64,000 nt of DNA from a virus, in the IMG/VR virus record IMGVR_UViG_3300042691_012890, positions 1 through 64,000 of that record. One strand, written 5' to 3'. The notes beneath the pieces were generated by a model. The model did not search any database and had not been told where the DNA came from. It saw only the letters and a list, made by a program, of their open reading frames with translations. Position 1 is the first letter of the stretch. The number at the start of each line of letters is the position of its first letter. Below are positions 1 through 64,000 of the stretch, piece by piece. A program made the position numbers and the translations under genes.

Positions 1-1
1 A

Positions 2-75
2 TGGTAGGACTGGAGGGTAACGCTCCCTCTTTTACGGATTAAAAGTCCGTTACATCACTTTAATGTTTCAGTCCC
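2..75 (-). tRNA. tRNA-Lys(UUU), unusual T-loop
   Basis: A 7-bp acceptor stem (GGGACTG/CAGTCCT), discriminator A and an encoded CCA bracket the gene. The anticodon arm ACGGA-CTTTTAA-TCCGT gives anticodon TTT. The T stem is GAGGG/CCCTC, but its loop reads AGCGTTA instead of the usual TTCRANN, so the normally invariant T54, T55 and A58 are missing. It is the last of four tRNAs transcribed leftward from the promoter near 700. The fold is otherwise good, so it is either functional with an odd T-loop or a decaying copy. Confidence 0.85.
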
Positions 76-92
76 AAAATCATAACAAAAAT

Positions 93-178
93 TGGTGCGT
101 AGTGATGGATTCGAACCACCGTAGCCCGAAGGCAACAGATTTACAGTCTGTCTGTTTTAACCACTCACACAACTACGC
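93..178 (-). tRNA. tRNA-Tyr(GUA)
   Basis: The acceptor GCGTAGT/ACTACGC is followed by A and encoded CCA. The anticodon arm CAGACTGTAAATCTG carries GTA. The variable region is long, as expected for a class II bacterial tRNA-Tyr, and the T-loop TTCGAAT is canonical. Confidence 0.95.
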
Positions 179-184
179 AAAATC

Positions 185-259
185 TGGTGAACCCAAGGGA
201 ATTCGAATCCCTATTCCATCCGTGAAAGGGATGTGTCCTAACCGTTAGACGATGGGTCC
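185..259 (-). tRNA. tRNA-Glu(UUC)
   Basis: The anticodon arm CATCC-CTTTCAC-GGATG gives TTC. The T arm AGGGATTCGAATTCCCT is canonical and CCA is encoded. The acceptor pairs GGACCCA with TGGGTTC, with one G-T wobble. Confidence 0.95.
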
Positions 260-276
260 GCAAAAAATGCTGGTTA

Positions 277-411
277 CTAATCCAGCGTCACACTATGCTT
301 CGGGGTGACAGTCTCCGCTACTACGAACCTCTGGTAGCAGTCAGGATAACCATATTGAAACACACTAGCCAGAGTCTTAATAAGGAGCCACTCTCTTTTA
401 ATTCTAGGCAT
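277..411 (-). CDS. Possible 44-aa small ORF between tRNA genes
   Basis: A reading frame of 44 codons (begins MPRIKREWLL) fills most of the spacer between tRNA-Glu and tRNA-Thr. The only SD-like sequence, GGAG, lies just two bases before the ATG, which is too close for normal initiation. I recognise no family. It may be chance; otherwise the spacer shows only weak secondary structure. Confidence 0.25.
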   Translation of the reverse strand: MPRIKREWLLIKTLASVFQYGYPDCYQRFVVAETVTPKHSVTLD

Positions 412-442
412 TCTCCAAGCCAGATACTAATGCGCTTCAATA

Positions 443-517
443 TGGTGCCTTCAGAGAGATTTGAACTCCCAACCTACTGATTACAAATCAGTTGCACTAC
501 CGTTGTGCTATGAAGGC
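443..517 (-). tRNA. tRNA-Thr(UGU)
   Basis: The acceptor GCCTTCA/TGAAGGC is followed by A and encoded CCA. The anticodon arm ACTGA-TTTGTAA-TCAGT gives TGT. The T-loop TTCAAAT is canonical. It is the promoter-proximal tRNA of the cluster. Confidence 0.95.
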
Positions 518-696
518 AAAATTACATATATCATCAGGAGTCTTACTATGGGAGTTTTCGCCATCCCGTTCATGTTTCCTGTCCGCCCATTTGCGAGATA
601 TTATAGTGCTCTCGCGCAGTCTCGTTCCGCATCAGCACTGTGAGTCGCTTTTATCGACTACTCAATATTTCTTTCCTTACTCAACTCTATAGAACT
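518..696. other. Leader region of the tRNA transcript
   Basis: This stretch between the promoter and tRNA-Thr holds no convincing gene. Two very short minus-strand frames (about 20 codons each, ATGA-overlapped) are present but have no recognisable content. It probably forms the 5' leader of the polycistronic tRNA precursor. Confidence 0.4.
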
Positions 697-758
697 ATTA
701 TGCCCTACAAGCGTCGAAAAGTAAAGACTAAAAAACCTAATAGAATCAATAACTTACG
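697..758 (-). promoter_or_regulatory. Early-type promoter P1 with upstream box, drives the tRNA cluster
   Basis: On the minus strand the -35 is TTTACT (720-725), the spacer is exactly 17 nt and the -10 is CATAAT (697-702). Upstream lies the box CGTAAGTTATTGATTC..TTAG (737-758). Four more copies of this arrangement occur at 5371, 9489, 9751 and 10078. After CATAAT comes AGTTCTATA: where the other copies have ATG this one has ATA, which fits a promoter serving RNA genes. Confidence 0.8.
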
Positions 759-1060
759 TTCTTACACTAAAAAGGTCGCTGTTTTCGGTGCGGAGGGAAA
801 ATACTAAGGGCACCTTGGGATGCTTCATCCTACCAAAAGAATGTTTGGGCGTCGCGAATCACGCTTGGAAATTTGTTACAGTAAATATTATATAGTACAA
901 TTCCAAAAAAATCAAGGATGTTCTCTGAAGAATTTTATCAACATCCAAATTTGCCAGAACACCAAGAACGTGCACATCCAACCAACAATTGTTCCGCGAT
1001 TGTACACGGCACCAAAAATAGAAATGCCAAGAAACAAAAGATCAAGCAATGGAAGAATGA
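759..1060. other. Gene-poor interval
   Basis: About 300 nt lie between promoter P1 and the stop of the first small protein gene. A plus-strand frame of 72 codons starts at 918 (MFSEEFYQHP) but its SD touches the ATG and its 3' third lies antisense to a well-supported minus-strand gene. I see no terminator and no recognisable RNA. Confidence 0.4.
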
Positions 1061-1255
1061 TCATGCATACTCCGCAATTCTATCAAGACGCTTCATCGGG
1101 AAAGCACACTTGCCTTCCTTGCGCATCTTACTCTGATATTCTACCGTACAATCGAAGCAAATGTCAAGTGTCTTGCTGTTCTTGACTTCTTGCAATTCTT
1201 GCTGATAGATCTTCCACTGAAAGTCAGTGAAGCATTGTGGCTTAGAATGGTGCAT
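1061..1255 (-). CDS. Hypothetical protein, 64 aa, Cys-containing
   Basis: Function is not recognised. The ATG is preceded by GAGG with a 7-nt spacer, and the start overlaps the 3' end of the upstream gene by 14 nt, which supports a real, translationally coupled gene. A CFDC motif plus a later Cys (KEGKC) could bind metal, but there is no clear zinc-finger pattern. It is the most downstream member of the small early operon at 1-5.3 kb. Confidence 0.7.
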   Translation of the reverse strand: MHHSKPQCFTDFQWKIYQQELQEVKNSKTLDICFDCTVEYQSKMRKEGKCAFPMKRLDRIAEYA

Positions 1256-1442
1256 TGCTCTTCCTCATATATGAATCTCTCTTATTAAACAACACTTTCA
1301 ACTCTTCGAAGAGCGCACGATCATTTGCGTAAAGATCGTTTGTAAATTGCTCAGCGAAATTGTTATGCTTGATTCGCTGCAAAGCATTAAGAAGAATAAC
1401 AAGATCATGTTCGTATGCCTCCAATTCATCATCTGATAACAT
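1242..1442 (-). CDS. Hypothetical protein, 66 aa
   Basis: A small charged, probably helical protein (MLSDDELEAYEHDL...). An SD AGAGGA lies 9-10 nt upstream of the ATG. No domain is recognised. It overlaps its downstream neighbour, as is typical of packed early phage genes. Confidence 0.7.
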   Translation of the reverse strand: MLSDDELEAYEHDLVILLNALQRIKHNNFAEQFTNDLYANDRALFEELKVLFNKRDSYMRKSNAPF

Positions 1443-1454
1443 AATTCGATCCTC

Positions 1455-1766
1455 TTACTTTATTTCTGGTTGATCCCAAAACCCTTTCTTATAGGGCGTT
1501 GGTGCATTTAGCATCACAAAACTTTCTGGATTTACGCTGCGCAATCTGATTGCTCTTACACATTGTTCAATTGTGAATTTACCACTATCAGGGTATGCCA
1601 GTGTTAGAGACTCTAGCAACTGAGCGCAAGCCTCTCTTTCTCGCTCGGCAGCAAGGGCAGCGAATCGTTGAAAAATATCAACAAACCCATCATAGGTTTG
1701 CGGGGTCAGATCGCTTTTCTTCGCTCCAACTTCTTGCATCCATCCGATAATGTCGTCGCGGGTCAT
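1455..1766 (-). CDS. Phage protein, 'MTRDDII' family, copy 1
   Basis: This 103-aa protein opens with MTRDDIIGWMQEVGA, then FVDIFQRFAALAAEREREAC and a C-terminal half with AIRLRS. The layout 'TR-D-II-hydrophobic-(E/Q)xG ... RFAAL-AAEREACA' recurs in many tailed phages of proteobacteria; its function is unknown. The next gene is a paralogue with the same opening and the same RFAALA block, and the two overlap by a few bases, suggesting tandem duplication. Probably an early accessory protein. Confidence 0.75.
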   Translation of the reverse strand: MTRDDIIGWMQEVGAKKSDLTPQTYDGFVDIFQRFAALAAEREREACAQLLESLTLAYPDSGKFTIEQCVRAIRLRSVNPESFVMLNAPTPYKKGFWDQPEIK

Positions 1767-2017
1767 TGCTCCTCTCTCCGCAGTGCAACTTCCACTTCAT
1801 GTTCATCTGGATATCGCCTAATGGTGCCATCGCAGAAGTATTCAAGTTTGTTTAGCACTTCCCGTAGCCGCTCAATCTCTTTGTTTTTCTCAGCCGTAGC
1901 GAGGGCGGCGAAGCGTTCAAGTGCTTCGATTTGCCCGTCAGGGGCAGGCAGCAGGATGCTGTTTCCCGTGCAGATGCCCGCCTCCCTCGCCATGCGGATA
2001 ATGTCGTCGCGGATCAT
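1763..2017 (-). CDS. Phage protein, 'MTRDDII' family, copy 2
   Basis: The ATG at 2017 ([14 protein letters not shown]) is preferred over a GTG one codon upstream. The 84-aa protein shares the N-terminus and the ERFAALATAEKNKE block with its downstream neighbour. Its start overlaps the stop of the Ala-rich protein gene (ATGTGATG), indicating coupled translation. Function is unknown. Confidence 0.75.
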   Translation of the reverse strand: MIRDDIIRMAREAGICTGNSILLPAPDGQIEALERFAALATAEKNKEIERLREVLNKLEYFCDGTIRRYPDEHEVEVALRREEQ

Positions 2018-2436
2018 CACATTTGCTCTTGTCGAATCTCGTCCAAAATCTTTTGTTGTTCAACACGTTCAACATCCCTCGCCGCAGCCCCCGCAGCCCG
2101 CGCCGCATCCGCTGGGCGAGCCGTAGCCCACGCCGCATACCACGCCGCATCCCGCGCTGAAGATGCCGCCGCCCCAGCCGCATCCAACGCCGCAGCCCTC
2201 ACCGCAGTCCGCGCCGCATCCCACGCCGCATTCGCCGCAGCCCACGCCGCATTCGCCGCATCCCATGCCACTTTCAATTCCTCATCCGTCGCCTGTCCGT
2301 TCGCGTGACGCTCGGCAACATCAAGTGCCGCAACGCTCCTCGGGTCAGTCATCAGATGCTGTACTCGTCTTGCACACCGCACAGCAAAAATTCTCAGTTG
2401 CTTGTCTGATAATCCTTCAAGATTTAGGTCATTCAT
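2017..2436 (-). CDS. Ala-rich heptad-repeat protein, copy 1
   Basis: The first ~60 residues form a conserved domain ([40 protein letters not shown]). Residues ~60-115 are a low-complexity stretch of AAW/AAN/AAR units with 7-residue periodicity ([21 protein letters not shown]), predicted as a long Ala-rich helix or coiled coil. The tail is [12 protein letters not shown] paralogue at 8033 has near-identical ends but a shorter, different repeat, so the repeat has expanded or contracted. An SD AGGAG sits 7 nt before the ATG. Function is unknown; the underlying DNA is much more GC-rich than its surroundings. Confidence 0.8.
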
Positions 2437-2449
2437 CACTCAACTCCTG

Positions 2450-2842
2450 CTAACTAAACTCTCTTGAGCAGAACGAATAACCTTCTGGGTCATCCCAATC
2501 CCACTCTGGATTGAACCAGCCTTCCTTACGACCTTCTTCGTTGTGAACCTTCACCTTGCGACCTTGTGGATGATACTCATTCACAAACACATAACCTGGT
2601 CTGCCATAAATTTCTATCAATTCAACAAACTTATCAAATGAAATCTGTTCGCCATATTCATCGTAGATAATTTTGTCAACAAGATACTCTTTCCACTTTT
2701 GCCAAGTGGTCAGACCATCATACTTGTAACCTTGGAATGAGAATGCCCAACCATAGGACTTCTTGCCAATGTGATACTTTTCATCGTATCGCTTACAGCA
2801 TTCGCAAACATTCTCAACAACATAATAATTAGTGCCCATCAC
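2450..2842 (-). CDS. Conserved phage protein with N-terminal Cys cluster (MGTNYY type)
   Basis: A protein of about 130 aa beginning (M)MGTNYYVVENVCECCKRYDEKYHIGKKS. The MGTNYY opening followed by CxCC...HIGK-S-GW-F is a pattern seen in hypothetical proteins of many phages and probably binds zinc. The centre and C-terminus are aromatic-rich. No enzymatic motif is seen. The SD is GGAGTTGAGTG, a cassette used repeatedly in this operon. Confidence 0.8.
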   Translation of the reverse strand: MMGTNYYVVENVCECCKRYDEKYHIGKKSYGWAFSFQGYKYDGLTTWQKWKEYLVDKIIYDEYGEQISFDKFVELIEIYGRPGYVFVNEYHPQGRKVKVHNEEGRKEGWFNPEWDWDDPEGYSFCSREFS

Positions 2843-3015
2843 TCAACTCCGAAATACTTGTTCAGGTGATCAAAGGCATCTTCATATCCATTGATAAACA
2901 ATTCCTGCATAATATCTTCCACAATCAACTCGGCGAACTTTTCATAATCAAATGAATTGTTGTATGGTCTGTCGCCAACGCATTGTTCAGCAAGTTCTTT
3001 AATTCGTTCGTTCAT
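2839..3015 (-). CDS. Hypothetical protein, 58 aa (MNERIKELAEQ)
   Basis: I place the start at 3015 because a GGAG lies 9 nt upstream; a frame extension to 3030 would add MECCL without a better SD. The sequence MNERIKELAEQC..FDYEKFAELIVEDI resembles small conserved proteins of T4-like aquatic phages. Its last codons (GVE-stop) contain the SD of the next gene. Function is unknown. Confidence 0.75.
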   Translation of the reverse strand: MNERIKELAEQCVGDRPYNNSFDYEKFAELIVEDIMQELFINGYEDAFDHLNKYFGVE

Positions 3016-3320
3016 CAAGCAACACTCCAATCATAATCATCTTGAGTTTTCACACTCTCAAAACCATCATACTCATCGATGCGATAGATTGTACCCTTTG
3101 GTAGTTCTTTGATTCTTAACTTCGCATAGGGACCATTTGCATCTTCGCCAAGTTCCTCGACGACCTGAACAAGAATCGGGTCAGTACGGTCAATTCCTCT
3201 ATCGTACCAATTTTTGGGGCAAGGTTCGCCCTTGAGTTCCCAGTATCGGCTGATTGCCTTCTCAGACAAACCGAAACCACCATAGCAAGCACTGTATACG
3301 ATTTTAGTCATTTCAGACAT
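3015..3320 (-). CDS. Conserved phage protein (MTKIVYSACYGGFGLS)
   Basis: I prefer the start MSEMTKIVY at 3320, with AGGA 8 nt upstream. The IVYSACYGGFGLSEKA block near the N-terminus, followed by a charged region (ILVQVVEELGEDANG) and IYRIDEYDG, is familiar from hypothetical proteins of large phages. I know of no assigned function. About 101 aa. Confidence 0.8.
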   Translation of the reverse strand: MSEMTKIVYSACYGGFGLSEKAISRYWELKGEPCPKNWYDRGIDRTDPILVQVVEELGEDANGPYAKLRIKELPKGTIYRIDEYDGFESVKTQDDYDWSVA

Positions 3321-3321
3321 T

Positions 3322-3363
3322 TCAATATTCCTCATCAATCCAGCGTTTAGTTTGTTCGTTCAT
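3322..3363 (-). CDS. Possible 13-codon mini-ORF (MNEQTKRWIDEEY)
   Basis: It has a textbook SD (GGAG, 7 nt upstream) formed by the last codons of the preceding gene, and its stop lies two bases before the next ATG. It may be a remnant of a larger gene or a coupling peptide that carries ribosomes to the next start. Confidence 0.3.
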   Translation of the reverse strand: MNEQTKRWIDEEY

Positions 3364-3734
3364 CACTCAACTCCATATTGCCGCTGAGCATGGTAAACCC
3401 ACGCAGCAGCGTCTGCCGACTCTGAATCCCATTCTGCATCAGCATTATACCGACTCAACACTTGCTCAGTTGTTAAAATATCATCCAAGTATGTGCGACC
3501 GAACTGAGCAAAACGATCTTGTACATCTTCACATGCAAAATCAGAATCCCAAGAAAACTCTGATTGAAACGCATCGCAGTGGTCGCAAGAACCATATGAT
3601 CCCTGCACCCAGCCACGTTGCCCTTGGTACTCGACCAAAGCAACCCATGATCCTTGCCAATCACCAAACTCCTGGAACGCGATCACTCGCGCACCAGCAG
3701 CAACTAATGATTGTTGATAATCATTCACACTCAT
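3363..3734 (-). CDS. Hypothetical protein with CDHCDAF motif, 123 aa
   Basis: The sequence GSYGSCDHCDAFQSEF near residues 47-62 is a CxxC-type motif seen in some phage hypothetical proteins. The rest is acidic and aromatic. The end GVE-stop supplies the SD of the next frame. Its start overlaps the stop of the SWIM protein gene. No enzymatic function is apparent. Confidence 0.75.
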   Translation of the reverse strand: MSVNDYQQSLVAAGARVIAFQEFGDWQGSWVALVEYQGQRGWVQGSYGSCDHCDAFQSEFSWDSDFACEDVQDRFAQFGRTYLDDILTTEQVLSRYNADAEWDSESADAAAWVYHAQRQYGVE

Positions 3735-4138
3735 TACTTTTTACTCACAGCACCCACATGCTTACAGTCTTTGCGGAACTCAAAACCCTTACACGTGCAA
3801 GAGAACTTTCCATTGACACGTTCAACAATGTAGAACCCATCACCCTTGCCGCTCTTGACCTTCCAGGCTTTCTTGTCAGTCGCAACTTGCGTTGCTGATC
3901 CAGTAACATACTCGATCTTTACAACGTGCAAAGATTTTGCGTTGTACTCGCTGACAGGATGATCAGGATCACCAGTCTTGACAGCGAACATGAACGGATC
4001 GCGGAAGATTGACTCAACGACAACACCCTCGCGAGTGTATGTGACATAATTGTCATACTCATTGCGATACGCATACGTGTTCGGGTACATCGTAGTCACT
4101 CGAACACGCGAACCAACTTTGGGAACTGCAACTGCCAT
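3734..4138 (-). CDS. SWIM-type zinc finger protein, 134 aa
   Basis: The C-terminus reads FSCTCKGFEFRKDCKHVGAV, fitting the SWIM consensus CxC..(n)..CxH (roughly residues 112-127). The N-terminal part (VGSRVRVTTMYPN...) is beta-rich. SWIM domains bind zinc and mediate DNA or protein contacts; in a phage this suggests an early DNA-associated or host-interaction role, but the partner is unknown. Confidence 0.8.
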   Translation of the reverse strand: MAVAVPKVGSRVRVTTMYPNTYAYRNEYDNYVTYTREGVVVESIFRDPFMFAVKTGDPDHPVSEYNAKSLHVVKIEYVTGSATQVATDKKAWKVKSGKGDGFYIVERVNGKFSCTCKGFEFRKDCKHVGAVSKK

Positions 4139-4139
4139 A

Positions 4140-4286
4140 TTATTTGCTCACCAATTTTACGCAATACCAAAAAGAATTCGTTTGACGGCATTCACCCCAA
4201 ACTTCAACGTTCAACCAAATCGTTCCTACAACAACCAGAACGATAAACGTCAAAGCAGCGAAACCAGCAACATCTTGCTTACTCAT
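4140..4286 (-). CDS. Small membrane protein, 48 aa
   Basis: The frame MSKQDVAGFAALTF... contains one strong transmembrane helix (about residues 8-24, FAALTFIVLVVVGTIWL) and two Cys residues in the C-terminal tail. It fits exactly between its neighbours, overlapping the next start, which supports a real gene. Function is unknown. Confidence 0.65.
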   Translation of the reverse strand: MSKQDVAGFAALTFIVLVVVGTIWLNVEVWGECRQTNSFWYCVKLVSK

Positions 4287-4465
4287 TATTCCTCAAACTC
4301 CCCTTCGATTACAGACTTTGCTTCATCAACCAATTCTTGCAAGTCTTCGCTATAGTCGATGTGCTTGCCTTGCTCAACAGCAACAACAAGGCGCATCAAT
4401 ACATCTTCAAGATTCTTGACACGAACGTCCAACGTCTTGATGAGTTCCACGTGAAGATTTACCAT
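4286..4465 (-). CDS. Small acidic helical protein, 59 aa
   Basis: It begins MVNLHVELIKTLDVRVKNLE and is amphipathic throughout, consistent with a short coiled coil. Stop and start codons overlap those of both neighbours. No homologous family is recognised. Confidence 0.65.
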   Translation of the reverse strand: MVNLHVELIKTLDVRVKNLEDVLMRLVVAVEQGKHIDYSEDLQELVDEAKSVIEGEFEE

Positions 4466-4677
4466 TATGCAGCACTCCGAACACGAGTAACATTTTCATG
4501 ATTCAAAAGCAAACGATCACGCACTTGACTATAAATTTCAATTGACTGATCAAGAACGACAGTATGCTGAACGCCACCACCATACTTTACACGACTCGAT
4601 TCAACGCGACCAGAAACAGGGAATTCACCCATGTACATGCCAGTCACATGCAAACCTTCGAGATTCCAATTATTCAT
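4465..4677 (-). CDS. Conserved small phage protein (MNNWNLEGLHVTG), 70 aa
   Basis: The start at 4677 overlaps the upstream stop. The pattern WN(L)xGLxVTGxYxGEFPVSGxVxSSRVKYGGxxxHTVxLD is shared with small beta-rich proteins of cyanophages and other T4-like aquatic phages. Function is unknown. Confidence 0.8.
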   Translation of the reverse strand: MNNWNLEGLHVTGMYMGEFPVSGRVESSRVKYGGGVQHTVVLDQSIEIYSQVRDRLLLNHENVTRVRSAA

Positions 4678-4991
4678 TAAGCACCCGTCCATGATATATT
4701 TTTGTAAGAATTAGTATCCAGAACATTCCCGCGAGCAAAATTCTTCGCGGGCTGCGCCCAAGAAGCAGCCTTCAGAATGTCACCATACTTCCACTGGTCA
4801 TGTTCCTTGATGCAGATAAAAGAATGCACCGAAGGAGAATTCCAAGAAGTTTTGACAACCTTTAGAAACTTGCGACCCTTCACATAACTGATAGAGTATC
4901 CGCCAGTAGAGCCAGTGGAATTGTAATTCGCTGCGAGATGATCCGCGTACTTGTAAAGAGCCATGTCAAAATCATAATTTTCAAATAACAT
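4677..4991 (-). CDS. Hypothetical protein, 104 aa
   Basis: I chose MLFENYDFDMALYKY at 4991, since the frame upstream of it overlaps the preceding gene. GGGG lies 6 nt before this ATG. The middle (TGGYSISYVKGRKFLKVV..SVHSFI) is beta-strand-like. It looks like a conserved early protein of T4-like phages with unknown role. Confidence 0.7.
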   Translation of the reverse strand: MLFENYDFDMALYKYADHLAANYNSTGSTGGYSISYVKGRKFLKVVKTSWNSPSVHSFICIKEHDQWKYGDILKAASWAQPAKNFARGNVLDTNSYKNISWTGA

Positions 4992-4992
4992 A

Positions 4993-5364
4993 TCAACCCC
5001 AATTTTTGCCACTGAGATAACCATACGGGACACCGAGGCAATGCTCGAGATACTCGACATCACCACGAGTTTCGTGCGCGTCATGCATCATGCGAATGCA
5101 ATCTTCGCGAGTTGAATCAACGACGATCTTCATCGTCTGTTTCACCCAACCCTCAAACTCAGCAATCGCCATATTGTGGTAACGTGCTTCCTCGAGAATC
5201 GAATCGCGAACGGCATCAATAAGTTGTTCCCAGAGATCTTGCTTGCCATCGTTGTCAAGCAAATCCCACTCGCGGAAGAAATCTCCGCTGGGACGGAACC
5301 CGTAGGCGTCCTTGTGAAGGTCGGAAAGGATGTTTTCGTCGAAGGTGTAAGTTTCGTATTTCAT
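4993..5364 (-). CDS. Conserved phage protein (DLHKDAYGFRPS), 123 aa
   Basis: The N-terminal segment ILSDLHKDAYGFRPSGDFFREW is a hallmark of a hypothetical protein family found in many unrelated phages. The remainder is helical. It is the first gene of a transcript from promoter P2; the ATG begins six bases after the -10 hexamer, so its mRNA should have no leader and no SD. Function is unknown. Confidence 0.85.
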   Translation of the reverse strand: MKYETYTFDENILSDLHKDAYGFRPSGDFFREWDLLDNDGKQDLWEQLIDAVRDSILEEARYHNMAIAEFEGWVKQTMKIVVDSTREDCIRMMHDAHETRGDVEYLEHCLGVPYGYLSGKNWG

Positions 5365-5370
5365 AGATAT

Positions 5371-5432
5371 ATTATGCGCTTTTTCGTCGAAAAAGTAAAC
5401 GATAAAAACCTTAATAGAATCAATGACTTACG
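5371..5432 (-). promoter_or_regulatory. Early-type promoter P2 with upstream box
   Basis: -35 TTTACT (5394-5399), 17-nt spacer, -10 CATAAT (5371-5376), upstream box CGTAAGTCATTGATTC..TTAA (5411-5432). Six bases separate the -10 from the ATG at 5364, so the predicted start site coincides with the initiation codon. Confidence 0.8.
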
Positions 5433-5488
5433 AGTGCCCCCAGAACGTCCTATAAACCCATTGCAGCGGGTCGGTTTTGGGGTATACC

Positions 5489-6142
5489 TTACCCTACCCT
5501 GAGGGTGGATGGGGCTGCAATGGGGTCTGGGAAAAGGACTTCATTCATGAATAGATTTGCCCGCTCCAAGCCGATCATGCGTTCTAATATCTGCATGGTC
5601 TTCTGGTTGTTACGCTGTTGTTGGCAATAGTAGAGTTGGCGTTCTACAACTTGTTCTTGCGCTACTTTATTTTGTTGTATTCGATTTAAATATTCAGACA
5701 GCATGGAAACTCCATACTTCAGCAATTCTTCTAGATGCGCTGAGTCACGTAATGGAATTGCTACGAATTCATCAGAGAAACAAGTTCCCCATTCTGGAAT
5801 TGCTTTATTCGGTGGAACATCAAAAGGAATCCAACTTCTCCACCTATTCCAAGTTTCAACTGAAGGTGACATATCAATATATCCACCTGCTGGTTTCTTG
5901 GCACCCGTTACAACATCAAATCCATAGATCGGCGATGGATCATCTAAGTGTGGGAATACTGTAACGTGAAGAACGGATATCGCTGGACTTACAAATTCTT
6001 CAACGTGTGCTCTTCGAAATTTATTTGATCGCCAGATCTGATTTTTCCAAGGGAATTCTGGAAACTGTACAGGCTCTGAATCTTTCGCTAAAATTTCAGA
6101 AAACTGTTTTGCATAATTTTCTACTATGTCAAAACAATTCAT
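5489..6142 (-). CDS. Ferredoxin-dependent bilin reductase (PcyA/PcyX/PebS family)
   Basis: These enzymes reduce biliverdin with electrons from ferredoxin. The 217-aa length fits the family. Visible signatures are WRSNKFRRAHVEEF (residues 37-50), VLHVTVFP (57-64), IYGFDVVTGAKKPAGGYIDMSP (72-93), EWGTCFS (117-123) and the C-terminal YYCQQQRNN.KT.QILERMIG...FMNEVLF (171-204). By comparison with PcyA, E48, H59 and D90 match the catalytic Glu/His/Asp. The YCQQQ...NEVLF tail resembles PcyA and phage PcyX more than PebS. No heme oxygenase or photosynthesis gene is in the window, so the substrate supply and product are unknown. The upstream gene ends four bases before the ATG; the SD is weak. Confidence 0.88.
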   Translation of the reverse strand: MNCFDIVENYAKQFSEILAKDSEPVQFPEFPWKNQIWRSNKFRRAHVEEFVSPAISVLHVTVFPHLDDPSPIYGFDVVTGAKKPAGGYIDMSPSVETWNRWRSWIPFDVPPNKAIPEWGTCFSDEFVAIPLRDSAHLEELLKYGVSMLSEYLNRIQQNKVAQEQVVERQLYYCQQQRNNQKTMQILERMIGLERANLFMNEVLFPDPIAAPSTLRVG

Positions 6143-6145
6143 ATA

Positions 6146-6331
6146 TTACCGTTGATCGTACTCTGGGTCTTGGAACCAATCTTCTTCGTCTGTTAACGAA
6201 TCATCTTCAACGTAATCTGAGTTTGGATTAAACTTCCAGCGCGACTCATTCTTCAAACGACGCTGCTTCAATCCTTCGCTGTTCCGACTGTAATCTTTTT
6301 CGCGGAACTCATTCTTCTTCTTGCTAGACAT
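6146..6331 (-). CDS. Small charged protein, 61 aa
   Basis: A basic N-terminal half (MSSKKKNEFREKDYSRN...RRLKNESRW) is followed by an acidic tail (EDDSLTDEEDWFQDPEY). It is probably disordered. It lies between the zincin and the bilin reductase in one transcription unit. No family is recognised. Confidence 0.65.
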   Translation of the reverse strand: MSSKKKNEFREKDYSRNSEGLKQRRLKNESRWKFNPNSDYVEDDSLTDEEDWFQDPEYDQR

Positions 6332-6333
6332 AA

Positions 6334-6867
6334 TTATTTACTCAAACGCTCCTCTTTAAGTTTATTACAAAAGATCTTGTACATTCCGTACTCTCTGCCA
6401 TATGCTTCAACTTCCCAAGGACTGTCGAAATACTTTTCTTCATCCATGTAATGCGAAGCATCAAAGATCAAACCCTTATATCTTACATCACCATTCTTAT
6501 AATCAAAAATCTCATTGCACAAATATTGCTTGACGTGAACCAATTCGTGACCAAGATCAATCATCACATTCTTGAGTCTTGTGATCGGCTTCTTACCATT
6601 CTTATTCAGACGTTTGTGATCTAGAACAACAGTGAAGAGTTTTCTGCCTTCGGCATCAGTTCCATCATAAGTGCACCAGGCTTTGTATTTCTTCAGATCA
6701 AGAAGATCAGCAGCATCTTTGATTTCTTGCTCGCCAAGAATCTTGATCGAAACACGAGACTTGTTTTGCACTCCACGACGCACCAAGCGATCCATTACAA
6801 ACCTAGAATATTTGCGCACCATAGCAAGATCTTTAGCGTTCAAATAATTGCTAGTGACTGTGATCAT
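6334..6867 (-). CDS. Putative zinc metallopeptidase (HExxH zincin)
   Basis: Residues 105-112 read LGHELVHV, an HExxH motif with H107, E108 and H111, inside a predicted helix. A downstream Glu (E152 or E154, SPWEVEAYGRE) could be the third ligand, as in gluzincin or SprT-like proteins. At 177 aa it is close to small phage SprT/WLM-type proteins. No signal peptide is present, so it should act in the cytoplasm. Substrate unknown. A second unrelated HExxH protein lies at 48283. Confidence 0.7.
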   Translation of the reverse strand: MITVTSNYLNAKDLAMVRKYSRFVMDRLVRRGVQNKSRVSIKILGEQEIKDAADLLDLKKYKAWCTYDGTDAEGRKLFTVVLDHKRLNKNGKKPITRLKNVMIDLGHELVHVKQYLCNEIFDYKNGDVRYKGLIFDASHYMDEEKYFDSPWEVEAYGREYGMYKIFCNKLKEERLSK

Positions 6868-6876
6868 TTGATTACT

Positions 6877-7986
6877 CTACTCCACTCTTAGAAGTATTGT
6901 GTCCTTGTTGATTCGACCATTCAACTCGCTGGACTTAGAATTAATCTCGCCCATGACCTTACGCAATACAATCTTGCCTCCGTCCAAAACTCGCGGAAGA
7001 ACGTCTTTTGGCTTCCGTAGAGTTTTGCCGATGGACTCACCATATTTATAGTTCTCGATCGCCGAACCCTTGACACCAAGACCAGCCTGATCAGCCGCTA
7101 CATAGACGCCAAGTTTACGAGTCTTGACGTTATATACCCATAACTTTTCAGCACCCATGATGCGAACAGGGTCGATTGAGACCAACTTGTTCTCTGTATC
7201 TTCCTTCTTAAATTTAAGATTCTTGACCTTCTTCTCAAAGGAGATGGGCTTCTTCTTGCGCGGCTTACGAGCAGCATTCTTGTTAGATGCCAGTTTCTCA
7301 GCATCTGTGGCAAACAACAAAAAGAGATTCGCAGCGTGGAGATATTCCTTGTGAGAACGCGGATATGATTCCTTGATGTATTCGTCAGTCTTGCGACCTT
7401 CAATAATACTCACCCATTCCTTGGCTCGCTGCCGACAATACTCAGCAATCTTCGCTGCATGCATTGGCTTGACTTCGTTCTCGATCATCCATGTATATGG
7501 ATCAAAGTCCTCGGGAGAATTCTTATGCCAAAACTCATCAAACTTGGCTTCCAGTTCCATGATGAAATAATCGGTCTTGGCAGTCACACGCTCTTGAATT
7601 GAAACAACGTTGCTTGTATCCACAACAACAGTTGCAAGACCACGTTCTTGTACGATCTTATCAAGACGCGCAAGAAACTCTTTCATGCGATCGCCGAAAT
7701 TGATAAGAGTATTATCAGGAACAAGTGCTCCGCGATCCAAACATCGCGCAAGCCAACCGTCAACAATATTCCAAGAGTCGTTGAGATACTGCGCTGCTTG
7801 TATTTGCAGCGGAGTGATCATCTGTTCTTTTGCAAGATATTCTAACAAATACTTTCTTGCATCTTTGTTAGTCTTGTTGTGATTGTACCATTGAAACGCT
7901 CGCACCAATTCAAACTGTGTGCAAGGACTTTTTGCGTTGGAATCCCAAGTAGGCTCGGGAACAACCTTTGGAATAAATTTTGCCAT
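6877..7986 (-). CDS. Conserved large phage protein of unknown function, 369 aa
   Basis: A mostly helical cytoplasmic protein with a Lys/Arg-rich linker (ARKPRKKKPISFEKKVKNLKFK, about residues 240-262) and a beta-rich C-terminal third (IMGAEKLWVYNVKTRKLGVYVAA). Comparable proteins occur in T4-like aquatic phages; I know no function. The basic linker hints at nucleic acid contact. Its own promoter lies immediately upstream. Confidence 0.75.
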   Translation of the reverse strand: MAKFIPKVVPEPTWDSNAKSPCTQFELVRAFQWYNHNKTNKDARKYLLEYLAKEQMITPLQIQAAQYLNDSWNIVDGWLARCLDRGALVPDNTLINFGDRMKEFLARLDKIVQERGLATVVVDTSNVVSIQERVTAKTDYFIMELEAKFDEFWHKNSPEDFDPYTWMIENEVKPMHAAKIAEYCRQRAKEWVSIIEGRKTDEYIKESYPRSHKEYLHAANLFLLFATDAEKLASNKNAARKPRKKKPISFEKKVKNLKFKKEDTENKLVSIDPVRIMGAEKLWVYNVKTRKLGVYVAADQAGLGVKGSAIENYKYGESIGKTLRKPKDVLPRVLDGGKIVLRKVMGEINSKSSELNGRINKDTILLRVE

Positions 7987-7995
7987 AACTTATAT

Positions 7996-8024
7996 ATTGT
8001 ACCTTAACAATTTTAAAAAGTCAA
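7996..8024 (-). promoter_or_regulatory. Sigma70-type promoter P6
   Basis: TTGACT (8019-8024), 17-nt spacer, TACAAT (7996-8001). Nine bases separate the -10 from the ATG of the 369-aa protein gene, so the mRNA leader would be only two or three bases. The upstream box of P1-P5 is absent here. Confidence 0.7.
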
Positions 8025-8032
8025 CTCAACAA

Positions 8033-8380
8033 TTATTGCTGTCGAATCTCATCCAAAATCTTTTGTTGCTCGGCGAGTTCGGCAGCCAGCGCCGCATCCT
8101 TCGCAACCCACGCCGCATCCTTCGCAGCCCACGCCACATTCCGTGCCGCAACCCACGCCGCATCCGCCGCAGTCCACGCCGCATCCGCCGCAGCCCCTGC
8201 CGCAACCTGTGCTGCGCGCAACTCCTCGTCCGTCGCTTCGCCATGGGCGTAACGCTCGGCAACATCCAATGCAGCAATAGACCGTGGATCAGTCATCAGA
8301 TGCTGTACTCGCCTTGCACAACGGACGGCGAATAGTCGTAGTTGCTTGTCTGATAATCCTTCAAGATTTATGTCAGTCAT
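8033..8380 (-). CDS. Ala-rich heptad-repeat protein, copy 2
   Basis: This 115-aa protein is a paralogue of the one at 2017-2436. The first ~60 residues are nearly identical ([22 protein letters not shown]), as is the tail ([11 protein letters not shown]). The Ala-rich middle is shorter and has different units (AADAAW, TAADAAW, VAARNVAW). It starts inside the stop of the upstream gene. Function is unknown. Confidence 0.8.
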   Translation of the reverse strand: MTDINLEGLSDKQLRLFAVRCARRVQHLMTDPRSIAALDVAERYAHGEATDEELRAAQVAAGAAADAAWTAADAAWVAARNVAWAAKDAAWVAKDAALAAELAEQQKILDEIRQQ

Positions 8381-8565
8381 CGCATATTTCCTGTGCGCTG
8401 AAACACGGTAAATCCAAATACTTGAATGACAAAGGTATACTGTTCCTTGTCAAACCATTCGTAACGGCGGACTTGAACGACAGCAAATTCATTGATCATG
8501 ATGGCAAAGTAGTCGTGCCACCGTATATGATTTTTGAATTCGTTGTAATTTCGCAATTTAAACAT
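8377..8565 (-). CDS. Hypothetical protein, 62 aa
   Basis: The start MFKLRNYNEF at 8565 is chosen because GGA lies 8 nt upstream. It is rich in aromatic residues with alternating hydrophobicity, suggesting a small beta-structured domain. No family recognised. It is coupled to the AAA+ ATPase gene upstream and the Ala-rich gene downstream. Confidence 0.6.
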   Translation of the reverse strand: MFKLRNYNEFKNHIRWHDYFAIMINEFAVVQVRRYEWFDKEQYTFVIQVFGFTVFQRTGNMR

Positions 8566-8577
8566 TTTGTTTTCCAA

Positions 8578-9456
8578 TTAAGCAGCGCGGAAGCAAGTCT
8601 GCTTCGCCAACTTTTGCCAGTTGCTCTTGTCCATCTTATACAGACCAGAGATCTTGACAACCATTCGCAGCGACAACTCACGCAAACGGTCAACGTTGTT
8701 TTCGATAAACTGCATGATCAGCGTTTCGTCGATGGTGTTCAGACCACGCGACTTCAGCATACCGCCACGCACAACTTGCTTGATGCGAACAAGATAATCC
8801 ATCTTGGTCTTCATCGCAAGATCCAGATAGTGCGAACGAGACACAAGAGCCTCAAAGTGCGGAGCCAACTTGTTACCCGAAGCGATGAGCGAGTCGAAGT
8901 CGTAGTTGGTGATGAAGATGATCGAACCCTCGAATTCAAACTTCTCAGGAATATTTTCGCCATCTTCATCCGACTCACGCTCGAGTGAACGCGACAACCA
9001 GTGAAGAACGCGACGATCCGTAGAATCGCAAGCACCCTTCAGAAGATTCATGCTGACGTCATCATGAAAGATGGAGTCAGAGTCATCGAACACAAGAACG
9101 CTGTTCGAGAACCGAGTTTCGTACAGCAACTTGTAGAGCGCAAGAGGACGAACGTAACCCTTGATGTATACTACGTTATGACCCTTGGACTCGAGTTCCG
9201 CCATCTTGGCTTCGACCGTGAAGGACTTACCAAGACCAGCGGGACCAGAAACGATCAGCGATCGGTTGATGCCCTTGCCCGTTGCTTCGGACATAATTTC
9301 GAGAGCCTCGAATCGATCCTTCAACTTGGCTTCGATCTCGACCACCGACTCAACCCGAACAGGCTGAACGAAGGCAGGAGAAGAAGAAACCTTGATTCCA
9401 GCAAGACGACGCTTGCGAGTGTTACGGAAACCGTTCTTAGGTACACCACGAGGCAT
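8578..9456 (-). CDS. AAA+ family ATPase, phage type
   Basis: A Walker A motif GPAGLGKS (residues 71-78), a Walker B LVFDDSD (121-127) and a sensor-1-like Asn (ITNYD, about 184) define a single AAA+ module. The N-terminal 30 residues are basic. It is smaller than a clamp loader subunit and lacks an SRC motif, so it is not gp44. Comparable single-domain ATPases occur in cyanophage-type T4-like genomes without assigned function. It is preceded by a leaderless 8-codon reading frame whose stop overlaps its ATG (TAATG), and transcribed from promoter P3. Confidence 0.85.
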   Translation of the reverse strand: MPRGVPKNGFRNTRKRRLAGIKVSSSPAFVQPVRVESVVEIEAKLKDRFEALEIMSEATGKGINRSLIVSGPAGLGKSFTVEAKMAELESKGHNVVYIKGYVRPLALYKLLYETRFSNSVLVFDDSDSIFHDDVSMNLLKGACDSTDRRVLHWLSRSLERESDEDGENIPEKFEFEGSIIFITNYDFDSLIASGNKLAPHFEALVSRSHYLDLAMKTKMDYLVRIKQVVRGGMLKSRGLNTIDETLIMQFIENNVDRLRELSLRMVVKISGLYKMDKSNWQKLAKQTCFRAA

Positions 9457-9482
9457 TAGACTTTCACCTTATCATTTATCAT
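9456..9482 (-). CDS. Leaderless 8-codon leader peptide (MINDKVKV)
   Basis: The ATG lies six bases after the -10 of P3, the same spacing as the ATGs behind P2 and P4. The frame ends in TAATG, overlapping the ATPase start, and AAGGTG inside it is the ATPase SD. This suggests translational coupling. Too short for homology. Confidence 0.45.
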   Translation of the reverse strand: MINDKVKV

Positions 9483-9488
9483 ACAACT

Positions 9489-9550
9489 ATTATGCGCTTT
9501 TTCTTGTAAAAAGGCAATAGTAAAAACCCTAATGAAATTAATGACTTACA
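9489..9550 (-). promoter_or_regulatory. Early-type promoter P3 with upstream box
   Basis: -35 TTGCCT (9512-9517), 17-nt spacer, -10 CATAAT (9489-9494), upstream box GTAAGTCATTAATTTCATTA (~9530-9549). The box overlaps the last codons of the upstream gene. Confidence 0.8.
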
Positions 9551-9744
9551 GTCGGCGGCTGGCTGGCGGCTGCGCCGATATACGCTGAAATCTCTACCAG
9601 AAAATCTAAAAGTTCGGCGACCGTTGCGGTCTCGGGTGCCTGCGTCGGGTAGTCGAATCCGTGCGCTATCGCGTCGGGCTTGAGTGCGTTAATGCGTTGG
9701 ATAATTTGCGCTTTAACCTGCGCGTCGGTGTTTTCGTTTATCAT
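9538..9744 (-). CDS. Hypothetical protein, 68 aa, leaderless start
   Basis: It begins MINENTDAQVKAQIIQRIN and is helical with an Ala-rich C-terminal part. The ATG follows the -10 of P4 by six bases and has no SD. The last three codons and the stop coincide with the upstream box of P3. Function unknown. Confidence 0.65.
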   Translation of the reverse strand: MINENTDAQVKAQIIQRINALKPDAIAHGFDYPTQAPETATVAELLDFLVEISAYIGAAASQPPTVSH

Positions 9745-9750
9745 AGAAGT

Positions 9751-9812
9751 ATTATGCGTGATTTTACCGAAAAAGTAAAGGGTGAAAACCCTAATGAAAT
9801 CAATAACTTACG
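9751..9812 (-). promoter_or_regulatory. Early-type promoter P4 with upstream box
   Basis: -35 TTTACT (9774-9779), 17-nt spacer, -10 CATAAT (9751-9756), upstream box CGTAAGTTATTGATTTCATT (~9793-9812). The downstream ATG is six bases from the -10. Confidence 0.8.
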
Positions 9813-9863
9813 CCATCCCCTAGAACCGCATTAAAAGCCCGAGGGGAGGCGCAGGGTTTACCC

Positions 9864-10067
9864 TTACTCAGTTATGATATCGGTGCTCCCGCCGCTCCCA
9901 TAGTCTGTAATTTCCTCGACCCACCGAGTCTTTTCCTTCTCGCGGTATAGGTCGAGCGCCTTCTTACGGTTCTTGGTCGTCAGGATTTTTTTATTCCCGT
10001 TGACCCGTTCCCCCGTAATCGGGTGGTTGACTCGCGCGTTTTCGTAAACTTCGTAATATATTTTCAT
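9864..10067 (-). CDS. Hypothetical protein, 67 aa
   Basis: MKIYYEVYENARVNHPITGERV followed by a basic central stretch (KKILTTKNRKKALDLYREKEKTRW). Possibly a small DNA- or RNA-binding protein by charge alone. It stands alone behind P5 with a very short or absent leader (ATG 10 bases after the -10). Confidence 0.65.
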   Translation of the reverse strand: MKIYYEVYENARVNHPITGERVNGNKKILTTKNRKKALDLYREKEKTRWVEEITDYGSGGSTDIITE

Positions 10068-10077
10068 AGTATCAGAT

Positions 10078-10167
10078 ATTATGCGCCTTTTCGCCTAAAA
10101 AGGCAATAGTAAAAACTCTAATGAAATCAATAACTTACGAAAACCCTAATAAAATCAATAACTTACG
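10078..10167 (-). promoter_or_regulatory. Early-type promoter P5 with two tandem upstream boxes
   Basis: -35 TTGCCT (10101-10106), 17-nt spacer, -10 CATAAT (10078-10083). The box CGTAAGTTATTGATTTCATT occurs once at ~10120-10139 and again, as CGTAAGTTATTGATTTTATT, at ~10148-10167, with a period of 28 bases. Two copies suggest a protein-binding site or a doubled UP-like element. Confidence 0.8.
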
Positions 10168-10175
10168 TCAGAAAT

Positions 10176-10203
10176 GAAAAGAGGGACCGAAGTCCCTCTT
10201 TTC
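10176..10203 (-). terminator. UUCG-capped intrinsic terminator of the phosphate cassette
   Basis: A perfect 12-bp stem (GAAAAGAGGGAC/GTCCCTCTTTTC) with loop TTCG on the minus strand, running into T-rich sequence, 20 bp past the porin stop. The U-rich 3' arm makes it a good intrinsic terminator; the flanking A-tract allows some bidirectional function. Confidence 0.85.
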
Positions 10204-10224
10204 AATCTCTAGTAGCAGACTAGA

Positions 10225-11406
10225 TTAGAACGCAAAGTTCAGATCAAGTTGTAGTCGCTTATAATCGCGATCTAGAACATTCTTTCCATTGATCACAACT
10301 GGCACATCATTGTTAGTCTTATTCACCATGTAAGTGGCGTTCAACTTCCAATTCTTAGCAACCTGATAAACGCCGCGAAGTGCGTATCCGTCGCCATCTG
10401 TGTTACCAGCAGCGAAGTCTGAGTCAATCCATTGACCAAACAATGCATCCTTTTCTACCTTCTGAGAAACTACACCAACTTCCCATGAATTTGGAAGTGA
10501 TGCTTTTCCGAGGGTGACTCCGTATGCAAGTGCCTTGTTGAGTTTGGCTGCTTTTGCATTTTCTGCCCAATCAACAAATACTGTTACTGGATAATCAGCA
10601 ACAACTGTTGAAAGTTCAGCAAGTGCATTGCGGACTTCAAATTCATTAGCAAGGCATGTAGCAACTCCAGCAGCACATCCAGTTGTTTTGGTCGTGTTGC
10701 CAAAGAAACCACCTGCAGCACCTGACTGCACAACTGCTTGATTCTTCACTGCGCGATGGTTTGTTTGACCAACGGCAACAACATAAGCAGTTTCGTCATT
10801 GAGTTTTCCACGTAGACCAACTTGCATTGCAACTGCTGTTGAATCAACTGCTGAGCCACGCTCAACGAGATCAAACATTGCAGCATTTACAAATGCGCCT
10901 GTTGGTGCGTGATTAAACGCAAGAGCAGCACCCTCTGGATTAATATCCTTGTCAACGAAATAAGATGTCGTTGTAACAAGAGGTTGCTTCATCTTACCAA
11001 GTGTAACCTTGGATACTGCGTTTGGTGCCCACTCAACATATGCTAGATCGAGATCAAGTGCCTTTCGTGAATTGACATCACCAAGTGTTTGATTGCTTGA
11101 ACGAGCATCTCCATTTTCTGTTGTAGCAAATTGAAAACCTGCTCTTACAGTTGGATTTACTTCAGCATCAAAACCAAGACGAACACGAACACGACTACGA
11201 TTGCGCTCAACTGCAAGTGCTTGATCGATGTTCTCGTTTCTTACACGAAAATCACCTTTCCACTTCCAGCGAAGTGCAATGTCTTTAGCGAACGCATCTG
11301 ACAAACCATCTACTGCTTGTTGAATTTCAGCAGAGTCTGCAGCATGTGTCACGCTTCCGACGAGTAATGATCCCAAAATAACTAATGATTGAATTGCTTT
11401 ACGCAT
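10225..11406 (-). CDS. Outer-membrane porin (putative porin family)
   Basis: A 393-aa beta-barrel-type protein with a classic signal peptide (MRKAIQSLVILGSLLVGSVTHA|AD) and a C-terminus ending LQLDLNFAF, the aromatic-terminal strand signature recognised by the BAM machinery. A helical linker (residues 25-45) is followed by alternating amphipathic strands (DFRVRNENI, RSRVRVRLGFDAE, RAGFQFATTE). It most resembles the 'putative porin' group of beta- and gammaproteobacteria. Next to pstS it may enlarge anion uptake in the infected cell; alternatively it could alter receptor display or block superinfection. An SD AAGGAG precedes the start. Confidence 0.85.
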   Translation of the reverse strand: MRKAIQSLVILGSLLVGSVTHAADSAEIQQAVDGLSDAFAKDIALRWKWKGDFRVRNENIDQALAVERNRSRVRVRLGFDAEVNPTVRAGFQFATTENGDARSSNQTLGDVNSRKALDLDLAYVEWAPNAVSKVTLGKMKQPLVTTTSYFVDKDINPEGAALAFNHAPTGAFVNAAMFDLVERGSAVDSTAVAMQVGLRGKLNDETAYVVAVGQTNHRAVKNQAVVQSGAAGGFFGNTTKTTGCAAGVATCLANEFEVRNALAELSTVVADYPVTVFVDWAENAKAAKLNKALAYGVTLGKASLPNSWEVGVVSQKVEKDALFGQWIDSDFAAGNTDGDGYALRGVYQVAKNWKLNATYMVNKTNNDVPVVINGKNVLDRDYKRLQLDLNFAF

Positions 11407-11432
11407 ATCTTTCTCCTTGTTGCGCCACGAAA

Positions 11433-12467
11433 TTATGGCTTAAAGTTTTTCATATTATTGACATCAGCACGCACTTTCGTAAGTGCTGACTTTTCAAGAG
11501 CAACAAGACCACGGTCAGTTAGATAACCTTCCTCACCGATTGCCTTATCACTCACATACTCAGCCATGAATTCTTTCAAACCAGGAATCACACCGATGTG
11601 TGCTTTCTTGACATAAACGAACAATGGTCGAGATGTAGGATATTTAGCGGAGGCGATTGTTTCGAAAGTAGGCTCAATCCCATCAATCTTCAAACCCTTT
11701 AGTTTATCTGCGTTCTCTTCCAAGAATGAGAAACCGAAAATACCAACAGCGTTTGAATTGGTTGCAAGTTTTTGCGCAATCAAATTATCATTTTCACCTG
11801 CTTCAATATAAGCACCATCTTCGCGGATAGTGTGGCAAACTCTCTTGTATCTTTTTTCATCAATATCTTTGAGTGACTTGATCCAAGAGAATTGCTGGCA
11901 TCCTGCTTCCATAAACAATTCAGCAAATGAATCGCGTGTGCCAGAAGTTGGCGGTGGTCCAAGAACTTCAATCTTCATTGCTGGAAGTGCAGGATTTACA
12001 TCCTTCCATGTTTTGTTTGGATTGGCAATCAATTCAGTTGGATTTGATGGATTTGGAATCTGCTTTGCGAGAGCAAGGTAAACATCCTTGCGAGTAAGCG
12101 CACTGAGTTTGCCTTTCTTTGATTCTGAAATCGTAAGACCATCGAAACCAATCTTGATCTCAATAATATCTTTCACACCATTCTGTGAGCATGTAACAAA
12201 TTCACCAGCCTTCATGCGGCGTGATGCATTGACAGCATCTGGAAACTGTGGACCAACACCGTTACAGAACAACTTGATGCCACCACCTGTGCCTGTTGAT
12301 TCAACTTTAGGTGACTTGAACTTTCCAGCACGACCGAACTGCTCAGCGACTGTTGTTGTAAATGGATAAACTGTTGATGATCCGACTACTGCGATTTGAT
12401 CTCTGCCTTGCGCATATGATGCAACAGATAATGTTGACAATGCAATAACTGCTAATAATTTTTTCAT
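11433..12467 (-). CDS. pstS: PstS-like periplasmic phosphate-binding protein
   Basis: 344 aa with signal peptide MKKLLAVIALSTLSVASYA. The mature N-terminus IAVVGSSTVYPFTTTVAEQF, the TGTGGGIKLFC loop, the NASRRM segment and GPPPTSGTRDSFAEL match the ligand-binding loops of PstS-type proteins (S-STV-PF, TGTGGG, SGTR). PstS captures phosphate for the host PstCAB transporter. Phage pstS genes are known from cyanophages; this version is of a proteobacterial type. The SD AAGGAG is good. No convincing Pho box was found by eye. Confidence 0.88.
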   Translation of the reverse strand: MKKLLAVIALSTLSVASYAQGRDQIAVVGSSTVYPFTTTVAEQFGRAGKFKSPKVESTGTGGGIKLFCNGVGPQFPDAVNASRRMKAGEFVTCSQNGVKDIIEIKIGFDGLTISESKKGKLSALTRKDVYLALAKQIPNPSNPTELIANPNKTWKDVNPALPAMKIEVLGPPPTSGTRDSFAELFMEAGCQQFSWIKSLKDIDEKRYKRVCHTIREDGAYIEAGENDNLIAQKLATNSNAVGIFGFSFLEENADKLKGLKIDGIEPTFETIASAKYPTSRPLFVYVKKAHIGVIPGLKEFMAEYVSDKAIGEEGYLTDRGLVALEKSALTKVRADVNNMKNFKP

Positions 12468-12492
12468 TTCTGACTCCTTCGTTTAGATTATA

Positions 12493-13266
12493 TTACAAAA
12501 ATTTTTCAATTTTTTTACGCTTATCGATATTGTGAAGATAATTCACAATCTCCCAAGATCCATCATGATTCTCGACCAATGCTGTGCATGATTCAACCCA
12601 GTCACCATCGTTCATGTATTCAATACCATTGATTTCCTTGATTGCTGCTTTGTGAACGTGTCCGCAAATAACACCCTGTGTATTATATTTCCTGCAGTAG
12701 TCTGTGATGAGAACTTCAAAATCAGACATAAATGCAACTGCTTCTTTTGTTTTATTTTTTAGATATGCACTCAAACTCCAATATGGCATATTGAGTTTAG
12801 TGCGGAGTTTATTCAATCCATGATTGATGCTCAAAAGTATATCATAAAACCAATCGCCAACATGATACAACCAAGAAAGTTTTGTTGCAAGAGCAGCATC
12901 AAATAAATCGCCATGAATTACCATATATCTCTTGCCATTGATTGCATTATAGCGGCATTGATTGACTAGTTCGATATTACCAAAATGAATATCGTACGGC
13001 AGAAGATCGCGGAAAGAATCATCGTGATTGCCTACAACATAGATAACCTTCGTTCCATTTTTTGCTGCTTTGAGAATTTTACGAATCACATCAGTGTGTG
13101 ATTGCAACCAAAAGAATTTTCTCTTGAGTCGCCAGCCATCAATAATGTCACCGACTAGGAATAGATTTTCGCAAGTATTTTCTTTTAGAAAATCAGAAAG
13201 TAATTCAGCCTTGCATCCCTTGGAGCCGAGATGGACATCGGAGATAAAGATTGATTTGTATTGCAT
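12493..13266 (-). CDS. Calcineurin-like metallophosphoesterase (LpxH-like)
   Basis: A 257-aa protein with the five metal-binding blocks in order: SDVHLGS (D10, H12), VGDIIDGW (D40), GNHDD (N80, H81), IHGDLFD (H118) and CGHVHKA. This architecture matches the UDP-2,3-diacylglucosamine pyrophosphatase-like group. The true LpxH substrate is not assured; related proteins hydrolyse other phosphoesters. As first gene of a unit with pstS and porin genes it could release phosphate or remodel lipid A. No signal peptide, hence cytoplasmic. Its SD is embedded in a small hairpin. Confidence 0.82.
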   Translation of the reverse strand: MQYKSIFISDVHLGSKGCKAELLSDFLKENTCENLFLVGDIIDGWRLKRKFFWLQSHTDVIRKILKAAKNGTKVIYVVGNHDDSFRDLLPYDIHFGNIELVNQCRYNAINGKRYMVIHGDLFDAALATKLSWLYHVGDWFYDILLSINHGLNKLRTKLNMPYWSLSAYLKNKTKEAVAFMSDFEVLITDYCRKYNTQGVICGHVHKAAIKEINGIEYMNDGDWVESCTALVENHDGSWEIVNYLHNIDKRKKIEKFL

Positions 13267-13270
13267 TAGA

Positions 13271-13286
13271 GACTCCTGATGGAGTC
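13271..13286 (-). promoter_or_regulatory. Hairpin that pairs the SD of the phosphoesterase gene
   Basis: GACTCC-ATCA-GGAGTC is a perfect 6-bp hairpin whose 3' arm contains the SD AGGAG, five bases before the ATG region. It could lower initiation or act as an RNA switch. A TATAAT lies just upstream without a good -35, which could indicate an activator-dependent promoter. Confidence 0.4.
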
Positions 13287-13305
13287 ATTATATAGAGAAA
13301 AGATA

Positions 13306-13503
13306 TTACCGTTGTATTACGAAATGGGGGTCATCTTGTAAATGTACGAAAAAAGTTTTCAGCCCATCAACTTGCTGAACATAACCCCATGGTCCTGGAC
13401 GTTTTGAAGAATAGTGAGAGTCCATTTTGCGAATGAGAAACCATTCGCTTCCGTACATCTGCAAGAACTGCAGTCCGTATTTTGTTTTTGGTTGTAGAAT
13501 CAT
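13306..13503 (-). CDS. Hypothetical protein, 65 aa
   Basis: MILQPKTKYGLQFLQMYGSEWFLIRKMDS..., basic and aromatic, ending FVHLQDDPHFVIQR. No family recognised. It lies behind a late-type CTAAATA motif at 13622, upstream of the phosphate cassette. Confidence 0.55.
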   Translation of the reverse strand: MILQPKTKYGLQFLQMYGSEWFLIRKMDSHYSSKRPGPWGYVQQVDGLKTFFVHLQDDPHFVIQR

Positions 13504-13632
13504 AAAGGTTTCGGTTCATCTATCGTCACGCACTGCGCAATGCGTCCTAGATTCCTCTTTTACAAAAGCAGCCATCGCTGTGCGACAAACACTACACCGA
13601 AAGGTTGTGCGGCTGGTTCGTTATTTAGTATT
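13504..13632 (-). promoter_or_regulatory. Intergenic segment with late-type motif CTAAATA
   Basis: The minus strand carries TACTAAATAACG (motif at 13622-13628), resembling the T4 late promoter TATAAATA. The rest contains an open frame encoding FRCSVCRTAMAAFVKEESRT (CxxC type) with no usable start upstream of its internal ATG. It may be a degenerate or oddly started small zinc protein. Confidence 0.35.
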
Positions 13633-13893
13633 TCATCCCATTGAAATTGACTTGACGTTTTCCACTCGGAAAGAACGCCAGCCATTCGCATTTACATCCC
13701 ATGCTGAAACAGTATTGCTATTGCTTTTCTTTTCAACCACAAGTTCACCCTTTTGCGTCGGAGCATTTGGAATGTGACTTGCTTGAAGTGTGCAAGTCAT
13801 CACTCGCTCTTCACCATTGACCTTGGTGAACGTAACAACCACGACGTTGTTCTTGAGCATATCAACTAAACCATCACGAGTAAACATAGTCAT
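13633..13893 (-). CDS. WYL_2/SH3-like small beta protein, 86 aa
   Basis: I choose the ATG at 13893 with AGGTG upstream rather than the GTG at 13902. The pattern VVVTFTKVNGEERVMTCTL followed later by AWDVNANGWRSFRVENV is the signature of a small SH3-like beta-barrel family common in T4-like phages (WYL_2). Its biochemical role is not established; nucleic acid binding is plausible. Confidence 0.75.
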   Translation of the reverse strand: MTMFTRDGLVDMLKNNVVVVTFTKVNGEERVMTCTLQASHIPNAPTQKGELVVEKKSNSNTVSAWDVNANGWRSFRVENVKSISMG

Positions 13894-13898
13894 AAGTA

Positions 13899-14279
13899 TC
13901 ACACCTGCGCTAAAATTGGTTTCAATGTTTTTTGTGGAATATCAAAATTCTTACAAGTAACTTTAATCATGTCTTTGATTGTCTTTTTTGGTATACAACC
14001 TTCCTTTACCATAAGACCATTATACCCTGCTTTCGCATAATTGTCAATAAATCTACGCACATCGCCAATATGAGCCTTCATAAACTCTGCAGTGTTTGCT
14101 GGCTCATTAGGCTTGAACGTGAAAATATTATATTTGTGTGAACCAATATCCTCATTCATTGGAGTTTCTTTGTCGTTAAACTTGTATACTGTAGTGTCAC
14201 ACTCAATTTCTTGTCCATCAGGGGAAAGTGTAAGTCCCCATAAAGCGCCATCTATTTCGTTTATTTCCTTTTCGGTCAT
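13899..14279 (-). CDS. Hypothetical protein, 126 aa
   Basis: A soluble mixed alpha/beta protein (MTEKEINEIDGALWGLTLSPDGQEIEC...). It contains several Cys and Lys residues but no recognised motif. Lies directly upstream of the WYL_2-like gene with a slight overlap. Confidence 0.65.
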   Translation of the reverse strand: MTEKEINEIDGALWGLTLSPDGQEIECDTTVYKFNDKETPMNEDIGSHKYNIFTFKPNEPANTAEFMKAHIGDVRRFIDNYAKAGYNGLMVKEGCIPKKTIKDMIKVTCKNFDIPQKTLKPILAQV

Positions 14280-14301
14280 AGTAACGCTCCTCTTTTATGT
14301 G

Positions 14302-14859
14302 TTATACTTTTTCTTTTTCCGTCTTGTCTATCATATATCTTGCAATGTACCAAGCGTCAACGATGTCAGTTGTCGGTGAGCCCAGTTTTGTCGTAGGACT
14401 TATTATACTATGTAAATCTACAAAAGTATCGTTTAAAAACGCATCATACATTTTTTCTTTCGTAGCATTACCCTTGCCAGTTGCATACTTCTTGATAACT
14501 GTTGGTGCAACTGTAAAGAATTTATATCCTTGCTTGTAAAGCATGTACTTTAGAATTCCACAATTTTCGGCAAGGTTGAAAACTCTGCCTTTGGAACCAA
14601 AAGAATAATCTTCAATCAAGACCATCACTTCTTCTTTCTTAAAATCGGCAAGAATTCCTAGAACCCAGGAAGCAATATTTTCATATCGCTCCTGGTCCGT
14701 TAGGTATTCTTCGTGTTGTTCGCCAAGAATATTGTGAAATTTTCCTAGAACTGTTTTACGATCATTCAGAAAGTAGAAGAAACTATTTGAGAATGTTTTG
14801 TCTCTGGAGATACAAACGCAAGGCGAAGTTAAACTGTAGTCTATGCCAACGTAAATCAT
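14302..14859 (-). CDS. RuvC-like Holliday junction resolvase
   Basis: The N-terminus VGIDYSLTSPCV (D7) is an RNase H-fold strand 1. LIEDYSFGSKG (E83/D84) and DIVDAWYIA (D165/D168) supply the remaining acidic residues in the order expected for RuvC. At 185 aa the size fits bacterial and phage RuvC-like enzymes. It probably resolves branched replication/recombination intermediates before packaging, replacing T4 gp49. It starts one base from the FkbM methyltransferase stop. Confidence 0.82.
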   Translation of the reverse strand: MIYVGIDYSLTSPCVCISRDKTFSNSFFYFLNDRKTVLGKFHNILGEQHEEYLTDQERYENIASWVLGILADFKKEEVMVLIEDYSFGSKGRVFNLAENCGILKYMLYKQGYKFFTVAPTVIKKYATGKGNATKEKMYDAFLNDTFVDLHSIISPTTKLGSPTTDIVDAWYIARYMIDKTEKEKV

Positions 14860-15569
14860 TATTCGTTAATAATGTATACCATTAGTTGCGCGTCTTCTTT
14901 AAGTTGCGAATCGTAAAGATCCATAAAATATTCATTAAAAATATGCTCGGTTACTTCTATATTAGAATTATTGAATATGTGGAAATTTTTGTGATTTGCA
15001 AGATACAAGTCTCTGAACAATCTAAATTTTTGTGCAAATTGAGGTATGCTCGGAGCAAAATGCCATTCTCCAGCAATGTATTTAACATTGTTTAAAATAA
15101 ATTCTCTGTTTTCTTCATTAAAGACTGAATATTCTCCACCTTCGCAGTCAACCTTCATAAAGTCTATGGTTTTGATATCATGCGCATCAATTATAGACTT
15201 AAAAGTTGTTGCATTATAATAATTTCCATTGTTATTATAAACAAATGTATCTCTTCCAGTTGAATCAACATTTTCTCTTTTTTCATCTTCTATAGCAGCA
15301 TTTATGTAGGTTACATATTCTGATCGGGTGTTAGTCCAAAGAGAATTAATTAGAGTATTAGAAGGTTCAATTGCAAAAATTCTTTTAGGTTTCTTTTTTA
15401 AGATAGAAGCCGTAAATGCACCGACGTTTGCACCAATATCCATAACAATATCATTTTCTTTAACTTCTCTATATCTCTCATAAATCCTATCCACAAAAAT
15501 TTCTTTTGTGATTAGAGTCACATCATTGATATGCATCCACCCCCAATCAAAAAATGCTGAACCACTCAT
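14859..15569 (-). CDS. FkbM-family SAM methyltransferase
   Basis: Motif I VMDIGANVGAFTASI (residues ~43-57) and motif II FAIEPS, then FMKVDCEGGEYSVF and GEWHF, fit the FkbM family, which O-methylates sugars or small molecules. The 236-aa protein is a clear paralogue of the N-terminal domain of the 458-aa protein at 16522 (WGW/NWG opening, IGANVGAF, DCEGGEY). Probably modifies phage or host surface glycans. Confidence 0.85.
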   Translation of the reverse strand: MSGSAFFDWGWMHINDVTLITKEIFVDRIYERYREVKENDIVMDIGANVGAFTASILKKKPKRIFAIEPSNTLINSLWTNTRSEYVTYINAAIEDEKRENVDSTGRDTFVYNNNGNYYNATTFKSIIDAHDIKTIDFMKVDCEGGEYSVFNEENREFILNNVKYIAGEWHFAPSIPQFAQKFRLFRDLYLANHKNFHIFNNSNIEVTEHIFNEYFMDLYDSQLKEDAQLMVYIINE

Positions 15570-15593
15570 AGTATAACTCCTGTATTTTTAATG

Positions 15594-15809
15594 TTAATGA
15601 CGACGTAAATCGTCTTCATCATCTAAAGGATCTTCAAGAATGTCGTCATCATATTCACCATCATCATTAAAATCCAATTCTTCATTCTCATTATCATAGA
15701 AATCGCCGCAGAATGGGCAATGGCTAGGCGAATAACTAACTTCGTCGTTGTCATAAGACAACACGAACATAGAACCGCAATTATCACATGTTAGTTTTAG
15801 ATCTGGCAT
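15594..15809 (-). CDS. Zinc-ribbon protein with acidic tail, 71 aa
   Basis: CDNCG ... CPFCG supplies four Cys for a zinc ribbon (residues ~8-36), followed by a very acidic C-terminus (DDGEYDDDILEDPLDDEDD). The layout is known from small proteins of T4-like aquatic phages; it may contact transcription or replication factors. The ATG at 15809 follows AAGGAGTTGAGT. Confidence 0.78.
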   Translation of the reverse strand: MPDLKLTCDNCGSMFVLSYDNDEVSYSPSHCPFCGDFYDNENEELDFNDDGEYDDDILEDPLDDEDDLRRH

Positions 15810-15811
15810 AC

Positions 15812-16153
15812 TCAACTCCTTGTTACTGCAGTAATTTTTTCTATTTGCTTATCAATTACTGGCACTCTATTTGGCCAATTTATATACGCTTTGTCTGGAT
15901 TCTTTTTTAGATTTAAAAGTAGCGGCATAATTAAACCTTCTACTTCTCGCAGTTTAGACTTATATTTTTCTTCTATAGCAGCACTCATGGCTGACTGAAT
16001 AACTTTTTCTTGCGAGTCTAATAGAGAGTCAATTTTAGCCTGGAGCACAGCAATTTCATCATTGCTGTTATTCTTAACTGGTGCAGATGGCAGTGTTTCT
16101 TCATCAGCAAAACTGAATCCGAAATCATAGTCATCATTCGGTAGAGTTGACAT
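15812..16153 (-). CDS. Conserved T4-like phage protein, 113 aa
   Basis: I start at MSTLPNDDYDFGFSFAD (16153). The N-terminal DxDFGFxFxDE and the C-terminal LIMPLLLNLKKNPDKAYINWPNR segment both recall a conserved hypothetical protein of aquatic T4-like phages. The middle is a coiled coil (VLQAKIDSLLDSQEKV). Function unknown. Confidence 0.75.
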   Translation of the reverse strand: MSTLPNDDYDFGFSFADEETLPSAPVKNNSNDEIAVLQAKIDSLLDSQEKVIQSAMSAAIEEKYKSKLREVEGLIMPLLLNLKKNPDKAYINWPNRVPVIDKQIEKITAVTRS

Positions 16154-16162
16154 AAAAATATC

Positions 16163-16328
16163 TCCATACAATAGATGTAGAGGCTCGTCCTCTCGGGGTG
16201 CCGCAGTGAGCCAGTATCAGACTCCTTACCACTGAGGCGGAAATTGCCTTAGATATGCAGGGTTATTATTGTGCCCCTCCAGCTTCCTCTCAGCCACTCC
16301 GTGCGCACCACGGCAGACATCTATTTTA
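16163..16328 (-). ncRNA. Candidate structured RNA, about 165 nt
   Basis: A perfect 9-bp closing helix (AATAGATGT/ACATCTATT) encloses a G+C-rich insert unlike the AT-rich surroundings. Inside are CCGTG-CGCAC-CACGG, AGAGG-n5-CCTCT, a GGGGYRC pairing between 16197 and 16279, and a tRNA D-arm-like segment CTCAGTGGTAAGGAG. No tRNA cloverleaf closes and the six-frame content is poor. I cannot match it to a known RNA class; strand is inferred from the neighbours. Confidence 0.45.
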
Positions 16329-16511
16329 TATAGGTATTTTTTCTGTTTATTCTTCTGTATGCTTTAGGAATAAATTTTACGGCTGCAGTGAACCCTTTCT
16401 GTTCTTTTACTATTGAGAAGTATGTGAACAGAGTTTTCAGTTTTAAAATTTTTGATTTGATAACACGAAATGGATTTTTCATGGGAATAAATTTCCATGA
16501 TACGAAAACCC

Positions 16512-16518
16512 TATTTAG
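16512..16518 (-). promoter_or_regulatory. Late-type promoter motif CTAAATA
   Basis: AACTAAATAGGG on the minus strand just after the 458-aa protein gene. It could drive the candidate RNA and the 113-aa protein gene. Similar motifs lie in intergenic DNA at 13622, 29241, 32531 and 45673. Confidence 0.4.
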
Positions 16519-16521
16519 TTT

Positions 16522-17898
16522 TTAGTCGAAGAAAAACATTTGCCACAATCTGCAGTTATCATTATTGTATCCGAAATACTGAGAAGCAGAGTGTATGTTT
16601 CCAGCGTCAAATATAACTAATCTATTAAAGACATTCCCGATAACATCAACTTCTTCGTATGGTGTTTTATCTAGAGTTGTATGCCCTGTGAATACAGAAT
16701 AAACTTCAGGGTGATCTTTGTGGCGCATTCTAGTTTTCTTGTGCGCGTGCATTGTTGTTCCTGCTTCAAATGGAGCATCTGGAGTCAAAAACAGCATAGC
16801 AGCCCATCTCTGTTCGTCGCAGTGATATACTAATGGCTCTCCAGCATAAGACAACTGGAATCTGCCATTCATTCCATGATCTTCCCATCTAGTAATCTTA
16901 ACTCCCATAATTTCTTCGAAACGCTCTTTCAGACCTGGGAATAGAAACTGTAGATATGTTCTCTTACCTATGAATCCTCTACCGAATCCACCTTCCATGT
17001 ACTGCTGCTTTAAAGCAAAGTCTCTTACCATGAATGGATTCACATAAAAATCTTCTACAACCCAAATTTTAGAGTTAGAGTTTTTATTAATTAGAAATGC
17101 TTCTTCTGGTTTGTCGTTGTTCATATAGATAAAAAATTGTCCGTGTTGAGTTTCTCGATACCATTCCTGGAATCTGTATAAAAAATTGTTATCAAAAATC
17201 TCAAAAGTTACATCCTTACCGTCTCTTTCCAAGACTTTAAAATTCTTATGATTTTTTAAATACAAATCTCTAAATTCTATAAACCTTTCCACAGCGTTTT
17301 TATGGTCATTGATATGCCACTCACCGACCATATGCTTTACGTTGTTAGAAATAAAATCATAATTTTCTTTAGTAAAGATGTCGTATTCGCCGCCCTCACA
17401 GTCGAATTTTAAGAAATCTATCTTTTTGATATTTGTTACAGATAATAGTTCTTTGAAAGTTATTTTATTGTATAAATTACCTTCATTATAATATACAAAA
17501 ACTCCGTCATTATCTGGGATTTCAGTTGCGAGTTTATTCTCATTAGAAATAGCAGCGTTTACAATTGTAACTGGAACTGGATTCTTTTCTGAGTATTTCA
17601 GAACATTTTCTTGTATGCACTTTACCAAGACATTAGATGGCTCTACGCAATAAACATGTTTAGGTTTTTTGTGTAGAATAGAGGCTGCAAATGCGCCAAC
17701 ATTGGCGCCAACATCTACTACTGTATCACCTTCTCTAACCTCAAAATATTTCTCATATATTTTTTCAATTAAAATCTCAGACTTCAGTAGATTTACAAAA
17801 TTTGGTTCATTAGGACCCCAATTCATTTCATCTAGTAAGTTCGGATTAATTGTTTGGGGGATAGAGTCTGTGTTTAATTGTGTAATTGCTTCATTCAT
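16522..17898 (-). CDS. FkbM methyltransferase fused to 2OG-Fe(II) oxygenase-like domain
   Basis: 458 aa in two modules. Residues ~50-260: FkbM methyltransferase (VVDVGANVGAFAAS, YCVEPS, DCEGGEYDIF). Residues ~275-458: an oxygenase-like domain (IWVVEDFYVNPFMVRDFAL ... YHCDEQRW ... GNIHSASQYFG ... NCRLWQMFFFD) with H359/D361, H436 and R450 as candidate Fe and 2-oxoglutarate ligands, resembling the DUF6445 group. The fusion suggests sequential hydroxylation and methylation of one substrate, probably a glycan or peptide on the virion or host surface. Confidence 0.82.
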   Translation of the reverse strand: MNEAITQLNTDSIPQTINPNLLDEMNWGPNEPNFVNLLKSEILIEKIYEKYFEVREGDTVVDVGANVGAFAASILHKKPKHVYCVEPSNVLVKCIQENVLKYSEKNPVPVTIVNAAISNENKLATEIPDNDGVFVYYNEGNLYNKITFKELLSVTNIKKIDFLKFDCEGGEYDIFTKENYDFISNNVKHMVGEWHINDHKNAVERFIEFRDLYLKNHKNFKVLERDGKDVTFEIFDNNFLYRFQEWYRETQHGQFFIYMNNDKPEEAFLINKNSNSKIWVVEDFYVNPFMVRDFALKQQYMEGGFGRGFIGKRTYLQFLFPGLKERFEEIMGVKITRWEDHGMNGRFQLSYAGEPLVYHCDEQRWAAMLFLTPDAPFEAGTTMHAHKKTRMRHKDHPEVYSVFTGHTTLDKTPYEEVDVIGNVFNRLVIFDAGNIHSASQYFGYNNDNCRLWQMFFFD

Positions 17899-17901
17899 AT
17901 T

Positions 17902-18702
17902 TTAATAGCCTTCTTCAGCCCAATATTGATTGTTATGTTTTCTTTGATAACTATATTTGTATTCTGTATTTTTTCCTTCCCAATACATACTTAAACCAGT
18001 TCTTGGAAATGATTTAAAACATTTAGGCATCACATTTTTGCTAAAATGATGTGCCTCGTTCCATCTAGGAGAATTATCATAAAGATATAATTCTGGCTGC
18101 AAAACATATTTGTTAATTATCTGCTCAAATTGAGCACAATATCTTGCGCAGATATAAGTTTCAGTTCTAACAAAAAATGGATAATACTCATGAAGAATTG
18201 ACTTATCTACTCTTATCTTGTCGATCAATCCATTTGTTTCTAGTGGTATATCAAATAGGTGAATCAAATCTGCAGTTTCACCCCAGAAGATATGATCACA
18301 TGGATGATATAAAAGATTAGCATAAATTCCAGAAACAAATATTCTCTTATCACCAGCAACTTTAGTTTGTTTGTAGTATTGATCCATCAGTACAAGACTT
18401 TCATCTGTGTACACTTGATCGCTTCTAGTTTTAATTGTTACTTTACTAGTTGATCTCTTTATTCCTTCTATAGAAGAAACTATCTGTAGATTTCTATTAT
18501 CAGTTCCTGGATTGCTTGGTTTTTGAGTTTTGACTAATTTTATGCGTGAATCTTCAATAGAAGATAAAGAGTCAGTATTATCCTCATCCCAACAAGAAAC
18601 AATCACTTCTTGAATAAATGGTGCATTCAAAAACGATTTAACTACTTTGTTCGAGTATTCTTTAAACGGTCCTTGAATAACTACTGTTGCCATGTCACCC
18701 AT
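17902..18702 (-). CDS. WavE-like LPS biosynthesis protein
   Basis: The opening VVIQGPFKEYSNKVVKSF..VIVSCWDEDN and the internal KVTIKTRSDQVY and FVSGIYANLLYHPCDHIFWG segments match the WavE family, glycosyltransferase-like proteins of lipopolysaccharide outer core synthesis. 266 aa. GAGG lies 7 nt before the ATG. It is followed by a TPR protein gene and co-transcribed with other surface genes. Confidence 0.78.
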   Translation of the reverse strand: MGDMATVVIQGPFKEYSNKVVKSFLNAPFIQEVIVSCWDEDNTDSLSSIEDSRIKLVKTQKPSNPGTDNRNLQIVSSIEGIKRSTSKVTIKTRSDQVYTDESLVLMDQYYKQTKVAGDKRIFVSGIYANLLYHPCDHIFWGETADLIHLFDIPLETNGLIDKIRVDKSILHEYYPFFVRTETYICARYCAQFEQIINKYVLQPELYLYDNSPRWNEAHHFSKNVMPKCFKSFPRTGLSMYWEGKNTEYKYSYQRKHNNQYWAEEGY

Positions 18703-18711
18703 AAATTAACC

Positions 18712-19314
18712 TCAAGTCAAAGCAAATTTAGGCTTCAAATACATTGATTCGTCGATTCCAAGTCTTGCCACATTATTGTTTACTGCATCTAGATGGATCT
18801 TATCCAAAACATAATTATATTTCAAATCTGTAAACAGTTGCTTGCACTCTTCAATTTTACCCCACCACCAAGCAGAAACTGCTTTCTCGAAAATTAATCC
18901 ATATTTTCCTGGATAGCCAACATCAGTTCTTAGTTGAGCATCATCACTAAAATCAATAGTGTTTAATCCTATTTCAGCATACATATAAGATTCAATGTAC
19001 CAATTAGTTCTCTCATTAATTCTACTCAAAAGATAATATGCTTCTGGTCTTTTAGGTAGAATATTGATAGCGTGTTTGTATGCTCCACGCACACTGTTAA
19101 CTCTATTACCTTGAACTTCAAAACACAACCCCACTCTTAGCATACATTCATACGCCAAAAGTTTATTTGTTGTTCTCTCTGCACATCTCAAATAATAAGA
19201 AAGAGCGGAAGCAGTGTGCCCTATATTGTAATATTCATTTGCTAACGCATAATTACTTTCATCGTTTTCTGTATCGTTAGCAAATTGTACAACTTTTTTG
19301 GTCAAATTATTCAT
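18712..19314 (-). CDS. TPR-repeat protein
   Basis: I start at MNNLTKKVVQF (19314), with GAGG about 10 nt upstream. Repeats typical of TPRs are visible (ANEYYNIGHTASALSYYLRCAER; AYKHAINILPKRPEAYYLLSRI; YMYAEIGLNTI), about four in 200 aa. TPR proteins in glycosylation clusters serve as scaffolds or as parts of glycosyltransferases. Mild overlap with the upstream gene indicates coupling. Confidence 0.72.
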   Translation of the reverse strand: MNNLTKKVVQFANDTENDESNYALANEYYNIGHTASALSYYLRCAERTTNKLLAYECMLRVGLCFEVQGNRVNSVRGAYKHAINILPKRPEAYYLLSRINERTNWYIESYMYAEIGLNTIDFSDDAQLRTDVGYPGKYGLIFEKAVSAWWWGKIEECKQLFTDLKYNYVLDKIHLDAVNNNVARLGIDESMYLKPKFALT

Positions 19315-20296
19315 AGATAAAATCCTCAAAAATTTTCTTTGGAACTTGTAGAAGATATGCAGCGTTATCTTGGAACCCGAAAGAAATCAAAATATTATCT
19401 TCGAATTCTGTCATACCTGCACAAAATTCGACTTCTCCTCTCATAAAGTCAAACTGATTCCCATACTTCACCACATTCCAATCTTTATCCCAAACAATAA
19501 ATGCATGTCTGTATGTGGCGTTCTTTCTTCCTGCTGCACTTTTAAACAAGTTTACTGTATGAGCAAGAGCAATTCTGTGTTCGCCATAAGGAATAACTTG
19601 ACTTCCTCCTCTGTAATCGTAAGGAAGTTTTACAAACTTGCTCTCGTCCAAATAAACTGTTGTGCAAGTTTTAGTGACTGGATCAACCTTGACAACTTCA
19701 GTTGGATTAGACCACTTCACATAATGATATGGCATATCTGTGACTGGCATCCAGTTCTTTTCGCAATAACTATCATCTTTCTTTGGGGCAGGAATTCGAA
19801 ATCTAGAAACTTCCTTAACTTCACCGTCAAGTATGGCAAGTTCAGACAATTCCATACGACCCTGACCATTAGTCGTCGTATCTCTTCTAACACCGCTGAC
19901 GTAAAGTTTATTATCCCATCTTACTACACGGCAATCCTCTAAACCAACAAATTCCCATATTGGTTTTACGTCTAGTGCTTTAGTATTAATTGGGGAAAAT
20001 GATTCAATTAAAAGTGTATCTTTATTTACAGTACAAAAGTAATTCGTTGTAGTTAGAGTGATATCATTTTCTGGATTTAAGTATACTAGAGGACCATACT
20101 CATGCTCATAGATATTTTTTTCAGAGTGATACAACGTATATTGACAGTGTCTTAGATTTAAGAGCAATGAATTTGTCGTATCATCTTTGTATATTGATGG
20201 GTTAAACAGCCCAGTCCCATTTGTAAATGTGGCTGGAATGACCAGAGGGGATATTTTACCACCATTATCTAATACATATTTTACAAAATTTTGCAT
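19307..20296 (-). CDS. Five-bladed beta-propeller glycosidase/phosphorylase-like protein
   Basis: 329 aa starting MQNFVKYVLD. The pattern FNPSIYKDDTTNSLLLNLRHCQYTLY ... FVGLEDCRVVRWDNKLYVSGVRRD ... LSELAILDGE ... KNWMPV ... GGSQVIPYGEHRIALAHTV ... is that of the GH43/GH130-like propeller fold, in which the acidic GLEDxR region lines the active site. In phages such proteins sit in glycan clusters; whether this one cleaves, phosphorolyses or transfers sugars cannot be told from the sequence alone. Confidence 0.65.
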   Translation of the reverse strand: MQNFVKYVLDNGGKISPLVIPATFTNGTGLFNPSIYKDDTTNSLLLNLRHCQYTLYHSEKNIYEHEYGPLVYLNPENDITLTTTNYFCTVNKDTLLIESFSPINTKALDVKPIWEFVGLEDCRVVRWDNKLYVSGVRRDTTTNGQGRMELSELAILDGEVKEVSRFRIPAPKKDDSYCEKNWMPVTDMPYHYVKWSNPTEVVKVDPVTKTCTTVYLDESKFVKLPYDYRGGSQVIPYGEHRIALAHTVNLFKSAAGRKNATYRHAFIVWDKDWNVVKYGNQFDFMRGEVEFCAGMTEFEDNILISFGFQDNAAYLLQVPKKIFEDFIYE

Positions 20297-20314
20297 AATT
20301 ACCACCGAATAATA

Positions 20315-20725
20315 TTATTTTAACCAACCAATTCGCTTTCCTGCTGCTACTCTACGATCATATTCTTCGTGACTGCCTGGATAACGCCACGCCCAAACTA
20401 ACCAGAATAACATAAACAAGCCAATAGAAACTAACGCAATTGGCTTCATACTAATATATATCAGCCATGCGTAACTGGCTGCACAACAACCCAACATAAT
20501 AAACTTCACGCGAGTTGGATAAATCTTTTTAGACTTCCAATCTTGCAGGTAAGGTCCAAATTTTGGATGATTGTACAGCCAGTCATGGAGTTCTGGAGAA
20601 CTTTTAGCGAAACACCAAAGTGCTAATACCGCAAAAGTTGTCATTGGAATGCCAGGAACGATTGCGCCAATATAAGCACAACCTACAAATAACAGTCCAA
20701 GACTTCTCCAGAGCCATTTACGCAT
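20315..20725 (-). CDS. DUF454 (YbaN-like) inner-membrane protein
   Basis: A 136-aa protein with three to four hydrophobic segments. RSLGLLFVGCAYIGAIVPGIPMTTFAVLALWCFAKSSPELHDWLYNHPKFGPYLQDW is the DUF454 signature. The bacterial family is widespread and of unknown function; a phage copy is unusual and suggests acquisition from a proteobacterium. Confidence 0.85.
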   Translation of the reverse strand: MRKWLWRSLGLLFVGCAYIGAIVPGIPMTTFAVLALWCFAKSSPELHDWLYNHPKFGPYLQDWKSKKIYPTRVKFIMLGCCAASYAWLIYISMKPIALVSIGLFMLFWLVWAWRYPGSHEEYDRRVAAGKRIGWLK

Positions 20726-20735
20726 AAATCACCTA

Positions 20736-20921
20736 TTACTCAGCAGCAACGGCTGGTTCTGCTGGAGTTGCTGTAGCAGAAATGCCTTCAGCAGGAACTT
20801 CTTCGGCAGGAGCCTCTACCACTGGAGCATCAGCAGCAGGTGCTTCAGCAGGTGCCGGAGCCTCTCCACCACAAGCAACAAGACCAAGAGCAATTAAACT
20901 AACTAGAATAAACTTCTTCAT
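20736..20921 (-). CDS. Ala/Pro/Glu-rich lipoprotein, 61 aa
   Basis: The signal MKKFILVSLIALGLVACGG ends in a lipobox (LVAC). The mature part is a low-complexity Ala-Pro-Glu chain, probably an extended tether. SD ATAGGAG is well placed. Could be a superinfection-exclusion or envelope protein; this is a guess from localisation only. Confidence 0.72.
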   Translation of the reverse strand: MKKFILVSLIALGLVACGGEAPAPAEAPAADAPVVEAPAEEVPAEGISATATPAEPAVAAE

Positions 20922-20945
20922 TTCGTATCTCCTATATTATAACCA

Positions 20946-21722
20946 TCATTTTAGTATCATCATTTCATCAAGATTTAAACTTTTTCCTTTAGTTTTCCAT
21001 TGATGACGTATTATATAGTTACTAATCATTCTACTTTCAGCAACAACCCAATTAGAATCGTTTATTCCATCTACTGGATCGTGATCAAAGTTATTTTCGA
21101 AAAGCAATGGAAAGTTGCATACAGTATTATAATTAAACATCAAACAATTTTCAACACAAGGATCATATAGCCCATCTTGAGAGGATATTTTATATTTACC
21201 AGGACCAACATACATAATGTCTAACAATTTTTTAGCGTGCGACCTTTTAATCATGAGAGAAGAACCCCACCATCTTCCCCATCTAAAGTCTAACTGTAAA
21301 TCGCTTAAAGTTTTGGTGTTAATTTCAGAATGCATTCTTACTAACTGAAGGCACTCCCAATCAGAAGGTAGTTTACTATAAAATTCTTCCCAAGTAAAAT
21401 TCCAATATTCTATACTCTCGAAAGAGATATCATCTTCGCAAAAAATTGCATATTCTTCGTCTGAACTATCGTACCACGCTTTTATTGCATTTATGAATGA
21501 GATAGTAGCCCCTATGTGTAGATTTGGGATTTCTAATCTTGGAGAATTAATTACAACATCAATTTTATCTTTAAAACTAGAAAACCTAGGAGTTACATAG
21601 ATATGATATTTTATATTGTATTTTATAAATTGATCTAGCATGTATTTCCTTCGATCTATGCTTTCTTGTAAATTAATTGCATAGACCGATGGAAAATTTT
21701 TCAATTTATCTAAAAAATTCAT
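20946..21722 (-). CDS. GT25-like glycosyltransferase, copy 1
   Basis: The N-terminus YAINLQESIDRRKYMLDQF and the acidic FCEDDISF motif (about residue 120) recall family 25 LPS glycosyltransferases. A conserved downstream block SSLMIKRSHAKKLLD lies before a C-terminal acceptor region. 258 aa. The next gene is a diverged tandem paralogue (KLKNFPS.N opening, EEYAIF-DD, WECVQLLR, MKRSHAKKILD). Confidence 0.75.
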   Translation of the reverse strand: MNFLDKLKNFPSVYAINLQESIDRRKYMLDQFIKYNIKYHIYVTPRFSSFKDKIDVVINSPRLEIPNLHIGATISFINAIKAWYDSSDEEYAIFCEDDISFESIEYWNFTWEEFYSKLPSDWECLQLVRMHSEINTKTLSDLQLDFRWGRWWGSSLMIKRSHAKKLLDIMYVGPGKYKISSQDGLYDPCVENCLMFNYNTVCNFPLLFENNFDHDPVDGINDSNWVVAESRMISNYIIRHQWKTKGKSLNLDEMMILK

Positions 21723-21727
21723 GTTTG

Positions 21728-22561
21728 TTAGAGTTTCATCATATTTTGTATTGGAGTGTTTAATCCTGTTTCAACCCACAATTTTTTAAAATACTGATAT
21801 GATTTTATGTGATAGTTATAATATTTTTGGTAAACATCGCTATTTTTTGGAGCATTATTCATATTTAAAGAAGAATCTAAAAATTGAACTGCCTCTAAAA
21901 ATAAAGGAAAATTATAAATTGTACCGTGATTAGTAAATAGCATATTTTCAACAATTGGAAAAAGTCTCACGTCAGGTCTATCTGGTGGCACAATATCCAT
22001 AACTAATTCGGTTCTAGAAATATAGTGTCTGTCAAGAATTTTTTTAGCGTGACTTCTTTTCATCATAAAAAATGATCCAAAGTCGTCCCATCTTTTTAGT
22101 TTTAAAGACAATGATGGAATTTCCTCTATCCCATATTTGATGTATGTATCTCCATCCCAATGATTTTCTCTTAGAAGTTGAACACATTCCCAATCTTTAG
22201 GTAAATTAGCAACAAATTCATCCCAGGTAAAAGACCAATAATCAATAGTAGAAATATCAGTATCATCATCAACGAAAATAGCATATTCTTCTTCAGCCAT
22301 ATCATACCAATGTTTGATTAAAGTTAAAAATGCTATATTAATTCCATGCGAACAATAATCAGAAAATCCGCTATCTGTAAACCAGCAATGAATTTTATAG
22401 TTTTGTTTAATTTTCTCATATGGTTCAGTTATTAGACAATTACTTTTAGTAAGCCCATATTTCATAAACTGATTAACCATATTGTCTCTACGAGCCTCAG
22501 ATGTTTTTAGGCTCGGAAAATTTATTGATGGAAAATTCTTTAACTTTTCGCTATAGTCCAT
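21728..22561 (-). CDS. GT25-like glycosyltransferase, copy 2
   Basis: 277 aa, tandem paralogue of the preceding entry. It keeps EEYAIFVDDDTDIS, WEC.QLLR and MMKRSHAKKILD but has lost the INL-S-DRR signature (here NFPSLKTSEARRDNM), so donor or acceptor binding may differ. Probably surface glycan or virion modification. Confidence 0.72.
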   Translation of the reverse strand: MDYSEKLKNFPSINFPSLKTSEARRDNMVNQFMKYGLTKSNCLITEPYEKIKQNYKIHCWFTDSGFSDYCSHGINIAFLTLIKHWYDMAEEEYAIFVDDDTDISTIDYWSFTWDEFVANLPKDWECVQLLRENHWDGDTYIKYGIEEIPSLSLKLKRWDDFGSFFMMKRSHAKKILDRHYISRTELVMDIVPPDRPDVRLFPIVENMLFTNHGTIYNFPLFLEAVQFLDSSLNMNNAPKNSDVYQKYYNYHIKSYQYFKKLWVETGLNTPIQNMMKL

Positions 22562-22578
22562 AAAGATACACCCAAAAA

Positions 22579-24468
22579 TTAAATTTCACACCCGCCTGCA
22601 GCCGTGCAAGCAAGTTCCTTTGCTGAAGTCGTCGTATCGGTTTCTTCCATGAACTCAATCCAGTTGATGTCAACATTCTGAGTTGCAAGAAGTTCCTTAT
22701 ACTTCGCTTCATCAATTTCTTCGTATGGTGCTTGGCGATAAGAACCATTGTCACGTGGCAAGAATGAAACGCCAGACAACGATGCGATGTTCTTAAACAC
22801 CCATGCACCAACATCCATCCACTCATCATCACCGACGTATACGGTGATCGAAGGCTTGTGTTCGCACCAGTGATCCTGATAGACCTTCCAAAGTTCCAAC
22901 TGTTCAATCGCAGTCATATCGTGACGAGTGACGCAGTTCTTTGGCGCCTTCATTGGGAATGAGAACACCCAGTTGCTCTTGCTGTAGAAATCTTCTTCAG
23001 CAACGTATCCTTTGTTAATCATAAACTGAGCAAGCGGATCCTTCATGTCAGCGCGGACGCGACGAATATAGTATTGAGAATAACGAGGGTGAATGCCTGA
23101 GGCTGAATCAACCAACTGTGAAACAGTACCAGAAGGCTTGACGCAAGTGATTGAAGCAGATTGTGGAATACCAAGTTCATCAGCAAACTCCTTGTTTACA
23201 GCAACGCAATGTTCACGAATTGAATCGAGCGCGTCAGCAAGTTTCTGTGATGGCTTGTTGAGCAACTTGTTATCGCAAATGCCTGTGAGTGAAACACCAA
23301 GCAAACGCTCTTCGTCACAGTTATTCTTCCAACGCTTGTTGATGTAACGGAAGTCAGTAAGCATTGACTGAAGTGTGCCAATGATTGTGGCAAGACGTGC
23401 CTTACGCTTCAATGAATCGACATCATCTTCTGCGCGCACAACAATTTCTGAAAGATTACAGAATTCAAATGGACGCAAAATAATTTCGGAACATGGATTG
23501 GTTCCAAAGTCATGCTTTGGATCGCGACGACCGTACTTGGCAGCAACAGCCTGTGAAGCAGCGCGTGAGAAAATACCACGCTCACCTGAACGTGACATGT
23601 ATAGAGCATGCCATTCGTTCATGAATGTATCCATGTCTACCTTTTTATCATACACCGCTGATATATTTGCCAACGCTCTTTGACCGTTCGCTGTCCACCA
23701 TTCACCTGACTTTGCGTGACGCAAGTGGTCATCGTTGAGGTCGGTAAGAGAAATGAGAGCAGAACGGCGAACGCCACCGCAAACGACAATATCAGCAATT
23801 TTACAGACGATGTCATGACACTCCAACGTGGATAGTTTCCTACCACGTGCCTTTTGAAAGATGTTAAGGGTAAATTTGAGAAGATCGACGAGTGGCTCTG
23901 GACCACTTGCACGACCACCGAAAGTCTTGAGACGCTCACCAGCAGGACGCACTTTGCTCACATCCCACTTGGCAACTTTTCCAGAATACAAAAGCGAAAT
24001 AAATTCGCGATATGCTGAAGCCCAACCAATCTTGGAGTCAGCAACGACAACAGTCGTGGCAGTATCATGAAGTTCTTCTGGCACTTCAGGAAGTTTGTTC
24101 GTGTATTTTGATTCAACAGAGAATCCAACGCCAGTGCCGCACATAAGAATGTACATGACTTCATCAAATGCCTTTGGCGTATCAATGGCAACGTAAGAGC
24201 AATTATAACCAGCAACTTGATCTTTTTCTAGAGCAGGACCAGCAGTCATCAAGCAACGCATTGATGGCATGACTTCAAGATTTAGAATTGCTGAACGCAA
24301 CTCATCCCATGGAACGTTCTTATTATTGTTTGTCTTATTTTTAAAATAACTAATGTAACGATCAACGGTCTCATCCCACGTTTCGCGACGACCAAATTCA
24401 TCGTTGAATCTTGCGTAACGTGAAATGTGAATAAAATCTTGATAAATGCTGGGAAGTCTGGTCGTCAT
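22579..24468 (-). CDS. nrdJ: Adenosylcobalamin-dependent (class II) ribonucleotide reductase
   Basis: Start at 24468, preceded by AAGGAG; 629 aa. C90 (YNCSY), the thiyl-radical loop NPCSEI (C326, E328), C337 (FEFCNLSEI) and C-terminal redox cysteines C621 and C627 (ACTAAGGCEI) are the hallmarks of monomeric class II reductases. It makes deoxynucleotides for phage DNA synthesis using B12 without oxygen or an NrdB subunit. It is about 100 residues shorter than Lactobacillus RTPR. T4 and most T4-like phages use class I, so this is a replacement. ThyX is encoded just upstream. Confidence 0.93.
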   Translation of the reverse strand: MTTRLPSIYQDFIHISRYARFNDEFGRRETWDETVDRYISYFKNKTNNNKNVPWDELRSAILNLEVMPSMRCLMTAGPALEKDQVAGYNCSYVAIDTPKAFDEVMYILMCGTGVGFSVESKYTNKLPEVPEELHDTATTVVVADSKIGWASAYREFISLLYSGKVAKWDVSKVRPAGERLKTFGGRASGPEPLVDLLKFTLNIFQKARGRKLSTLECHDIVCKIADIVVCGGVRRSALISLTDLNDDHLRHAKSGEWWTANGQRALANISAVYDKKVDMDTFMNEWHALYMSRSGERGIFSRAASQAVAAKYGRRDPKHDFGTNPCSEIILRPFEFCNLSEIVVRAEDDVDSLKRKARLATIIGTLQSMLTDFRYINKRWKNNCDEERLLGVSLTGICDNKLLNKPSQKLADALDSIREHCVAVNKEFADELGIPQSASITCVKPSGTVSQLVDSASGIHPRYSQYYIRRVRADMKDPLAQFMINKGYVAEEDFYSKSNWVFSFPMKAPKNCVTRHDMTAIEQLELWKVYQDHWCEHKPSITVYVGDDEWMDVGAWVFKNIASLSGVSFLPRDNGSYRQAPYEEIDEAKYKELLATQNVDINWIEFMEETDTTTSAKELACTAAGGCEI

Positions 24469-24478
24469 CTCTTTCTCC

Positions 24479-25141
24479 TTATTCTTGTGCGATAAATTCG
24501 TTCGATAGCGGAAATACCTCAGCAATCACTTTCGCGCATTCTTTAGCAATTTCCATGTGTTCCAGTTGAGTGCCGTTAGCACTACGGAGTTGTATATAGT
24601 GAATCCAGGATCTTAATGTTCCGTTCATGTACATCCGAGACATAATTAATCCTTCTGGAAGAACAGCGCGTGCTTGTTCTTTTGCAATACCGTTTCTTAC
24701 AGCCCAACGGTAAGTGGTTTCTGCGAGTGCAATCAGATCACGTTGACGTGCATCCCATTCATATTGCAACATGATATCAACACCATCAGCAATAGAGTTC
24801 TGTCGATTCTTCGGATCTTGTAAACGTGCTTGACGTGTTACAAATTTTAGATCGTTTGTCGGATCAGCATAACGCTGAGAAAATTCTTGAAACGAAAAAC
24901 TGCGATGACGCAAAATTTGGCGAGCAATGTCGCGTGTCGTTTCAATTTCAAGAACAACGTTGCAGAGTTCAAGTGGTGACCAATGCTGATGCTTGATCAA
25001 ATACTTGATGAGTTTTTCTGCGGTCTCATTATTAAATTGATTAGAGGGATTGGAAACTCTTGCGCAAAAAGCAACAAGGTCCGTTGGTGTCTCCAATCCC
25101 TCTAAAACTGGTTTAGAATACGAAATCAATTTTACTTTCAT
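24479..25141 (-). CDS. thyX: Flavin-dependent thymidylate synthase
   Basis: 220 aa with the ThyX signature RHRSFSFQEFSQRY (residues 78-91). It converts dUMP to dTMP with CH2-THF, NADPH and FAD. It is transcribed with nrdJ, forming a nucleotide-supply module beside the primase gene. Confidence 0.95.
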   Translation of the reverse strand: MKVKLISYSKPVLEGLETPTDLVAFCARVSNPSNQFNNETAEKLIKYLIKHQHWSPLELCNVVLEIETTRDIARQILRHRSFSFQEFSQRYADPTNDLKFVTRQARLQDPKNRQNSIADGVDIMLQYEWDARQRDLIALAETTYRWAVRNGIAKEQARAVLPEGLIMSRMYMNGTLRSWIHYIQLRSANGTQLEHMEIAKECAKVIAEVFPLSNEFIAQE

Positions 25142-25150
25142 AATAAATCC

Positions 25151-25405
25151 TTACGTCAAAAATATTGTTGGCTTCTTATGCTGTAATTCTTTTACTGCAC
25201 CTTGTGCTGCTAATGTTTGTGCTCTGACAAATGCATCATTGTATTCGGTGAACGTGCTGTCATCGAACCACCACCACTTGTCAAAAAAATATTTTGGCTT
25301 GCGCTGATACTCAACGTACCACTTACCTGCGTGAAATTGTAATCTTACTTTTAGAATAGGATGATTGACGATCTCCATTCCCAAATCTGATAGATTGTTA
25401 CTCAT
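25151..25405 (-). CDS. Hypothetical protein, 84 aa
   Basis: MSNNLSDLGMEIVNHPILKVRLQFHAGKWYVEYQRKPKYFFDKWWWFDDSTF..., with an unusually Trp/Phe-rich middle (KWWWFDD). Between thyX and the primase gene, both co-transcribed. No family recognised. Confidence 0.65.
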   Translation of the reverse strand: MSNNLSDLGMEIVNHPILKVRLQFHAGKWYVEYQRKPKYFFDKWWWFDDSTFTEYNDAFVRAQTLAAQGAVKELQHKKPTIFLT

Positions 25406-25406
25406 T

Positions 25407-26468
25407 TCAGCACCTTCTCCAACTCGATAGCCTCAATTTGGCTACTAAACCTTTGACCGTATTTGTATCTATTATACTTTTTATTTCGTCTGAAGTAAAG
25501 CCATTCTGTATCATTTCATTGACGTCTTTTCCTTTTACACTCTCAGGAAAAAGACAAACCGCGTGACCAAGATCAACAGATTTTTCAATTTGTTTTACGA
25601 TGTCACGATTTCGTGGCTCATTATCATAAACAAGAACAACATCTAACTCTGGAAGAACTGCTGCCACGCCGCCCAAATTACTATCGCCGCTGGCAACGCT
25701 ATTCTCAACAAAATAAGAATCAAACTGTCCTTCCAAGACGTAGATACGTTCTTGCTTGCGCAAGCGATGCAATCCAAACACCTTCTTCTCATCTGAAACC
25801 TTTATCGTAACATACCGAATCTTGGTGTCAGACAAGGCTCTGCCAGCGACGTTTGTAATCTCACCCTTTTCGTTAGTGTAAAAGAGTACAATACGATCGT
25901 CGTTTGGGACCTCGTCTTTGCCGTGATTTGGGAATTCAGAGTCGAGAAAATCCTTGAATTTTGAAACGAAAAATATCTCGTTCCAAAACTTGCTAGGAAT
26001 TCGCCTCTTTTCTATATAGGCTCTGGCGTAGTGGTCGGAGGGTAGTTTTTCTACACTATCAAGTGAAGTTTCGTTCCATTTTTTCGCCAATTTCTCAGTT
26101 GCCTCTCCACTTCTTGTGGACTGGAAGTGGCTGAACGCATTGCCTTTGAGTTCGGCAAAATCGGGCTTCTTGTAGTTGTGCTGTTTTGTTTCCCCGTTGC
26201 TGTATCTTTCGAGGGCATATTGCTTGTAGGTTGCGCCATCAATACTTTCGAGGAATTTTCCAAAAGTTGTTGACTTGCTGCAATTGTGACAGACGAAGAA
26301 ATAGTCGTTGGACTTGCGATAAACATAGCCACGCGCCTTCAGTTTGTTCTTCTTGGAATCACCGCAATATGGGCAACGGAAATTATACAGGTCAGTTTGC
26401 TTTTGCTTGAACTGCTCTAATCGCGTGGATACAAAAGACAAATACTTGCGATCAATATAAACAGACAT
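25407..26468 (-). CDS. 61: DNA primase, T4 gp61 type
   Basis: 353 aa. The N-terminal zinc-binding module has C32/C35 (CPYCGDSKK) and C60/C63 (CHNC). The TOPRIM core shows VLEGQFDSYF (E246) and VLVYDNEPRN (D282). It primes lagging-strand synthesis together with gp41 helicase (48897). Its own promoter lies upstream at 26503. Confidence 0.93.
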   Translation of the reverse strand: MSVYIDRKYLSFVSTRLEQFKQKQTDLYNFRCPYCGDSKKNKLKARGYVYRKSNDYFFVCHNCSKSTTFGKFLESIDGATYKQYALERYSNGETKQHNYKKPDFAELKGNAFSHFQSTRSGEATEKLAKKWNETSLDSVEKLPSDHYARAYIEKRRIPSKFWNEIFFVSKFKDFLDSEFPNHGKDEVPNDDRIVLFYTNEKGEITNVAGRALSDTKIRYVTIKVSDEKKVFGLHRLRKQERIYVLEGQFDSYFVENSVASGDSNLGGVAAVLPELDVVLVYDNEPRNRDIVKQIEKSVDLGHAVCLFPESVKGKDVNEMIQNGFTSDEIKSIIDTNTVKGLVAKLRLSSWRRC

Positions 26469-26502
26469 ATAGATAAAATCATAATGACACCAACGGATTT
26501 AT

Positions 26503-26531
26503 ATTATACACTATTTGATAGGAAAAGGCAA
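26503..26531 (-). promoter_or_regulatory. Promoter of the primase/nucleotide operon (P7)
   Basis: TTGCCT (26526-26531), 17-nt spacer, TATAAT (26503-26508), overlapping the 3' end of the upstream gene. The -35 hexamer is the one seen in P3 and P5, preceded by AATTAGGG as in the box region. Confidence 0.65.
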
Positions 26532-26855
26532 CCCTAATTTTGATAGGACCCAACCAACTACAACTGCACCGCCCATTACAACCCAACGCCACTTGTTTAA
26601 ATCTTCTATCTTCTTCGCTTGCGCTAGATGTTGATCAGCAACTTCAGCGCGCATTGCTTTTATTTCAGTCATAATATCTGAACGCAATTCGTCCATCATA
26701 TCATGAAGTTCTTTTTTATCTTCAATAGTTCTTTGATCTAACTTGTCTAAAGTTTTGTCAAACTTATCATAAATGACTGTGAAGAAAGAAACCTTCTCTT
26801 TCATTGCAGCCATATCTGATTCTATTTTCAATAGTCTTGCCTCGAAATCAATCAT
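26511..26855 (-). CDS. Coiled-coil protein with C-terminal membrane anchor
   Basis: 114 aa. A long heptad-rich helix (residues ~5-85) leads to a C-terminal transmembrane segment (WVVMGGAVVVGWVLSKLGL). The layout resembles XhlA/holin-accessory proteins. It heads the cluster that also encodes spanins, so a role in lysis is plausible. Confidence 0.65.
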   Translation of the reverse strand: MIDFEARLLKIESDMAAMKEKVSFFTVIYDKFDKTLDKLDQRTIEDKKELHDMMDELRSDIMTEIKAMRAEVADQHLAQAKKIEDLNKWRWVVMGGAVVVGWVLSKLGLPFPIK

Positions 26856-27048
26856 TTTCTTCTATCCCGTAGTGATTTTTTAGGAGATATGCTCTCGCTC
26901 TTTTATTTTTATCTTTGCAAATCTCATCACTCGCCTTTGTTTCCCAAATAAAAGGAAACAAGCCATGAACAATCAAAATGAATGCCCACTTCCACGCACG
27001 GAATAGGTGCGTGAAATAATTACAGCCGCTATTACTCAGATGCGACAT
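26848..27048 (-). CDS. DUF6356-like small membrane protein, 66 aa
   Basis: HLFRAWKWAFILIVHGLFPFIWETKASDEI has one or two hydrophobic segments and resembles the DUF6356 family of small bacterial and phage membrane proteins. It overlaps the upstream and downstream genes of the lysis cluster. Confidence 0.6.
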   Translation of the reverse strand: MSHLSNSGCNYFTHLFRAWKWAFILIVHGLFPFIWETKASDEICKDKNKRARAYLLKNHYGIEEND

Positions 27049-27054
27049 TTTAGA

Positions 27055-27384
27055 TTATGGTGAAGTAGAATTCCATGGTGCTTGTTTTGTTACTATCGGA
27101 GGATTAGTGAGCAATTCTAAACTATAATCCAAAGAAGATTTAAAATCTGCAACATTAACTTTACTTTCTGCCCAAGAAATAACTTGTTCTTCAGTTAAAT
27201 TTTCAAATGCAATAAAATTTTCAGGATTAGGGTATTCTAGTGGCAACTTAGAATGCATTTCGCACTGATGAGTTCCGTTATTGGCTATCATCTTCCAACT
27301 TATAGATTTAATCAAATCAGTATATCCATTTTCTGAAGGTGCAACATCAAATGCATAAAAATCCCATTTATAAGTTGTCGCCAT
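27055..27384 (-). CDS. Conserved phage protein, 109 aa, with PPIV..PW tail
   Basis: MATTYKWDFYAFDVAPSENGYTDLIKSISWKM, then FIAFENLTEEQVISWAESKV and a C-terminal NPPIVTKQAPW. This arrangement is common in small proteins of aquatic phages encoded near tail and lysis genes; function unknown. Confidence 0.72.
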   Translation of the reverse strand: MATTYKWDFYAFDVAPSENGYTDLIKSISWKMIANNGTHQCEMHSKLPLEYPNPENFIAFENLTEEQVISWAESKVNVADFKSSLDYSLELLTNPPIVTKQAPWNSTSP

Positions 27385-27547
27385 TTGGTTTCTCCGTAGG
27401 TTTTTCTATAATTTTCAAATCTTTCGGTGGAACCATCAATTCTGCTGGCGGTTCCAATTTTTCAAGTTTTGGCATCAATCTCGTGAGTTGTTTTGCACAA
27501 CCAGCGAGGCTGAATGAAAGTAAAATCACTAGAAGGTATTTCATCAT
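27368..27547 (-). CDS. Rz1-like outer-membrane spanin lipoprotein
   Basis: The start is within MMKYLLVIL at 27547/27544. The signal ends in LAGC, a lipobox, and the ~40-residue mature part is Pro-rich (KLEPPAELMVPPKDL...EKPTEKPNG), as is typical for o-spanins. It begins at the stop of the i-spanin gene. It should join the Rz-like protein across the periplasm to fuse membranes at lysis. Confidence 0.8.
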   Translation of the reverse strand: MMKYLLVILLSFSLAGCAKQLTRLMPKLEKLEPPAELMVPPKDLKIIEKPTEKPNGDNL

Positions 27548-28095
27548 CCCTCCTTCTTCTTCCATGGTAAATCAGGAAGTTTAATATTTATTCCGCGCTT
27601 TTCGTTCTCTTCGTCAATCTTATTATTTACTTCGATGATATACTTCTGAAGTGAAGTTAATTGCTGCGCGTTTTGTAAGCAAATTGCATAGTTTTGCGTT
27701 ACAGTTATAAGTGCTGAGTTGTCTCTTACAAATGAACTGCTTGCATCAGCGGCAAGATTTAGATCAAGTTCAAGCGATGGTGATGCTGCTGCGTTATGCG
27801 TGTGAACCCAACCGTTCGACAAGTCATACTGTCCAGGAACGGTGTCGGTTGCTGCTTCGATGATCTTCGTTTCTTTTTCTTTTATCTTCGTGATGCGGTC
27901 GACGTATTCGACCTTGACAACTTCACGAATCATTGCTTGCTCTTTCTTTAGAGCGATAGAAAGTTCTTCTGCTTCGTTTGCCGCTCTTTGAATTTCCACT
28001 TCACCTTGAGCAATGCCTTTTTTGTATCCAGCGGCAAATGCGCCGCCAACGATAAGAACGACTGCGAGGATCTTATAAGGTAATGGAATCAACAT
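27544..28095 (-). CDS. Rz-like inner-membrane spanin
   Basis: 183 aa, N-terminal signal-anchor (YKILAVVLIVGGAFAAGYKKG) followed by a periplasmic coiled coil rich in Glu/Lys. The adjacent lipoprotein gene makes a classical separated-overlapping Rz/Rz1 pair. Confidence 0.82.
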   Translation of the reverse strand: MLIPLPYKILAVVLIVGGAFAAGYKKGIAQGEVEIQRAANEAEELSIALKKEQAMIREVVKVEYVDRITKIKEKETKIIEAATDTVPGQYDLSNGWVHTHNAAASPSLELDLNLAADASSSFVRDNSALITVTQNYAICLQNAQQLTSLQKYIIEVNNKIDEENEKRGINIKLPDLPWKKKEG

Positions 28096-28098
28096 AGA

Positions 28099-28266
28099 TT
28101 AATCCTTTGGCCAGACTTCAGCCTCAGTGATATCATTCAGCCAAATGCTTGCTCCGAGGAATTTATCATACAGCCAGAAAAAGCCATTTGATAACCCTCG
28201 GAACAATTCCGCAAGTAAACGAAGAATCCAAATGAACGGAACCGCAACTTGCGCGAAGATGTACAT
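28099..28266 (-). CDS. Small membrane protein in the lysis cassette, 55 aa
   Basis: The frame MYIFAQVAVPFIWILRLLAE... fills the gap between the thermonuclease and i-spanin genes exactly; its ATG overlaps the thermonuclease stop (TAATG). It has one hydrophobic helix, an amphipathic FRGLSNGFFWLYDKFLG region and an acidic tail. Position and character suit a holin accessory or antiholin. Confidence 0.7.
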   Translation of the reverse strand: MYIFAQVAVPFIWILRLLAELFRGLSNGFFWLYDKFLGASIWLNDITEAEVWPKD

Positions 28267-28685
28267 TATTCGCACCAACTGGCTTTCTTTTCGCCAAAGT
28301 ATGCACGAGCGTGACCATTTTTAATCAATAGTTCAGAAAGTTTCTGACCATCAATAATCACGTCACCCAACACACGACCGCCAAACTTGTCATGCTCTTT
28401 CAATTCAATTTGAATCTTTTTAGCATTAGCGACAAGATTTTTGGTAAATGCGCTTGCCTTTTCAGCGGCAGCGGCTTCCGATGGGCATCCAGCACGTGCA
28501 CCTTTTTCTGGAGTGTCAACACCAAGAACGCGCAAACTGAGTTGCGGTTTGAGTGGTGCTGGCATAAATGGTGCTTCGAACACCACTGTATCGCCATCGG
28601 CTACTTTGATGATTTTCCAATCGTAAGGATTGGCGTTTGCTACACTTGAGAACGCTAGAAGTGTGGATGCAATAAAGTAACGCAT
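28266..28685 (-). CDS. Secreted thermonuclease (SNase-like)
   Basis: 139 aa with signal peptide (cleavage near ANA|NPY). The SNase fold is shown by VADGDTVVF (D32), LRVLGVDTPE (R52, D57, E60) and DKFGGRVLGDV (R104), matching the catalytic Arg/Glu/Arg of staphylococcal nuclease. It should cut DNA or RNA in the periplasm or after release; a role against incoming competing phage DNA is possible. Confidence 0.85.
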   Translation of the reverse strand: MRYFIASTLLAFSSVANANPYDWKIIKVADGDTVVFEAPFMPAPLKPQLSLRVLGVDTPEKGARAGCPSEAAAAEKASAFTKNLVANAKKIQIELKEHDKFGGRVLGDVIIDGQKLSELLIKNGHARAYFGEKKASWCE

Positions 28686-28939
28686 TACTCTGCTTTCTTC
28701 TTTGGTGCGCGTGGCTTACGAGCCTTCTTAGCCTTTTCAACCACTTCAGTTACCGCTTCTTCTGTCTTTGCGACAACGGCAACGGCTTCTTCCTTGGCTT
28801 CAGCGGCGACTTCCTTGACAGCAGCAACCACGTCCTTGGAATCGAATGCGCCATCGTTATTGAGATCAGGCTTCTTCCATAGTTTCCAGACAACCCAAGC
28901 AGCAACAGCAACCAATACTACAACAAGTAATGTACCCAT
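28685..28939 (-). CDS. Membrane protein with EF-hand/dockerin-like calcium loop
   Basis: 84 aa: an N-terminal transmembrane helix (LLVVVLVAVAAWVVWKLW), a loop DLNNDGAFDSKD that fits the DxNxDGxxxxxD calcium-binding pattern, a heptad-like Ala/Glu/Val helix, and a Lys-rich tail (KKARKPRAPKKKAE). A possible calcium-sensing membrane protein in the lysis cluster. Confidence 0.7.
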   Translation of the reverse strand: MGTLLVVVLVAVAAWVVWKLWKKPDLNNDGAFDSKDVVAAVKEVAAEAKEEAVAVVAKTEEAVTEVVEKAKKARKPRAPKKKAE

Positions 28940-28956
28940 TTTAAACTCCTAATATA

Positions 28957-29181
28957 TTATTTTTTAGCAAATTTCTCTGCAACAGTAGTACCCAAACCAG
29001 CAATAACAATCATCATCATAGAATCGTACATATTCTTATCTACAGTCAATCCAAAAAACATATTTAACAAAAACGCTAGGGCAACTAGAAAGGTTGCCAA
29101 TGCAGTAATAACACGCTTGGATGAAACGGAACCGTCACACCCGTCAGCGACCATTGATCGTAGACCTGCTAATAAACTCAT
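28957..29181 (-). CDS. Holin-like protein with two membrane segments, 74 aa
   Basis: The start MSLLAGLRSM (29181) has AGGAG 6 nt upstream. Two hydrophobic segments (ALATFLVALAFLLNMFFGL and MMMIVIAGLGTTVAEKF) and a Lys-terminal tail fit a small class II holin. Best holin candidate in the window, next to spanins; not proven. Confidence 0.6.
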   Translation of the reverse strand: MSLLAGLRSMVADGCDGSVSSKRVITALATFLVALAFLLNMFFGLTVDKNMYDSMMMIVIAGLGTTVAEKFAKK

Positions 29182-29240
29182 AGTTGTCTCCTGGGAAAGC
29201 CAATAAATCAACTATCCATTACAGAGACATTATCTTCTTT

Positions 29241-29247
29241 TATTTAG
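29241..29247 (-). promoter_or_regulatory. Late-type promoter motif CTAAATA
   Basis: AACCTAAATAAAAG lies in a 70-bp intergenic gap about 55 bp upstream of the holin-like start. The T4 late consensus is TATAAATA. Confidence 0.45.
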
Positions 29248-29251
29248 GTTT

Positions 29252-29761
29252 TCAATTGGCTAAAGGATTGTCCAGAGCCTTCTGAATCTTCTCATCGACC
29301 TTCTTTTCCAACGCCTTCAGATTGGCGTCGTTTTCCTTGTCGATGGAGCGAATTGACGTCAGAACCTCTCTTTCGAGTTCTCTGTTTCGACGGTCTGCTA
29401 GGTCTACGGTCGCTTGAATATCTCGGATATCGTTCTTTAGATCGGTGCGGATTTCACCGACGTAATCGTTGGTCTCGGCGACTAGCGTTTCGGTATTCTC
29501 GATTCTTGTTTCGAGTTCGGTCAGGCGTTCTTGAATGCCAGATAGGTCTGGGGCGACGTATTCTTGAATCTGCTGTTTCATGTCCATGTAGTCTTTGTAA
29601 AACTCAAAAATGCCGTAAAGACCACCCAAGACAGATGAAACGATACCAGCGGCGATCGTGAGTTTGGCTGGAGTGAAACTGTAACCGCCAATACTAATGA
29701 CCGTGTTCGGATCAACAGCGGCTTCTAACTCATCTACTTTTTCGTCTAGGTTTTTTGCCAT
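29252..29761 (-). CDS. Coiled-coil membrane protein, 169 aa
   Basis: Start MAKNLDEKVDEL at 29761. A single transmembrane helix (PAKLTIAAGIVSSVLGGLYGIFEF, ~32-55) is followed by a long coiled coil (IQERLTELETRIENTETLVAETNDYV...). Topology suggests an envelope- or tail-associated protein; proteins of this type occur beside tail genes of T4-like aquatic phages. Confidence 0.68.
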   Translation of the reverse strand: MAKNLDEKVDELEAAVDPNTVISIGGYSFTPAKLTIAAGIVSSVLGGLYGIFEFYKDYMDMKQQIQEYVAPDLSGIQERLTELETRIENTETLVAETNDYVGEIRTDLKNDIRDIQATVDLADRRNRELEREVLTSIRSIDKENDANLKALEKKVDEKIQKALDNPLAN

Positions 29762-29762
29762 T

Positions 29763-30194
29763 TTAGTTCTCAAACTTTAGATTTTTTAGCCTTTCAACTT
29801 CTTGTCTCAATTTGAAAACTTCCAATCGTTTCTTTTCTAATTCCAACTCATAAAGAATATTACAATTTAATCGCTGCTTTGGTGCGCCGATGGGAATGGT
29901 AATTCTTGCGTACACACCGACGTCTTTTACTAACTGGCTCGACATATTCGGATTCACGATCACATTGTTTGATAGATTATCATATGGACTTCCATTATTG
30001 ATAATTCCAACAACGCCGAATTCAACGTTGGTCGCCGAACCAATTGCAGCATCACATTCAAGTTCACCAGCACGAATTCGATCGGACTGAAAGTTTTGCG
30101 GAGCGTTAGGGATTGCCAAATTTAATGAACTTGTTTGCGCAAATCCAACGCTGCAAATAACGAACATGATGAGAAATAAAATCACATTTTTCAT
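29763..30194 (-). CDS. Secreted phage protein, 143 aa
   Basis: Signal peptide MKNVILFLIMFVICSVGFA, then a beta-rich domain (GELECDAAIGSATNVEFGVVGI...VGVYARITIPIG) and a C-terminal coiled coil (ELELEKKRLEVFKLRQEVERLKN). Similar proteins recur in aquatic T4-like genomes. Function unknown. Confidence 0.68.
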   Translation of the reverse strand: MKNVILFLIMFVICSVGFAQTSSLNLAIPNAPQNFQSDRIRAGELECDAAIGSATNVEFGVVGIINNGSPYDNLSNNVIVNPNMSSQLVKDVGVYARITIPIGAPKQRLNCNILYELELEKKRLEVFKLRQEVERLKNLKFEN

Positions 30195-30203
30195 CAAACA
30201 TCC

Positions 30204-30578
30204 TCATTTTACCTTCGAACATATTCTCGAAGATATTACCGTAATCTGATCCCCAACGGGACTGAGTTTAGATTTGGAGCAAATATAAACAATTTTATCT
30301 TTGTCTTTAGCACGAACGTAAATTTCAATGTTCTTGCGTTGTAAATATCCAACTTCAATTATTTTGTCTGTAGTTGCGAATGGCATCGGATTCCAATTTC
30401 CATCAAACACGGATAATTCGTAGAACGTCACGTCGTTTCTACTGTTGAACAACTCCATTTTAGCAACGAGTATATCATCTATATAGGATACTTCGAGTTT
30501 AGGGTATGCAGGGGTGAACTGGTGTCCCTCTGCCTGCATACCCATAAACCCGAACAATAAAAATAACAAATATTTCAT
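30204..30578 (-). CDS. Secreted Ig-like/chaperone-like protein, 124 aa
   Basis: A signal peptide (MKYLLFLLFGFMGMQAEGH) precedes a beta-sandwich-like domain: TPAYPKLEVSY..VAKMELFNSRNDVTFYELSVFDGNWNPMPF. The pattern recalls the N-domain of pilus chaperones, but the assignment is weak. The next gene encodes a pilin/SCPU-like secreted protein, which makes the resemblance more interesting. Confidence 0.55.
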   Translation of the reverse strand: MKYLLFLLFGFMGMQAEGHQFTPAYPKLEVSYIDDILVAKMELFNSRNDVTFYELSVFDGNWNPMPFATTDKIIEVGYLQRKNIEIYVRAKDKDKIVYICSKSKLSPVGDQITVISSRICSKVK

Positions 30579-30582
30579 ATAA

Positions 30583-31089
30583 TTACTTAGCGATGCACTC
30601 TGCGTTGATCACAGCGCGATATGTTCCAGATGGAAGTGCCTTATCATAACCGTATTCAGCAGTTGAACTTGCCTTGAACCAGGTGGTTCCTGCAACGGTT
30701 AGATCAAACTCAGTCACGTTATCGAATACAACCTTGTTTGTATCATAGGCTGACATCAATGGATCAGAAACACGAGCAGTAGAAACGCTTCCTGTCCAGT
30801 TTACAACGTCTGATAACGCTGGGCTGGATGAGAATGTTCTTGGTGTTGAGATTACAGCCTTGAAAAAATTAGCCTGTAATACATCAAAACGTACAACTGG
30901 TTGCACGCCACCATCTGCCGCTGCTGTGCTGAGTTTATCTGGGGTTGGGTTTCCATAAACACCTGAGGTGTCTGAAACGATCACGCACTTCGCAGCAACA
31001 TTACCAACAATAGGAACTTCTACAGCAGAAGCCCTTGTAACCATAGACAAAGCAATTACAAATCCTATTGCTAGTGATTTCTTGAACAT
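30583..31089 (-). CDS. Secreted pilin/spore-coat-U-like protein, 168 aa
   Basis: Signal peptide MFKKSLAIGFVIALSMVTRASA. The mature protein is beta-rich with two Cys (AAKCVIV near the start, NAECIAK at the end) that could form the N-to-C disulfide typical of fimbrial/SCPU folds. Function in a phage is unknown; virion decoration or cell-surface display are possibilities. Confidence 0.55.
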   Translation of the reverse strand: MFKKSLAIGFVIALSMVTRASAVEVPIVGNVAAKCVIVSDTSGVYGNPTPDKLSTAAADGGVQPVVRFDVLQANFFKAVISTPRTFSSSPALSDVVNWTGSVSTARVSDPLMSAYDTNKVVFDNVTEFDLTVAGTTWFKASSTAEYGYDKALPSGTYRAVINAECIAK

Positions 31090-31099
31090 TAAATTACTC

Positions 31100-31978
31100 C
31101 TATTCGGTTTCTAGATTAGCATACTGAAGGTCAACCATTTGCTCATGAAGTAACTGTTGCGCCAAGTTGTTACGAAGTGCTCTGGTGTTATCAGGCAACT
31201 TTGCATCAACTAGACGAATTGCGTCTTTATATTCTCCACCTGGAATTGTAATTTCATAACTACTTGGAATTTCAGCAAGAGTAAAAAAGTTTTGTGCAGC
31301 GACTGCGGCGTCAGCGGTAAGTAAAGCAGTATTCACAGCACTCAATGCTGCTTCCATACGATTCTGTCTTCGCTCGGCATTCGCCGCTGCTCTTGCGCGT
31401 TGCTTTTCCTTTTCATCTTCTTCATCTAAAGAGGCTTTACGCTCAAACTCTTTACGAATGTATTCATCGTTCAGTGGATCGTCAATTTCAGTGGTCTCAA
31501 CATTATATTCTGGATTCTTGTATCCAGGACATGCTGGGCTGCTTTGCGGATCAAAGCAAGGATCATATTGAAAAGTGTAAATGACAGAAGCGTCTAGAAC
31601 TCTACCGTTTCCTTCAACGTCGATAGATCCATCGCCCCAGTTATCGGCAAAAACAATAGGAACTGGAACGGACTTCTGAATCGTGTTTCCTGGCAATTTA
31701 GACCAGTTGTCAGTATTGCGAAAGATATAGCCATCGCCTTTCGCGTTTAAATTTGAAATGTGAACGAGCATATCGTCTTCAGGCTTCTTCTCAGCCGTGT
31801 AACGATACACCACGCCATTGATTTGCAATCCTGCCACTTGAGGCAGAATATTCTTCATTACCCAATTATATCCAGCAGACGCTGCGTTCTGCGTCTGACC
31901 GAATACTAGATCTTCAGAGTAAGAGTAAGAGGAGCAAACTAGCGACGCCGCCAGTGCCCAATAATGTTTTAGTTTCAT
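31100..31978 (-). CDS. Secreted protein of tail/lysis region, 292 aa
   Basis: Start MKLKHYWALAASL (31978), with GGAGG upstream. Signal peptide to ~SYSYS. A beta-rich N-terminal half (GVVYRYTAEKK...YIFRNTDNW...VPIVFADNWGDGS) is followed by a charged coiled coil (DEYIRKEFERKASLDEEDEKEKQRARAAANAERR) and a helical end. It overlaps the upstream gene by about 65 nt. Homologous layouts are known near tail genes of aquatic T4-like phages. Confidence 0.7.
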   Translation of the reverse strand: MKLKHYWALAASLVCSSYSYSEDLVFGQTQNAASAGYNWVMKNILPQVAGLQINGVVYRYTAEKKPEDDMLVHISNLNAKGDGYIFRNTDNWSKLPGNTIQKSVPVPIVFADNWGDGSIDVEGNGRVLDASVIYTFQYDPCFDPQSSPACPGYKNPEYNVETTEIDDPLNDEYIRKEFERKASLDEEDEKEKQRARAAANAERRQNRMEAALSAVNTALLTADAAVAAQNFFTLAEIPSSYEITIPGGEYKDAIRLVDAKLPDNTRALRNNLAQQLLHEQMVDLQYANLETE

Positions 31979-32498
31979 CCGACATGCCTCCACGCTTCTT
32001 CTGATTTACACCAGGCTGCATTTGAGGATTATCATTCCATGCAGCCTTCGCATCTTTACCAATCATTCCATCATATGGACATGGAGTGCCCGCATTCATC
32101 ATTGCATCGAACACTCTTCTATCTTGACACATAACGGAGACTGCTGCGACTTTCATTCCCATATCATATAGCGTCTTGGCATTCTTCAACATTTCGCAAT
32201 TCATATCCCGAACTTGAGTCCCTGTTGAGAGACCCAAAATTTGAGTTTGGACAGCACCCGCAACGCCAAATGTACATAAGTCGCTGTTAGAGGTGTTGAT
32301 GGTAGGGGAAATTGCAGATGGTGGCGGTGATTTTAGCGTCGTTTCCGACGTAGAGTTCGTTGTTACCGTACTCGTCGTCGTAGATTCCGTCACAATAGGC
32401 ACTGGATCAGTCGTATTCGTAGTGGTCGTCTGAGCCTGTGCTATTGATAGCGAAGAAACTAAAATCACCATCAAGCAAATCAATTTCCCTAATTTCAT
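31914..32498 (-). CDS. Secreted conserved T4-like phage protein with Thr-rich stalk, 194 aa
   Basis: Signal peptide (MKLGKLICLMVILVSSLSIAQAQ), a Thr/Ser-rich stalk, then the conserved block PPPSAISPTINTSNSDLCTFGVAGAVQTQILG..VRDMNCE.LK.AKTLYDMGMKVAAVSVMCQD.RVF.AM..AGTPCPYDG. The end is a run of Leu (VASLLLLLLL), a possible membrane tail. The conserved block is familiar from marine T4-like phages; function unknown. Confidence 0.78.
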   Translation of the reverse strand: MKLGKLICLMVILVSSLSIAQAQTTTTNTTDPVPIVTESTTTSTVTTNSTSETTLKSPPPSAISPTINTSNSDLCTFGVAGAVQTQILGLSTGTQVRDMNCEMLKNAKTLYDMGMKVAAVSVMCQDRRVFDAMMNAGTPCPYDGMIGKDAKAAWNDNPQMQPGVNQKKRGGMSDETKTLLGTGGVASLLLLLLL

Positions 32499-32530
32499 TG
32501 TAACACCCTAAAAAATAATTACAGTTCTCA

Positions 32531-32537
32531 TATTTAG
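32531..32537 (-). promoter_or_regulatory. Late-type promoter motif CTAAATA
   Basis: TACCTAAATATGAG about 33-40 bp upstream of the ATG at 32498, just after a terminator hairpin. Good position for a late promoter of the secreted-protein operon. Confidence 0.5.
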
Positions 32538-32559
32538 GTATTGAAAGGTGCACGTCAAA

Positions 32560-32583
32560 GAAGCGACGGTTTTACGTCGCCCC
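32560..32583 (-). terminator. Intrinsic terminator after the structural gene
   Basis: GCGACG-TAAAAC-CGTCGC, extended by wobble pairs, followed by TTCTTTG on the minus strand. It lies about 30 bp past the stop of the 405-aa structural protein gene and just before the next late-type promoter motif. Confidence 0.6.
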
Positions 32584-32610
32584 TCAATATACATGCTAAA
32601 ACTGTACCGA

Positions 32611-33828
32611 TTAGGTGATTTCTTGCCAATCAATAGCAGCGCAAGCAGACATAGTCGCGGTGCTTCCGATTGCTGCGAGGACGAACACTGAAGGCGTAGA
32701 AGTAAATGAATTACGCTCTAATTGGAAAGTGAAAATGTCAGCAACAGGGTTCAAAACGCCTGTGCCTTGGTTAGTGGTCGAAAGGAAGGCAGAGGATAAT
32801 TCTGTTCCACCTGTGAACGAAGTTCCTGTTATGTTATATTCTATGTTCGAATCTGAGCCATAATCAACCCAAGTTCCGCCTGAGACAGTTACATCTTTCA
32901 TAATTTTTATTTTATAGTTTCCATTCGAAAGTCCCAAGAATGAGAATGTTCTTGGAGTTACAATACAGTCTGACGTAGCGGCTTTTAGTCGCATTGCTAC
33001 GATTGGGTATGCAGTTCCTGCAGTAGCCATGCTATATGGTGCGTTTATTTCTTGACCGACTGATCTTGGTCTGCCTGTAATTTGATAACCGCCCTCTGAA
33101 ATCACGGTAGAGCAGATTTGATTCAACGTAGAACTACCAGAAGTTCCTGCAGTGTTCTCAATCTCATAACGGATTGGTAGACATGCAGTTGTCATGTACG
33201 TGCTTGCAAGAATATTGGCGTGTTCAAACGTGTGACACAAACAGTATTCGCCGTCAATGACAAATCCCGTTCGAACGGAACCCACTCCAAGCCATTCAAT
33301 GTCTATGAAGAAAATCTGCGCTTTTGTAATATCAAGTGTTTTTCCAGAAGGACCATTACCGTCAAGTTTATCGTAATTCCAGTCATTGCGAGCAATTGGA
33401 TTATCAGTTGGCGTTGACGTAATATTTGTTCTTTTCACAATATTGAGAGTTGTCCCGTCCAATTCAAAAAATATTCCGTTTTGTGATCCGAAATAACCCA
33501 CTCTTTGACGAAGTCCAGTTTTTGCAGAATTCATCACAAATGTGTTTAGAATCAAAAGTGATTTACCAGGCTGATAAGCAAAAACTCTTTTTGATTCTCT
33601 GTAAACGTAATTTCCGCTAGTAGTATTGACGTTCATCGAAATCATGCTGGTGTTTGCATTGAAACTTGTGCTTGAACCAGTGGCGCTGTTGGCTGTGTGA
33701 AATTTGTCATTCACGATGTAACGATTGAAACTGTCAAATAGAGTGACTGGATTTGAAACGCGCAAACGCCCGAATGCGTCCTTTCTCTGATAGATAAAAT
33801 CAACTTCTCTATTGTATAAATGTGACAT
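32611..33828 (-). CDS. Virion structural protein (tail-fibre/adhesin-like), 405 aa
   Basis: The N-terminus MSHLYNREVDFIYQRKDAFGRLRVSNPVTLFDS and the following beta-rich body (YFGSQNGIFFELDG, SFLGLSNGNYKIKIMKDVTVSGGTW, LERNSFTSTPSVFVLAAIG) match a class of virion structural proteins common in large aquatic phages. No signal peptide. Probably a tail-fibre or baseplate-linked decoration protein. Confidence 0.72.
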   Translation of the reverse strand: MSHLYNREVDFIYQRKDAFGRLRVSNPVTLFDSFNRYIVNDKFHTANSATGSSTSFNANTSMISMNVNTTSGNYVYRESKRVFAYQPGKSLLILNTFVMNSAKTGLRQRVGYFGSQNGIFFELDGTTLNIVKRTNITSTPTDNPIARNDWNYDKLDGNGPSGKTLDITKAQIFFIDIEWLGVGSVRTGFVIDGEYCLCHTFEHANILASTYMTTACLPIRYEIENTAGTSGSSTLNQICSTVISEGGYQITGRPRSVGQEINAPYSMATAGTAYPIVAMRLKAATSDCIVTPRTFSFLGLSNGNYKIKIMKDVTVSGGTWVDYGSDSNIEYNITGTSFTGGTELSSAFLSTTNQGTGVLNPVADIFTFQLERNSFTSTPSVFVLAAIGSTATMSACAAIDWQEIT

Positions 33829-34673
33829 TATATGACTCTCCAGCCGTCGCGGTAAATAAACTTCAATCCGCCGTTGTTAATATTTAAACGAACATAACTC
33901 TTATTATCTATTTTATCTGGCGCTGTTGGATAAATGTCGATATAGCGATAAGGATATCCCGCTGTCCCAGATTCATCCTTGACGTAAAATTCTCTTCCAG
34001 TGTATATATCAGAAGATGGTGGCAATGTAACAACTACGTTTGATGCAACGTTGACGCCAATATAATAATCATCGTTTGTTATCTGGTAAGTATTTGAAGT
34101 TAGATAAACTGTATTTGCTACAATTTCATTTGGATTGATATAATCTAATTGAAAGTAACCATTACGCCACGTTACAAATTGTTTTGGGTCTTGTATTGTC
34201 GATCTTGCAAAATCGTCAGCATCATAAATGCGAACAATACCAGTACCACCGCCACCCCAAGAAAGAGTGGAAATCTTCTGCATCATCTCAGCAAGAGTTT
34301 TACGAATGCCTTCGATCTCTTTGTCTCTATAGAAGTTATTGGCAGTATTTGCTTTTGGACCAAGAACATTAACGACTTGCTGCACCAATTCTTCTTTTGG
34401 AGGTTGTAAATTAGTTTCGGCTGGTTTAGCTGGCTGCGGCGGAAGTTCGTCAAGTGGAGCGATCTCTGTTAAAACTTGAGGTTCTTCAAAAATAGGTTTG
34501 CGATTTAAAAAAGTTGTCCCTTCTTCGTAGGCAACTATCTTCTTTTCTTCTTTAAATAATAATTTTGTGAGTTCTTCTTCGCGACGAATGGACTCGACGA
34601 GCGCAGGGTCAACTGGCTGACCGAATGCTCTTGCCATTTTCACTAGGAGTTTTTTCTCCTCCAATGTTTTCAT
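33828..34673 (-). CDS. Structural protein with coiled coil and beta C-terminus, 281 aa
   Basis: The N-terminal half is charged and helical with a Pro-rich hinge (PPQPAKPAETNLQPP). The C-terminal half (FVTWRNGYFQLDYINPNEIVANTVYL...VVVTLPPSSDIYTGREFYVKDESG) is typical of phage tail-fibre beta modules. It is adjacent to the 405-aa structural gene with one-base overlap. Confidence 0.68.
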   Translation of the reverse strand: MKTLEEKKLLVKMARAFGQPVDPALVESIRREEELTKLLFKEEKKIVAYEEGTTFLNRKPIFEEPQVLTEIAPLDELPPQPAKPAETNLQPPKEELVQQVVNVLGPKANTANNFYRDKEIEGIRKTLAEMMQKISTLSWGGGGTGIVRIYDADDFARSTIQDPKQFVTWRNGYFQLDYINPNEIVANTVYLTSNTYQITNDDYYIGVNVASNVVVTLPPSSDIYTGREFYVKDESGTAGYPYRYIDIYPTAPDKIDNKSYVRLNINNGGLKFIYRDGWRVI

Positions 34674-34677
34674 AATA

Positions 34678-35829
34678 TCACACTACGAAGCCAGGTTTAT
34701 AGACTGTTTTTCCGTTGACTGTCACTGCTGTCAAAATTTGTTTGCGATTCTTTCCTTCAGAATAGGAAGCATGCACCCATCCGCTATTTGGTCCTTCTTT
34801 CGGATCATAGAACTCTAGGATGATTTGATCAAAGTCACAATTTTCGCTGACCCACTTTGCAAGGTCTGGATTTGGGAGTCCGTCGATTTCGAAGTCCACT
34901 GCCTCCCCATTACAATGTTGAGACTTACTAGAACCACCAACAGCAGCATTAAGGGCAGCACCACGGTAGCCACTATTAATACGGACAGGCTTATTATAAT
35001 GCGCGCGAACAGGTTCAAGTATTTTTTCGCAGACTTTTTTAAGATTTGCAGCATGGGCAGGTCCAGGAGTGTTATCTATGCGCTTACGAATTGCAGTTTC
35101 GGACTTCGTAAACTCATTCAATTTGAAATGTGTAGATAACTGCATATCTGGCGTTACGGTGAGTGCCTCGGCGACTGGTCTTGCAACGACGTTCGCTACT
35201 GGCGCTGGTGTTGCTGATGTTGCCCAGCCAATGTATTTCTTCGTCTTATCCGAGCGATCTTGTAAGCCGTGTGTGCCACCATTAATTTTCTTAGTAAGGG
35301 ATAAAATCGCAGCATCGGTTACTCCTTGATCGCAGATTGCCCAAAGTTTATTGCGCTCGAAGAAAAACATTGCTGACTCGAAAGCCAATTCAGTTGCAAC
35401 GATGTCTGGATTGCTCATGACGTCTGGACGCTTGCAATAATCAGCGAAGGCTTTATAGTTATCCTTGCCAGTTAGTTGAAGCGCACCACGACCACGATAT
35501 CTCCAACCATCGCCACTCGCTTCAGGACCGTTGCCCATGCGCGATGCATAAACTCGATTAGCAATTTTTTCTGGTTTGCGTTCATATTGTGCTGCGATTG
35601 CATCTGTTGGAAAATATTTTCCAAAAATTCCACGAAGACCCTTTGCCGAATAATTCAGATTCTCAGCGAATGCTTTGAATCCGCCAGTCTCATGAGCCGT
35701 TTGAGCAAAGAAATGTGCAGCGCGAACAGGCGATAGTTTGTAAAAATCCATCGCTGCTTTGAAAGTTCCTGGACCCCAAGAACCGTCGGCTGTAATTCCA
35801 ATTTTCTTTTGTAGTGCTGCTAGACTCAT
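34678..35829 (-). CDS. Bifunctional endolysin: GH19-type muralytic domain plus M15 peptidase
   Basis: 383 aa without signal peptide. Residues ~1-200 resemble phage GH19 lysozymes/chitinases: AAHFFAQTAHETGGF (E47), AENLNYSAKGLRGIF, RYRGRGALQLTGKDNY. Residues ~230-383 are an M15A carboxypeptidase-type domain: FKLNEFTKSETA, RINSGYRG, SQHCNGEAVDFEI (H305, D312) and GWVHASY (H353). One domain cuts glycan strands, the other peptide stems. Release to the periplasm would require a holin. Confidence 0.88.
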   Translation of the reverse strand: MSLAALQKKIGITADGSWGPGTFKAAMDFYKLSPVRAAHFFAQTAHETGGFKAFAENLNYSAKGLRGIFGKYFPTDAIAAQYERKPEKIANRVYASRMGNGPEASGDGWRYRGRGALQLTGKDNYKAFADYCKRPDVMSNPDIVATELAFESAMFFFERNKLWAICDQGVTDAAILSLTKKINGGTHGLQDRSDKTKKYIGWATSATPAPVANVVARPVAEALTVTPDMQLSTHFKLNEFTKSETAIRKRIDNTPGPAHAANLKKVCEKILEPVRAHYNKPVRINSGYRGAALNAAVGGSSKSQHCNGEAVDFEIDGLPNPDLAKWVSENCDFDQIILEFYDPKEGPNSGWVHASYSEGKNRKQILTAVTVNGKTVYKPGFVV

Positions 35830-35838
35830 GATTCAACC

Positions 35839-36171
35839 TCAGGCGATATGATCATCGACCTCATCAACAACGTCTTTCATTGGCTCTGGAGCAAGAACTT
35901 CTGGTTCTTCCTTCTTTGGCTCTTCCTTTTTATCTTCTGACTTGCCAAGCATAATGCCTGATAGAATACCAGTTAGGAACGTAGCAATTGGTGTGATGAG
36001 TTCAAAGAACTTGGCATCATTTGGAGACTGAGTCATTGGCTGTGTCACAAAGATAAGTGAGTACAGAACAACAAAAACAATTCCAGTGAGCGTGAATGCG
36101 AGTGATAGACCGACAGTAAACTTCAATCGAGCCATCAATTCAGTTTCAGTATAACGTGGACCCTTAAACAT
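35839..36171 (-). CDS. Membrane protein with two helices and acidic tail, 110 aa
   Basis: Start MFKGPRYTETEL (36171) with AGGAG 7 nt upstream. Two transmembrane helices (VGLSLAFTLTGIVFVVLYSLIF; ITPIATFLTGILSGIML) are followed by KSEDKKEEPKKEEPEVLAPEP. It sits next to the endolysin gene and is a second holin-type candidate. Confidence 0.65.
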   Translation of the reverse strand: MFKGPRYTETELMARLKFTVGLSLAFTLTGIVFVVLYSLIFVTQPMTQSPNDAKFFELITPIATFLTGILSGIMLGKSEDKKEEPKKEEPEVLAPEPMKDVVDEVDDHIA

Positions 36172-36173
36172 AA

Positions 36174-36425
36174 TCATTCTCCTTTCTGTTCGCAATTACA
36201 ATCTGCAGCAGGTGCTGCTGGTGTTTCTTCAACTTGTTCAACCTGTGTTTCTGATTGCTCTGGTGGCAATCCATTCAATGTATCGTAGCAATATCCATCA
36301 GCCTCGCAAGCAGGACGATTGCATTCTTCTTTGTCCTTATTTTCTGGATCCTGACAAGGATATCTATAACCACCTTCACAACCTACCAATAACAAAGCAG
36401 CAAGAATTAGTGATACTGCTTTCAT
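36174..36425 (-). CDS. Cys-rich lipoprotein, 83 aa
   Basis: Lipobox LLVGC after MKAVSLILAALL. The mature protein begins EGGYRYPCQDPENKDKEECNRPACEADGYC, a Cys-rich pattern I associate with a conserved lipoprotein of aquatic T4-like phages, and ends with CNCEQKGE. Probably outer-membrane attached; possibly superinfection exclusion. Confidence 0.75.
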   Translation of the reverse strand: MKAVSLILAALLLVGCEGGYRYPCQDPENKDKEECNRPACEADGYCYDTLNGLPPEQSETQVEQVEETPAAPAADCNCEQKGE

Positions 36426-36428
36426 TGT

Positions 36429-36794
36429 TTACCTCTTTCCGTGTTTTAAGTAATACATCGCTCCAGTTATTTCATCTTGGACAATTATTGGAGAATTTGG
36501 ATTTTGTCGAGCATACTCTTTGATCTCCTGTCCAACTTCATCCCTACCAACATAACTGGAGTAATGCTTTCTGTGTTTCTTTCCGTGCAATGCCTTGTTA
36601 AAGGCTTCAGAATTCACTTTGAATACTGGCTTTCCACCAAAAACATCATGAGGCTTTCTACGCAATATTTTCTTTGCGAGGATTGTGTCATATCCCGCAA
36701 TCGGTTGTCCTTGAGCAGAACCCAATCCTTGCATTCCAGCGCCAACTGAATTTGCTGGCGCTTCTTCGCTCAGAAATTCTTTGAATGTTTTCAT
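36429..36794 (-). CDS. Candidate internal head protein with capsid-targeting N-terminus, 121 aa
   Basis: The N-terminus MKTFKEFLSEEA closely matches the T4 capsid-targeting sequence MKTYQEFIAEA of internal proteins. The rest is basic (KKILRRKPHDVFGGK, HGKKHRKHYSS). Such proteins are packed in the prohead and injected with DNA. Function after injection unknown. Confidence 0.6.
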   Translation of the reverse strand: MKTFKEFLSEEAPANSVGAGMQGLGSAQGQPIAGYDTILAKKILRRKPHDVFGGKPVFKVNSEAFNKALHGKKHRKHYSSYVGRDEVGQEIKEYARQNPNSPIIVQDEITGAMYYLKHGKR

Positions 36795-37849
36795 TACTTT
36801 TTCTTTTTATTTCCAGAACGATATCCTGGGAGTTTAGTTGTTGCAGCAAGACCTTTCATTGGTCCACTTATACCTTTAACAGCATGCGTCAAAACATTTA
36901 CTGTTTTTCCAGTTTCTTTGTGTACGCCTTTAATAGTAACAGATATTCCGCTACCTTGTTTATCCATTTTTAATTCTGAAAATTGAGACAAATGAGTATC
37001 AATATCTTTTGATGGCTCATCGATATGATGCGTCACACTTGATCCTGCCTCATTGTGAGAAGTGCGAGCATGCATTCTATAAACTGGACTTTTAGTTTTT
37101 GCTGCTACGACTCCACGAACATAGTCTTTCAATTCATCAGAAGATTTTTGAGAAAGTGCTTTGTGCATATCTTTAGCCATTGCTCGAGTTGTTTGAAGTT
37201 TACTTTCATTTGCTGCTTTACCGCGAGTTGATGTTTTCTCTTTTTTCCATTGCTCGTGATTCTTTTCTCCACTACCAGTATAGCCTAAAGCAGAAAGTTT
37301 CTTTTTATGGCTTGCAAATCTACTTAATAAAGTCTTGGCTCCAGTCATGGACTGGAGGCTTTCTAAACCTGGATTGCGAATATTTGGCTCTTTTTGAGAA
37401 CCATATTTTAATCCAACGCCAACATGTTTTGTAGCACCAGTTTTTGGATGCTTAAATCTATACATAACGTCTGAATCGTTATTTGGATCGTCTTTACCTG
37501 TAAATTTGGCAACGTCTTTAGCGCCATTGCTAGTCCAAGCAACATGAGTAATATGCTTAGGATTGTGACCTTGTTCGGTTAAATGCGCAGTCATATGTTC
37601 AGCAGAAGACTTAGCATGAGAATCAATTGTTTTATATTCTGCTGGTGTAATTCTTGCTTTAATAGCGTTATGAGTTTCTTCTGGAGACTTACCAGAGATC
37701 TCATCACGATAATGAGTTGGAAATGTTTTCTCTGGGTGCATATGTCTGGCATGCAAGAGTTCAAATAATTTACCCTTGTCGTCATTGGATACTGCTTCTA
37801 CAAGAATATTCGAGTAGGCTTCTTCAATATATTGCTTAAACTTAAACAT
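36794..37849 (-). CDS. Candidate internal head protein, basic, 351 aa
   Basis: MFKFKQYIEEAYSNILVEA resembles the same targeting peptide, with two [LI]xE|A sites (IEE|A, LVE|A) matching the T4 gp21 prohead protease consensus. The body is strongly basic and His-rich, with DSDVMYRFKHPKTGATKHVGVGLKYG in the middle. This FNDSD-type segment recalls nuclease-like folds but I cannot assign one. The SD is again in a small hairpin. Confidence 0.58.
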   Translation of the reverse strand: MFKFKQYIEEAYSNILVEAVSNDDKGKLFELLHARHMHPEKTFPTHYRDEISGKSPEETHNAIKARITPAEYKTIDSHAKSSAEHMTAHLTEQGHNPKHITHVAWTSNGAKDVAKFTGKDDPNNDSDVMYRFKHPKTGATKHVGVGLKYGSQKEPNIRNPGLESLQSMTGAKTLLSRFASHKKKLSALGYTGSGEKNHEQWKKEKTSTRGKAANESKLQTTRAMAKDMHKALSQKSSDELKDYVRGVVAAKTKSPVYRMHARTSHNEAGSSVTHHIDEPSKDIDTHLSQFSELKMDKQGSGISVTIKGVHKETGKTVNVLTHAVKGISGPMKGLAATTKLPGYRSGNKKKK

Positions 37850-37857
37850 TTAAAAAC

Positions 37858-37873
37858 TCCAAGAGTTTGACTT
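37858..37873 (-). promoter_or_regulatory. Hairpin overlapping the SD of the 351-aa gene
   Basis: AAACTC-TTG-GAGTTT on the minus strand pairs part of the SD (GGAG) about 8 nt before the ATG at 37849. The arrangement is like the hairpin at 13271. The surrounding 70 bp contains no other gene. Confidence 0.3.
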
Positions 37874-37921
37874 TTAATTGACTTTATGATACAATAACTA
37901 TGTCTGGCATAATGAATGATT

Positions 37922-38308
37922 CTAAAGTTTTCTCAATATATCTACAAGTTTATTATCTAAACTAATATCACTTGAGATAATGTTCTGCCCTCTAATACCC
38001 TTTACAATATTTGGCATAGCAGAAGTGTAGACTAGAAAGGTTTTCAATGCGCTATAGTCTTTAGGATCTATGCGAAAGAATAACATTCTTGTACTTGCTT
38101 CAATACCAAATACATTCTGTGTCACAACCAAATGGTTTAATAACAATCGTTCTTTTATGTCACCAGTCACTCTATATCTATAGAGTAGCCTTTTTATATA
38201 TCGAATTCTTTTATAATCTTCATCGAATTCGCTTTCTACGCAGTTAGGTTTATCATAACACTTCACTGCATACATTGCTATATTTTGTTCAGTCAAATTT
38301 TCAAACAT
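37922..38308 (-). CDS. Conserved T4-like phage protein, 128 aa
   Basis: The block DEDYKRIRYIKRLLYRYRVTGDIKERLLLNHLVVTQNVFGIEASTRMLFFRI is characteristic of a conserved aquatic T4-like protein family of unknown function. It is helical and cytoplasmic, and lies among the virion-associated genes. Confidence 0.78.
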   Translation of the reverse strand: MFENLTEQNIAMYAVKCYDKPNCVESEFDEDYKRIRYIKRLLYRYRVTGDIKERLLLNHLVVTQNVFGIEASTRMLFFRIDPKDYSALKTFLVYTSAMPNIVKGIRGQNIISSDISLDNKLVDILRKL

Positions 38309-38311
38309 AAA

Positions 38312-38767
38312 TTAGACGTATTCGTTACTATTTCCGCTATCGTCGTCTCTTCTTGCTGGTAGATATCTTGGCTTCATTGGTGCTTCATCTTCATCACCCA
38401 ATAAATCCTCTGTGCTCATGTTCTTTAGATCAGCCAATTCATCCTGACTGACAACCTGAGCATAACCATCAACATATCCACTATCATTAGTATTGTACAC
38501 GATATAGATGTAGAAACCAGGGTTTTGAGGAAGAGCATAGGTTATCTCAGCATCTAGATTTAGGAATTGATCCGTCATCGTTGCTGGAAGCAATACCCCA
38601 TAACGCTCAAATGTGCCTCTGAGTTGCGCTAAGAATATTGGTGCATTCTGATATGGTTTATCAGTTAATACTTCTAATTCAGAATTCAGAGTATCAACGT
38701 TCTGATCGCTCAACTTGAATGGAACGTCAATAGACTCTTCTTTTAAAAAATCTAAAAATGTTTTCAT
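38312..38767 (-). CDS. Virion-associated protein with capsid-targeting-like N-terminus, 151 aa
   Basis: MKTFLDFLKEESIDVPF again resembles MKTYQEFIAEA. The rest is acidic (LSDQNVDTLNSELEVLTDKPY; STEDLLGDEDEAP) with a central beta region (YALPQNPGFYIYIVYNTNDSGY). A related two-part layout occurs in aquatic T4-like genomes. Possibly an internal or scaffold-linked protein. Confidence 0.55.
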   Translation of the reverse strand: MKTFLDFLKEESIDVPFKLSDQNVDTLNSELEVLTDKPYQNAPIFLAQLRGTFERYGVLLPATMTDQFLNLDAEITYALPQNPGFYIYIVYNTNDSGYVDGYAQVVSQDELADLKNMSTEDLLGDEDEAPMKPRYLPARRDDDSGNSNEYV

Positions 38768-39591
38768 TTTATGTTTGCATCCATTTCAGGTTTGGTGTTA
38801 ATTTTAGTTGCAGGCTTGTTAGGGTTTAGTTGTTTATTGCCACGAGCATTTTTTGCTGCTTCTACCACTCGATTGACTGCTTTTGTTATTTTAGTATTAA
38901 CGGTTTCTTCGCCCATACGTTTCATTTCGCGTTCCATTGCACGTTGTATAGCGCGTTGCGCAGCAAGAGTTCCAGCCTGTGCTGGCTTTTCGACTTTTGA
39001 AAGTTTGTCAGATTCAGCCTGAGCCTTACGAACTGCAGGTGACATCTTGTATCCTGCTTCGCGTTCGGCTTCAGTTACCTGCTCGACTTCTTCTTTTTGA
39101 TATTTGTGAAGATTGGCTGCCCACTTTTGCCCAGTTTTAGATTTCAAAAAATTATGCAGTTGATTATGGGGATTATCACCATAATTTCTAATATTAGGCA
39201 AATCTTTTCCGTGCAGTTTTCCGTTCGTTCCACCAAAATAGGTGTCATGCGTTAAAGTTCCAACACGTTTATCATTATGATGCACATCGTAATGGTGCAT
39301 CTTTGCCTCTGAATCAAATTCCATTGGCATTTTGCGGCTCTTTGTTTTTGTGACTTCGTATTTGTTACTTGCTGCATCAATCTGCTCGGCTTCTTCTTTG
39401 ATCACCTTAGACTTGACAACTGAGGCTTCTTTGATCATAAAGCCAAGAGCGCGTTGCTGATTTGCAGCACGATTCAAGGCTTCTTGTTCGCTTTTAGCCT
39501 CTACTAGACGAGTAACTGTATCAACACGACGACGTAATGAAACGTGCTCATGAGCAGGGTTTGTATATTTGATTTGTACTTGATACTTCAT
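38764..39591 (-). CDS. Repeat-linker protein with EEVEQ motifs, 275 aa
   Basis: The N-terminal ~55 residues form a compact domain (VQIKYTNPAHEHVSLRRRVDTVTRLVEAKSEQEALNRAANQQ). Linkers follow with EEAEQIDAAS and EEVEQVTEAE, between Lys/His-rich blocks. LVE|A and IKE|A match the T4 gp21 cleavage consensus. Likely a prohead core or internal protein processed by the prohead protease. Confidence 0.55.
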   Translation of the reverse strand: MKYQVQIKYTNPAHEHVSLRRRVDTVTRLVEAKSEQEALNRAANQQRALGFMIKEASVVKSKVIKEEAEQIDAASNKYEVTKTKSRKMPMEFDSEAKMHHYDVHHNDKRVGTLTHDTYFGGTNGKLHGKDLPNIRNYGDNPHNQLHNFLKSKTGQKWAANLHKYQKEEVEQVTEAEREAGYKMSPAVRKAQAESDKLSKVEKPAQAGTLAAQRAIQRAMEREMKRMGEETVNTKITKAVNRVVEAAKNARGNKQLNPNKPATKINTKPEMDANIK

Positions 39592-39595
39592 TTTA

Positions 39596-41629
39596 TTAAC
39601 CTTCTATTGCTTTTTTAGCGGCAGATCTGATACGGGCTTTAATCACGTCGCCATAAGTAATTTTGTTAGGGTTGCCATGATATTTAGCGAGAGATTTTTC
39701 GCTAGGTGTCACAGCAATTTTACCTTCTTCTGAGATTTCAGACTCTTCATTCATCTCGCCTTGCATATAATTTGCAGTAGTCGAGATGTAATCTTCGGCT
39801 AGAGTAATCTTGCTCTGCACCCATTCTGGAAGGTTGGTATTATCTTCTAGCATATCATGCATGCGCTTGGCGTTATGCATAATGCTGCGAAGTTGAGACT
39901 TTGCCATATCACCTTCGTAGTCATACTCGCCTGCATCTGCAGCGTCTTTTGGTTCTTCGTTCATTATATCTTCCCTGGCTAAAACTTCGCGACCAGAGCG
40001 CAATGGTGAATGTCCTCTGTCGAATGGCACCTTGCCTTTGATTGCTGCTTCGACGCCCTTAGCACGAACCCAATTGTCTTTTTTCTTTTTATTTTCTAAA
40101 TTACGTTCATCAACCTGCTCGGCTTCTTCTTTTTTGAGTCCAGCCTTCATTGCTCTTCTAGCAAGATTACGGACATAGCGATGACCCGCTGGTTGTTTTC
40201 CTGGTGGCATAGTTGGCTTCTCCTTGACTGGACCACCGAGCGCTGCCTCGGCTTCCTGTTTAGTAACTTCATCAATCTGCTCGACTTCTTCAAAATAAGC
40301 CTTCATGTGCGCTTCGGTGTCTTTCTTGGTTTGATTTGGACCAAGACCGCCAAGTTTTGTCATGCGGCGAATATATTTTTTTGTAGCAGCAGCCGCGCGA
40401 CGATTTTTATTGCGATTTAAGAAGTTTTTTACATCAGATGATTTTGGGCGAGCGGCTGCTTCATAATCGAAGCGCATGTTGGCTTCGTCAATCTGCTCGA
40501 CTTCTTCTTTCTTCAACTCTTTCGCACGACGTTCTGATGCTGGCATTTCTTGATCTTGTTTTCTTTGCAACTCTGCAGCACGAACATCGGATGCTGGAAC
40601 TTGACCCGTTGCACCAATGTCCTGTAGACGCTGAGCCAATGCTGGACGTTCAGCGGCAAGTTGAGCAACTGACTTTGTTGTATCAGTGTGTGCTTTTGCT
40701 CCCATTGAAGCCAATGACATTGCACCAACTGCGAGTGCCTTTGCAATTTTGCCTTCTTCGAGTTCTACTTCTTCTTTTTTAAGTTTTGCTGTCGCGAGTT
40801 TTATACCCGATGCTCTGTTTTTTATCTTTTGCGGGTTTACTGTTTGATATTCTTTACCTCTCAAATCTTTTGCCATAGACTCAATTTCATTCTGAGCCTT
40901 TGACTTGTATGATTGCAGAGTTTTCTTTTTTAATTCATCAATCTGTTCGACTTCTTCTTTTACTTTTTTATATTGTTTTTGCAATATTTTCAATGCACCT
41001 GATTTAACTTTATCGCGTTTAACTGGATTCGCTTTTTTTCCTAATGCTAATCCTTCAGCACCACGACTTGAAGATGGTTGAGATTTATCCATTTCATCGA
41101 GTTCGACTTCTTCATCCATCGATGATCTGGTCACCTTGGAATGTAGGCTGTCATGGACATCGCGCAAGTCATCGTGTTGACGCTGTAGAGTTGGAACATC
41201 AAAACTTTTTGCTTTTTTGGCAACCGACTTCTCAGCAGCAGCCTTGATTGCTGCCATTCTCATTTGTGCAGGAGTGAGTTGAACTGGCTCAGTTCCGCGT
41301 TGTTTGTTCAATGCAGCAACTTCATCTGGCGACCAAACTCTGCCCTTGTCGGCTTTCTGAGAAACTCCAGCACCACCATGTTCTCCGCCAACGGCAAGAC
41401 CCTTCGTAGCACCATAGGCAGTTGCGCTTGCTGCTGCAAGTTGCTTTGCTCTTACAGTTGGCTTGACTTCTTTGGATGCTTGCTTGACGCTTTCTCCAGC
41501 CCCATGACCGCTTGACTTGAGCCATGATTGAAATGCTGGATTCTTAGCATGAACTTTCTTTAGTCTGTCTTGCATTACTTTTGAACCAGAAGTAAATGCT
41601 TTATCCCATGCTTTTGTTGGATCTGCCAT
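39596..41629 (-). CDS. Large modular head-core-like polyprotein with repeated EEVEQIDE linkers, 677 aa
   Basis: Seven or more copies of an acidic linker (variants EEVEQIDE, EEVELDE, EEVELEEG, EEAEQVDE) separate basic, Ala/Lys-rich blocks of 30-90 residues. Two linkers (IDE|A, LEE|G) fit the T4 gp21 prohead protease rule [LI]xE|[AG]; others differ at the last position. A similar organisation is typical of internal capsid proteins. The N-terminus (DPTKAWDKAFTSGSKVM) lacks the targeting peptide. Function inferred only from architecture. Confidence 0.55.
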   Translation of the reverse strand: MADPTKAWDKAFTSGSKVMQDRLKKVHAKNPAFQSWLKSSGHGAGESVKQASKEVKPTVRAKQLAAASATAYGATKGLAVGGEHGGAGVSQKADKGRVWSPDEVAALNKQRGTEPVQLTPAQMRMAAIKAAAEKSVAKKAKSFDVPTLQRQHDDLRDVHDSLHSKVTRSSMDEEVELDEMDKSQPSSSRGAEGLALGKKANPVKRDKVKSGALKILQKQYKKVKEEVEQIDELKKKTLQSYKSKAQNEIESMAKDLRGKEYQTVNPQKIKNRASGIKLATAKLKKEEVELEEGKIAKALAVGAMSLASMGAKAHTDTTKSVAQLAAERPALAQRLQDIGATGQVPASDVRAAELQRKQDQEMPASERRAKELKKEEVEQIDEANMRFDYEAAARPKSSDVKNFLNRNKNRRAAAATKKYIRRMTKLGGLGPNQTKKDTEAHMKAYFEEVEQIDEVTKQEAEAALGGPVKEKPTMPPGKQPAGHRYVRNLARRAMKAGLKKEEAEQVDERNLENKKKKDNWVRAKGVEAAIKGKVPFDRGHSPLRSGREVLAREDIMNEEPKDAADAGEYDYEGDMAKSQLRSIMHNAKRMHDMLEDNTNLPEWVQSKITLAEDYISTTANYMQGEMNEESEISEEGKIAVTPSEKSLAKYHGNPNKITYGDVIKARIRSAAKKAIEG

Positions 41630-41630
41630 G

Positions 41631-41900
41631 TTAATACTCGCTAATCTGTAGTTTTAAATCCGTTGTTCCGCGCTTTATTCTATGGAAGGTATATGACGGA
41701 ATCACATACTCTTTCCCAACTATCAAAGGCTCTGGAAGGTCATCTTCGAACTGAATTTCCCAGCCTTCTCCTTCCAAAACAGTCACAATTCTATTATTTT
41801 TATCGCGATGCCATACTAATTCTTCGTTCAAAACGTCCTTCGAGAATGTTCTGAAGAACGTTTTATTATTTAGTTTTTCGTCGGTATATGCTGACACCAT
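41631..41900 (-). CDS. Cupin-like small protein, 89 aa
   Basis: Start MVSAYTDEKLNNK at 41900, coupled to the upstream stop (TAATG). The pattern LVWHRDKNNRIVTVLEGEGWEIQFEDDLPEPLIVGKEYVIPSYTFHRI is a single-domain cupin with candidate metal ligands (H, E, H) and is conserved in aquatic T4-like phages. Role unknown. Confidence 0.75.
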   Translation of the reverse strand: MVSAYTDEKLNNKTFFRTFSKDVLNEELVWHRDKNNRIVTVLEGEGWEIQFEDDLPEPLIVGKEYVIPSYTFHRIKRGTTDLKLQISEY

Positions 41901-44506
41901 TACCACCAAGTCTTCCCAGAGTTGCTAAAGAATCTTGGCCATCTGCAAGCCCAGTACGAAGCCGAGGTCTTATCCTTGTTGGTCAAGCAGCGATGACGAG
42001 CGACGAAAGAACGAACTCTGGCTGGATCATTAAATTTCTTAGCCATTCCAGATTGACTGAAGCGAACCTTCTTTACGCCACCATCGCCTGTACGGACATA
42101 AACCGCACCGCCGCCGCCTTCGCGCCATGGCTTGCCGATACCTTTACCATCTGTTGGGTCGGATTCTTCTTTCATAGGAACCGAATACTCTCTATACGGA
42201 TCAAACTCATCATCGTCAGATCTGTGTTCTTTACCGCCCATTCGATTTACAATTCTATTGTAGAGTTTAGATCTCGATGGCTCATCGCTGCTGCCAGCAA
42301 ATACCATTGTTTTTAAACCGTGTTTTTTCGCGTGTTTTTGTGCAATAGACTTAACTGTTGAGATGATTGAAGAAGCCTTTCCACCACCTTCGCCAGTAAT
42401 TTCATGTTCCCCTGCTTCAAAATATTTTCTGTCTCCATGTTTACCTACTGGGACAAAATCTGCAGGTTTTTTTCCGTGATACCCGAACGATAAACTGCCC
42501 TTTTTACCTTGAAAGCGATTAATTGAGACAGAATAAGTATGTTGTAGATTTCCTTTTCCTGGGATTCGGAATGTGTACAGGTGTTCAGGTCCATTTTCGC
42601 TTTTAGGGTCTTCTGGGCGTAAAGTCCCGTGATATGTGTGTGGATAAACTGTGTTGAACACCTCATCAATTTGTTCCATATCTTCTTCGAATGGATAGTC
42701 AAGAATCACTTCCCGACCTTCGTAGATTGCCGTTTCACCGATGTCTGAATTGAGCATATCGGCTTCCCATTCATCAGCAGGAGTATATTGTCCTTCTGCA
42801 TATAGACGCTTGGCTTCGTTTATCATCTCAAAGAACATATCTGATCCTGGACGGAAGACGTTTTCAGTGAACGAAATCTTATTCTCGAGATGGTACTCAA
42901 CGGCTTCTCTAAGTTTTTCTTCTCTCGTAAAAACAGAAGTGATTGGCAATCCATCCACTGTCATGTTTAATCTGTCTGGAGAAGGTGGCTTAGATTTTGT
43001 TTTTTTTGGTTTTAGCGTCGGAGTGACATCTACTCCATCAACAGTTTCTTTTCTTAAACTTCTAAAATCTTTTTTGGCATAAGCAGCAGTTTCATTACAC
43101 TGACAATCGCCGCCGCATCCGCAATCTGTTTCTAATGGAGTTTCAATTTCTTGCTCTTGACCAGGAGTCATAGCAATAGCATGTTTTTTATACTCATCAG
43201 TTCCTACTAATTGCATTTCAGAAATATTGTTTTCTCTTGCTGCCAATACTTTTGTTCTATTACCCTTTCTAGGTAGTCTGCGAAGTTTTTTTGGTAGTTC
43301 TTCTTGAAGTTCTTCTTCCTCTTTTACTGGAACGCAATTAGGAACTTTTTTCCCATTCTTAGTTTTCATGCCGATTGCGGTATAACCCTTCCAGCATGCA
43401 TTTTTTAGATCGCCAGTAGCCTTTTTAATTTCAGTTAGCGATTTTGGTCTAGGTTCATCTTTTTTTTCAATTTCTTTCATTTCTAAACCTAGAGAGATAA
43501 CTCTTTCTAGGAGTTTCTGAATTTCGCTAGCAAAGAAAACTTTCTCCATTTCTGAAGATTCGTTTAGATTGATTGAGTTATTGAATACATGTGCCTCAAC
43601 AAACGCAGCAAGTTTTTCTGTCTTTAGGAATTTATCAATACGCTTGTTTTCTTGAATAGGATTCTCGCGTTGTTCATTGCGTAGACGTGAGACTTTATTG
43701 GTAACAGAAACGTAAACGAAATCGTAGGTGTATCCGTGCTCATGCAACATGTCTTGAATCTTAGCAATTCGCGATTCATCTAATGCGCCATTAATGACGA
43801 GATTAGTTTTGCTCTCATACAATTCATTTGCTGATTGATTTAGAATTTGATCAGCCTGTACCTCTGTGAGATCAAAGCGTGAAAAGATGTTATTCAAAAC
43901 ATAGTCTTTTCCGCTACCAGGTGCACCAAGTAAGAAGATTCCAATAGGATTGATTGATTCCATTTGCATTCCCGCTTTTACTGTGTCGTGTATTTGTTTG
44001 CCAAGTTTTTTATCACTGTAGTGTGAGACGAACTCATCTTTCTTTCCAGCAGCAACTAGACCGCGAAGTTTAGATGCTGACATTCCTTCTGCGCCTTCGG
44101 CATCTGGATCGCGATGTCCTGCTGACTTAACTTCCACTTTTTTAATTCCAGGAAATTCTTTTTTACGATATTTCGTTAGCAATCCCTGAAACTCAGCAAC
44201 GCGATCAGAACCAACAATCATTGTCACATGAGTATGACCTTTTGATTCTAGGTGTTTCATCGCATCAATTGCTGTTCTAACTTTTTCGTGAGAAATAACA
44301 TTTGCCTCAGGAAACAATTTGCGCATAGCGCCCACTTTTTCCTCATGCGACATTGGATTTTTCTTAGGATCTTGCGTACGAGTAGGAAAAATATAATGAG
44401 TTCCACCAGTTGATTCGGCGTGATCCTGAACTGCCTTTACCAGTTTACCATGACCCTGTTCGGTAGGAGGATTGAACCTGCCAAAGGTAAATGTTGCTTT
44501 ACTCAT
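41900..44506 (-). CDS. Multidomain protein: nucleotidyltransferase + P-loop kinase + repeat region, 868 aa
   Basis: Residues ~1-160: an NMNAT/cytidylyltransferase-like domain (FTFGRFNPPTEQGHGKLV; SASKLRGLV in the ISSTxxR position). Residues ~185-330: a P-loop domain (IFLLGAPGSGKDYVLNNIF; LVINGALDESR). The C-terminal 500 residues are a chain of modules with acidic linkers (EEDMEQIDE, MINE|A, LRE|A), a Cys-rich patch CGCGGDCQC and a terminal basic domain (VRTGDGGVKKVRFSQSG..FVARHRC). The fusion suggests a virion-associated enzyme that may be processed by prohead protease. Confidence 0.68.
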   Translation of the reverse strand: MSKATFTFGRFNPPTEQGHGKLVKAVQDHAESTGGTHYIFPTRTQDPKKNPMSHEEKVGAMRKLFPEANVISHEKVRTAIDAMKHLESKGHTHVTMIVGSDRVAEFQGLLTKYRKKEFPGIKKVEVKSAGHRDPDAEGAEGMSASKLRGLVAAGKKDEFVSHYSDKKLGKQIHDTVKAGMQMESINPIGIFLLGAPGSGKDYVLNNIFSRFDLTEVQADQILNQSANELYESKTNLVINGALDESRIAKIQDMLHEHGYTYDFVYVSVTNKVSRLRNEQRENPIQENKRIDKFLKTEKLAAFVEAHVFNNSINLNESSEMEKVFFASEIQKLLERVISLGLEMKEIEKKDEPRPKSLTEIKKATGDLKNACWKGYTAIGMKTKNGKKVPNCVPVKEEEELQEELPKKLRRLPRKGNRTKVLAARENNISEMQLVGTDEYKKHAIAMTPGQEQEIETPLETDCGCGGDCQCNETAAYAKKDFRSLRKETVDGVDVTPTLKPKKTKSKPPSPDRLNMTVDGLPITSVFTREEKLREAVEYHLENKISFTENVFRPGSDMFFEMINEAKRLYAEGQYTPADEWEADMLNSDIGETAIYEGREVILDYPFEEDMEQIDEVFNTVYPHTYHGTLRPEDPKSENGPEHLYTFRIPGKGNLQHTYSVSINRFQGKKGSLSFGYHGKKPADFVPVGKHGDRKYFEAGEHEITGEGGGKASSIISTVKSIAQKHAKKHGLKTMVFAGSSDEPSRSKLYNRIVNRMGGKEHRSDDDEFDPYREYSVPMKEESDPTDGKGIGKPWREGGGGAVYVRTGDGGVKKVRFSQSGMAKKFNDPARVRSFVARHRCLTNKDKTSASYWACRWPRFFSNSGKTWW

Positions 44507-45642
44507 ATTTTTGCTCTTAATAGTGCGCTTCTTGCACGATTTGCTTTACTAAATTCTAAGCGATTTACAAGTTTAATTCCCTTAGAAACAAACCCTTCGC
44601 CGCCTGATTCTTTTCCTGCGATTTCAGTTTTGACACCGCCATGCGCAGTTTTATTTAGAGCATCTGCAAGAGCGTTAGTTGCTTGCTGAACGTGGTGATG
44701 AATTTCAAATGAGCGATTGAAGGCTTCTTTGTTATTATCAATGTGAGCCATGTGAGCATCGCGCTGCGCTGCTTTTTGATTCTTAGCCTTCTCAGTTTTT
44801 ACTTTGTCGATTTCTTTTTGTAATCTTCCGCCGAGGTGTTTCTTATAACCTTCGACGCTTGGCTTTTCGCCAGTATCAAGAGTTGAGTTTATATAAGTTC
44901 TTAAGTGTGTTTCATGACCTGCTAAATGACCATAGTCATGGTTTTTCATTAGAGACTGAGCAGCAGAAATATGTTCTAGGACTTTCTTTTTTGCTGCAGC
45001 AGGAATTTTTTGTTGTTCTTTTGAAACTGAGTGATCAACCAAATGCACATCTGGGTGAGAACGGAATTCTGACTGATCAATAACAGGCGTCGCCTTACGC
45101 TTTGGTCCTTTGAGTTCAGTATGAAGTGCTATACTGACTCTAGATTTAGCAAGTTTTTTGCCTTCTGAAGAATCTTTAGGGACTGAATATGAGACTGTAT
45201 TAGGTGTGTGTCCAATACGACCACCCTTTTCTTCACGAGTTTCAGGTGTGGACATAAACCCACCCTGCCATTCTCCAGATCTATTAGGAAGAATTTTATG
45301 AGCGTGTGCAAGAATAGTCTTTAATGGACTTGCTAGATAAGGCTTGTGTCCATGCTGACGTTCAATGTCATCATTAGAATAATTATAACTTGAACCAGCG
45401 CCTTTATACTTTACTCCGACTTTGCCTGTGTCATCTCTTTTGATTTGAAATGACATTCTGTCGTCAATTTTACGAGTGGCTGGGGTACGACCCATCGCAA
45501 CACCCCTGAGTGTAGTCAGAGCATGTTGCGCGGGTTTCGGACCATCAAACGTCAGATCGGAAGGGTGCTCTATGTGCTGAATGCCAACTGCTTCTTTGGC
45601 TTCTGATAGAAATGATTCTACGAATAGTCGAAATCGTTGCAT
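44503..45642 (-). CDS. Candidate internal head protein with capsid-targeting-like N-terminus, 379 aa
   Basis: MQRFRLFVESFLSEAKEA carries the aromatic-basic targeting pattern and a perfect LSE|A site. The body is basic and helical. LTTLRGVAMGRTPATRKIDDRMSFQIKRDDTGKVGVKYKGAGSSYNYS recalls proteins packaged with DNA in aquatic T4-like phages. It is expressed from a late-type motif just upstream. Confidence 0.58.
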   Translation of the reverse strand: MQRFRLFVESFLSEAKEAVGIQHIEHPSDLTFDGPKPAQHALTTLRGVAMGRTPATRKIDDRMSFQIKRDDTGKVGVKYKGAGSSYNYSNDDIERQHGHKPYLASPLKTILAHAHKILPNRSGEWQGGFMSTPETREEKGGRIGHTPNTVSYSVPKDSSEGKKLAKSRVSIALHTELKGPKRKATPVIDQSEFRSHPDVHLVDHSVSKEQQKIPAAAKKKVLEHISAAQSLMKNHDYGHLAGHETHLRTYINSTLDTGEKPSVEGYKKHLGGRLQKEIDKVKTEKAKNQKAAQRDAHMAHIDNNKEAFNRSFEIHHHVQQATNALADALNKTAHGGVKTEIAGKESGGEGFVSKGIKLVNRLEFSKANRARSALLRAKI

Positions 45643-45672
45643 TGCCCTTCCACGCTGTGGGAGAATATTATC

Positions 45673-45679
45673 TATTTAG
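45673..45679 (-). promoter_or_regulatory. Late-type promoter motif CTAAATA
   Basis: TACTAAATAGATAA about 31-37 bp before the ATG at 45642. It overlaps the last codons of the upstream rhamnose pathway gene, giving the head-protein operon its own late start. Confidence 0.5.
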
Positions 45680-46467
45680 TATAGATTAGGTTTCATTGTA
45701 CTCACAGCATTTACAAGAGCATCACGAACATCTGACATTGCGTCATATGCTGGAATGGTGCAAGTAGAACGACCTGCCGCCGTTGCAGCGCGGAATTCGT
45801 CTGGCGTAAACCACTGAGGCTGGATACCCATAATCTCAGCGAGTTCATGCATGTTCACAGAACCCTTGTTGACTAGGTTATAATACCCATCTGGAGCCTC
45901 ATCCAACATCAAATCGCAGGCTACATTGACCGCTTCATCAAGATCTGTCAAAGAATTTTGACCTGCATCGATCAATTTTGCGTTTTTGGCGTAGTTGTAG
46001 ACCTTGTATAGGTAGTTTTTTGGCTCAACCTTACCCGTAAATGGCATACGAATACGATAGACCTGAGCCTTATCGCCCAAGTATACGTCTGAAACGCCCT
46101 TTGCAACTGAATAGGTGCTGCCAAAGAAGTTTGGTGGGGCATCTACGGTTTGAATATCGCCTGTATAGATACAACCGCTTGAAAAATGCGACATTCTGAC
46201 GCCATTTTCCTCAGCAGCGGCATACAAAAGTCCTGGATAAATTGCGTTCCCGTAAACTGTATTCTGCTTATCCAATTCACAAGCATCCACGTTTGGAGTT
46301 CCAGTTACGCCAGCGCAATTTACCACCCAATCATAACGGTTTTTGTGTAAAGCACTGATTGCAGAATTGTGGGATGCCATTGTTACGACAAATCCACGCT
46401 CCACCAAATTGTCGAATACCTTTTTACCTGTCCAACCACGACCAACTACTAGAAAATGCATAATCAT
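45676..46467 (-). CDS. NAD(P)-dependent nucleotide-sugar reductase, NRS/ER-like
   Basis: 263 aa SDR protein: VVGRGWTGKKV Rossmann motif and STYSVAKG (Y119-x3-K123). FSSGCIYTGD, NFFGSTYSVAKG, YRIRMPFTGKVEPKNYLYKV and NSLTDLDEAVNVACDLM follow the layout of plant NRS/ER (UER1) and mimivirus enzymes, which carry out 3,5-epimerisation and 4-reduction of dTDP-4-keto-6-deoxyglucose in one protein. This would explain the absence of a separate RmlC. A simple RmlD or UDP-sugar reductase is the alternative. Confidence 0.7.
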   Translation of the reverse strand: MIMHFLVVGRGWTGKKVFDNLVERGFVVTMASHNSAISALHKNRYDWVVNCAGVTGTPNVDACELDKQNTVYGNAIYPGLLYAAAEENGVRMSHFSSGCIYTGDIQTVDAPPNFFGSTYSVAKGVSDVYLGDKAQVYRIRMPFTGKVEPKNYLYKVYNYAKNAKLIDAGQNSLTDLDEAVNVACDLMLDEAPDGYYNLVNKGSVNMHELAEIMGIQPQWFTPDEFRAATAAGRSTCTIPAYDAMSDVRDALVNAVSTMKPNLY

Positions 46468-46469
46468 AA

Positions 46470-47342
46470 TTAAACCCTCATTGTCAAAATTTTGTTTAGA
46501 TACTTACCATAATCCGACTTCTTATACTTATTCGCCGCATATTCAAGATCCCATGCAGAAATCCATTCATTACGATATGCAATTTCTTCAGGGCAAGCAA
46601 TCATCGTTCCAGTTCTACGCTGGACTGAACCGACGAACGTTGACGCCTCAGCCAATGATTCAAACGTACCTGTATCAATCCAAGCAATACCACGGTTTAG
46701 ATACTCAACGTTGACCTGATTCTGTTCTAGATACATTCGATTCAGATCAGTAATTTCCAACTCACCACGAGCAGATGGCTTGAGTTGTTTTGCATACTCA
46801 ACAACCTTGTTGTCATAGAAATACAATCCAGTAACGGCATAGTTACTTGGAGCAACTTCTGGCTTTTCAATAATGTCTACGGGGTCGCCATTCTCATCAA
46901 GTTTCAAAACCCCGAATCGTTCTGGATCATGTACATGATAGGCAAACAATGTACAGCCAGGATTACTCTGTGCGAAATTGAAACGATTGATTAGATCATT
47001 TCCATAAAAAATGTTATCGCCAAGAATCAAAGCAACGTCGCTCTTCCCAATCCACTTTTCAGCAATTAGAAAACACTCAGCAATACCATTAGGTTGTAAC
47101 TGAGTTTCGTAAGATATTTGTAAACCCCACTGATTTCCATTACCGATTAGATTCTCGAATGGTGCTCTATCAGCAGGTGAAGTGATAATCATAATATCAC
47201 GAATGCCAGCAAGCATCAGCGTCGACAATGGATAATATACCAGCGGCTTGTCATAAACTGGCAATAGTTGCTTGGATACAACTTTCGTGCATGGATAGAG
47301 ACGAGTTCCCAACCCACCACTCAATATAATTCCCTTTCTCAT
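46470..47342 (-). CDS. rfbA: Glucose-1-phosphate thymidylyltransferase
   Basis: 290 aa from MRKGIILSGG. Signature KGIILSGGLGTRLYPCTKVVSKQLLPVYDKPLVYYPL and LILGDNIFYG. It makes dTDP-glucose from dTTP and Glc-1-P. The start overlaps the RfbB stop (ATGA). Confidence 0.93.
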   Translation of the reverse strand: MRKGIILSGGLGTRLYPCTKVVSKQLLPVYDKPLVYYPLSTLMLAGIRDIMIITSPADRAPFENLIGNGNQWGLQISYETQLQPNGIAECFLIAEKWIGKSDVALILGDNIFYGNDLINRFNFAQSNPGCTLFAYHVHDPERFGVLKLDENGDPVDIIEKPEVAPSNYAVTGLYFYDNKVVEYAKQLKPSARGELEITDLNRMYLEQNQVNVEYLNRGIAWIDTGTFESLAEASTFVGSVQRRTGTMIACPEEIAYRNEWISAWDLEYAANKYKKSDYGKYLNKILTMRV

Positions 47343-48286
47343 AAGTACCACTCCACTGTCTTTTCAAGACCATGTATAATATTAGTTTTCGCTTTCCATC
47401 CAAGTTCATTGTAAATCTTTTCAGCATTCATAGCATAACGCATATCGTGACCCTTTCTGTCTGTCACGAAATTTAACCAATCAGTATAACGATTGACATC
47501 CTTACCCATAATCTCAAGAATCAATTTGATCATTTGAATGTTTGTCAATTCAACTCCACCACCGATATTGTATCGCTCGCCAGATTTGAAATTCTGACCG
47601 ATCGTCAACAAAGCCTCGCAGTGATCTTCGACAAACAACCAATCGCGAACGTTGATGCCCTGCCCATAAACAGGGATTGGTGTATTGTTTTTGATGTGGC
47701 GAATAATCGTTGGAATAAACTTTTCGTTGTGCTGACGAGGACCGTAGTTATTCGAACAATTAGTCACAACCGCGTCAATCTTATGTGTGTTTACATAAGC
47801 ACGAACCAAATGGTCGCTGGCTGCTTTGGTTGCTGAGTATGGATTGCGAGGATCATATGGAGTTGTTTCACTAAACTCAGGATCATTAGGACCAAGACTT
47901 CCATAGACCTCATCAGTCGAAACATGGACTAACTTGCCGCCATACTTGCGAATGCACTTTAGAATGTTGTGAGTGCCATTAATATTAGTGCTGAGGAAAT
48001 CATCGTCACCACGAATAGAATTGTCAACGTGAGACTCAGCAGCAAAATGAAACGTAATGTCTGGTTCATAGGTGTGATAGATCCCATCCAGTGAATCTAG
48101 ATTGCGAATGTCGACTTTCTTGACGGTAAGTCGCCAATCGTCGTAGTATCCGTTTAGATTTGATCCGTTAGCAGCGTATGACTGATTGTCAAGAACGACA
48201 ATCTCATCGCTAGGATATTTTTTCAGGTGAGAGATTACAAAATTAGAACCAATAAATCCCAAACCGCCAGTCACAAATGTCGTCAT
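47339..48286 (-). CDS. rfbB: dTDP-glucose 4,6-dehydratase
   Basis: 315 aa extended SDR. TGGLGFIGSNF at the N-terminus, STDEVYG (residues 123-129; D125, E126) and YSATK (Y150, K154) are the NAD-binding and catalytic motifs of RmlB. It yields dTDP-4-keto-6-deoxyglucose for the downstream epimerase/reductase. Inserted in the replication operon between the zincin and head genes. Confidence 0.93.
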   Translation of the reverse strand: MTTFVTGGLGFIGSNFVISHLKKYPSDEIVVLDNQSYAANGSNLNGYYDDWRLTVKKVDIRNLDSLDGIYHTYEPDITFHFAAESHVDNSIRGDDDFLSTNINGTHNILKCIRKYGGKLVHVSTDEVYGSLGPNDPEFSETTPYDPRNPYSATKAASDHLVRAYVNTHKIDAVVTNCSNNYGPRQHNEKFIPTIIRHIKNNTPIPVYGQGINVRDWLFVEDHCEALLTIGQNFKSGERYNIGGGVELTNIQMIKLILEIMGKDVNRYTDWLNFVTDRKGHDMRYAMNAEKIYNELGWKAKTNIIHGLEKTVEWYL

Positions 48287-48897
48287 AAATTATTTTTATA
48301 AACCTTCTTCAAAAATTTATTCCAAATTTTAGGGTCCTGTTTACGAAAAGTTTGGCGATACATAAAGATCGCCTCACACTCGCGCCAACTGATCTTATGC
48401 GCTTTTCGTAATTTATTTATATTCAGTTTCTCAGCCTGTGTTTCGTATGCATGAGCATCCAGTTCGTCGGGATTGCCATAGTACATAGCCTTCAACTTGT
48501 TCTGCTTCGGCTTCGGCTTGTATTCTTTTTGCAAAAGCAATGGACGACCTTTTTGCTGATACTTGTGCCGATACTCATGATGAATGGCTCGAATGATCTT
48601 CACAGCCAGATTCACCGCACCCTTCTCAGTTATAATTGCCTTCTTAGAGTCTTTCGGGAAACTCAACTTGATGAAGATGTGCTCAGGAATAAAGTCTGAA
48701 ATACGATTGCAATAATGACCGCTGACAATAATATTATGATCCTTATAATACTCAGAGTCAAATCTATCAGAGCCAAAAGTAACAATGTTTCGATTGAATG
48801 TTCGATTCAAACTACGAATGATAGAAGGTACGCTCTTTTCACCAACCCAATCTTCGGCAAGAGCATAGACCTTCTTCTCAATTCGCTGAAGTTGCAT
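48283..48897 (-). CDS. Zincin-like protein (HEYRH), T4-like phage family
   Basis: 204 aa. The helix IIRAIHHEYRHKYQQKG has H107-E108-x2-H111; the NPDELDAHAYE segment further on may give the third ligand. Proteins with this layout occur next to gp41 in aquatic T4-like phages. A peptidase role is inferred from the motif alone. Confidence 0.7.
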   Translation of the reverse strand: MQLQRIEKKVYALAEDWVGEKSVPSIIRSLNRTFNRNIVTFGSDRFDSEYYKDHNIIVSGHYCNRISDFIPEHIFIKLSFPKDSKKAIITEKGAVNLAVKIIRAIHHEYRHKYQQKGRPLLLQKEYKPKPKQNKLKAMYYGNPDELDAHAYETQAEKLNINKLRKAHKISWRECEAIFMYRQTFRKQDPKIWNKFLKKVYKNNL

Positions 48898-50276
48898 TAC
48901 ACTTTGAGATTCTTGAATTTATCTGTGCTGCTGCGACCGCGATCGAACACAGGCTTTGATTCCGCTTCCTTCATGACTGCATCTTGCGCTTTTTGTTCAA
49001 GATCATAGAGTTTCATTTTACCGCGATCTACTCCAATAGTAAACCTTTTATGCAAATTCGGATCATTGTAACGATTCTTCAACTGCTTCACGAGCAACTG
49101 ATTCAACTGCTGCAGTTCTTCTGTGCTCACCAATGCAAACATAAAATCAGCAGTAGCAGGCAAACCAAAAGACTCTGAAGTATCTTCCAGACCAGGATCT
49201 GAGTTCGAAAAGCCCGAACGTGTCGTTTGAGTTGCGGAGACAATCGGCACGTTGTTTTCAACGGCAAGTCCGCGCAGTTCTTCGGCGATCGCTTTGATGT
49301 AAGTGTAGGAATTGACATTCGCGCCAGCCTTGATTCGTGCGGATGCGCAAATATTTAGGTAGTCGATGAAAATAATATCTGGACGGAAGTTCTTTTTCAA
49401 CGCAAGTTCATTGATCAATGCACGGAAGTGTGCTGGATTTGCCGAAGCGGTCGGATATTCTTTGATGATGAGTTTACCCTTTACACGCTCCTTCAGTTTG
49501 CCCATGCGCTTTTCATACATGTCTTTCGGCATGTTCATTAGATCATCAAGGGATACGTTTAGAAGATTCGCGTCAATACGTTCAGCGATCTTCTCTTCAG
49601 CCATTTCTAGCGTGATGTATAGAACATTATAATTTTGCGTCAGGCAAGAAGCAGCCACATGACACATGAAAAGAGACTTACCGACGCCAGTACCTGCAAG
49701 AGCAATATTAAGGGTCTTTTGCGGAAGTCCTCCTTTAGTGATCTTGTTGAAGTATTCAAGATCAAACGGGATTCTTTTTTCGATGCGATGATAGAAATCG
49801 TACCGATCAGCGTAATTATCCAAAAAGTCGTGACCAATATTAGGATCGAAACTAACGCCCAAAGCATCAGAAAGCAAAGTAGGAATGCTTCCTTTGCCGC
49901 GATTTTGATCTTTTCCGTCCAGGATCTGAATGGAATCCATGATAGCATTGTAGATAGCCTTTTCTTGACAAAACTTTTCGGTCGTGTCAAGAAGCCATTC
50001 GAGTTTTTGTTCGGATTTGTCAACTGCAACTTCCTTTAGTAACTCAAGCGATTTAGTGACTTCGGTCTCAGTAAGTTTTGTAGATTCCTTGAGACTAATC
50101 TCCAGTGCTGCTATCGGCGGCGGACTGTTGTACTTGAGAATGAACTGCTTTATTTCTTCGAACAGTTTTCTTTCGTGGCTTTCGCTCAGGTACTCGCTTT
50201 TCAGAAACGGCAACGACTTCCTCATGAATTGTTCGTTCCGAATCAGATTCGACAAGATCAGTGTTTCCGTTTTCAT
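48897..50276 (-). CDS. 41: Replicative DNA helicase, T4 gp41 type
   Basis: 459 aa DnaB/RecA-fold helicase. Walker A AGTGVGKS (residues 194-201), EMAEEKIAERIDANLLNVSLDDL, DIIFIDYLNI (Walker B) and SATQTTRSG are in T4 gp41 order. The N-terminus TLILSNLIRNEQF aligns with T4 ILSHLIFDQAY, so the start is secure even though it lies 180 nt inside the upstream gene. Works with gp61 primase. Confidence 0.95.
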   Translation of the reverse strand: MKTETLILSNLIRNEQFMRKSLPFLKSEYLSESHERKLFEEIKQFILKYNSPPPIAALEISLKESTKLTETEVTKSLELLKEVAVDKSEQKLEWLLDTTEKFCQEKAIYNAIMDSIQILDGKDQNRGKGSIPTLLSDALGVSFDPNIGHDFLDNYADRYDFYHRIEKRIPFDLEYFNKITKGGLPQKTLNIALAGTGVGKSLFMCHVAASCLTQNYNVLYITLEMAEEKIAERIDANLLNVSLDDLMNMPKDMYEKRMGKLKERVKGKLIIKEYPTASANPAHFRALINELALKKNFRPDIIFIDYLNICASARIKAGANVNSYTYIKAIAEELRGLAVENNVPIVSATQTTRSGFSNSDPGLEDTSESFGLPATADFMFALVSTEELQQLNQLLVKQLKNRYNDPNLHKRFTIGVDRGKMKLYDLEQKAQDAVMKEAESKPVFDRGRSSTDKFKNLKV

Positions 50277-50604
50277 TCTTTTCCCTTTTCGCTGTTTCGA
50301 TAGAGTTAGTAATTATATTACGCATAATGTTAGAAGTAAATCGGTTGAATGCCTTTGACTTTACATCACAATTGTTCACATTTGAAATAACATCAATGTC
50401 AAAAGTTAATAGATTATTTTCACCAACACGAATATTTGAATACTCGACAATCACACCATCATATTTTCTGAGAAGTTTGACTGCGAACGTACCAGGTTCA
50501 CCAGCAAGATCAAAGAAAAACGTGTAGTGCTTGTCGAGTTTGATTCGCTTGACTGCGTACCAAAATTCAATTTTAGCAATGAGATCTAAAATTTTATTCT
50601 TCAT
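50095..50604 (-). CDS. Hypothetical protein between UvsX and gp41, 169 aa
   Basis: MKNKILDLIAKIEFWYAVKRIKLDKHYTFFFDLAGEPGTFAVKLL..., alpha/beta, with a basic tail (KRVPERKPRKKTVRRNKA). It occupies the T4 gene 40 position but has no visible similarity to gp40. Its last ~60 codons overlap the gp41 reading frame (about 180 nt), an unusually long coding overlap. Confidence 0.68.
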   Translation of the reverse strand: MKNKILDLIAKIEFWYAVKRIKLDKHYTFFFDLAGEPGTFAVKLLRKYDGVIVEYSNIRVGENNLLTFDIDVISNVNNCDVKSKAFNRFTSNIMRNIITNSIETAKREKNENGNTDLVESDSERTIHEEVVAVSEKRVPERKPRKKTVRRNKAVHSQVQQSAADSSTGD

Positions 50605-51649
50605 CGTCACTATCTACGCTTACTGCATTGCCAGCAATCGCTGAACTGAACTGGTAATTATCGCGAACCCACTGCTTGAAACTTTCGCTGGAAAGAATGC
50701 TATCCCAGAATTCAGCGCACTCAGTATCAGCCATGCGCCACTTCTTGCTATCAACTTCACCAGTGGTAGTGTTTACCTTGGCATACCAGCCAACGTTTGG
50801 CTTCGTTACATGACCAGATTCAAGAGCCATATCAAGTAAGCCACTGTAACGAGAAATGCCACCATCGAAACGTACAGTAACAGGAATCTTGGCTTTTTCT
50901 CTGACATAACGCGACTTCTCAACATTGATAATAAAGTTGTAACCGATTAGTTCTGCACCATCCTTTTCTTGTTGACGTCCAAGAATGTAGATGTTATCGG
51001 CTGAGTAATAGGAACCTGTTCCGCCACCGACAATATCCTTGGGAAACATACCGATCTCTTTATAGGTATGATTTACAACAACCATAGGAATGTCCTTCAG
51101 GGTGAGGTGAGGCGTCACCATACGGAACAGGGATTTTATTTGCTTGGCGCGAGTCATGTCACCGACTGACTTTTGCTCAAGGGCATCTTCAACTTCCTTC
51201 TTTGACGCAAGATTGCCGATTGAGTCAACGACGATCATAATACGATCACCACGCTCAATATTGCTCAATTGCGACATAATATCAAATTTTAATTGTTCAA
51301 CGTCTGTGATTGGCGTATGAACAACGCGATCTGTATCAATTCCGAATGACGTGAAATAGTTTTGCGGAGTACCAAACTCCGAGTCATAGAACAAAACTAC
51401 TGAATCAGGGTACTTGTCTTGATAGGCTTTCGCCATCAAAAGACTAAATGCGGTCTTGAAGTGCTTCGACGGACCAGCCCACATCGTAAGACCAGGAGTG
51501 AAACCGCCGTCAAGATCACCAGAGAACGCAACATTCACTACAGGGATGCTGGTCTGAATCATATCCTTGGCGGCAAAGAACTTGGACTTCGCAAGAATAG
51601 CGGTGTCCTTGATCGTAGAATTTTTCTTGAGTTTTTCGAGTAGGCTCAT
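50594..51649 (-). CDS. uvsX: UvsX recombinase (RecA-like)
   Basis: 351 aa. Walker A GPSKHFKT (residues 59-66) is of the T4 UvsX type (GPSKxFK). MIVVDSIGNLASKKE (Walker B), PMVVVNHTYKEIGMFPKDIVGGGTGSYYSAD follow. It catalyses strand exchange for recombination-dependent replication. Acidic C-terminus SDDEE. Confidence 0.95.
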   Translation of the reverse strand: MSLLEKLKKNSTIKDTAILAKSKFFAAKDMIQTSIPVVNVAFSGDLDGGFTPGLTMWAGPSKHFKTAFSLLMAKAYQDKYPDSVVLFYDSEFGTPQNYFTSFGIDTDRVVHTPITDVEQLKFDIMSQLSNIERGDRIMIVVDSIGNLASKKEVEDALEQKSVGDMTRAKQIKSLFRMVTPHLTLKDIPMVVVNHTYKEIGMFPKDIVGGGTGSYYSADNIYILGRQQEKDGAELIGYNFIINVEKSRYVREKAKIPVTVRFDGGISRYSGLLDMALESGHVTKPNVGWYAKVNTTTGEVDSKKWRMADTECAEFWDSILSSESFKQWVRDNYQFSSAIAGNAVSVDSDDEE

Positions 51650-51677
51650 ATTTGTATCTCCGTTTGGCGATGTATAT

Positions 51678-51706
51678 ATTGTATATTATTTTATGAAAAA
51701 AAGCAA
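51678..51706 (-). promoter_or_regulatory. Promoter of uvsX (P8)
   Basis: TTGCTT (51701-51706), 17-nt spacer, TACAAT (51678-51683), upstream of uvsX with a 30-nt leader carrying CGGAG. The -35 overlaps the last codons of the DNA polymerase gene. Confidence 0.65.
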
Positions 51707-54231
51707 TCAAGTGTTTCGACTTGGTGTGAAGTCCAATTGATAGGATTGAGAATGATCTCTAGTGGCTCCAAGAATGTCTTCTCGAACTGCAAATCATAAT
51801 CTATGTACTGTTCTGCGTCAAATTGTTTAGGTAAAACAGAAAGAAACGCAAGAGTGTTATTGTTGAAGATATTTGGTTGCTTTAAATACACATATTTAAT
51901 TTTTTCACCTTCTTTGATCAATTGGTATCTCTTTGTTAATTTTAATTCTCGCAAGAAATGATTGTATACAAGAGCACCTTTGGTGTGAATTGGTGTTTTG
52001 AACTTAAAGATGTTTGCAACATCAGCGTATTGTACAAGACCATTGACGCTTCTTGGAAATGAGATATCTTCTACAGGCAACTTTTTAAATTCTTCTCGGA
52101 ACTCTTCAATAAACTTGTGAAGTGTGCTCTCATCTTTTGTGATGATGATATTGATTGCTTCTTTGATCTTCGCTCTGCAAATAGCAGGAGTTGAAGAACG
52201 AATAGCGGAAATACCCATCATCTTGAGTTTGGGTTTTGCGTATGCAACACCTTCGCTGTTGTACACGTTCAGCACATAGTTCTTTTTCGCGACCCATATA
52301 GCCTTGTCAGCCAAAGACTCACGTTTCATTTCCATGCGCTGTTGATAACAATTCAAATATTCAGCAAGTTCACCATAAGACTTGTCAATGAATGGCTGAA
52401 TCTTCTGATCGCAAACCTTATCCATGAAGTCAATGACTTTCTTCGTTTCAGAAACATTTGGATAGAGTTTCTTGACCAGCGGACCCATGTTCAGATAGAT
52501 CGAGTCAGTATCAGAAGCGATGACATAGTCTCCATCTTGCGTCTTGAGAAGAGTGTTCATATACTCATTGATCTTCTTCTCAATCCAACGAATCGACAAC
52601 TGACCTGCTGTAGTAATCCCCTCAGCCATCCGAGTATCGAAGAAACGGAAGTATTGGTTACCCATCGCACCGTAAGCAGAATTCAGCGTAACCTTTTTCG
52701 CCAACTGCAGATTATTATATCGTGCAATTTGTTTCTCCAAGTATTCTACTTGATTCTTATCCTCAAGAACAGTTTCAATTTTCTTTTTGGCTTCAATAGC
52801 CAACTTCTTATAGCGTGTACGATCTTTGTACATGCTATCCATAATCTCAGGCATGACACCCTGAAACTTGTTCGTAAACAATTGCCCATTTGGCGTTGCG
52901 CTTACGTTCAGTTCTTTTAAAATGCTCGTATCAATAGTTTGATTGAGTAGGTTTTCGACATTGATTTCATTGTTCGAAATAAACCCACGCATGTTATCAT
53001 TATATTTTGCTGGCTCAATGAGAGTTTCCATCGAAATATTGTATTGCATAATCAAATGCGGATACAGACTGTTCAAGTCAAACGAAGCAACCCACTCATG
53101 CATTCCCATAATTGGATCTTTTACATATGCGCCTTCATATGCAGATTCTTTAGATGATTTCTTCATCTGTGGGATTACAATATTTTTTTTCTTTAGGTGA
53201 TTATAGACAATTGAATCCCACATGCGCACTTGCGTGAAGACGTCATCATAATTTACTTTGTTATCATACGCAAGAGTCAATGCCAACTCAAGAAGTTTCA
53301 TCTTGTCTTCAAGTTTCTCGACAAGTTCTACGTCCTTGACGTTATACTCAATAAACTTTTGATAATCTTGCTTGTACAACTCATGTAGATTTTCATACTC
53401 AGAATAATCTAACTTCTTTTCGCCAAGTTCAATATTTGCAATGTGATCTAGGCGATATGACTCTTGCTGCGAATATGTAAACTTCTTGTACAATTCCAGA
53501 TAGTCTAGAGTTGCAACACCATCAATCTCGAAGATCTGATGTTCACGACCCATGAACGTGACGTTGCGTTCTGAAATACGATTCCAAGGAGACAACTTCT
53601 TGGCTTCTGCTTCACCAAAGATCTTGACGATTCGATTTACAAGATATGGAATATCGAATGTCTTGATGTTCCATCCGCTTACAATATCGGGGTGGAATCT
53701 TGCCCACAGGTCAAGGAATCTTCGTATAAGGTCTGATTCATCTCGACACTTTGCATAGTGCACGTCGTCACGGTGCTTGCTATAATCGCCGACACCAAAC
53801 ACAAAATAATTACCTTTGATCTTGAGAGTGATTGCTGTGATTGATTCGTTAGCGTCTCTGGGTTCTGGGAATCCATTTTCAGATCCGACTTCGATGTCAA
53901 CATAGGCAATGCAAATTTTACTAATATCCCAAAGGATATCGTCAGGATACTCGTCAGCAATATAAGAATACTCAAAACGATTATTCCCGTAAACAGGAAA
54001 ATTGTCGACACTTTTGTACCTCTCCAAGAATTCGCGGCACTCAGGAATGGTTCCTGGTTCAATGGGCTTTACATACTCTCCAGCAAGAGTTGTATATTCA
54101 GACTTCTCCTGGCTGGAAAGAAAAAAGGTCGGACGGAATTCGACCTTCCGTCTGACCCTCTTATCATTTTCAACGCCTCTGAGAAGAATATACTTACCAG
54201 AAACGCTGACGTTGGTGTAAAAGTCTGCCAA
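51691..54231 (-). CDS. 43: DNA polymerase, family B, T4 gp43 type
   Basis: 846 aa. Exonuclease motifs YVDIEVGSENG (Exo I) and GWNIKTFDIPYL (Exo II). Polymerase motifs DLNSLYPHLIMQYN (A), KKVTLNSAYGAMGN (B) and VIASDTDSIYL (C) are complete. Slightly shorter than T4 gp43 (898 aa). The C-terminal SHQVETLDCFFS resembles the clamp-binding tip of T4-like polymerases. Confidence 0.97.
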   Translation of the reverse strand: MADFYTNVSVSGKYILLRGVENDKRVRRKVEFRPTFFLSSQEKSEYTTLAGEYVKPIEPGTIPECREFLERYKSVDNFPVYGNNRFEYSYIADEYPDDILWDISKICIAYVDIEVGSENGFPEPRDANESITAITLKIKGNYFVFGVGDYSKHRDDVHYAKCRDESDLIRRFLDLWARFHPDIVSGWNIKTFDIPYLVNRIVKIFGEAEAKKLSPWNRISERNVTFMGREHQIFEIDGVATLDYLELYKKFTYSQQESYRLDHIANIELGEKKLDYSEYENLHELYKQDYQKFIEYNVKDVELVEKLEDKMKLLELALTLAYDNKVNYDDVFTQVRMWDSIVYNHLKKKNIVIPQMKKSSKESAYEGAYVKDPIMGMHEWVASFDLNSLYPHLIMQYNISMETLIEPAKYNDNMRGFISNNEINVENLLNQTIDTSILKELNVSATPNGQLFTNKFQGVMPEIMDSMYKDRTRYKKLAIEAKKKIETVLEDKNQVEYLEKQIARYNNLQLAKKVTLNSAYGAMGNQYFRFFDTRMAEGITTAGQLSIRWIEKKINEYMNTLLKTQDGDYVIASDTDSIYLNMGPLVKKLYPNVSETKKVIDFMDKVCDQKIQPFIDKSYGELAEYLNCYQQRMEMKRESLADKAIWVAKKNYVLNVYNSEGVAYAKPKLKMMGISAIRSSTPAICRAKIKEAINIIITKDESTLHKFIEEFREEFKKLPVEDISFPRSVNGLVQYADVANIFKFKTPIHTKGALVYNHFLRELKLTKRYQLIKEGEKIKYVYLKQPNIFNNNTLAFLSVLPKQFDAEQYIDYDLQFEKTFLEPLEIILNPINWTSHQVETLDCFFS

Positions 54232-54234
54232 GAA

Positions 54235-54531
54235 TTACCCCGTAATCAATTGCTGTGGAGGAACTACAAGTCCTGCTCCAAAGATTTGATTATACCCGTT
54301 TTTCACTTCTTGGGCAACTTCTGCAACGATAACAACACAAGAATTCTTGATCGACAAGTCACCGTCTGCTGCTTGCATCCAAGGAATAAATCCAAGAACT
54401 GGACCCTTCTCGCTGCGCTGCATCATGCATGCAACTGCGTTCTTAACGACTAGATATTCATCTGTCTGCTCTACTACTTCTACAACTAATTCCTCGCCAC
54501 TTCCTAGTTTTAGTGCTTTGATGTTCGACAT
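54235..54531 (-). CDS. Small beta-rich T4-like phage protein upstream of gp43, 98 aa
   Basis: MSNIKALKLGSGEELVVEVVEQTDEYLVVKNAVACMM..., with strand patterns of an Sm/SH3-like barrel. Proteins of this kind next to replication genes are conserved in aquatic T4-like phages. AGAGGA lies 9 nt before the ATG. Function unknown. Confidence 0.75.
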   Translation of the reverse strand: MSNIKALKLGSGEELVVEVVEQTDEYLVVKNAVACMMQRSEKGPVLGFIPWMQAADGDLSIKNSCVVIVAEVAQEVKNGYNQIFGAGLVVPPQQLITG

Positions 54532-54721
54532 TTTGTTTCATCCTCTCGTATGATTTAAATAGATTTTTATCTTTCATGTTTTGGACAATTCCATTCTTAT
54601 AATATTCACCACTTGTCATTGTCCATACATCCTTACCAACTTTTAAACTCCAACCATTGAACTCTTTAATATGAATTTCTTTTGAAACTAAGAATTCTTT
54701 TAATTCAGATAGACTATTCAT
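54458..54721 (-). CDS. Hypothetical protein, 87 aa
   Basis: MNSLSELKEFLVSKEIHIKEFNGWSLKVGKDVWTMTSGEYYKNG, then a basic tail that overlaps the next gene by 74 nt. AGGAG lies 8 nt upstream of the ATG, inside the end of the ROK gene. The overlap raises some doubt about the C-terminus. Confidence 0.55.
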   Translation of the reverse strand: MNSLSELKEFLVSKEIHIKEFNGWSLKVGKDVWTMTSGEYYKNGIVQNMKDKNLFKSYERMKQNVEHQSTKTRKWRGISCRSSRADR

Positions 54722-55472
54722 CTAAACAACTCCTAGCGTATATTGCAGAACCTATTACTCCTGCACTGTTTCCATATTTTGCTTTATAAATTTTACTCGG
54801 AGAAATTAAATACTTATGCCATTGATCCCAAGCGTCGCTTATTCCTCCACCAATTACAATATTATCTGGCCAAAAGCATTTATTGATTTCTTCTAGATAC
54901 AAATTAACTCTTTCAGCGTATTCTTCCCAAGTTAAATTCATCTTTTCTATCAAAAGTGCTGATGCAATTAGTTCGGCATTATCTATTCCGTTAGGTAATG
55001 CCATTCTTCCGAATTCAGTGTTTAACAATAGTGAATTATTGTGATAGATTGCAGTTCCTATCCCAGTTCCAAAAGTTAAAAATACCGTAACTCCTGGAAG
55101 ATTTTTAATAGCACCAAATTTTATTTCAGCCATCGCGGCAGCATCAGCATCATTTAACACTTCGCAGTTAACACCAAAATATTCTGTTGCTAACTGCTTG
55201 ATGTTTAATCCATACCATTCTTTACCAATATTAGGTGCAGTTTTCGTGATACCTTCTTTGACTATGCAAGGTATCCCGAAACCTATTACGTCATATTGAT
55301 CTGATATTTGTTCTTTTATGCTTTTAAACAAAACATCAGGATGTTCGTTTTTGGGCGTTTTAATTTTAAAGATCGTTTCACATTCACCAGTTGAAGTATC
55401 AACTAATCCTATTTTAGTGAATGTACCACCAACATCTACTCCAAGAACATTATTCAGTTGCTTCGCTTGCAT
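54714..55472 (-). CDS. ROK-family sugar kinase (polyphosphate-glucokinase-like)
   Basis: 252 aa. GVDVGGTFTKIGLVD (phosphate 1 loop), VLNDADAAAMAE (catalytic Asp) and VFLTFGTGIGTAIY (phosphate 2) are ROK/ASKHA motifs; the FGTGIGTA form is typical of polyphosphate glucokinases. The ROK CxCGxxGC zinc motif is absent, as in that subgroup. It could phosphorylate a sugar feeding the adjacent nucleotide-sugar and glycan genes. Confidence 0.8.
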   Translation of the reverse strand: MQAKQLNNVLGVDVGGTFTKIGLVDTSTGECETIFKIKTPKNEHPDVLFKSIKEQISDQYDVIGFGIPCIVKEGITKTAPNIGKEWYGLNIKQLATEYFGVNCEVLNDADAAAMAEIKFGAIKNLPGVTVFLTFGTGIGTAIYHNNSLLLNTEFGRMALPNGIDNAELIASALLIEKMNLTWEEYAERVNLYLEEINKCFWPDNIVIGGGISDAWDQWHKYLISPSKIYKAKYGNSAGVIGSAIYARSCLDE

Positions 55473-55656
55473 CTCTATTTTCAGTGTTGCGCTTGAGTTT
55501 ATGTCTCACATGGCTGGCATGGGCATCAATAAAAAGTTTTTTGACCTTACCATACTCATGAGAGTCTTTGACCCAGCCATTCGCTTGTTCCATAGCGAGC
55601 ATGCGCTTGAATCCGCGTGGCAACTTTGCACCAAAAAAATCTGATCTATTAGCCAT
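55450..55656 (-). CDS. Conserved small T4-like protein, 68 aa
   Basis: MANRSDFFGAKLPRGFKRMLAMEQANGWVKDSHEYGKVKKLFIDAHASHVRHKLKRN. The 'PRGFKRML...KKLFIDAHA' pattern resembles small conserved proteins of aquatic phages. Basic; unknown role. Confidence 0.68.
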   Translation of the reverse strand: MANRSDFFGAKLPRGFKRMLAMEQANGWVKDSHEYGKVKKLFIDAHASHVRHKLKRNTENRDASEATE

Positions 55657-56332
55657 TCAATAATTCCTCACATTTATTCCAAAAACGTTCTTGCTGACCA
55701 GGTTGGAAAATTTGCCAGCAATGCCAAAACAAAGGTTTATCACCTTCTCCATAAGTTGTACCAATACCAAAATTAGGCATTCCATCAGCCAAAGACCAAT
55801 ATGGTGGTAGGTTTTGTGGTTCCCATGCCATTCTTAAAGGAGGAGCATCGTAACTTAATGGCATTAGAAGATGTACGTCTATATTATTCTCTCTAGCCAA
55901 ATAAGTCAACTCTTCTGCAACGTCGCCTCTAGGAGTTGGCTCAAATGATGGCTTACCGATTCTTGAGTACAAATCCATAGTGAATCCAACATTATGAGCG
56001 CCACAGAAAACATGCTGATTATTGTCAATATGATTGGTTCTTTGCGCGTCACCGATCAGTTTACCGTTATATACGTTTTCAAACATAAAGTCAATAGCAG
56101 AATCATCAACTGGAACGCAGTCAACGTCTAAAAATAATACTGCATCATGACCCATTTGCTCTAACATAGGCATCAATAGAGTCATAGTGGCGCCATGAGT
56201 CCCGCCAGTTATAACTTGATGAAAGGTAATGTTTGATTTATTGAATTTATCTACTACTGCTTTCTGTAGAGTAGTAGTCTTTTGATCAATATTTTGCATG
56301 TATACTGAAATGATACAAGGATTTCTGTTCAT
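55649..56332 (-). CDS. Glycosyltransferase-like protein (GT-A, DVD)
   Basis: 227 aa. VLFLDVDCVPVDDSAIDF contains a DxD motif preceded by hydrophobic strand, as in GT-A enzymes. GAHNVGFTMDLYSRIG and HCWQIFQPGQQERFW follow. No N-terminal anchor. Likely transfers a sugar in the surface/virion glycan pathway. Confidence 0.65.
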   Translation of the reverse strand: MNRNPCIISVYMQNIDQKTTTLQKAVVDKFNKSNITFHQVITGGTHGATMTLLMPMLEQMGHDAVLFLDVDCVPVDDSAIDFMFENVYNGKLIGDAQRTNHIDNNQHVFCGAHNVGFTMDLYSRIGKPSFEPTPRGDVAEELTYLARENNIDVHLLMPLSYDAPPLRMAWEPQNLPPYWSLADGMPNFGIGTTYGEGDKPLFWHCWQIFQPGQQERFWNKCEELLNG

Positions 56333-56787
56333 TAATTTGCCTCTCTATATTTTATTGGAAAGTCTGTGCATATACCAAAACATGATTTAATTTCTTGCTC
56401 TGGGAATTTTTCAGGCATAACTGCGATACTATTTTTTATTGGCTGCTTGCCTACATATGCCCAAATGTAGCCATTACTGGTTAGAGTAATCGTATCTGAT
56501 TCGTGCCAAAAGTAATTGTAGTTATACAAAGTATTTAGTTCTTGTAGTTCCACTACTGCATCAACATTTTTACAGTGAATCCATAATTGTTTGCTATGTT
56601 TTTGCAAAAAATCTACGGAGACTTCATTGATAGGATCATCATGACCTAGAAAAAATTTGCCATCTATAAACCATAAATCTATTTCAACATCAAAACCAAG
56701 ACTGACTGCCAATTCTATACTAGAAATTGAGTTTTCAGAAACAGGATCTGGTCCTTGAACATTTCCTCGATGTGATATTATTCTCAT
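56332..56787 (-). CDS. Short GDPD-like phosphodiesterase
   Basis: The first 55 residues contain all GDPD active-site motifs: ISHRGNV (H6, R7), SENS (E18), FDVEIDLW (E35, D37), LGHDDP (H49, D50). At 151 aa it is much shorter than typical GDPD (~240 aa), ending after what would be mid-barrel. It may be a minimal phosphodiesterase, or bind rather than cleave phosphodiester-linked groups such as glycerophosphate on glycans. Confidence 0.72.
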   Translation of the reverse strand: MRIISHRGNVQGPDPVSENSISSIELAVSLGFDVEIDLWFIDGKFFLGHDDPINEVSVDFLQKHSKQLWIHCKNVDAVVELQELNTLYNYNYFWHESDTITLTSNGYIWAYVGKQPIKNSIAVMPEKFPEQEIKSCFGICTDFPIKYREAN

Positions 56788-57443
56788 AGTTTTTTAGTTA
56801 CGAATGCAATACCCCAATCATCATTGTTTGTGCAGTGATAGTCTACGTTCCACATTTCTCTGTTGAGTGCTGCGCAAAACTCTCTTGGTCCTGGGTGATA
56901 ATTGGTGTCATGAAAAACAACTACACCATGATCTGACAATAGATTAGTATATTCCCAATCTCTAATAACTTGCATAATACTGTGCCAACCATCAATAAAC
57001 AGTAAATCTATAATTTCAACTCCGTGACTTTTCAAAACAGAAACATTGGTATTGTAATTAGAAGAATCATTATGAATGATGTGAACGTTGTTGCTGATAT
57101 CATTCAAATATGTTTTATCAATCACATCAATACCAAAGTATTTTGTCTTTTTGCGCTTCAATTCCAACATAATTGAACTAAAACTTTCACCTTCTTTAGT
57201 GCTGCCGCCATCTTTTTCTATTCTGTTAACACCTATTTCAAGAATAGCATCAGTTGATTTAACTCTAGAAGAAAATAGTTTTCTGAAAGCATCTAAATTG
57301 CAGTCAGAAATTTCTTTAGCAATTAAAGGACCTGAGTATATTGCGCTATCCTGATCCACGTGCACTTGACTATTAACGGTAATATCTTTGATTAGATCAT
57401 ATTTCCATTTTACATGTTTATTGTTTTCGTAATATGTGCTCAT
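56784..57443 (-). CDS. Class I SAM methyltransferase (Methyltransf_24-like)
   Basis: 219 aa. ILEIGVNRIEKDGGST (motif I region), YFGIDVID, IDLLFIDGWHSIMQVIRDWEYTNLLSDHGVVVFHDTNYHPGP. The IDG-H-x6-D and GG/HG-hDT patterns are those of class I methyltransferases acting on sugars in surface clusters (cephalosporin hydroxylase-like/Methyltransf_24). Confidence 0.75.
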   Translation of the reverse strand: MSTYYENNKHVKWKYDLIKDITVNSQVHVDQDSAIYSGPLIAKEISDCNLDAFRKLFSSRVKSTDAILEIGVNRIEKDGGSTKEGESFSSIMLELKRKKTKYFGIDVIDKTYLNDISNNVHIIHNDSSNYNTNVSVLKSHGVEIIDLLFIDGWHSIMQVIRDWEYTNLLSDHGVVVFHDTNYHPGPREFCAALNREMWNVDYHCTNNDDWGIAFVTKKL

Positions 57444-57461
57444 GGCATTCTCCGATGAAAA

Positions 57462-58700
57462 TTAAAATTCTAAAACCCACTCAGGCAAACTTCCACCGTC
57501 GGTCTTGTACCCCCACTTTTCAATAGCAACACGAAACTCTGGTCCTGGTGTCTTGTCAATAGCCTGACGCATAGCAAGAGCACCTGCTAGTGTACCACCT
57601 GGGTGTCCGTGAATGGCACCACCGCAGTTAGCAAGAAAATCTGTACCAAACTTCTCAGCAGTTGGATTTACAATTCCAGGATGCATACCGCAACTCAATG
57701 CTGGCAAAGTGTTGCGCTTGTGTAGCACTTCCATCGTATTTCGCAGTTCCTCAATATCATCGCTGAGATAACCACCCCACATTCCAGCATGGATTGTATC
57801 CACGCCACATAGTCCTGCGAGATCGCAGAGCACAGCCCAATCAATACCAAAAGGATTGCGCTTGTCAGTAAGAATCTTATCGCCACTCTTTTGATAGTGT
57901 ACAAACAAAGGCAAGTCTAGTTTGCGAACTGAGTTGTATACACCCAAGCCACTCCAGAAGTTGATGTGGATGCCATTACCACCGTTGGCTGCTACAAACT
58001 TAGCGCGATCCAAAATAGTGTGATGATCACCGTTGATACAGAAGCAGTAGATTACACCACGACCGCAATTGTTTACGATATTGCTGATTAGTTCAACTCT
58101 ATCTTCCAAACGGCAGAACGAGGGATTGGAAAGGATTTCATCTTCCTTGATAAAATCAACACCACCATCCAGTAGTTCTTTAACCATGTCTGCCAAAGTA
58201 GCAGGACTAATACCTGTCTTGGGTTTGACAATGCCGCCTGACAAAGGCTTGTCATAACGATTTACAAACTTTCTAATACCTGTGATACCACGCTTTGGTC
58301 CAAGGAAGTAGGCTTCTACATCTGGTGGGAATTCAATCTTCTTCAAGCGACAGGCTTTGAATACATCGATGTCCATCTGTCCGCCCATCAACTGGCACAT
58401 GAGATGGCTGATACCGTCGCCTTCCCAGTCTGAATTTACTTTGGGGAATCCAATCTGCACTACGCCAGAATGTTTACCAACCAATTCACTTTCATCATGA
58501 TAGATTACACAACTAGCAAGTTCAAACAGCGCATCACTTTCCCAACGGTTTCTGACTTTGGGATTACCCACACTCTGTCCGATAGCAAGGTTCCATGCGG
58601 CATCTCTAAGATCGCCAATTTCGCTATAGGTTTCAATGTAGTATGTTACTACAACACAACGATCTCGTTCTGCTGGAGTTAATTCTCTAAAAAACTTCAT
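57462..58700 (-). CDS. RuBisCO-like protein (form IV type)
   Basis: 412 aa from the ATG at 58700 (SD GGG). Compared by eye with RuBisCO large subunit: K159/K161 (VKPKTG) match K175/K177; the metal site is intact, with K185, D187, E188 (FIKEDE) at K201/D203/E204; H268 at H294, H304 at H327, S336 at S379, G360-G361 at G403-G404. Two catalytic residues differ: R295 is Tyr269, and the loop-6 K334 is Tyr311 (HAGMWGGY). Q42 stands at E60. It is therefore unlikely to fix CO2 and more likely an enolase, isomerase or decarboxylase on a related sugar phosphate. Flanked by a cupin, a methyltransferase and a nucleotidyltransferase. Confidence 0.9.
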   Translation of the reverse strand: MKFFRELTPAERDRCVVVTYYIETYSEIGDLRDAAWNLAIGQSVGNPKVRNRWESDALFELASCVIYHDESELVGKHSGVVQIGFPKVNSDWEGDGISHLMCQLMGGQMDIDVFKACRLKKIEFPPDVEAYFLGPKRGITGIRKFVNRYDKPLSGGIVKPKTGISPATLADMVKELLDGGVDFIKEDEILSNPSFCRLEDRVELISNIVNNCGRGVIYCFCINGDHHTILDRAKFVAANGGNGIHINFWSGLGVYNSVRKLDLPLFVHYQKSGDKILTDKRNPFGIDWAVLCDLAGLCGVDTIHAGMWGGYLSDDIEELRNTMEVLHKRNTLPALSCGMHPGIVNPTAEKFGTDFLANCGGAIHGHPGGTLAGALAMRQAIDKTPGPEFRVAIEKWGYKTDGGSLPEWVLEF

Positions 58701-59010
58701 ACTTATCACCCTTCACGCTAGGAGTTTTAACGCACAATACTTTACAATCTTCTAAAAATTCTGGATTGGCAATTTCATTTGGCTCTAACACAAAAACATC
58801 ACCAGATTCAATTACTTCTCCACAAATACGCATCTTACCTGACAGCAGCACATTATATTCAGTTGCAACTGCATGATAATGTTTTGGCCAAACTTCGCCT
58901 TTCAAATGAGTCAACACACCAACCTCAAATTCTGAGGTCTTTAATATGCTTGGTTCAAAATTTCCAATGAACCATCCACGCCAAAATTCATTAATGTTTC
59001 GCTTTATCAT
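58687..59010 (-). CDS. Cupin-domain protein, 107 aa
   Basis: GEVWPKHYHAVATEYNVLLSGKMRICGEVIESGDVFVLEPNEIANPEFLED shows the two cupin motifs (H-x-H..E, G..H-like). The end of the gene overlaps the RuBisCO-like start. It could be a sugar isomerase/epimerase of the cluster or a metal-binding partner. Confidence 0.75.
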   Translation of the reverse strand: MIKRNINEFWRGWFIGNFEPSILKTSEFEVGVLTHLKGEVWPKHYHAVATEYNVLLSGKMRICGEVIESGDVFVLEPNEIANPEFLEDCKVLCVKTPSVKGDKYEVF

Positions 59011-59716
59011 ATCTTAAAAATCTATCCAAGTCAACTGGAACACCAACTGCATGATGTTGTTCGTTTGGTATATGATGAATCCCAACTTTTAAGCCACGCT
59101 TAATCATATAATTGTATGAAGGAGCGATATAGAATTCGCCGTTAGGTGCTCTATCTTGAGCGACAATCATATCCCTTGCACTTTCGACGAAGTATTTACC
59201 CTTCCTCCAATAATGAATACCATTAAGGCTGATATTACTTATAACTTCTTTTTCACGAATCTCGCAAACATAACCATTACTATCTAGTTTAGCGTAACTA
59301 TTTTTATCAGTATCTGAGTAATATGTTACAACTAGCCCATCATAAATTTCGCAGCGAGCATTGTGCAAAAATTGAAAAGAATTCCATTCCATTATTTGAT
59401 CGCAGTTAGCAACAATAAGTTCTTCATCATTGTTGATGTAATCTTCAAACAAAAGAGCAGAAATGGCTGGTCCCTCAGTCACATAATCTATTGCAATTAT
59501 AACGCAGCCAGGTTTAGTTGATTTTAATACCTTTTCTATTTCATGCTGATACTCGTCTTTACGAATCAAAAAAAAGTAATTACATTGAGGTATGCCAAGA
59601 GAATTAATTGCTCTTACAACCATCGGAGTCCCATTAACATCTATCAGCGGCTTTGGTGTTGAGTATTCTTTTTGGAATCTAACGCCCCTGCCAGCCATTG
59701 GAATTATAACATTCAT
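58991..59716 (-). CDS. Sugar-phosphate nucleotidyltransferase
   Basis: 241 aa. NVIIPMAGRGVRFQKEYSTPKPLIDVNGTPMVVRAINSL is the NTP-transferase signature (GxGxR..PKP). EELIVANCDQIMEW gives the metal Asp. C-terminal YDGLVVTYYSDTDKNSYAKLDSNGYV is as in GDP/UDP-sugar pyrophosphorylases. It probably activates the product of the cluster; base and sugar specificity not evident. Confidence 0.85.
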   Translation of the reverse strand: MNVIIPMAGRGVRFQKEYSTPKPLIDVNGTPMVVRAINSLGIPQCNYFFLIRKDEYQHEIEKVLKSTKPGCVIIAIDYVTEGPAISALLFEDYINNDEELIVANCDQIMEWNSFQFLHNARCEIYDGLVVTYYSDTDKNSYAKLDSNGYVCEIREKEVISNISLNGIHYWRKGKYFVESARDMIVAQDRAPNGEFYIAPSYNYMIKRGLKVGIHHIPNEQHHAVGVPVDLDRFLRYDKAKH

Positions 59717-59720
59717 GATA

Positions 59721-60467
59721 TTAATTAAATCTTGTTAGAAGACCTGCTTTAAATACTGGAAAATCTCTAGAATGATCTTCTATTTGAATTCCATGTTTTG
59801 CAAAAACTTCTTGTGCTATTTTCCAATCTTCGATAATTTTTTGATGCGCCTCGTGAACCTTCTCAGTTGTAACGCGCATTACAGTCATAACTACCCAATT
59901 GTATAGCCAAAAATTTGTTCTGCCGTTCATTTCTTGATTTTTATGGAACCAAACATCACCAAAATGCTGCACTAGTTCTTCAGGGATAGGCTTATAATTA
60001 TTTTTATGCACAAACATACAGCAGCCATATCCATCTATAGTCTCGTGGCAGGGAACCATTTCAAGTTTTTGAATTAGTTCTATATTTTCTTCCATTCTAT
60101 TAAAAAATGCTGGATGTGGGTAGATCATACCCACTGACTCTCTGGGAAATTGTTCAGATTTATATGCGTCAGCCAAAGAACTAAAAATTGCAGGATCAAA
60201 AATAACATCGTCATTTAACAAACAAATTAATTCAAACTTAGAATTTTCTACTCCAACATTCAAACTTTTATTGAAAAATAAATTCTTACCGAAATCTAGA
60301 ATTTTAACTTTTTCATTTGTTAAATTCTCATCTGTCGGTCTATCTTTAGAATTGTTATCAATAATGATTATTTCGCCGACTGCATCGTTACCGACCATAA
60401 ACTTCAACATCTGAAGAAAATAGTCATTAGCCATCCACATTGTTGGAACTATCACAGAAAATTTCAT
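59721..60467 (-). CDS. Glycosyltransferase family 2
   Basis: Start MKFSVIVPTMW at 60467 (coupled to the upstream stop). The GT2 fold is shown by FSVIVPTM, IIIIDNNSKDRPTD and ELICLLNDDVIFDP (the DDxxF-type metal motif). 248 aa, no membrane anchor. Confidence 0.82.
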   Translation of the reverse strand: MKFSVIVPTMWMANDYFLQMLKFMVGNDAVGEIIIIDNNSKDRPTDENLTNEKVKILDFGKNLFFNKSLNVGVENSKFELICLLNDDVIFDPAIFSSLADAYKSEQFPRESVGMIYPHPAFFNRMEENIELIQKLEMVPCHETIDGYGCCMFVHKNNYKPIPEELVQHFGDVWFHKNQEMNGRTNFWLYNWVVMTVMRVTTEKVHEAHQKIIEDWKIAQEVFAKHGIQIEDHSRDFPVFKAGLLTRFN

Positions 60468-61180
60468 CATTCCCTCCAAGGTAACTTATCATTATACATT
60501 TTATTCATCTTGGCATTTCCTTCCAAGAAAAATTCTTTGTTTACAGATCCCTCATTTCCGCCCAATCTATAGCACATGGTGTACTTTTTACTGCATTCAA
60601 ATTTGTTAAAGTAATTCATAAGAGTATAGAAAAACTTTCTATCTGCTCCCCATTTTCCATACCAAGAATGTCCAACTTGAACTGCGACTTCAGTTTTTAC
60701 TGCAAAACATGAGGTATCTATGTGATGAACTCTGTGATCAAACCAAGTTGGCCACTTGCCTAAATTTTCGCAATTATCTTCACAAATAAAATTCTCATCT
60801 TTATCGTAAATTTTGCGAAGGCTATATGCCCAAGAAAGATTATTTTTATCTACTAATTCTACTAGGCTCTCAACATGATTAGGTTCTATCCAGTTATCTT
60901 GGTCTAGATAAATGATCAAATCGGCATTTACAATGAAAGAACAAGCAGCATATACTCGATGACCATACCAGCCTTTGCCGACGTTATCTTCTAACTGAAC
61001 AGTTTTAATTGTTCGCTTGCCTGCTGCATCATAAAGCATCGGATGAATTTTATCATAGTGTTCTTGTCCATCCAAAAACACGTAATGAGTTAGATTTTCA
61101 TATGTTTGTTCTTGTACGCTAGACAAACACTTTTTAAGATCAGGCGATCCTATTGTTGGAGTAACTACTGCAACTTTCAT
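60467..61180 (-). CDS. Glycosyltransferase family 2
   Basis: 237 aa. VAVVTPTIGSPDLKKCLSSVQEQTYENLTHYVFLDG and LIIYLDQDNWIEPNHVESLV are GT2 motifs. Distinct from the next GT2 in the operon. WYGKWGADRKFFYTLMNYFNK could contact the acceptor. Confidence 0.82.
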   Translation of the reverse strand: MKVAVVTPTIGSPDLKKCLSSVQEQTYENLTHYVFLDGQEHYDKIHPMLYDAAGKRTIKTVQLEDNVGKGWYGHRVYAACSFIVNADLIIYLDQDNWIEPNHVESLVELVDKNNLSWAYSLRKIYDKDENFICEDNCENLGKWPTWFDHRVHHIDTSCFAVKTEVAVQVGHSWYGKWGADRKFFYTLMNYFNKFECSKKYTMCYRLGGNEGSVNKEFFLEGNAKMNKMYNDKLPWRE

Positions 61181-61932
61181 TATAATCCACTTCTTTTTTT
61201 ACAAAATTCAATAACTTCTGAATCGCCTTTTTGTTTTTGGTTTGGAACAAACAAGGCGCGATTTCTATCTTCAGCCATGTTAGAAATATCACTTACATAG
61301 TATGTAGCCAAACTGCAACGCGAAACATTTTCAGGACAAGTCAGTTGCTCGGGCAGACCATGCCAGGAATTCTGTGTGGTGTCAAAAAGAATTGCTCGGT
61401 TGAATTTGTTTTCAACTTTTGTAATGCATTCTTTCGGCAAGTTAGTTTCTTCGTCGTGGCTCCAAAGTTCTAGTCCACCACCCCATGAAGAATCCCAATC
61501 AGGCGTCATGTAAATAATGAGATTGTAATTTCTCATCAGACCAAGTTTAGGATGTATTGAGTAATCCTTATGGACGTTCAGCAATCCACCATTGCAGTGT
61601 GAATGCATTCCGCCGCCATGTAAACCGTAGTCTGCATACACCACATCATTACCAGTAATCCTATTGATCTTTTCTACAAAGGCATTACTGCAAAGATAAA
61701 ATATTGCATTATAAATGGACTTTGGGAACCTATCCCAATGAGAACAGGCTTTTTTCTTTTCTACTGGATTGTCATAGGAAACAGTCCAGACGGGATCTTC
61801 ATGCGAAGGGAATTCGTTTTTGATCGCCTCCGCAACTTCTAATTCGAAGAAGTCATCAATGACAACGTGATCAAATGGTTTTGCTGAGTTGAATTGCTCT
61901 CGCAAACCAACAAGATCTAGGTTTCTTATCAT
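61180..61932 (-). CDS. 2-oxoglutarate-Fe(II) oxygenase (P4H-like)
   Basis: 250 aa. Fe ligands are H121-x-D123 (NVHKDYS) and H191 (NSWHGLPE); R205 (VSRCSLATYY) is the expected 2OG-binding Arg. GGGLELWSHDEET is characteristic of prolyl-4-hydroxylase-like phage enzymes. It may hydroxylate a virion protein or glycan. A second oxygenase domain is fused to FkbM at 16522. Confidence 0.85.
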   Translation of the reverse strand: MIRNLDLVGLREQFNSAKPFDHVVIDDFFELEVAEAIKNEFPSHEDPVWTVSYDNPVEKKKACSHWDRFPKSIYNAIFYLCSNAFVEKINRITGNDVVYADYGLHGGGMHSHCNGGLLNVHKDYSIHPKLGLMRNYNLIIYMTPDWDSSWGGGLELWSHDEETNLPKECITKVENKFNRAILFDTTQNSWHGLPEQLTCPENVSRCSLATYYVSDISNMAEDRNRALFVPNQKQKGDSEVIEFCKKRSGL

Positions 61933-61934
61933 TA

Positions 61935-62429
61935 TTAGTCCCAGAGATTTTCAAAATATTTTCCAAACAAACGAAAGGCATTCTTTTTGCGCTCGTGATA
62001 TGCTTTCTGCTTTTCGATGTCATAAACACCTTCGCGAATGGTAACCATTTCAGCCCAGTCCTTACCTTCTACCTTTCGCCATTCGAATTTTGGTTTGACA
62101 ATGCAAAAGTCAGGATCACGATCTTTGGCAAGTTCGTTGAATGCCCAAATCATTTCGCCAAGGATCCAGTTCCAACGCTTGAAGTGAAATTCATCGGTGT
62201 CCCATTCGTTCTTCTTTGGCTTGGCTGCAGTAGAACGAAGATGCTCAGGAACATCTTCATCTTCGGTGTAGGGTGCGCCCATTTGCGTTTTCTTCAACTG
62301 CTTGAGCATCGGATGAATGATGTCAGCAAGGGTATGCGCCATGTTCCAAGTATCCCATGGGTCAATCTGAATAGACTTCTTTTGAGTCTTTTTCGGATCT
62401 TTGGGATAATTGCCAATACTAATCTTCAC
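61935..62429 (-). CDS. Conserved aquatic phage protein (IDPWDTWNMAHTLADII), 164 aa
   Basis: The block IDPWDTWNMAHTLADIIHPMLKQLKKTQMGAPYTEDEDVPEHLRS is a recurrent feature of hypothetical proteins in many large aquatic phages. The rest (FKRWNWILGEMIWAFNELAKD) is helical. Function unknown. Confidence 0.85.
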   Translation of the reverse strand: MKISIGNYPKDPKKTQKKSIQIDPWDTWNMAHTLADIIHPMLKQLKKTQMGAPYTEDEDVPEHLRSTAAKPKKNEWDTDEFHFKRWNWILGEMIWAFNELAKDRDPDFCIVKPKFEWRKVEGKDWAEMVTIREGVYDIEKQKAYHERKKNAFRLFGKYFENLWD

Positions 62430-62728
62430 TGTTCTAAATCCTTTAGTCGTCGCATCAAGTCATAGCGTTCGCGGTTCTGCAATTCAAACATGCGGAACAA
62501 TTTGTCGAACTTTGTATTATATAGTGCTTCTAGACCAATCAGCATGTTAGCAACGGTGTCCTTGTACTCAGGCAAACTTGAATCGGTTTCCATAACGTAT
62601 TCAGACACGGCTTCAAGATCATTGGTCACGCGCCAGCATTCCATAATCTGTTGTTCAAAATCAAACTGATCATAGGAACTCTTGACAAAACCATACTTGT
62701 CATCAATATCATCAAATTCGTTGTTCAT
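62426..62728 (-). CDS. Hypothetical protein, 100 aa
   Basis: An acidic helical protein (MNNEFDDIDDKYGFVKSSYDQF...). Overlaps both neighbours. Families of this shape accompany the preceding gene in aquatic phages. No motif. Confidence 0.65.
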   Translation of the reverse strand: MNNEFDDIDDKYGFVKSSYDQFDFEQQIMECWRVTNDLEAVSEYVMETDSSLPEYKDTVANMLIGLEALYNTKFDKLFRMFELQNRERYDLMRRLKDLEQ

Positions 62729-62925
62729 ACAAATTTCTCCAAGATATAAAGAGCAACGCCAAAGGGTATTATAAGTGAATTAATAGCAAAAGTCAAGGTC
62801 ATCCAAAGGTATGTCCAAGTGAACGAATAAAGGATAAACTGATCCTTGCGATAGACGAACAGGTAAACGGATGATATCGCTGTCAATGCGATTGTCGCAA
62901 GAACAAATGTTTCTATAAGTGTCAT
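62725..62925 (-). CDS. Membrane protein, 66 aa, two helices
   Basis: MTLIETFVLATIALTAISSVYLFVYRKDQ and FILYSFTWTYLWMTLTFAINSLIIPFGVALYIL are two to three hydrophobic segments. No function assigned. Early-type operon. Confidence 0.6.
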   Translation of the reverse strand: MTLIETFVLATIALTAISSVYLFVYRKDQFILYSFTWTYLWMTLTFAINSLIIPFGVALYILEKFV

Positions 62926-63101
62926 TCTTTCACTTCCTCAAAGTCAAACCAATGACAAATCTGATTTAATACTGCTTCTTGAATATGTTTGTGGATATAA
63001 TACGGCTCTGGGGTTTCGGTGTGTTCATGTGCCCGATTCCAGCCAACCATTACGCCAGTCTCAACACACTGAGCAATTAGATTATATTCTTTTGCTTTCA
63101 T
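62922..63101 (-). CDS. Conserved small phage protein (MKAKEYNLIAQCVETGVMVGW), 59 aa
   Basis: The ATG at 63101 overlaps the upstream stop (AATGA). The sequence KEYNLIAQCVETGVMVGWNRAHEHTETPEP resembles small conserved phage proteins. An upstream TTG start would add 11 residues. Confidence 0.68.
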   Translation of the reverse strand: MKAKEYNLIAQCVETGVMVGWNRAHEHTETPEPYYIHKHIQEAVLNQICHWFDFEEVKE

Positions 63102-63295
63102 TTCCCAAGCATCTCCTTTCGTTCCTTCCACCAACGAATCGCTTCCTTGATTTCAGCCATTTGTTGTAATCGAATGTCATCCATGATGCCCATTCCAAGA
63201 AACTCAGATTCCATGTTTCGTTTCGTCATTTCCCAAAGTTTGTCATGATGCTTTTGCAGCACATCAAGAACAACATCGTATTCTTCTTCACTCAT
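63098..63295 (-). CDS. Hypothetical protein, 65 aa
   Basis: MSEEEYDVVLDVLQKHHDKLWEMTKRN..., helical. Overlapping start/stop with both neighbours. No family recognised. Confidence 0.62.
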   Translation of the reverse strand: MSEEEYDVVLDVLQKHHDKLWEMTKRNMESEFLGMGIMDDIRLQQMAEIKEAIRWWKERKEMLGK

Positions 63296-63641
63296 AATCT
63301 GGATCCTTCATCATTGCTGGCTTTCGCTGAAAGAATCGCGTCAACTTCCAAGTCCATCCAGTATAATAACTTCGAATGCCAATAGTAATTCTGAGATAAG
63401 GCACGTGTGCTCCGACATAAACTTCATTAAAAGAGATTTCAGCATCTACGCCAAAAGAGAAATTCTCCAACGACCAAACATGAAAGAACAACCAATGAGT
63501 GCTGAATTTGTTAGCATTATACTCATCGCCTTCCCAATAATGAAACCTTGGAACTAACGGACAGAGATCATTGCACCACCACTTGTGTAGCGGATAGTGT
63601 TCCCACCATTCTTTTTCACGACATGCTTTTACTTCACTCAT
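63288..63641 (-). CDS. Conserved phage protein, aromatic-rich, 117 aa
   Basis: WWEHYPLHKWWCNDLCPLVPRFHYWEG...FSTHWLFFHVWSLENFSFGVDAEISFNEVYVGAHVPYLRITIGI. The 'HWLFF-VWSL....F' pattern occurs in hypothetical proteins of many aquatic phages. It looks like a small beta-barrel. No function known. Confidence 0.7.
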   Translation of the reverse strand: MSEVKACREKEWWEHYPLHKWWCNDLCPLVPRFHYWEGDEYNANKFSTHWLFFHVWSLENFSFGVDAEISFNEVYVGAHVPYLRITIGIRSYYTGWTWKLTRFFQRKPAMMKDPDYE

Positions 63642-63862
63642 CTATCTTCTCCATAATACTTCAACACAGTCTTGAATGCATCAATGTGTCGCTGAATCTC
63701 AGCAATGTCTTTCTTTTTATTTTTATCAAAGATTGCCATGCCAATTCCAGCCTTGCGTTTTTCGAGATCGTCTTCAAGACTCTCAACAAGACTTTTCATC
63801 GAACAAGTTGTAATCTTGTCAATTGTATCCCAATCAAGTTCAACTGTAATCTTCTTGTTCAT
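63638..63862 (-). CDS. Conserved small phage protein (MNKKITVELDWDTIDKI), 74 aa
   Basis: The ATG at 63862 overlaps the stop of the upstream partial gene. K-ITVELDW..ID.I....L..S...L..D is a familiar pattern of small phage proteins with a KKDIAEIQRHIDAFKTVLKYY helical C-terminus. Function unknown. Confidence 0.72.
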   Translation of the reverse strand: MNKKITVELDWDTIDKITTCSMKSLVESLEDDLEKRKAGIGMAIFDKNKKKDIAEIQRHIDAFKTVLKYYGEDR

Positions 63863-64000
63863 TTGTCCATCTCCCACTTTGGTGTTGTATGCCAAACGAT
63901 TTTCGAATTTGTTTTTTCGTATTGTTCAACCAATTGCTGTAATGTCCACACATCATCAGTCTCAATAGTATCCAGCCAGTTACTGAATTTGTTAAAATCT
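63859..64000 (-). CDS. Partial CDS at the window edge (C-terminus only)
   Basis: The last 46 codons of a leftward gene (…DFNKFSNWLDTIETDDVWTLQQ … KWEMDK-stop) run in from beyond position 64000. The stop overlaps the next ATG (ATGA). Too short for identification. Confidence 0.6.
   Translation of the reverse strand, partial: DFNKFSNWLDTIETDDVWTLQQLVEQYEKTNSKIVWHTTPKWEMDK

Follow-up and report, generated by a model that had tools for sequence, protein, structure and literature searches.

A viral and cellular clade of RuBisCO-like proteins linked to a portable nucleotidyltransferase, cupin and phosphodiesterase module

We describe a family of RuBisCO-like proteins (RLPs), carried by viruses and by a scattering of bacteria and archaea, whose genes form part of a portable module with a nucleotidyltransferase (NTase), a small cupin, and a GDPD-like phosphodiesterase. 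Judged by its sequences, the family is a separate form IV-type clade that lies outside forms I-III, MtnW, OiaX, Photo, and NonPhoto. On balance, and with limited confidence, we favour a reading in which the RLP is a ketose-phosphate-enolising enzyme, most likely an isomerase, whose product feeds the NTase of the module and, through it, glycan building. RuBisCO-like proteins as a kind are already known; what is new here is the NTase/cupin/GDPD context of this clade, together with a testable function for it.

Results

A RuBisCO-superfamily gene in a T4-like virus genome

The window analysed here covers the opening 64 kb of a virus record in IMG/VR that is 88.6 kb long (IMGVR_UViG_3300042691_012890). 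Its genome is T4-like, and T4-type genes for a UvsX-like recombinase, a DNA polymerase, and a DnaB-like helicase lie nearby in the window. On the minus strand, positions 57462-58700 hold an intact ORF that starts with an ATG at 58700 and encodes 412 aa (an in-frame GTG at 58709 would give a 415-aa alternative); translation of the plus strand over the same interval is riddled with stops. An earlier reading of the window from its letters alone (hereafter, the sequence-only reading) had called this ORF RuBisCO-like and proposed a search with the PF00016 and PF02788 models. The call was borne out: the product matches PF00016 at 143.5 bits (E = 1.1e-41, against a curated cut-off of 30.1), PF02788 only weakly, and RuBisCO structures by sequence search. 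An AF2 model built from the family alignment (pLDDT 92, pTM 0.91) retrieves form III RuBisCO in Foldseek (E 3e-33, TM 0.85, 27% identity). The gene is real, and its product belongs to the RuBisCO superfamily; we annotate it as an RLP from these matches and from the family residue signature described below.

The metal site is kept and carboxylase residues are replaced

For the active site, we aligned 62 members of the RLP family with forms I, II, and III, OiaX, and other RLPs. K185, D187, and E188 (412-aa numbering), which correspond to the K201/D203/E204 metal site, are invariant in 62/62 members, as are the KPK motif (K175, K177), S379, G381, and G403; G404 is kept in 61/62 and H327 in 57/62. 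Invariance of the metal site, K175, K177, S379, G381, and G403 would point to selection for catalysis. The loop-6 lysine, K334, is Tyr in every member (62/62). Up to this point the alignment agrees with the sequence-only reading, which had listed the Lys-x-Asp-Glu site, KPK, the phosphate-loop glycines, and the loop-6 Tyr. That reading had also placed a Tyr at the R295 position and counted both His residues as kept, claims that trace back to a register slip in the HYQKSGD motif: the R295 position is Lys in 57/62 members, with the Tyr of the motif sitting two residues before it, and H294 is replaced by Gln in 62/62, the His left in the motif being the H292 equivalent (54/62). Three replacements absent from that reading, of E60 by Gly, T65 by Asn, and N123 by Gly, each occur in 62/62 members.

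The full form I-III catalytic set (16 residues, E60 to G404) is not present in the family, which instead has an invariant clade signature: G-Q-S-x-G-N-P at E60/T65, GG at N123, QK at H294/R295, and GGY at K334. This signature is usable as a screen for clade members. The invariant K334Y, N123G, E60G, T65N, and H294Q replacements argue against RuBisCO chemistry; as far as residues can tell, the RLP is not a carboxylase, and it nonetheless retains the carbamylated-Lys/Asp/Glu Mg2+ site and the phosphate-loop glycines. Viewed through the established RuBisCO mechanism, a kept metal/enolisation site combined with a lost CO2-handling site suggests enolisation chemistry without carboxylation. Because R295K and H294Q change the phosphate site, the size of the substrate is not readable from the sequence.

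The family branches outside the named RuBisCO and RLP groups

We placed the family in a maximum-likelihood tree with forms I, II, III, and II/III, OiaX, Photo (1tel, 2qyg), NonPhoto (3nwr), MtnW (2oek, 4nas), and the 3qfw type as references, the PDB rows being the aligned parts of the sequences only. All 21 sampled members form one clade on a long stem, with UFboot/SH-aLRT support of 100/100, outside every named reference group, while forms I, II, and III unite at 100/98; the midpoint root serves for drawing only and does not set the deeper branching order. A larger tree built without MtnW gives the clade the same placement, and the family does not fall inside the form I/II/III clade. Its scores against curated models lie far below the respective cut-offs: 188.6 bits against 497.45 for the form III equivalog TIGR03326, 110 and 146.6 against 513.6 and 409 for the MtnW models TIGR03332 and NF007095, and 147.5 against 700 for the OiaX model NF042437. 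In the broad sense of form IV or RLP, namely a RuBisCO fold with the carboxylase residues lost, the family does belong. The form IV-type assignment made in the sequence-only reading, together with the tree of forms I-IV that it had called for, is thereby upheld. Its two membership models, OiaX and MtnW, are not, since the NCBIfam cut-offs of both are missed several-fold and the clade branches elsewhere. That reading had also named two observations that would count against it, a place inside a true form I-III carboxylase clade with the loop-6 Lys restored by better alignment, and a lack of the neighbouring sugar genes in all close relatives. Neither was seen: the loop-6 position is still Tyr, and relatives do have sugar genes (see below). 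Two more divergent RLPs (L179, 2370-3755, and L180), whose source genomes were drawn in our Legionella and Nanoarchaeia phylum samples, likewise stand apart from the named groups and have long branches.

Form III RuBisCO (Thermococcus kodakarensis, Pyrococcus horikoshii; TIGR03326) has the fold, the carbamylated Lys/Asp/Glu site, KPK, and the phosphate-loop glycines in common with the family, but the two are only 27-28% identical, and the family has E60, T65, N123, H294, R295, and K334 replaced and is linked to an NTase. The 2,3-diketo-5-methylthiopentyl-1-P enolase MtnW/YkrW (2oej, 4nas) likewise has the RLP fold and metal site. We take the catalytic Lys of MtnW to sit at the N123 position; the family has Gly there, in addition to its separate clade and the failed NCBIfam cut-offs. 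OiaX, the 3-oxo-isoapionate-4-P decarboxylase, has in common with the family the RLP fold, K175, K201/D203/E204, and Gly at the N123 position; unlike the family, it keeps H294, R295, and K334 and has lost K177, and it is encoded in a catabolic operon alongside a four-carbon acid sugar kinase. Related RLPs resemble OiaX, and differ from the family, in keeping K334 and H294 and lacking K177.

The clade may overlap with homologues from the GOS survey, where 65 RuBisCO homologues fell outside the known groups (PMC1821046), and with the 'IV-GOS' subgroup listed in a review (PMC10173188). As the relevant parts of these sources describe them, the IV-GOS homologues are, like our family, marine, apart from the known forms, and altered at N123 and other active-site residues, with no viral origin, operon, or function given in those parts; the comparison is by description only.

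A module of NTase, cupin, RLP, and GDPD

On the minus strand of the window, the genes run in the order NTase (58991-59716), cupin (58687-59010), RLP (57462-58700), methyltransferase (56784-57443), and GDPD-like protein (56332-56787), with overlaps of 20 nt between NTase and cupin, 14 nt between cupin and RLP, and 4 nt between methyltransferase and GDPD. The 241-aa NTase is of the sugar-phosphate type and belongs to the NTP_transf_3/NTP_transferase superfamily (PF12804, phrog_3980; nearest PDB entry 4evw). The 107-aa cupin matches phrog_24762 and, weakly, PF12973; it keeps the HxH...E pattern and has invariant motifs of its own (GW..G.F and PS...DK). A sequence search of the cupin against the PDB gave nothing significant, and its AF2 model (pLDDT 94.8) lies nearest to a cupin phosphomannose isomerase at TM 0.65; we rejected naming a function from the fold, as the matches are generic cupins and this TM is too weak. 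The compact 151-aa GDPD-like protein (phrog_34507, with a weak match to the GDPD 1v8e) keeps H6-R7-G8, E35-x-D37, H49, and K73, and with them the GDPD histidines and acidic pair; the cellular GDPD homologues found in modules include a PF03009 member.

We counted partner genes around 64 representative RLP loci (<95% identity) using simple longest-ORF calling, which missed the NTase in L094 and the cupin, NTase, and GDPD in the Azospirillum locus L097, so that all partner counts are lower bounds. By ORF calling, the NTase is present in at least 59/64 loci, rising to 61/64 with L094 and L097 added from the ORF listing and tblastn; in the three loci without it (L028, L087, L102), the RLP is no more than about 1.2 kb away from the end of its contig. 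The GDPD accompanies the RLP in at least 45/64 loci, on the RLP strand in all of them, and the cupin in at least 39/64, always on the RLP strand and adjacent to the RLP in 37. One RLP virus (L053, 3327-4925) has the NTase domains tandemly duplicated in a single 532-aa protein.

The sequence-only reading had set the RLP within a phage cluster of sugar genes, and the neighbours it described are indeed there in the window. The link to sugar and nucleotidyl genes stands, in that NTase, cupin, and GDPD are conserved, but the remaining genes it named are not part of the core. The SAM methyltransferase (Methyltransf_24; PF13578, E = 2e-8) is frequent, in 14/64 loci, without being core. The flanking ROK-family, polyphosphate-glucokinase-like kinase (54714-55472, minus strand; PF00480, NF045942 below cut-off) is found in 1/64 loci, and the two flanking GT2 glycosyltransferases (59721-60479 and 60467-61180, both on the minus strand and both PF00535) in 1/64 and 2/64. 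Along with a 2OG oxygenase (2/64), the ROK and GT2 genes were rejected as core because they are near-private to the window virus; RmlB-type epimerases, at 19/64 loci, were set aside because their positions are scattered. Nor is the system confined to one phage cluster, since cellular copies exist. The window virus has a second sugar-nucleotide cluster at 45676-48286, where RmlD-, RmlA-, and RmlB-like genes lie between the helicase and DUF6267 genes, with no RmlC seen.

Several other neighbours recur outside the window. A family whose proteins begin with an SGxxR motif (WavE/DUF7796-like, 220-260 aa) occurs at 25/64 RLP loci (e.g., L008, 8232-8972) and near 52/72 of the cupin/RpiB modules described below, and by a crude motif count is enriched near modules (28/566 nearby ORFs against 2/170 distant ones); it is a candidate for the transferase. 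LicD was rejected as a general transferase partner, at 1/20 genomes or records and in Legionella only. In Legionella nautarum, the sole LicD gene is divergent to the RLP-NTase pair (L099, 6624-7475; also L100, L101), and these Legionella modules have no cupin or GDPD nearby. In Azospirillum oleiclasticum (L097, 3942-9568), CysD- and CysN/C-like sulfate-activation genes come directly after GDPD-RLP-cupin-NTase, which suggests a sulfated product; in a viral locus (L043, 11650-12408), a protein with APS-kinase and weak cytidylyltransferase domains lies directly behind the RLP module.

Distribution across viruses, bacteria, and archaea

About 262 IMG/VR loci encode relatives of the RLP, of which 80 were kept (55-100% identity); one of the relatives (L046) sits on a 518-kb contig. 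A tblastn search with the RLP matched none of 50,697 GenBank phage records, a set from which the records nearest to the window genome are possibly excluded, and the RLP thus has no isolate there. A pattern scan of 84,980 GTDB species genomes returned 21 loci or genomes with the family, including SAR11 single cells (two groups), Legionella nautarum, drozanskii, and maceachernii, Azospirillum oleiclasticum, a Verrucomicrobiia MAG, an Elusimicrobia MAG, and DPANN archaea; some of the carriers are small MAG contigs that could be phage. Among 289 sampled alphaproteobacterial genomes, the family was found only in the SAR11 query genome (575 bits), the next best matches, at 160 bits, being other RuBisCOs and RLPs.

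Whole or partial modules occur in Azospirillum, Elusimicrobia, Verrucomicrobia, SAR11, Legionella, and a nanoarchaeon, with the full GDPD-RLP-cupin-NTase set in Azospirillum and Elusimicrobia and the cupin missing from SAR11 and Legionella. The NTase-cupin-RLP-GDPD module is portable and is carried by cells as well as viruses. A 3.3-kb Crocinitomicaceae MAG contig (L082) carries NTase-cupin-RLP-GDPD, with an RLP 67% identical to that of the window, and may be of phage origin, binned with the MAG.

Exchange with an RpiB gene block in cyanophages

Isolated cyanophages have no RLP; GDPD and NTase are present, and Bellamy and SynMITS9220M01 have the cupin too. The NTase of Bellamy is fused to RpiB (ribose-5-phosphate isomerase B; PF02502, E = 4e-32), that of S-SKS1 to DHBP synthase (PF00926, E = 5e-65), and that of S-CAM9 to a HAD phosphatase. 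Scanning IMG/VR with the Bellamy cupin yielded 72 loci, mostly with NTase-RpiB, cupin, and GDPD following HAD and PfkB-like genes (the PfkB-like match is below the Pfam cut-off). None of these 72 loci has the RLP, and none of the RLP loci has RpiB, RibB, PfkB-like, or KdsC-like genes. Across whole records, many of which are fragments, none of 28 RLP viruses has RpiB and none of 30 RpiB-type viruses has RuBisCO. One cupin family alignment is common to RLP-type and RpiB-type modules; the cyanophage cupin is 38-46% identical to that of the window, the NTase has a median identity of 34%, and the GDPD is homologous, whereas RpiB fused to the NTase, with PfkB-like and HAD genes, stands in the place of the RLP.

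The arrangement HAD - PfkB-like - NTase/RpiB - cupin - GDPD (L205-L275; L201, 5489-6963) is widespread in cyanophages and apparently unnamed. The fusion of NTase with DHBP synthase (RibB) is found in S-SKS1 (L204, 7067-8494) and on ten viral contigs (L277-L286), with no adjacent cupin or GDPD.

In a tree of the NTases, RLP-linked forms interleave with those fused to RpiB, RibB, and HAD: the RpiB-fused forms group with the RLP-linked NTase of the nanoarchaeon (99/99), and the HAD-fused forms with an RLP-linked HAD-NTase (97/89), a fusion that a few RLP loci themselves carry. This nesting, the contents of the modules, and the mutual exclusion together indicate a single NTase/cupin/GDPD backbone served either by the RLP or by RpiB with kinase- and phosphatase-like genes. 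The exchange is that of a gene block and not strictly of one enzyme; as kinase- and phosphatase-like genes are present in RpiB modules and missing from RLP modules, RpiB may supply a different step. A GDP/ADP-heptose-like pathway (isomerase, kinase, HAD phosphatase, and NTase) does not describe the RLP modules, because these have neither a PfkB-like kinase nor a KdsC-like HAD (0 matches). In the open-access literature, we found nothing on the clade, its signature, the NTase/cupin/GDPD module, or the exchange with RpiB, and no RLP with a nucleotidyltransferase or in SAR11 O-antigen loci, which is weak evidence given that subscription journals and preprints lie outside that body of work.

Discussion

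In the scheme that we propose, the RLP would turn a pentulose-type phosphate into an isomer, and the NTase would activate this isomer to a building block linked to an NDP, perhaps CDP. The cupin and GDPD would work either on that intermediate or on the resulting phosphodiester, and glycosyl- or phospho-transferases would attach the unit to a glycan of the surface or the virion, a destination suggested by the neighbouring genes. Ribulose 5-phosphate is the substrate of both RpiB and DHBP synthase, which use enediol chemistry. Considering this chemistry and, by analogy, the isomerase precedent of the R. rubrum RLP, enolisation of a pentulose-type phosphate would be the most economical reading. 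The precedent is a 5-methylthioribulose-1-P isomerase that works with a cupin (PMC4958253). The Rhodospirillum rubrum RLP and its cupin MTXu-5P sulfurylase may be analogous to the RLP of the window in the presence of a small cupin nearby and in non-carboxylating ketose-phosphate chemistry; unlike that pair, which we compare by description only, the module has NTase and GDPD as partners, and we found no methionine-salvage genes with it. As to the product, the sole LicD gene beside RLP-NTase in Legionella nautarum, where alone LicD was seen, and the phosphodiesterase of the module hint at a CDP-alcohol type. We entertain more tentatively, and would not be surprised to see fail, the broader idea that an RLP lineage borne mainly by viruses serves biosynthesis in place of carbon fixation or catabolism: as an enolising isomerase, it would replace RpiB, along with the accompanying kinase and phosphatase, in a mobile module for an unusual nucleotide-activated pentose or related glycan unit, a module common to phages and to hosts as distant as SAR11, Legionella, and DPANN archaea.

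The main alternative is that the RLP, as OiaX or DHBP synthase does, breaks a C-C bond (by decarboxylation or by oxidative or hydrolytic cleavage), the NTase then activating a tetrose-type phosphate. DHBP synthase removes formate from ribulose 5-phosphate, and members of the NTase family are fused to it in S-SKS1-type cyanophages and at 10 more loci; OiaX, annotated on plasmids, is itself a decarboxylase of the RuBisCO superfamily. We nevertheless consider C-C cleavage unlikely, given that the K177, H294, and K334 patterns are unlike those of OiaX, that the clade is separate and scores 147.5 against the OiaX cut-off of 700, and that the exchange partner with cupin and GDPD in common is RpiB and not RibB. 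A different destination, hypermodification of the phage's own DNA in place of a surface or virion glycan, would suit the T4-like genome of the window, since T4-like viruses can glycosylate their own DNA. We rate this destination as quite improbable, for the module is also chromosomal in SAR11, Azospirillum, Legionella, Elusimicrobia, and archaea, with a WavE LPS-type gene close to one of the SAR11 copies, and we found no DNA-modification gene tied to it.

Two further readings take their cue from relatives with established roles. The known pairing of RLP and cupin in R. rubrum (PMC4958253) raises the thought of a methionine-salvage enzyme that has moved into phages, the RLP being an MtnW enolase or MTRu-1-P isomerase and the cupin taking the methylsulfurylase step in the MTA-isoprenoid shunt. 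Among the Pfam-scanned neighbours, though, no homologues of MTA phosphorylase, MtnA, or MtnB were named; the clade stands apart from MtnW (in a tree without the R. rubrum DeepYkr sequence), the MtnW models score 110-147 against cut-offs of 409-514, and the same cupin family lies beside NTase-RpiB where there is no RLP, so that we rate salvage as very improbable. A viral RuBisCO carboxylase boosting host CO2 fixation as an auxiliary metabolic gene (AMG) is what the top fold and profile matches, to form III RuBisCOs, would invite, and viral 'rbcL' genes have been read as carbon-fixation AMGs (PMC8506154, PMC12607003, PMC12615777), the protein in one of these reports clustering with 'RbcL-like' proteins. 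To this we give practically no credence: K334Y, N123G, E60G, T65N, and H294Q are found in 62/62 members and R295 is replaced, the RLP lies outside the I-III clade and scores 188.6 against 497 for the form III equivalog, and the surrounding genes are of the nucleotidyl/glycan type.

For the isomerase that we favour, the exchange with RpiB provides a concrete, assayable guess at the substrate, namely a pentulose phosphate. To our knowledge, the RLPs with a known job serve in sulfur salvage or sugar breakdown; an RLP tied to an NTase would, if true, place a relative of RuBisCO in an anabolic role. The clade described here also bears on current work in which viral 'rbcL' genes from soils, landfills, and lakes are tallied among those for carbon fixation (PMC12615777, PMC12607003, PMC8506154). 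Present at about 262 IMG/VR loci, the clade is recognised as RuBisCO by the Pfam model yet is without the residues for CO2 fixation.
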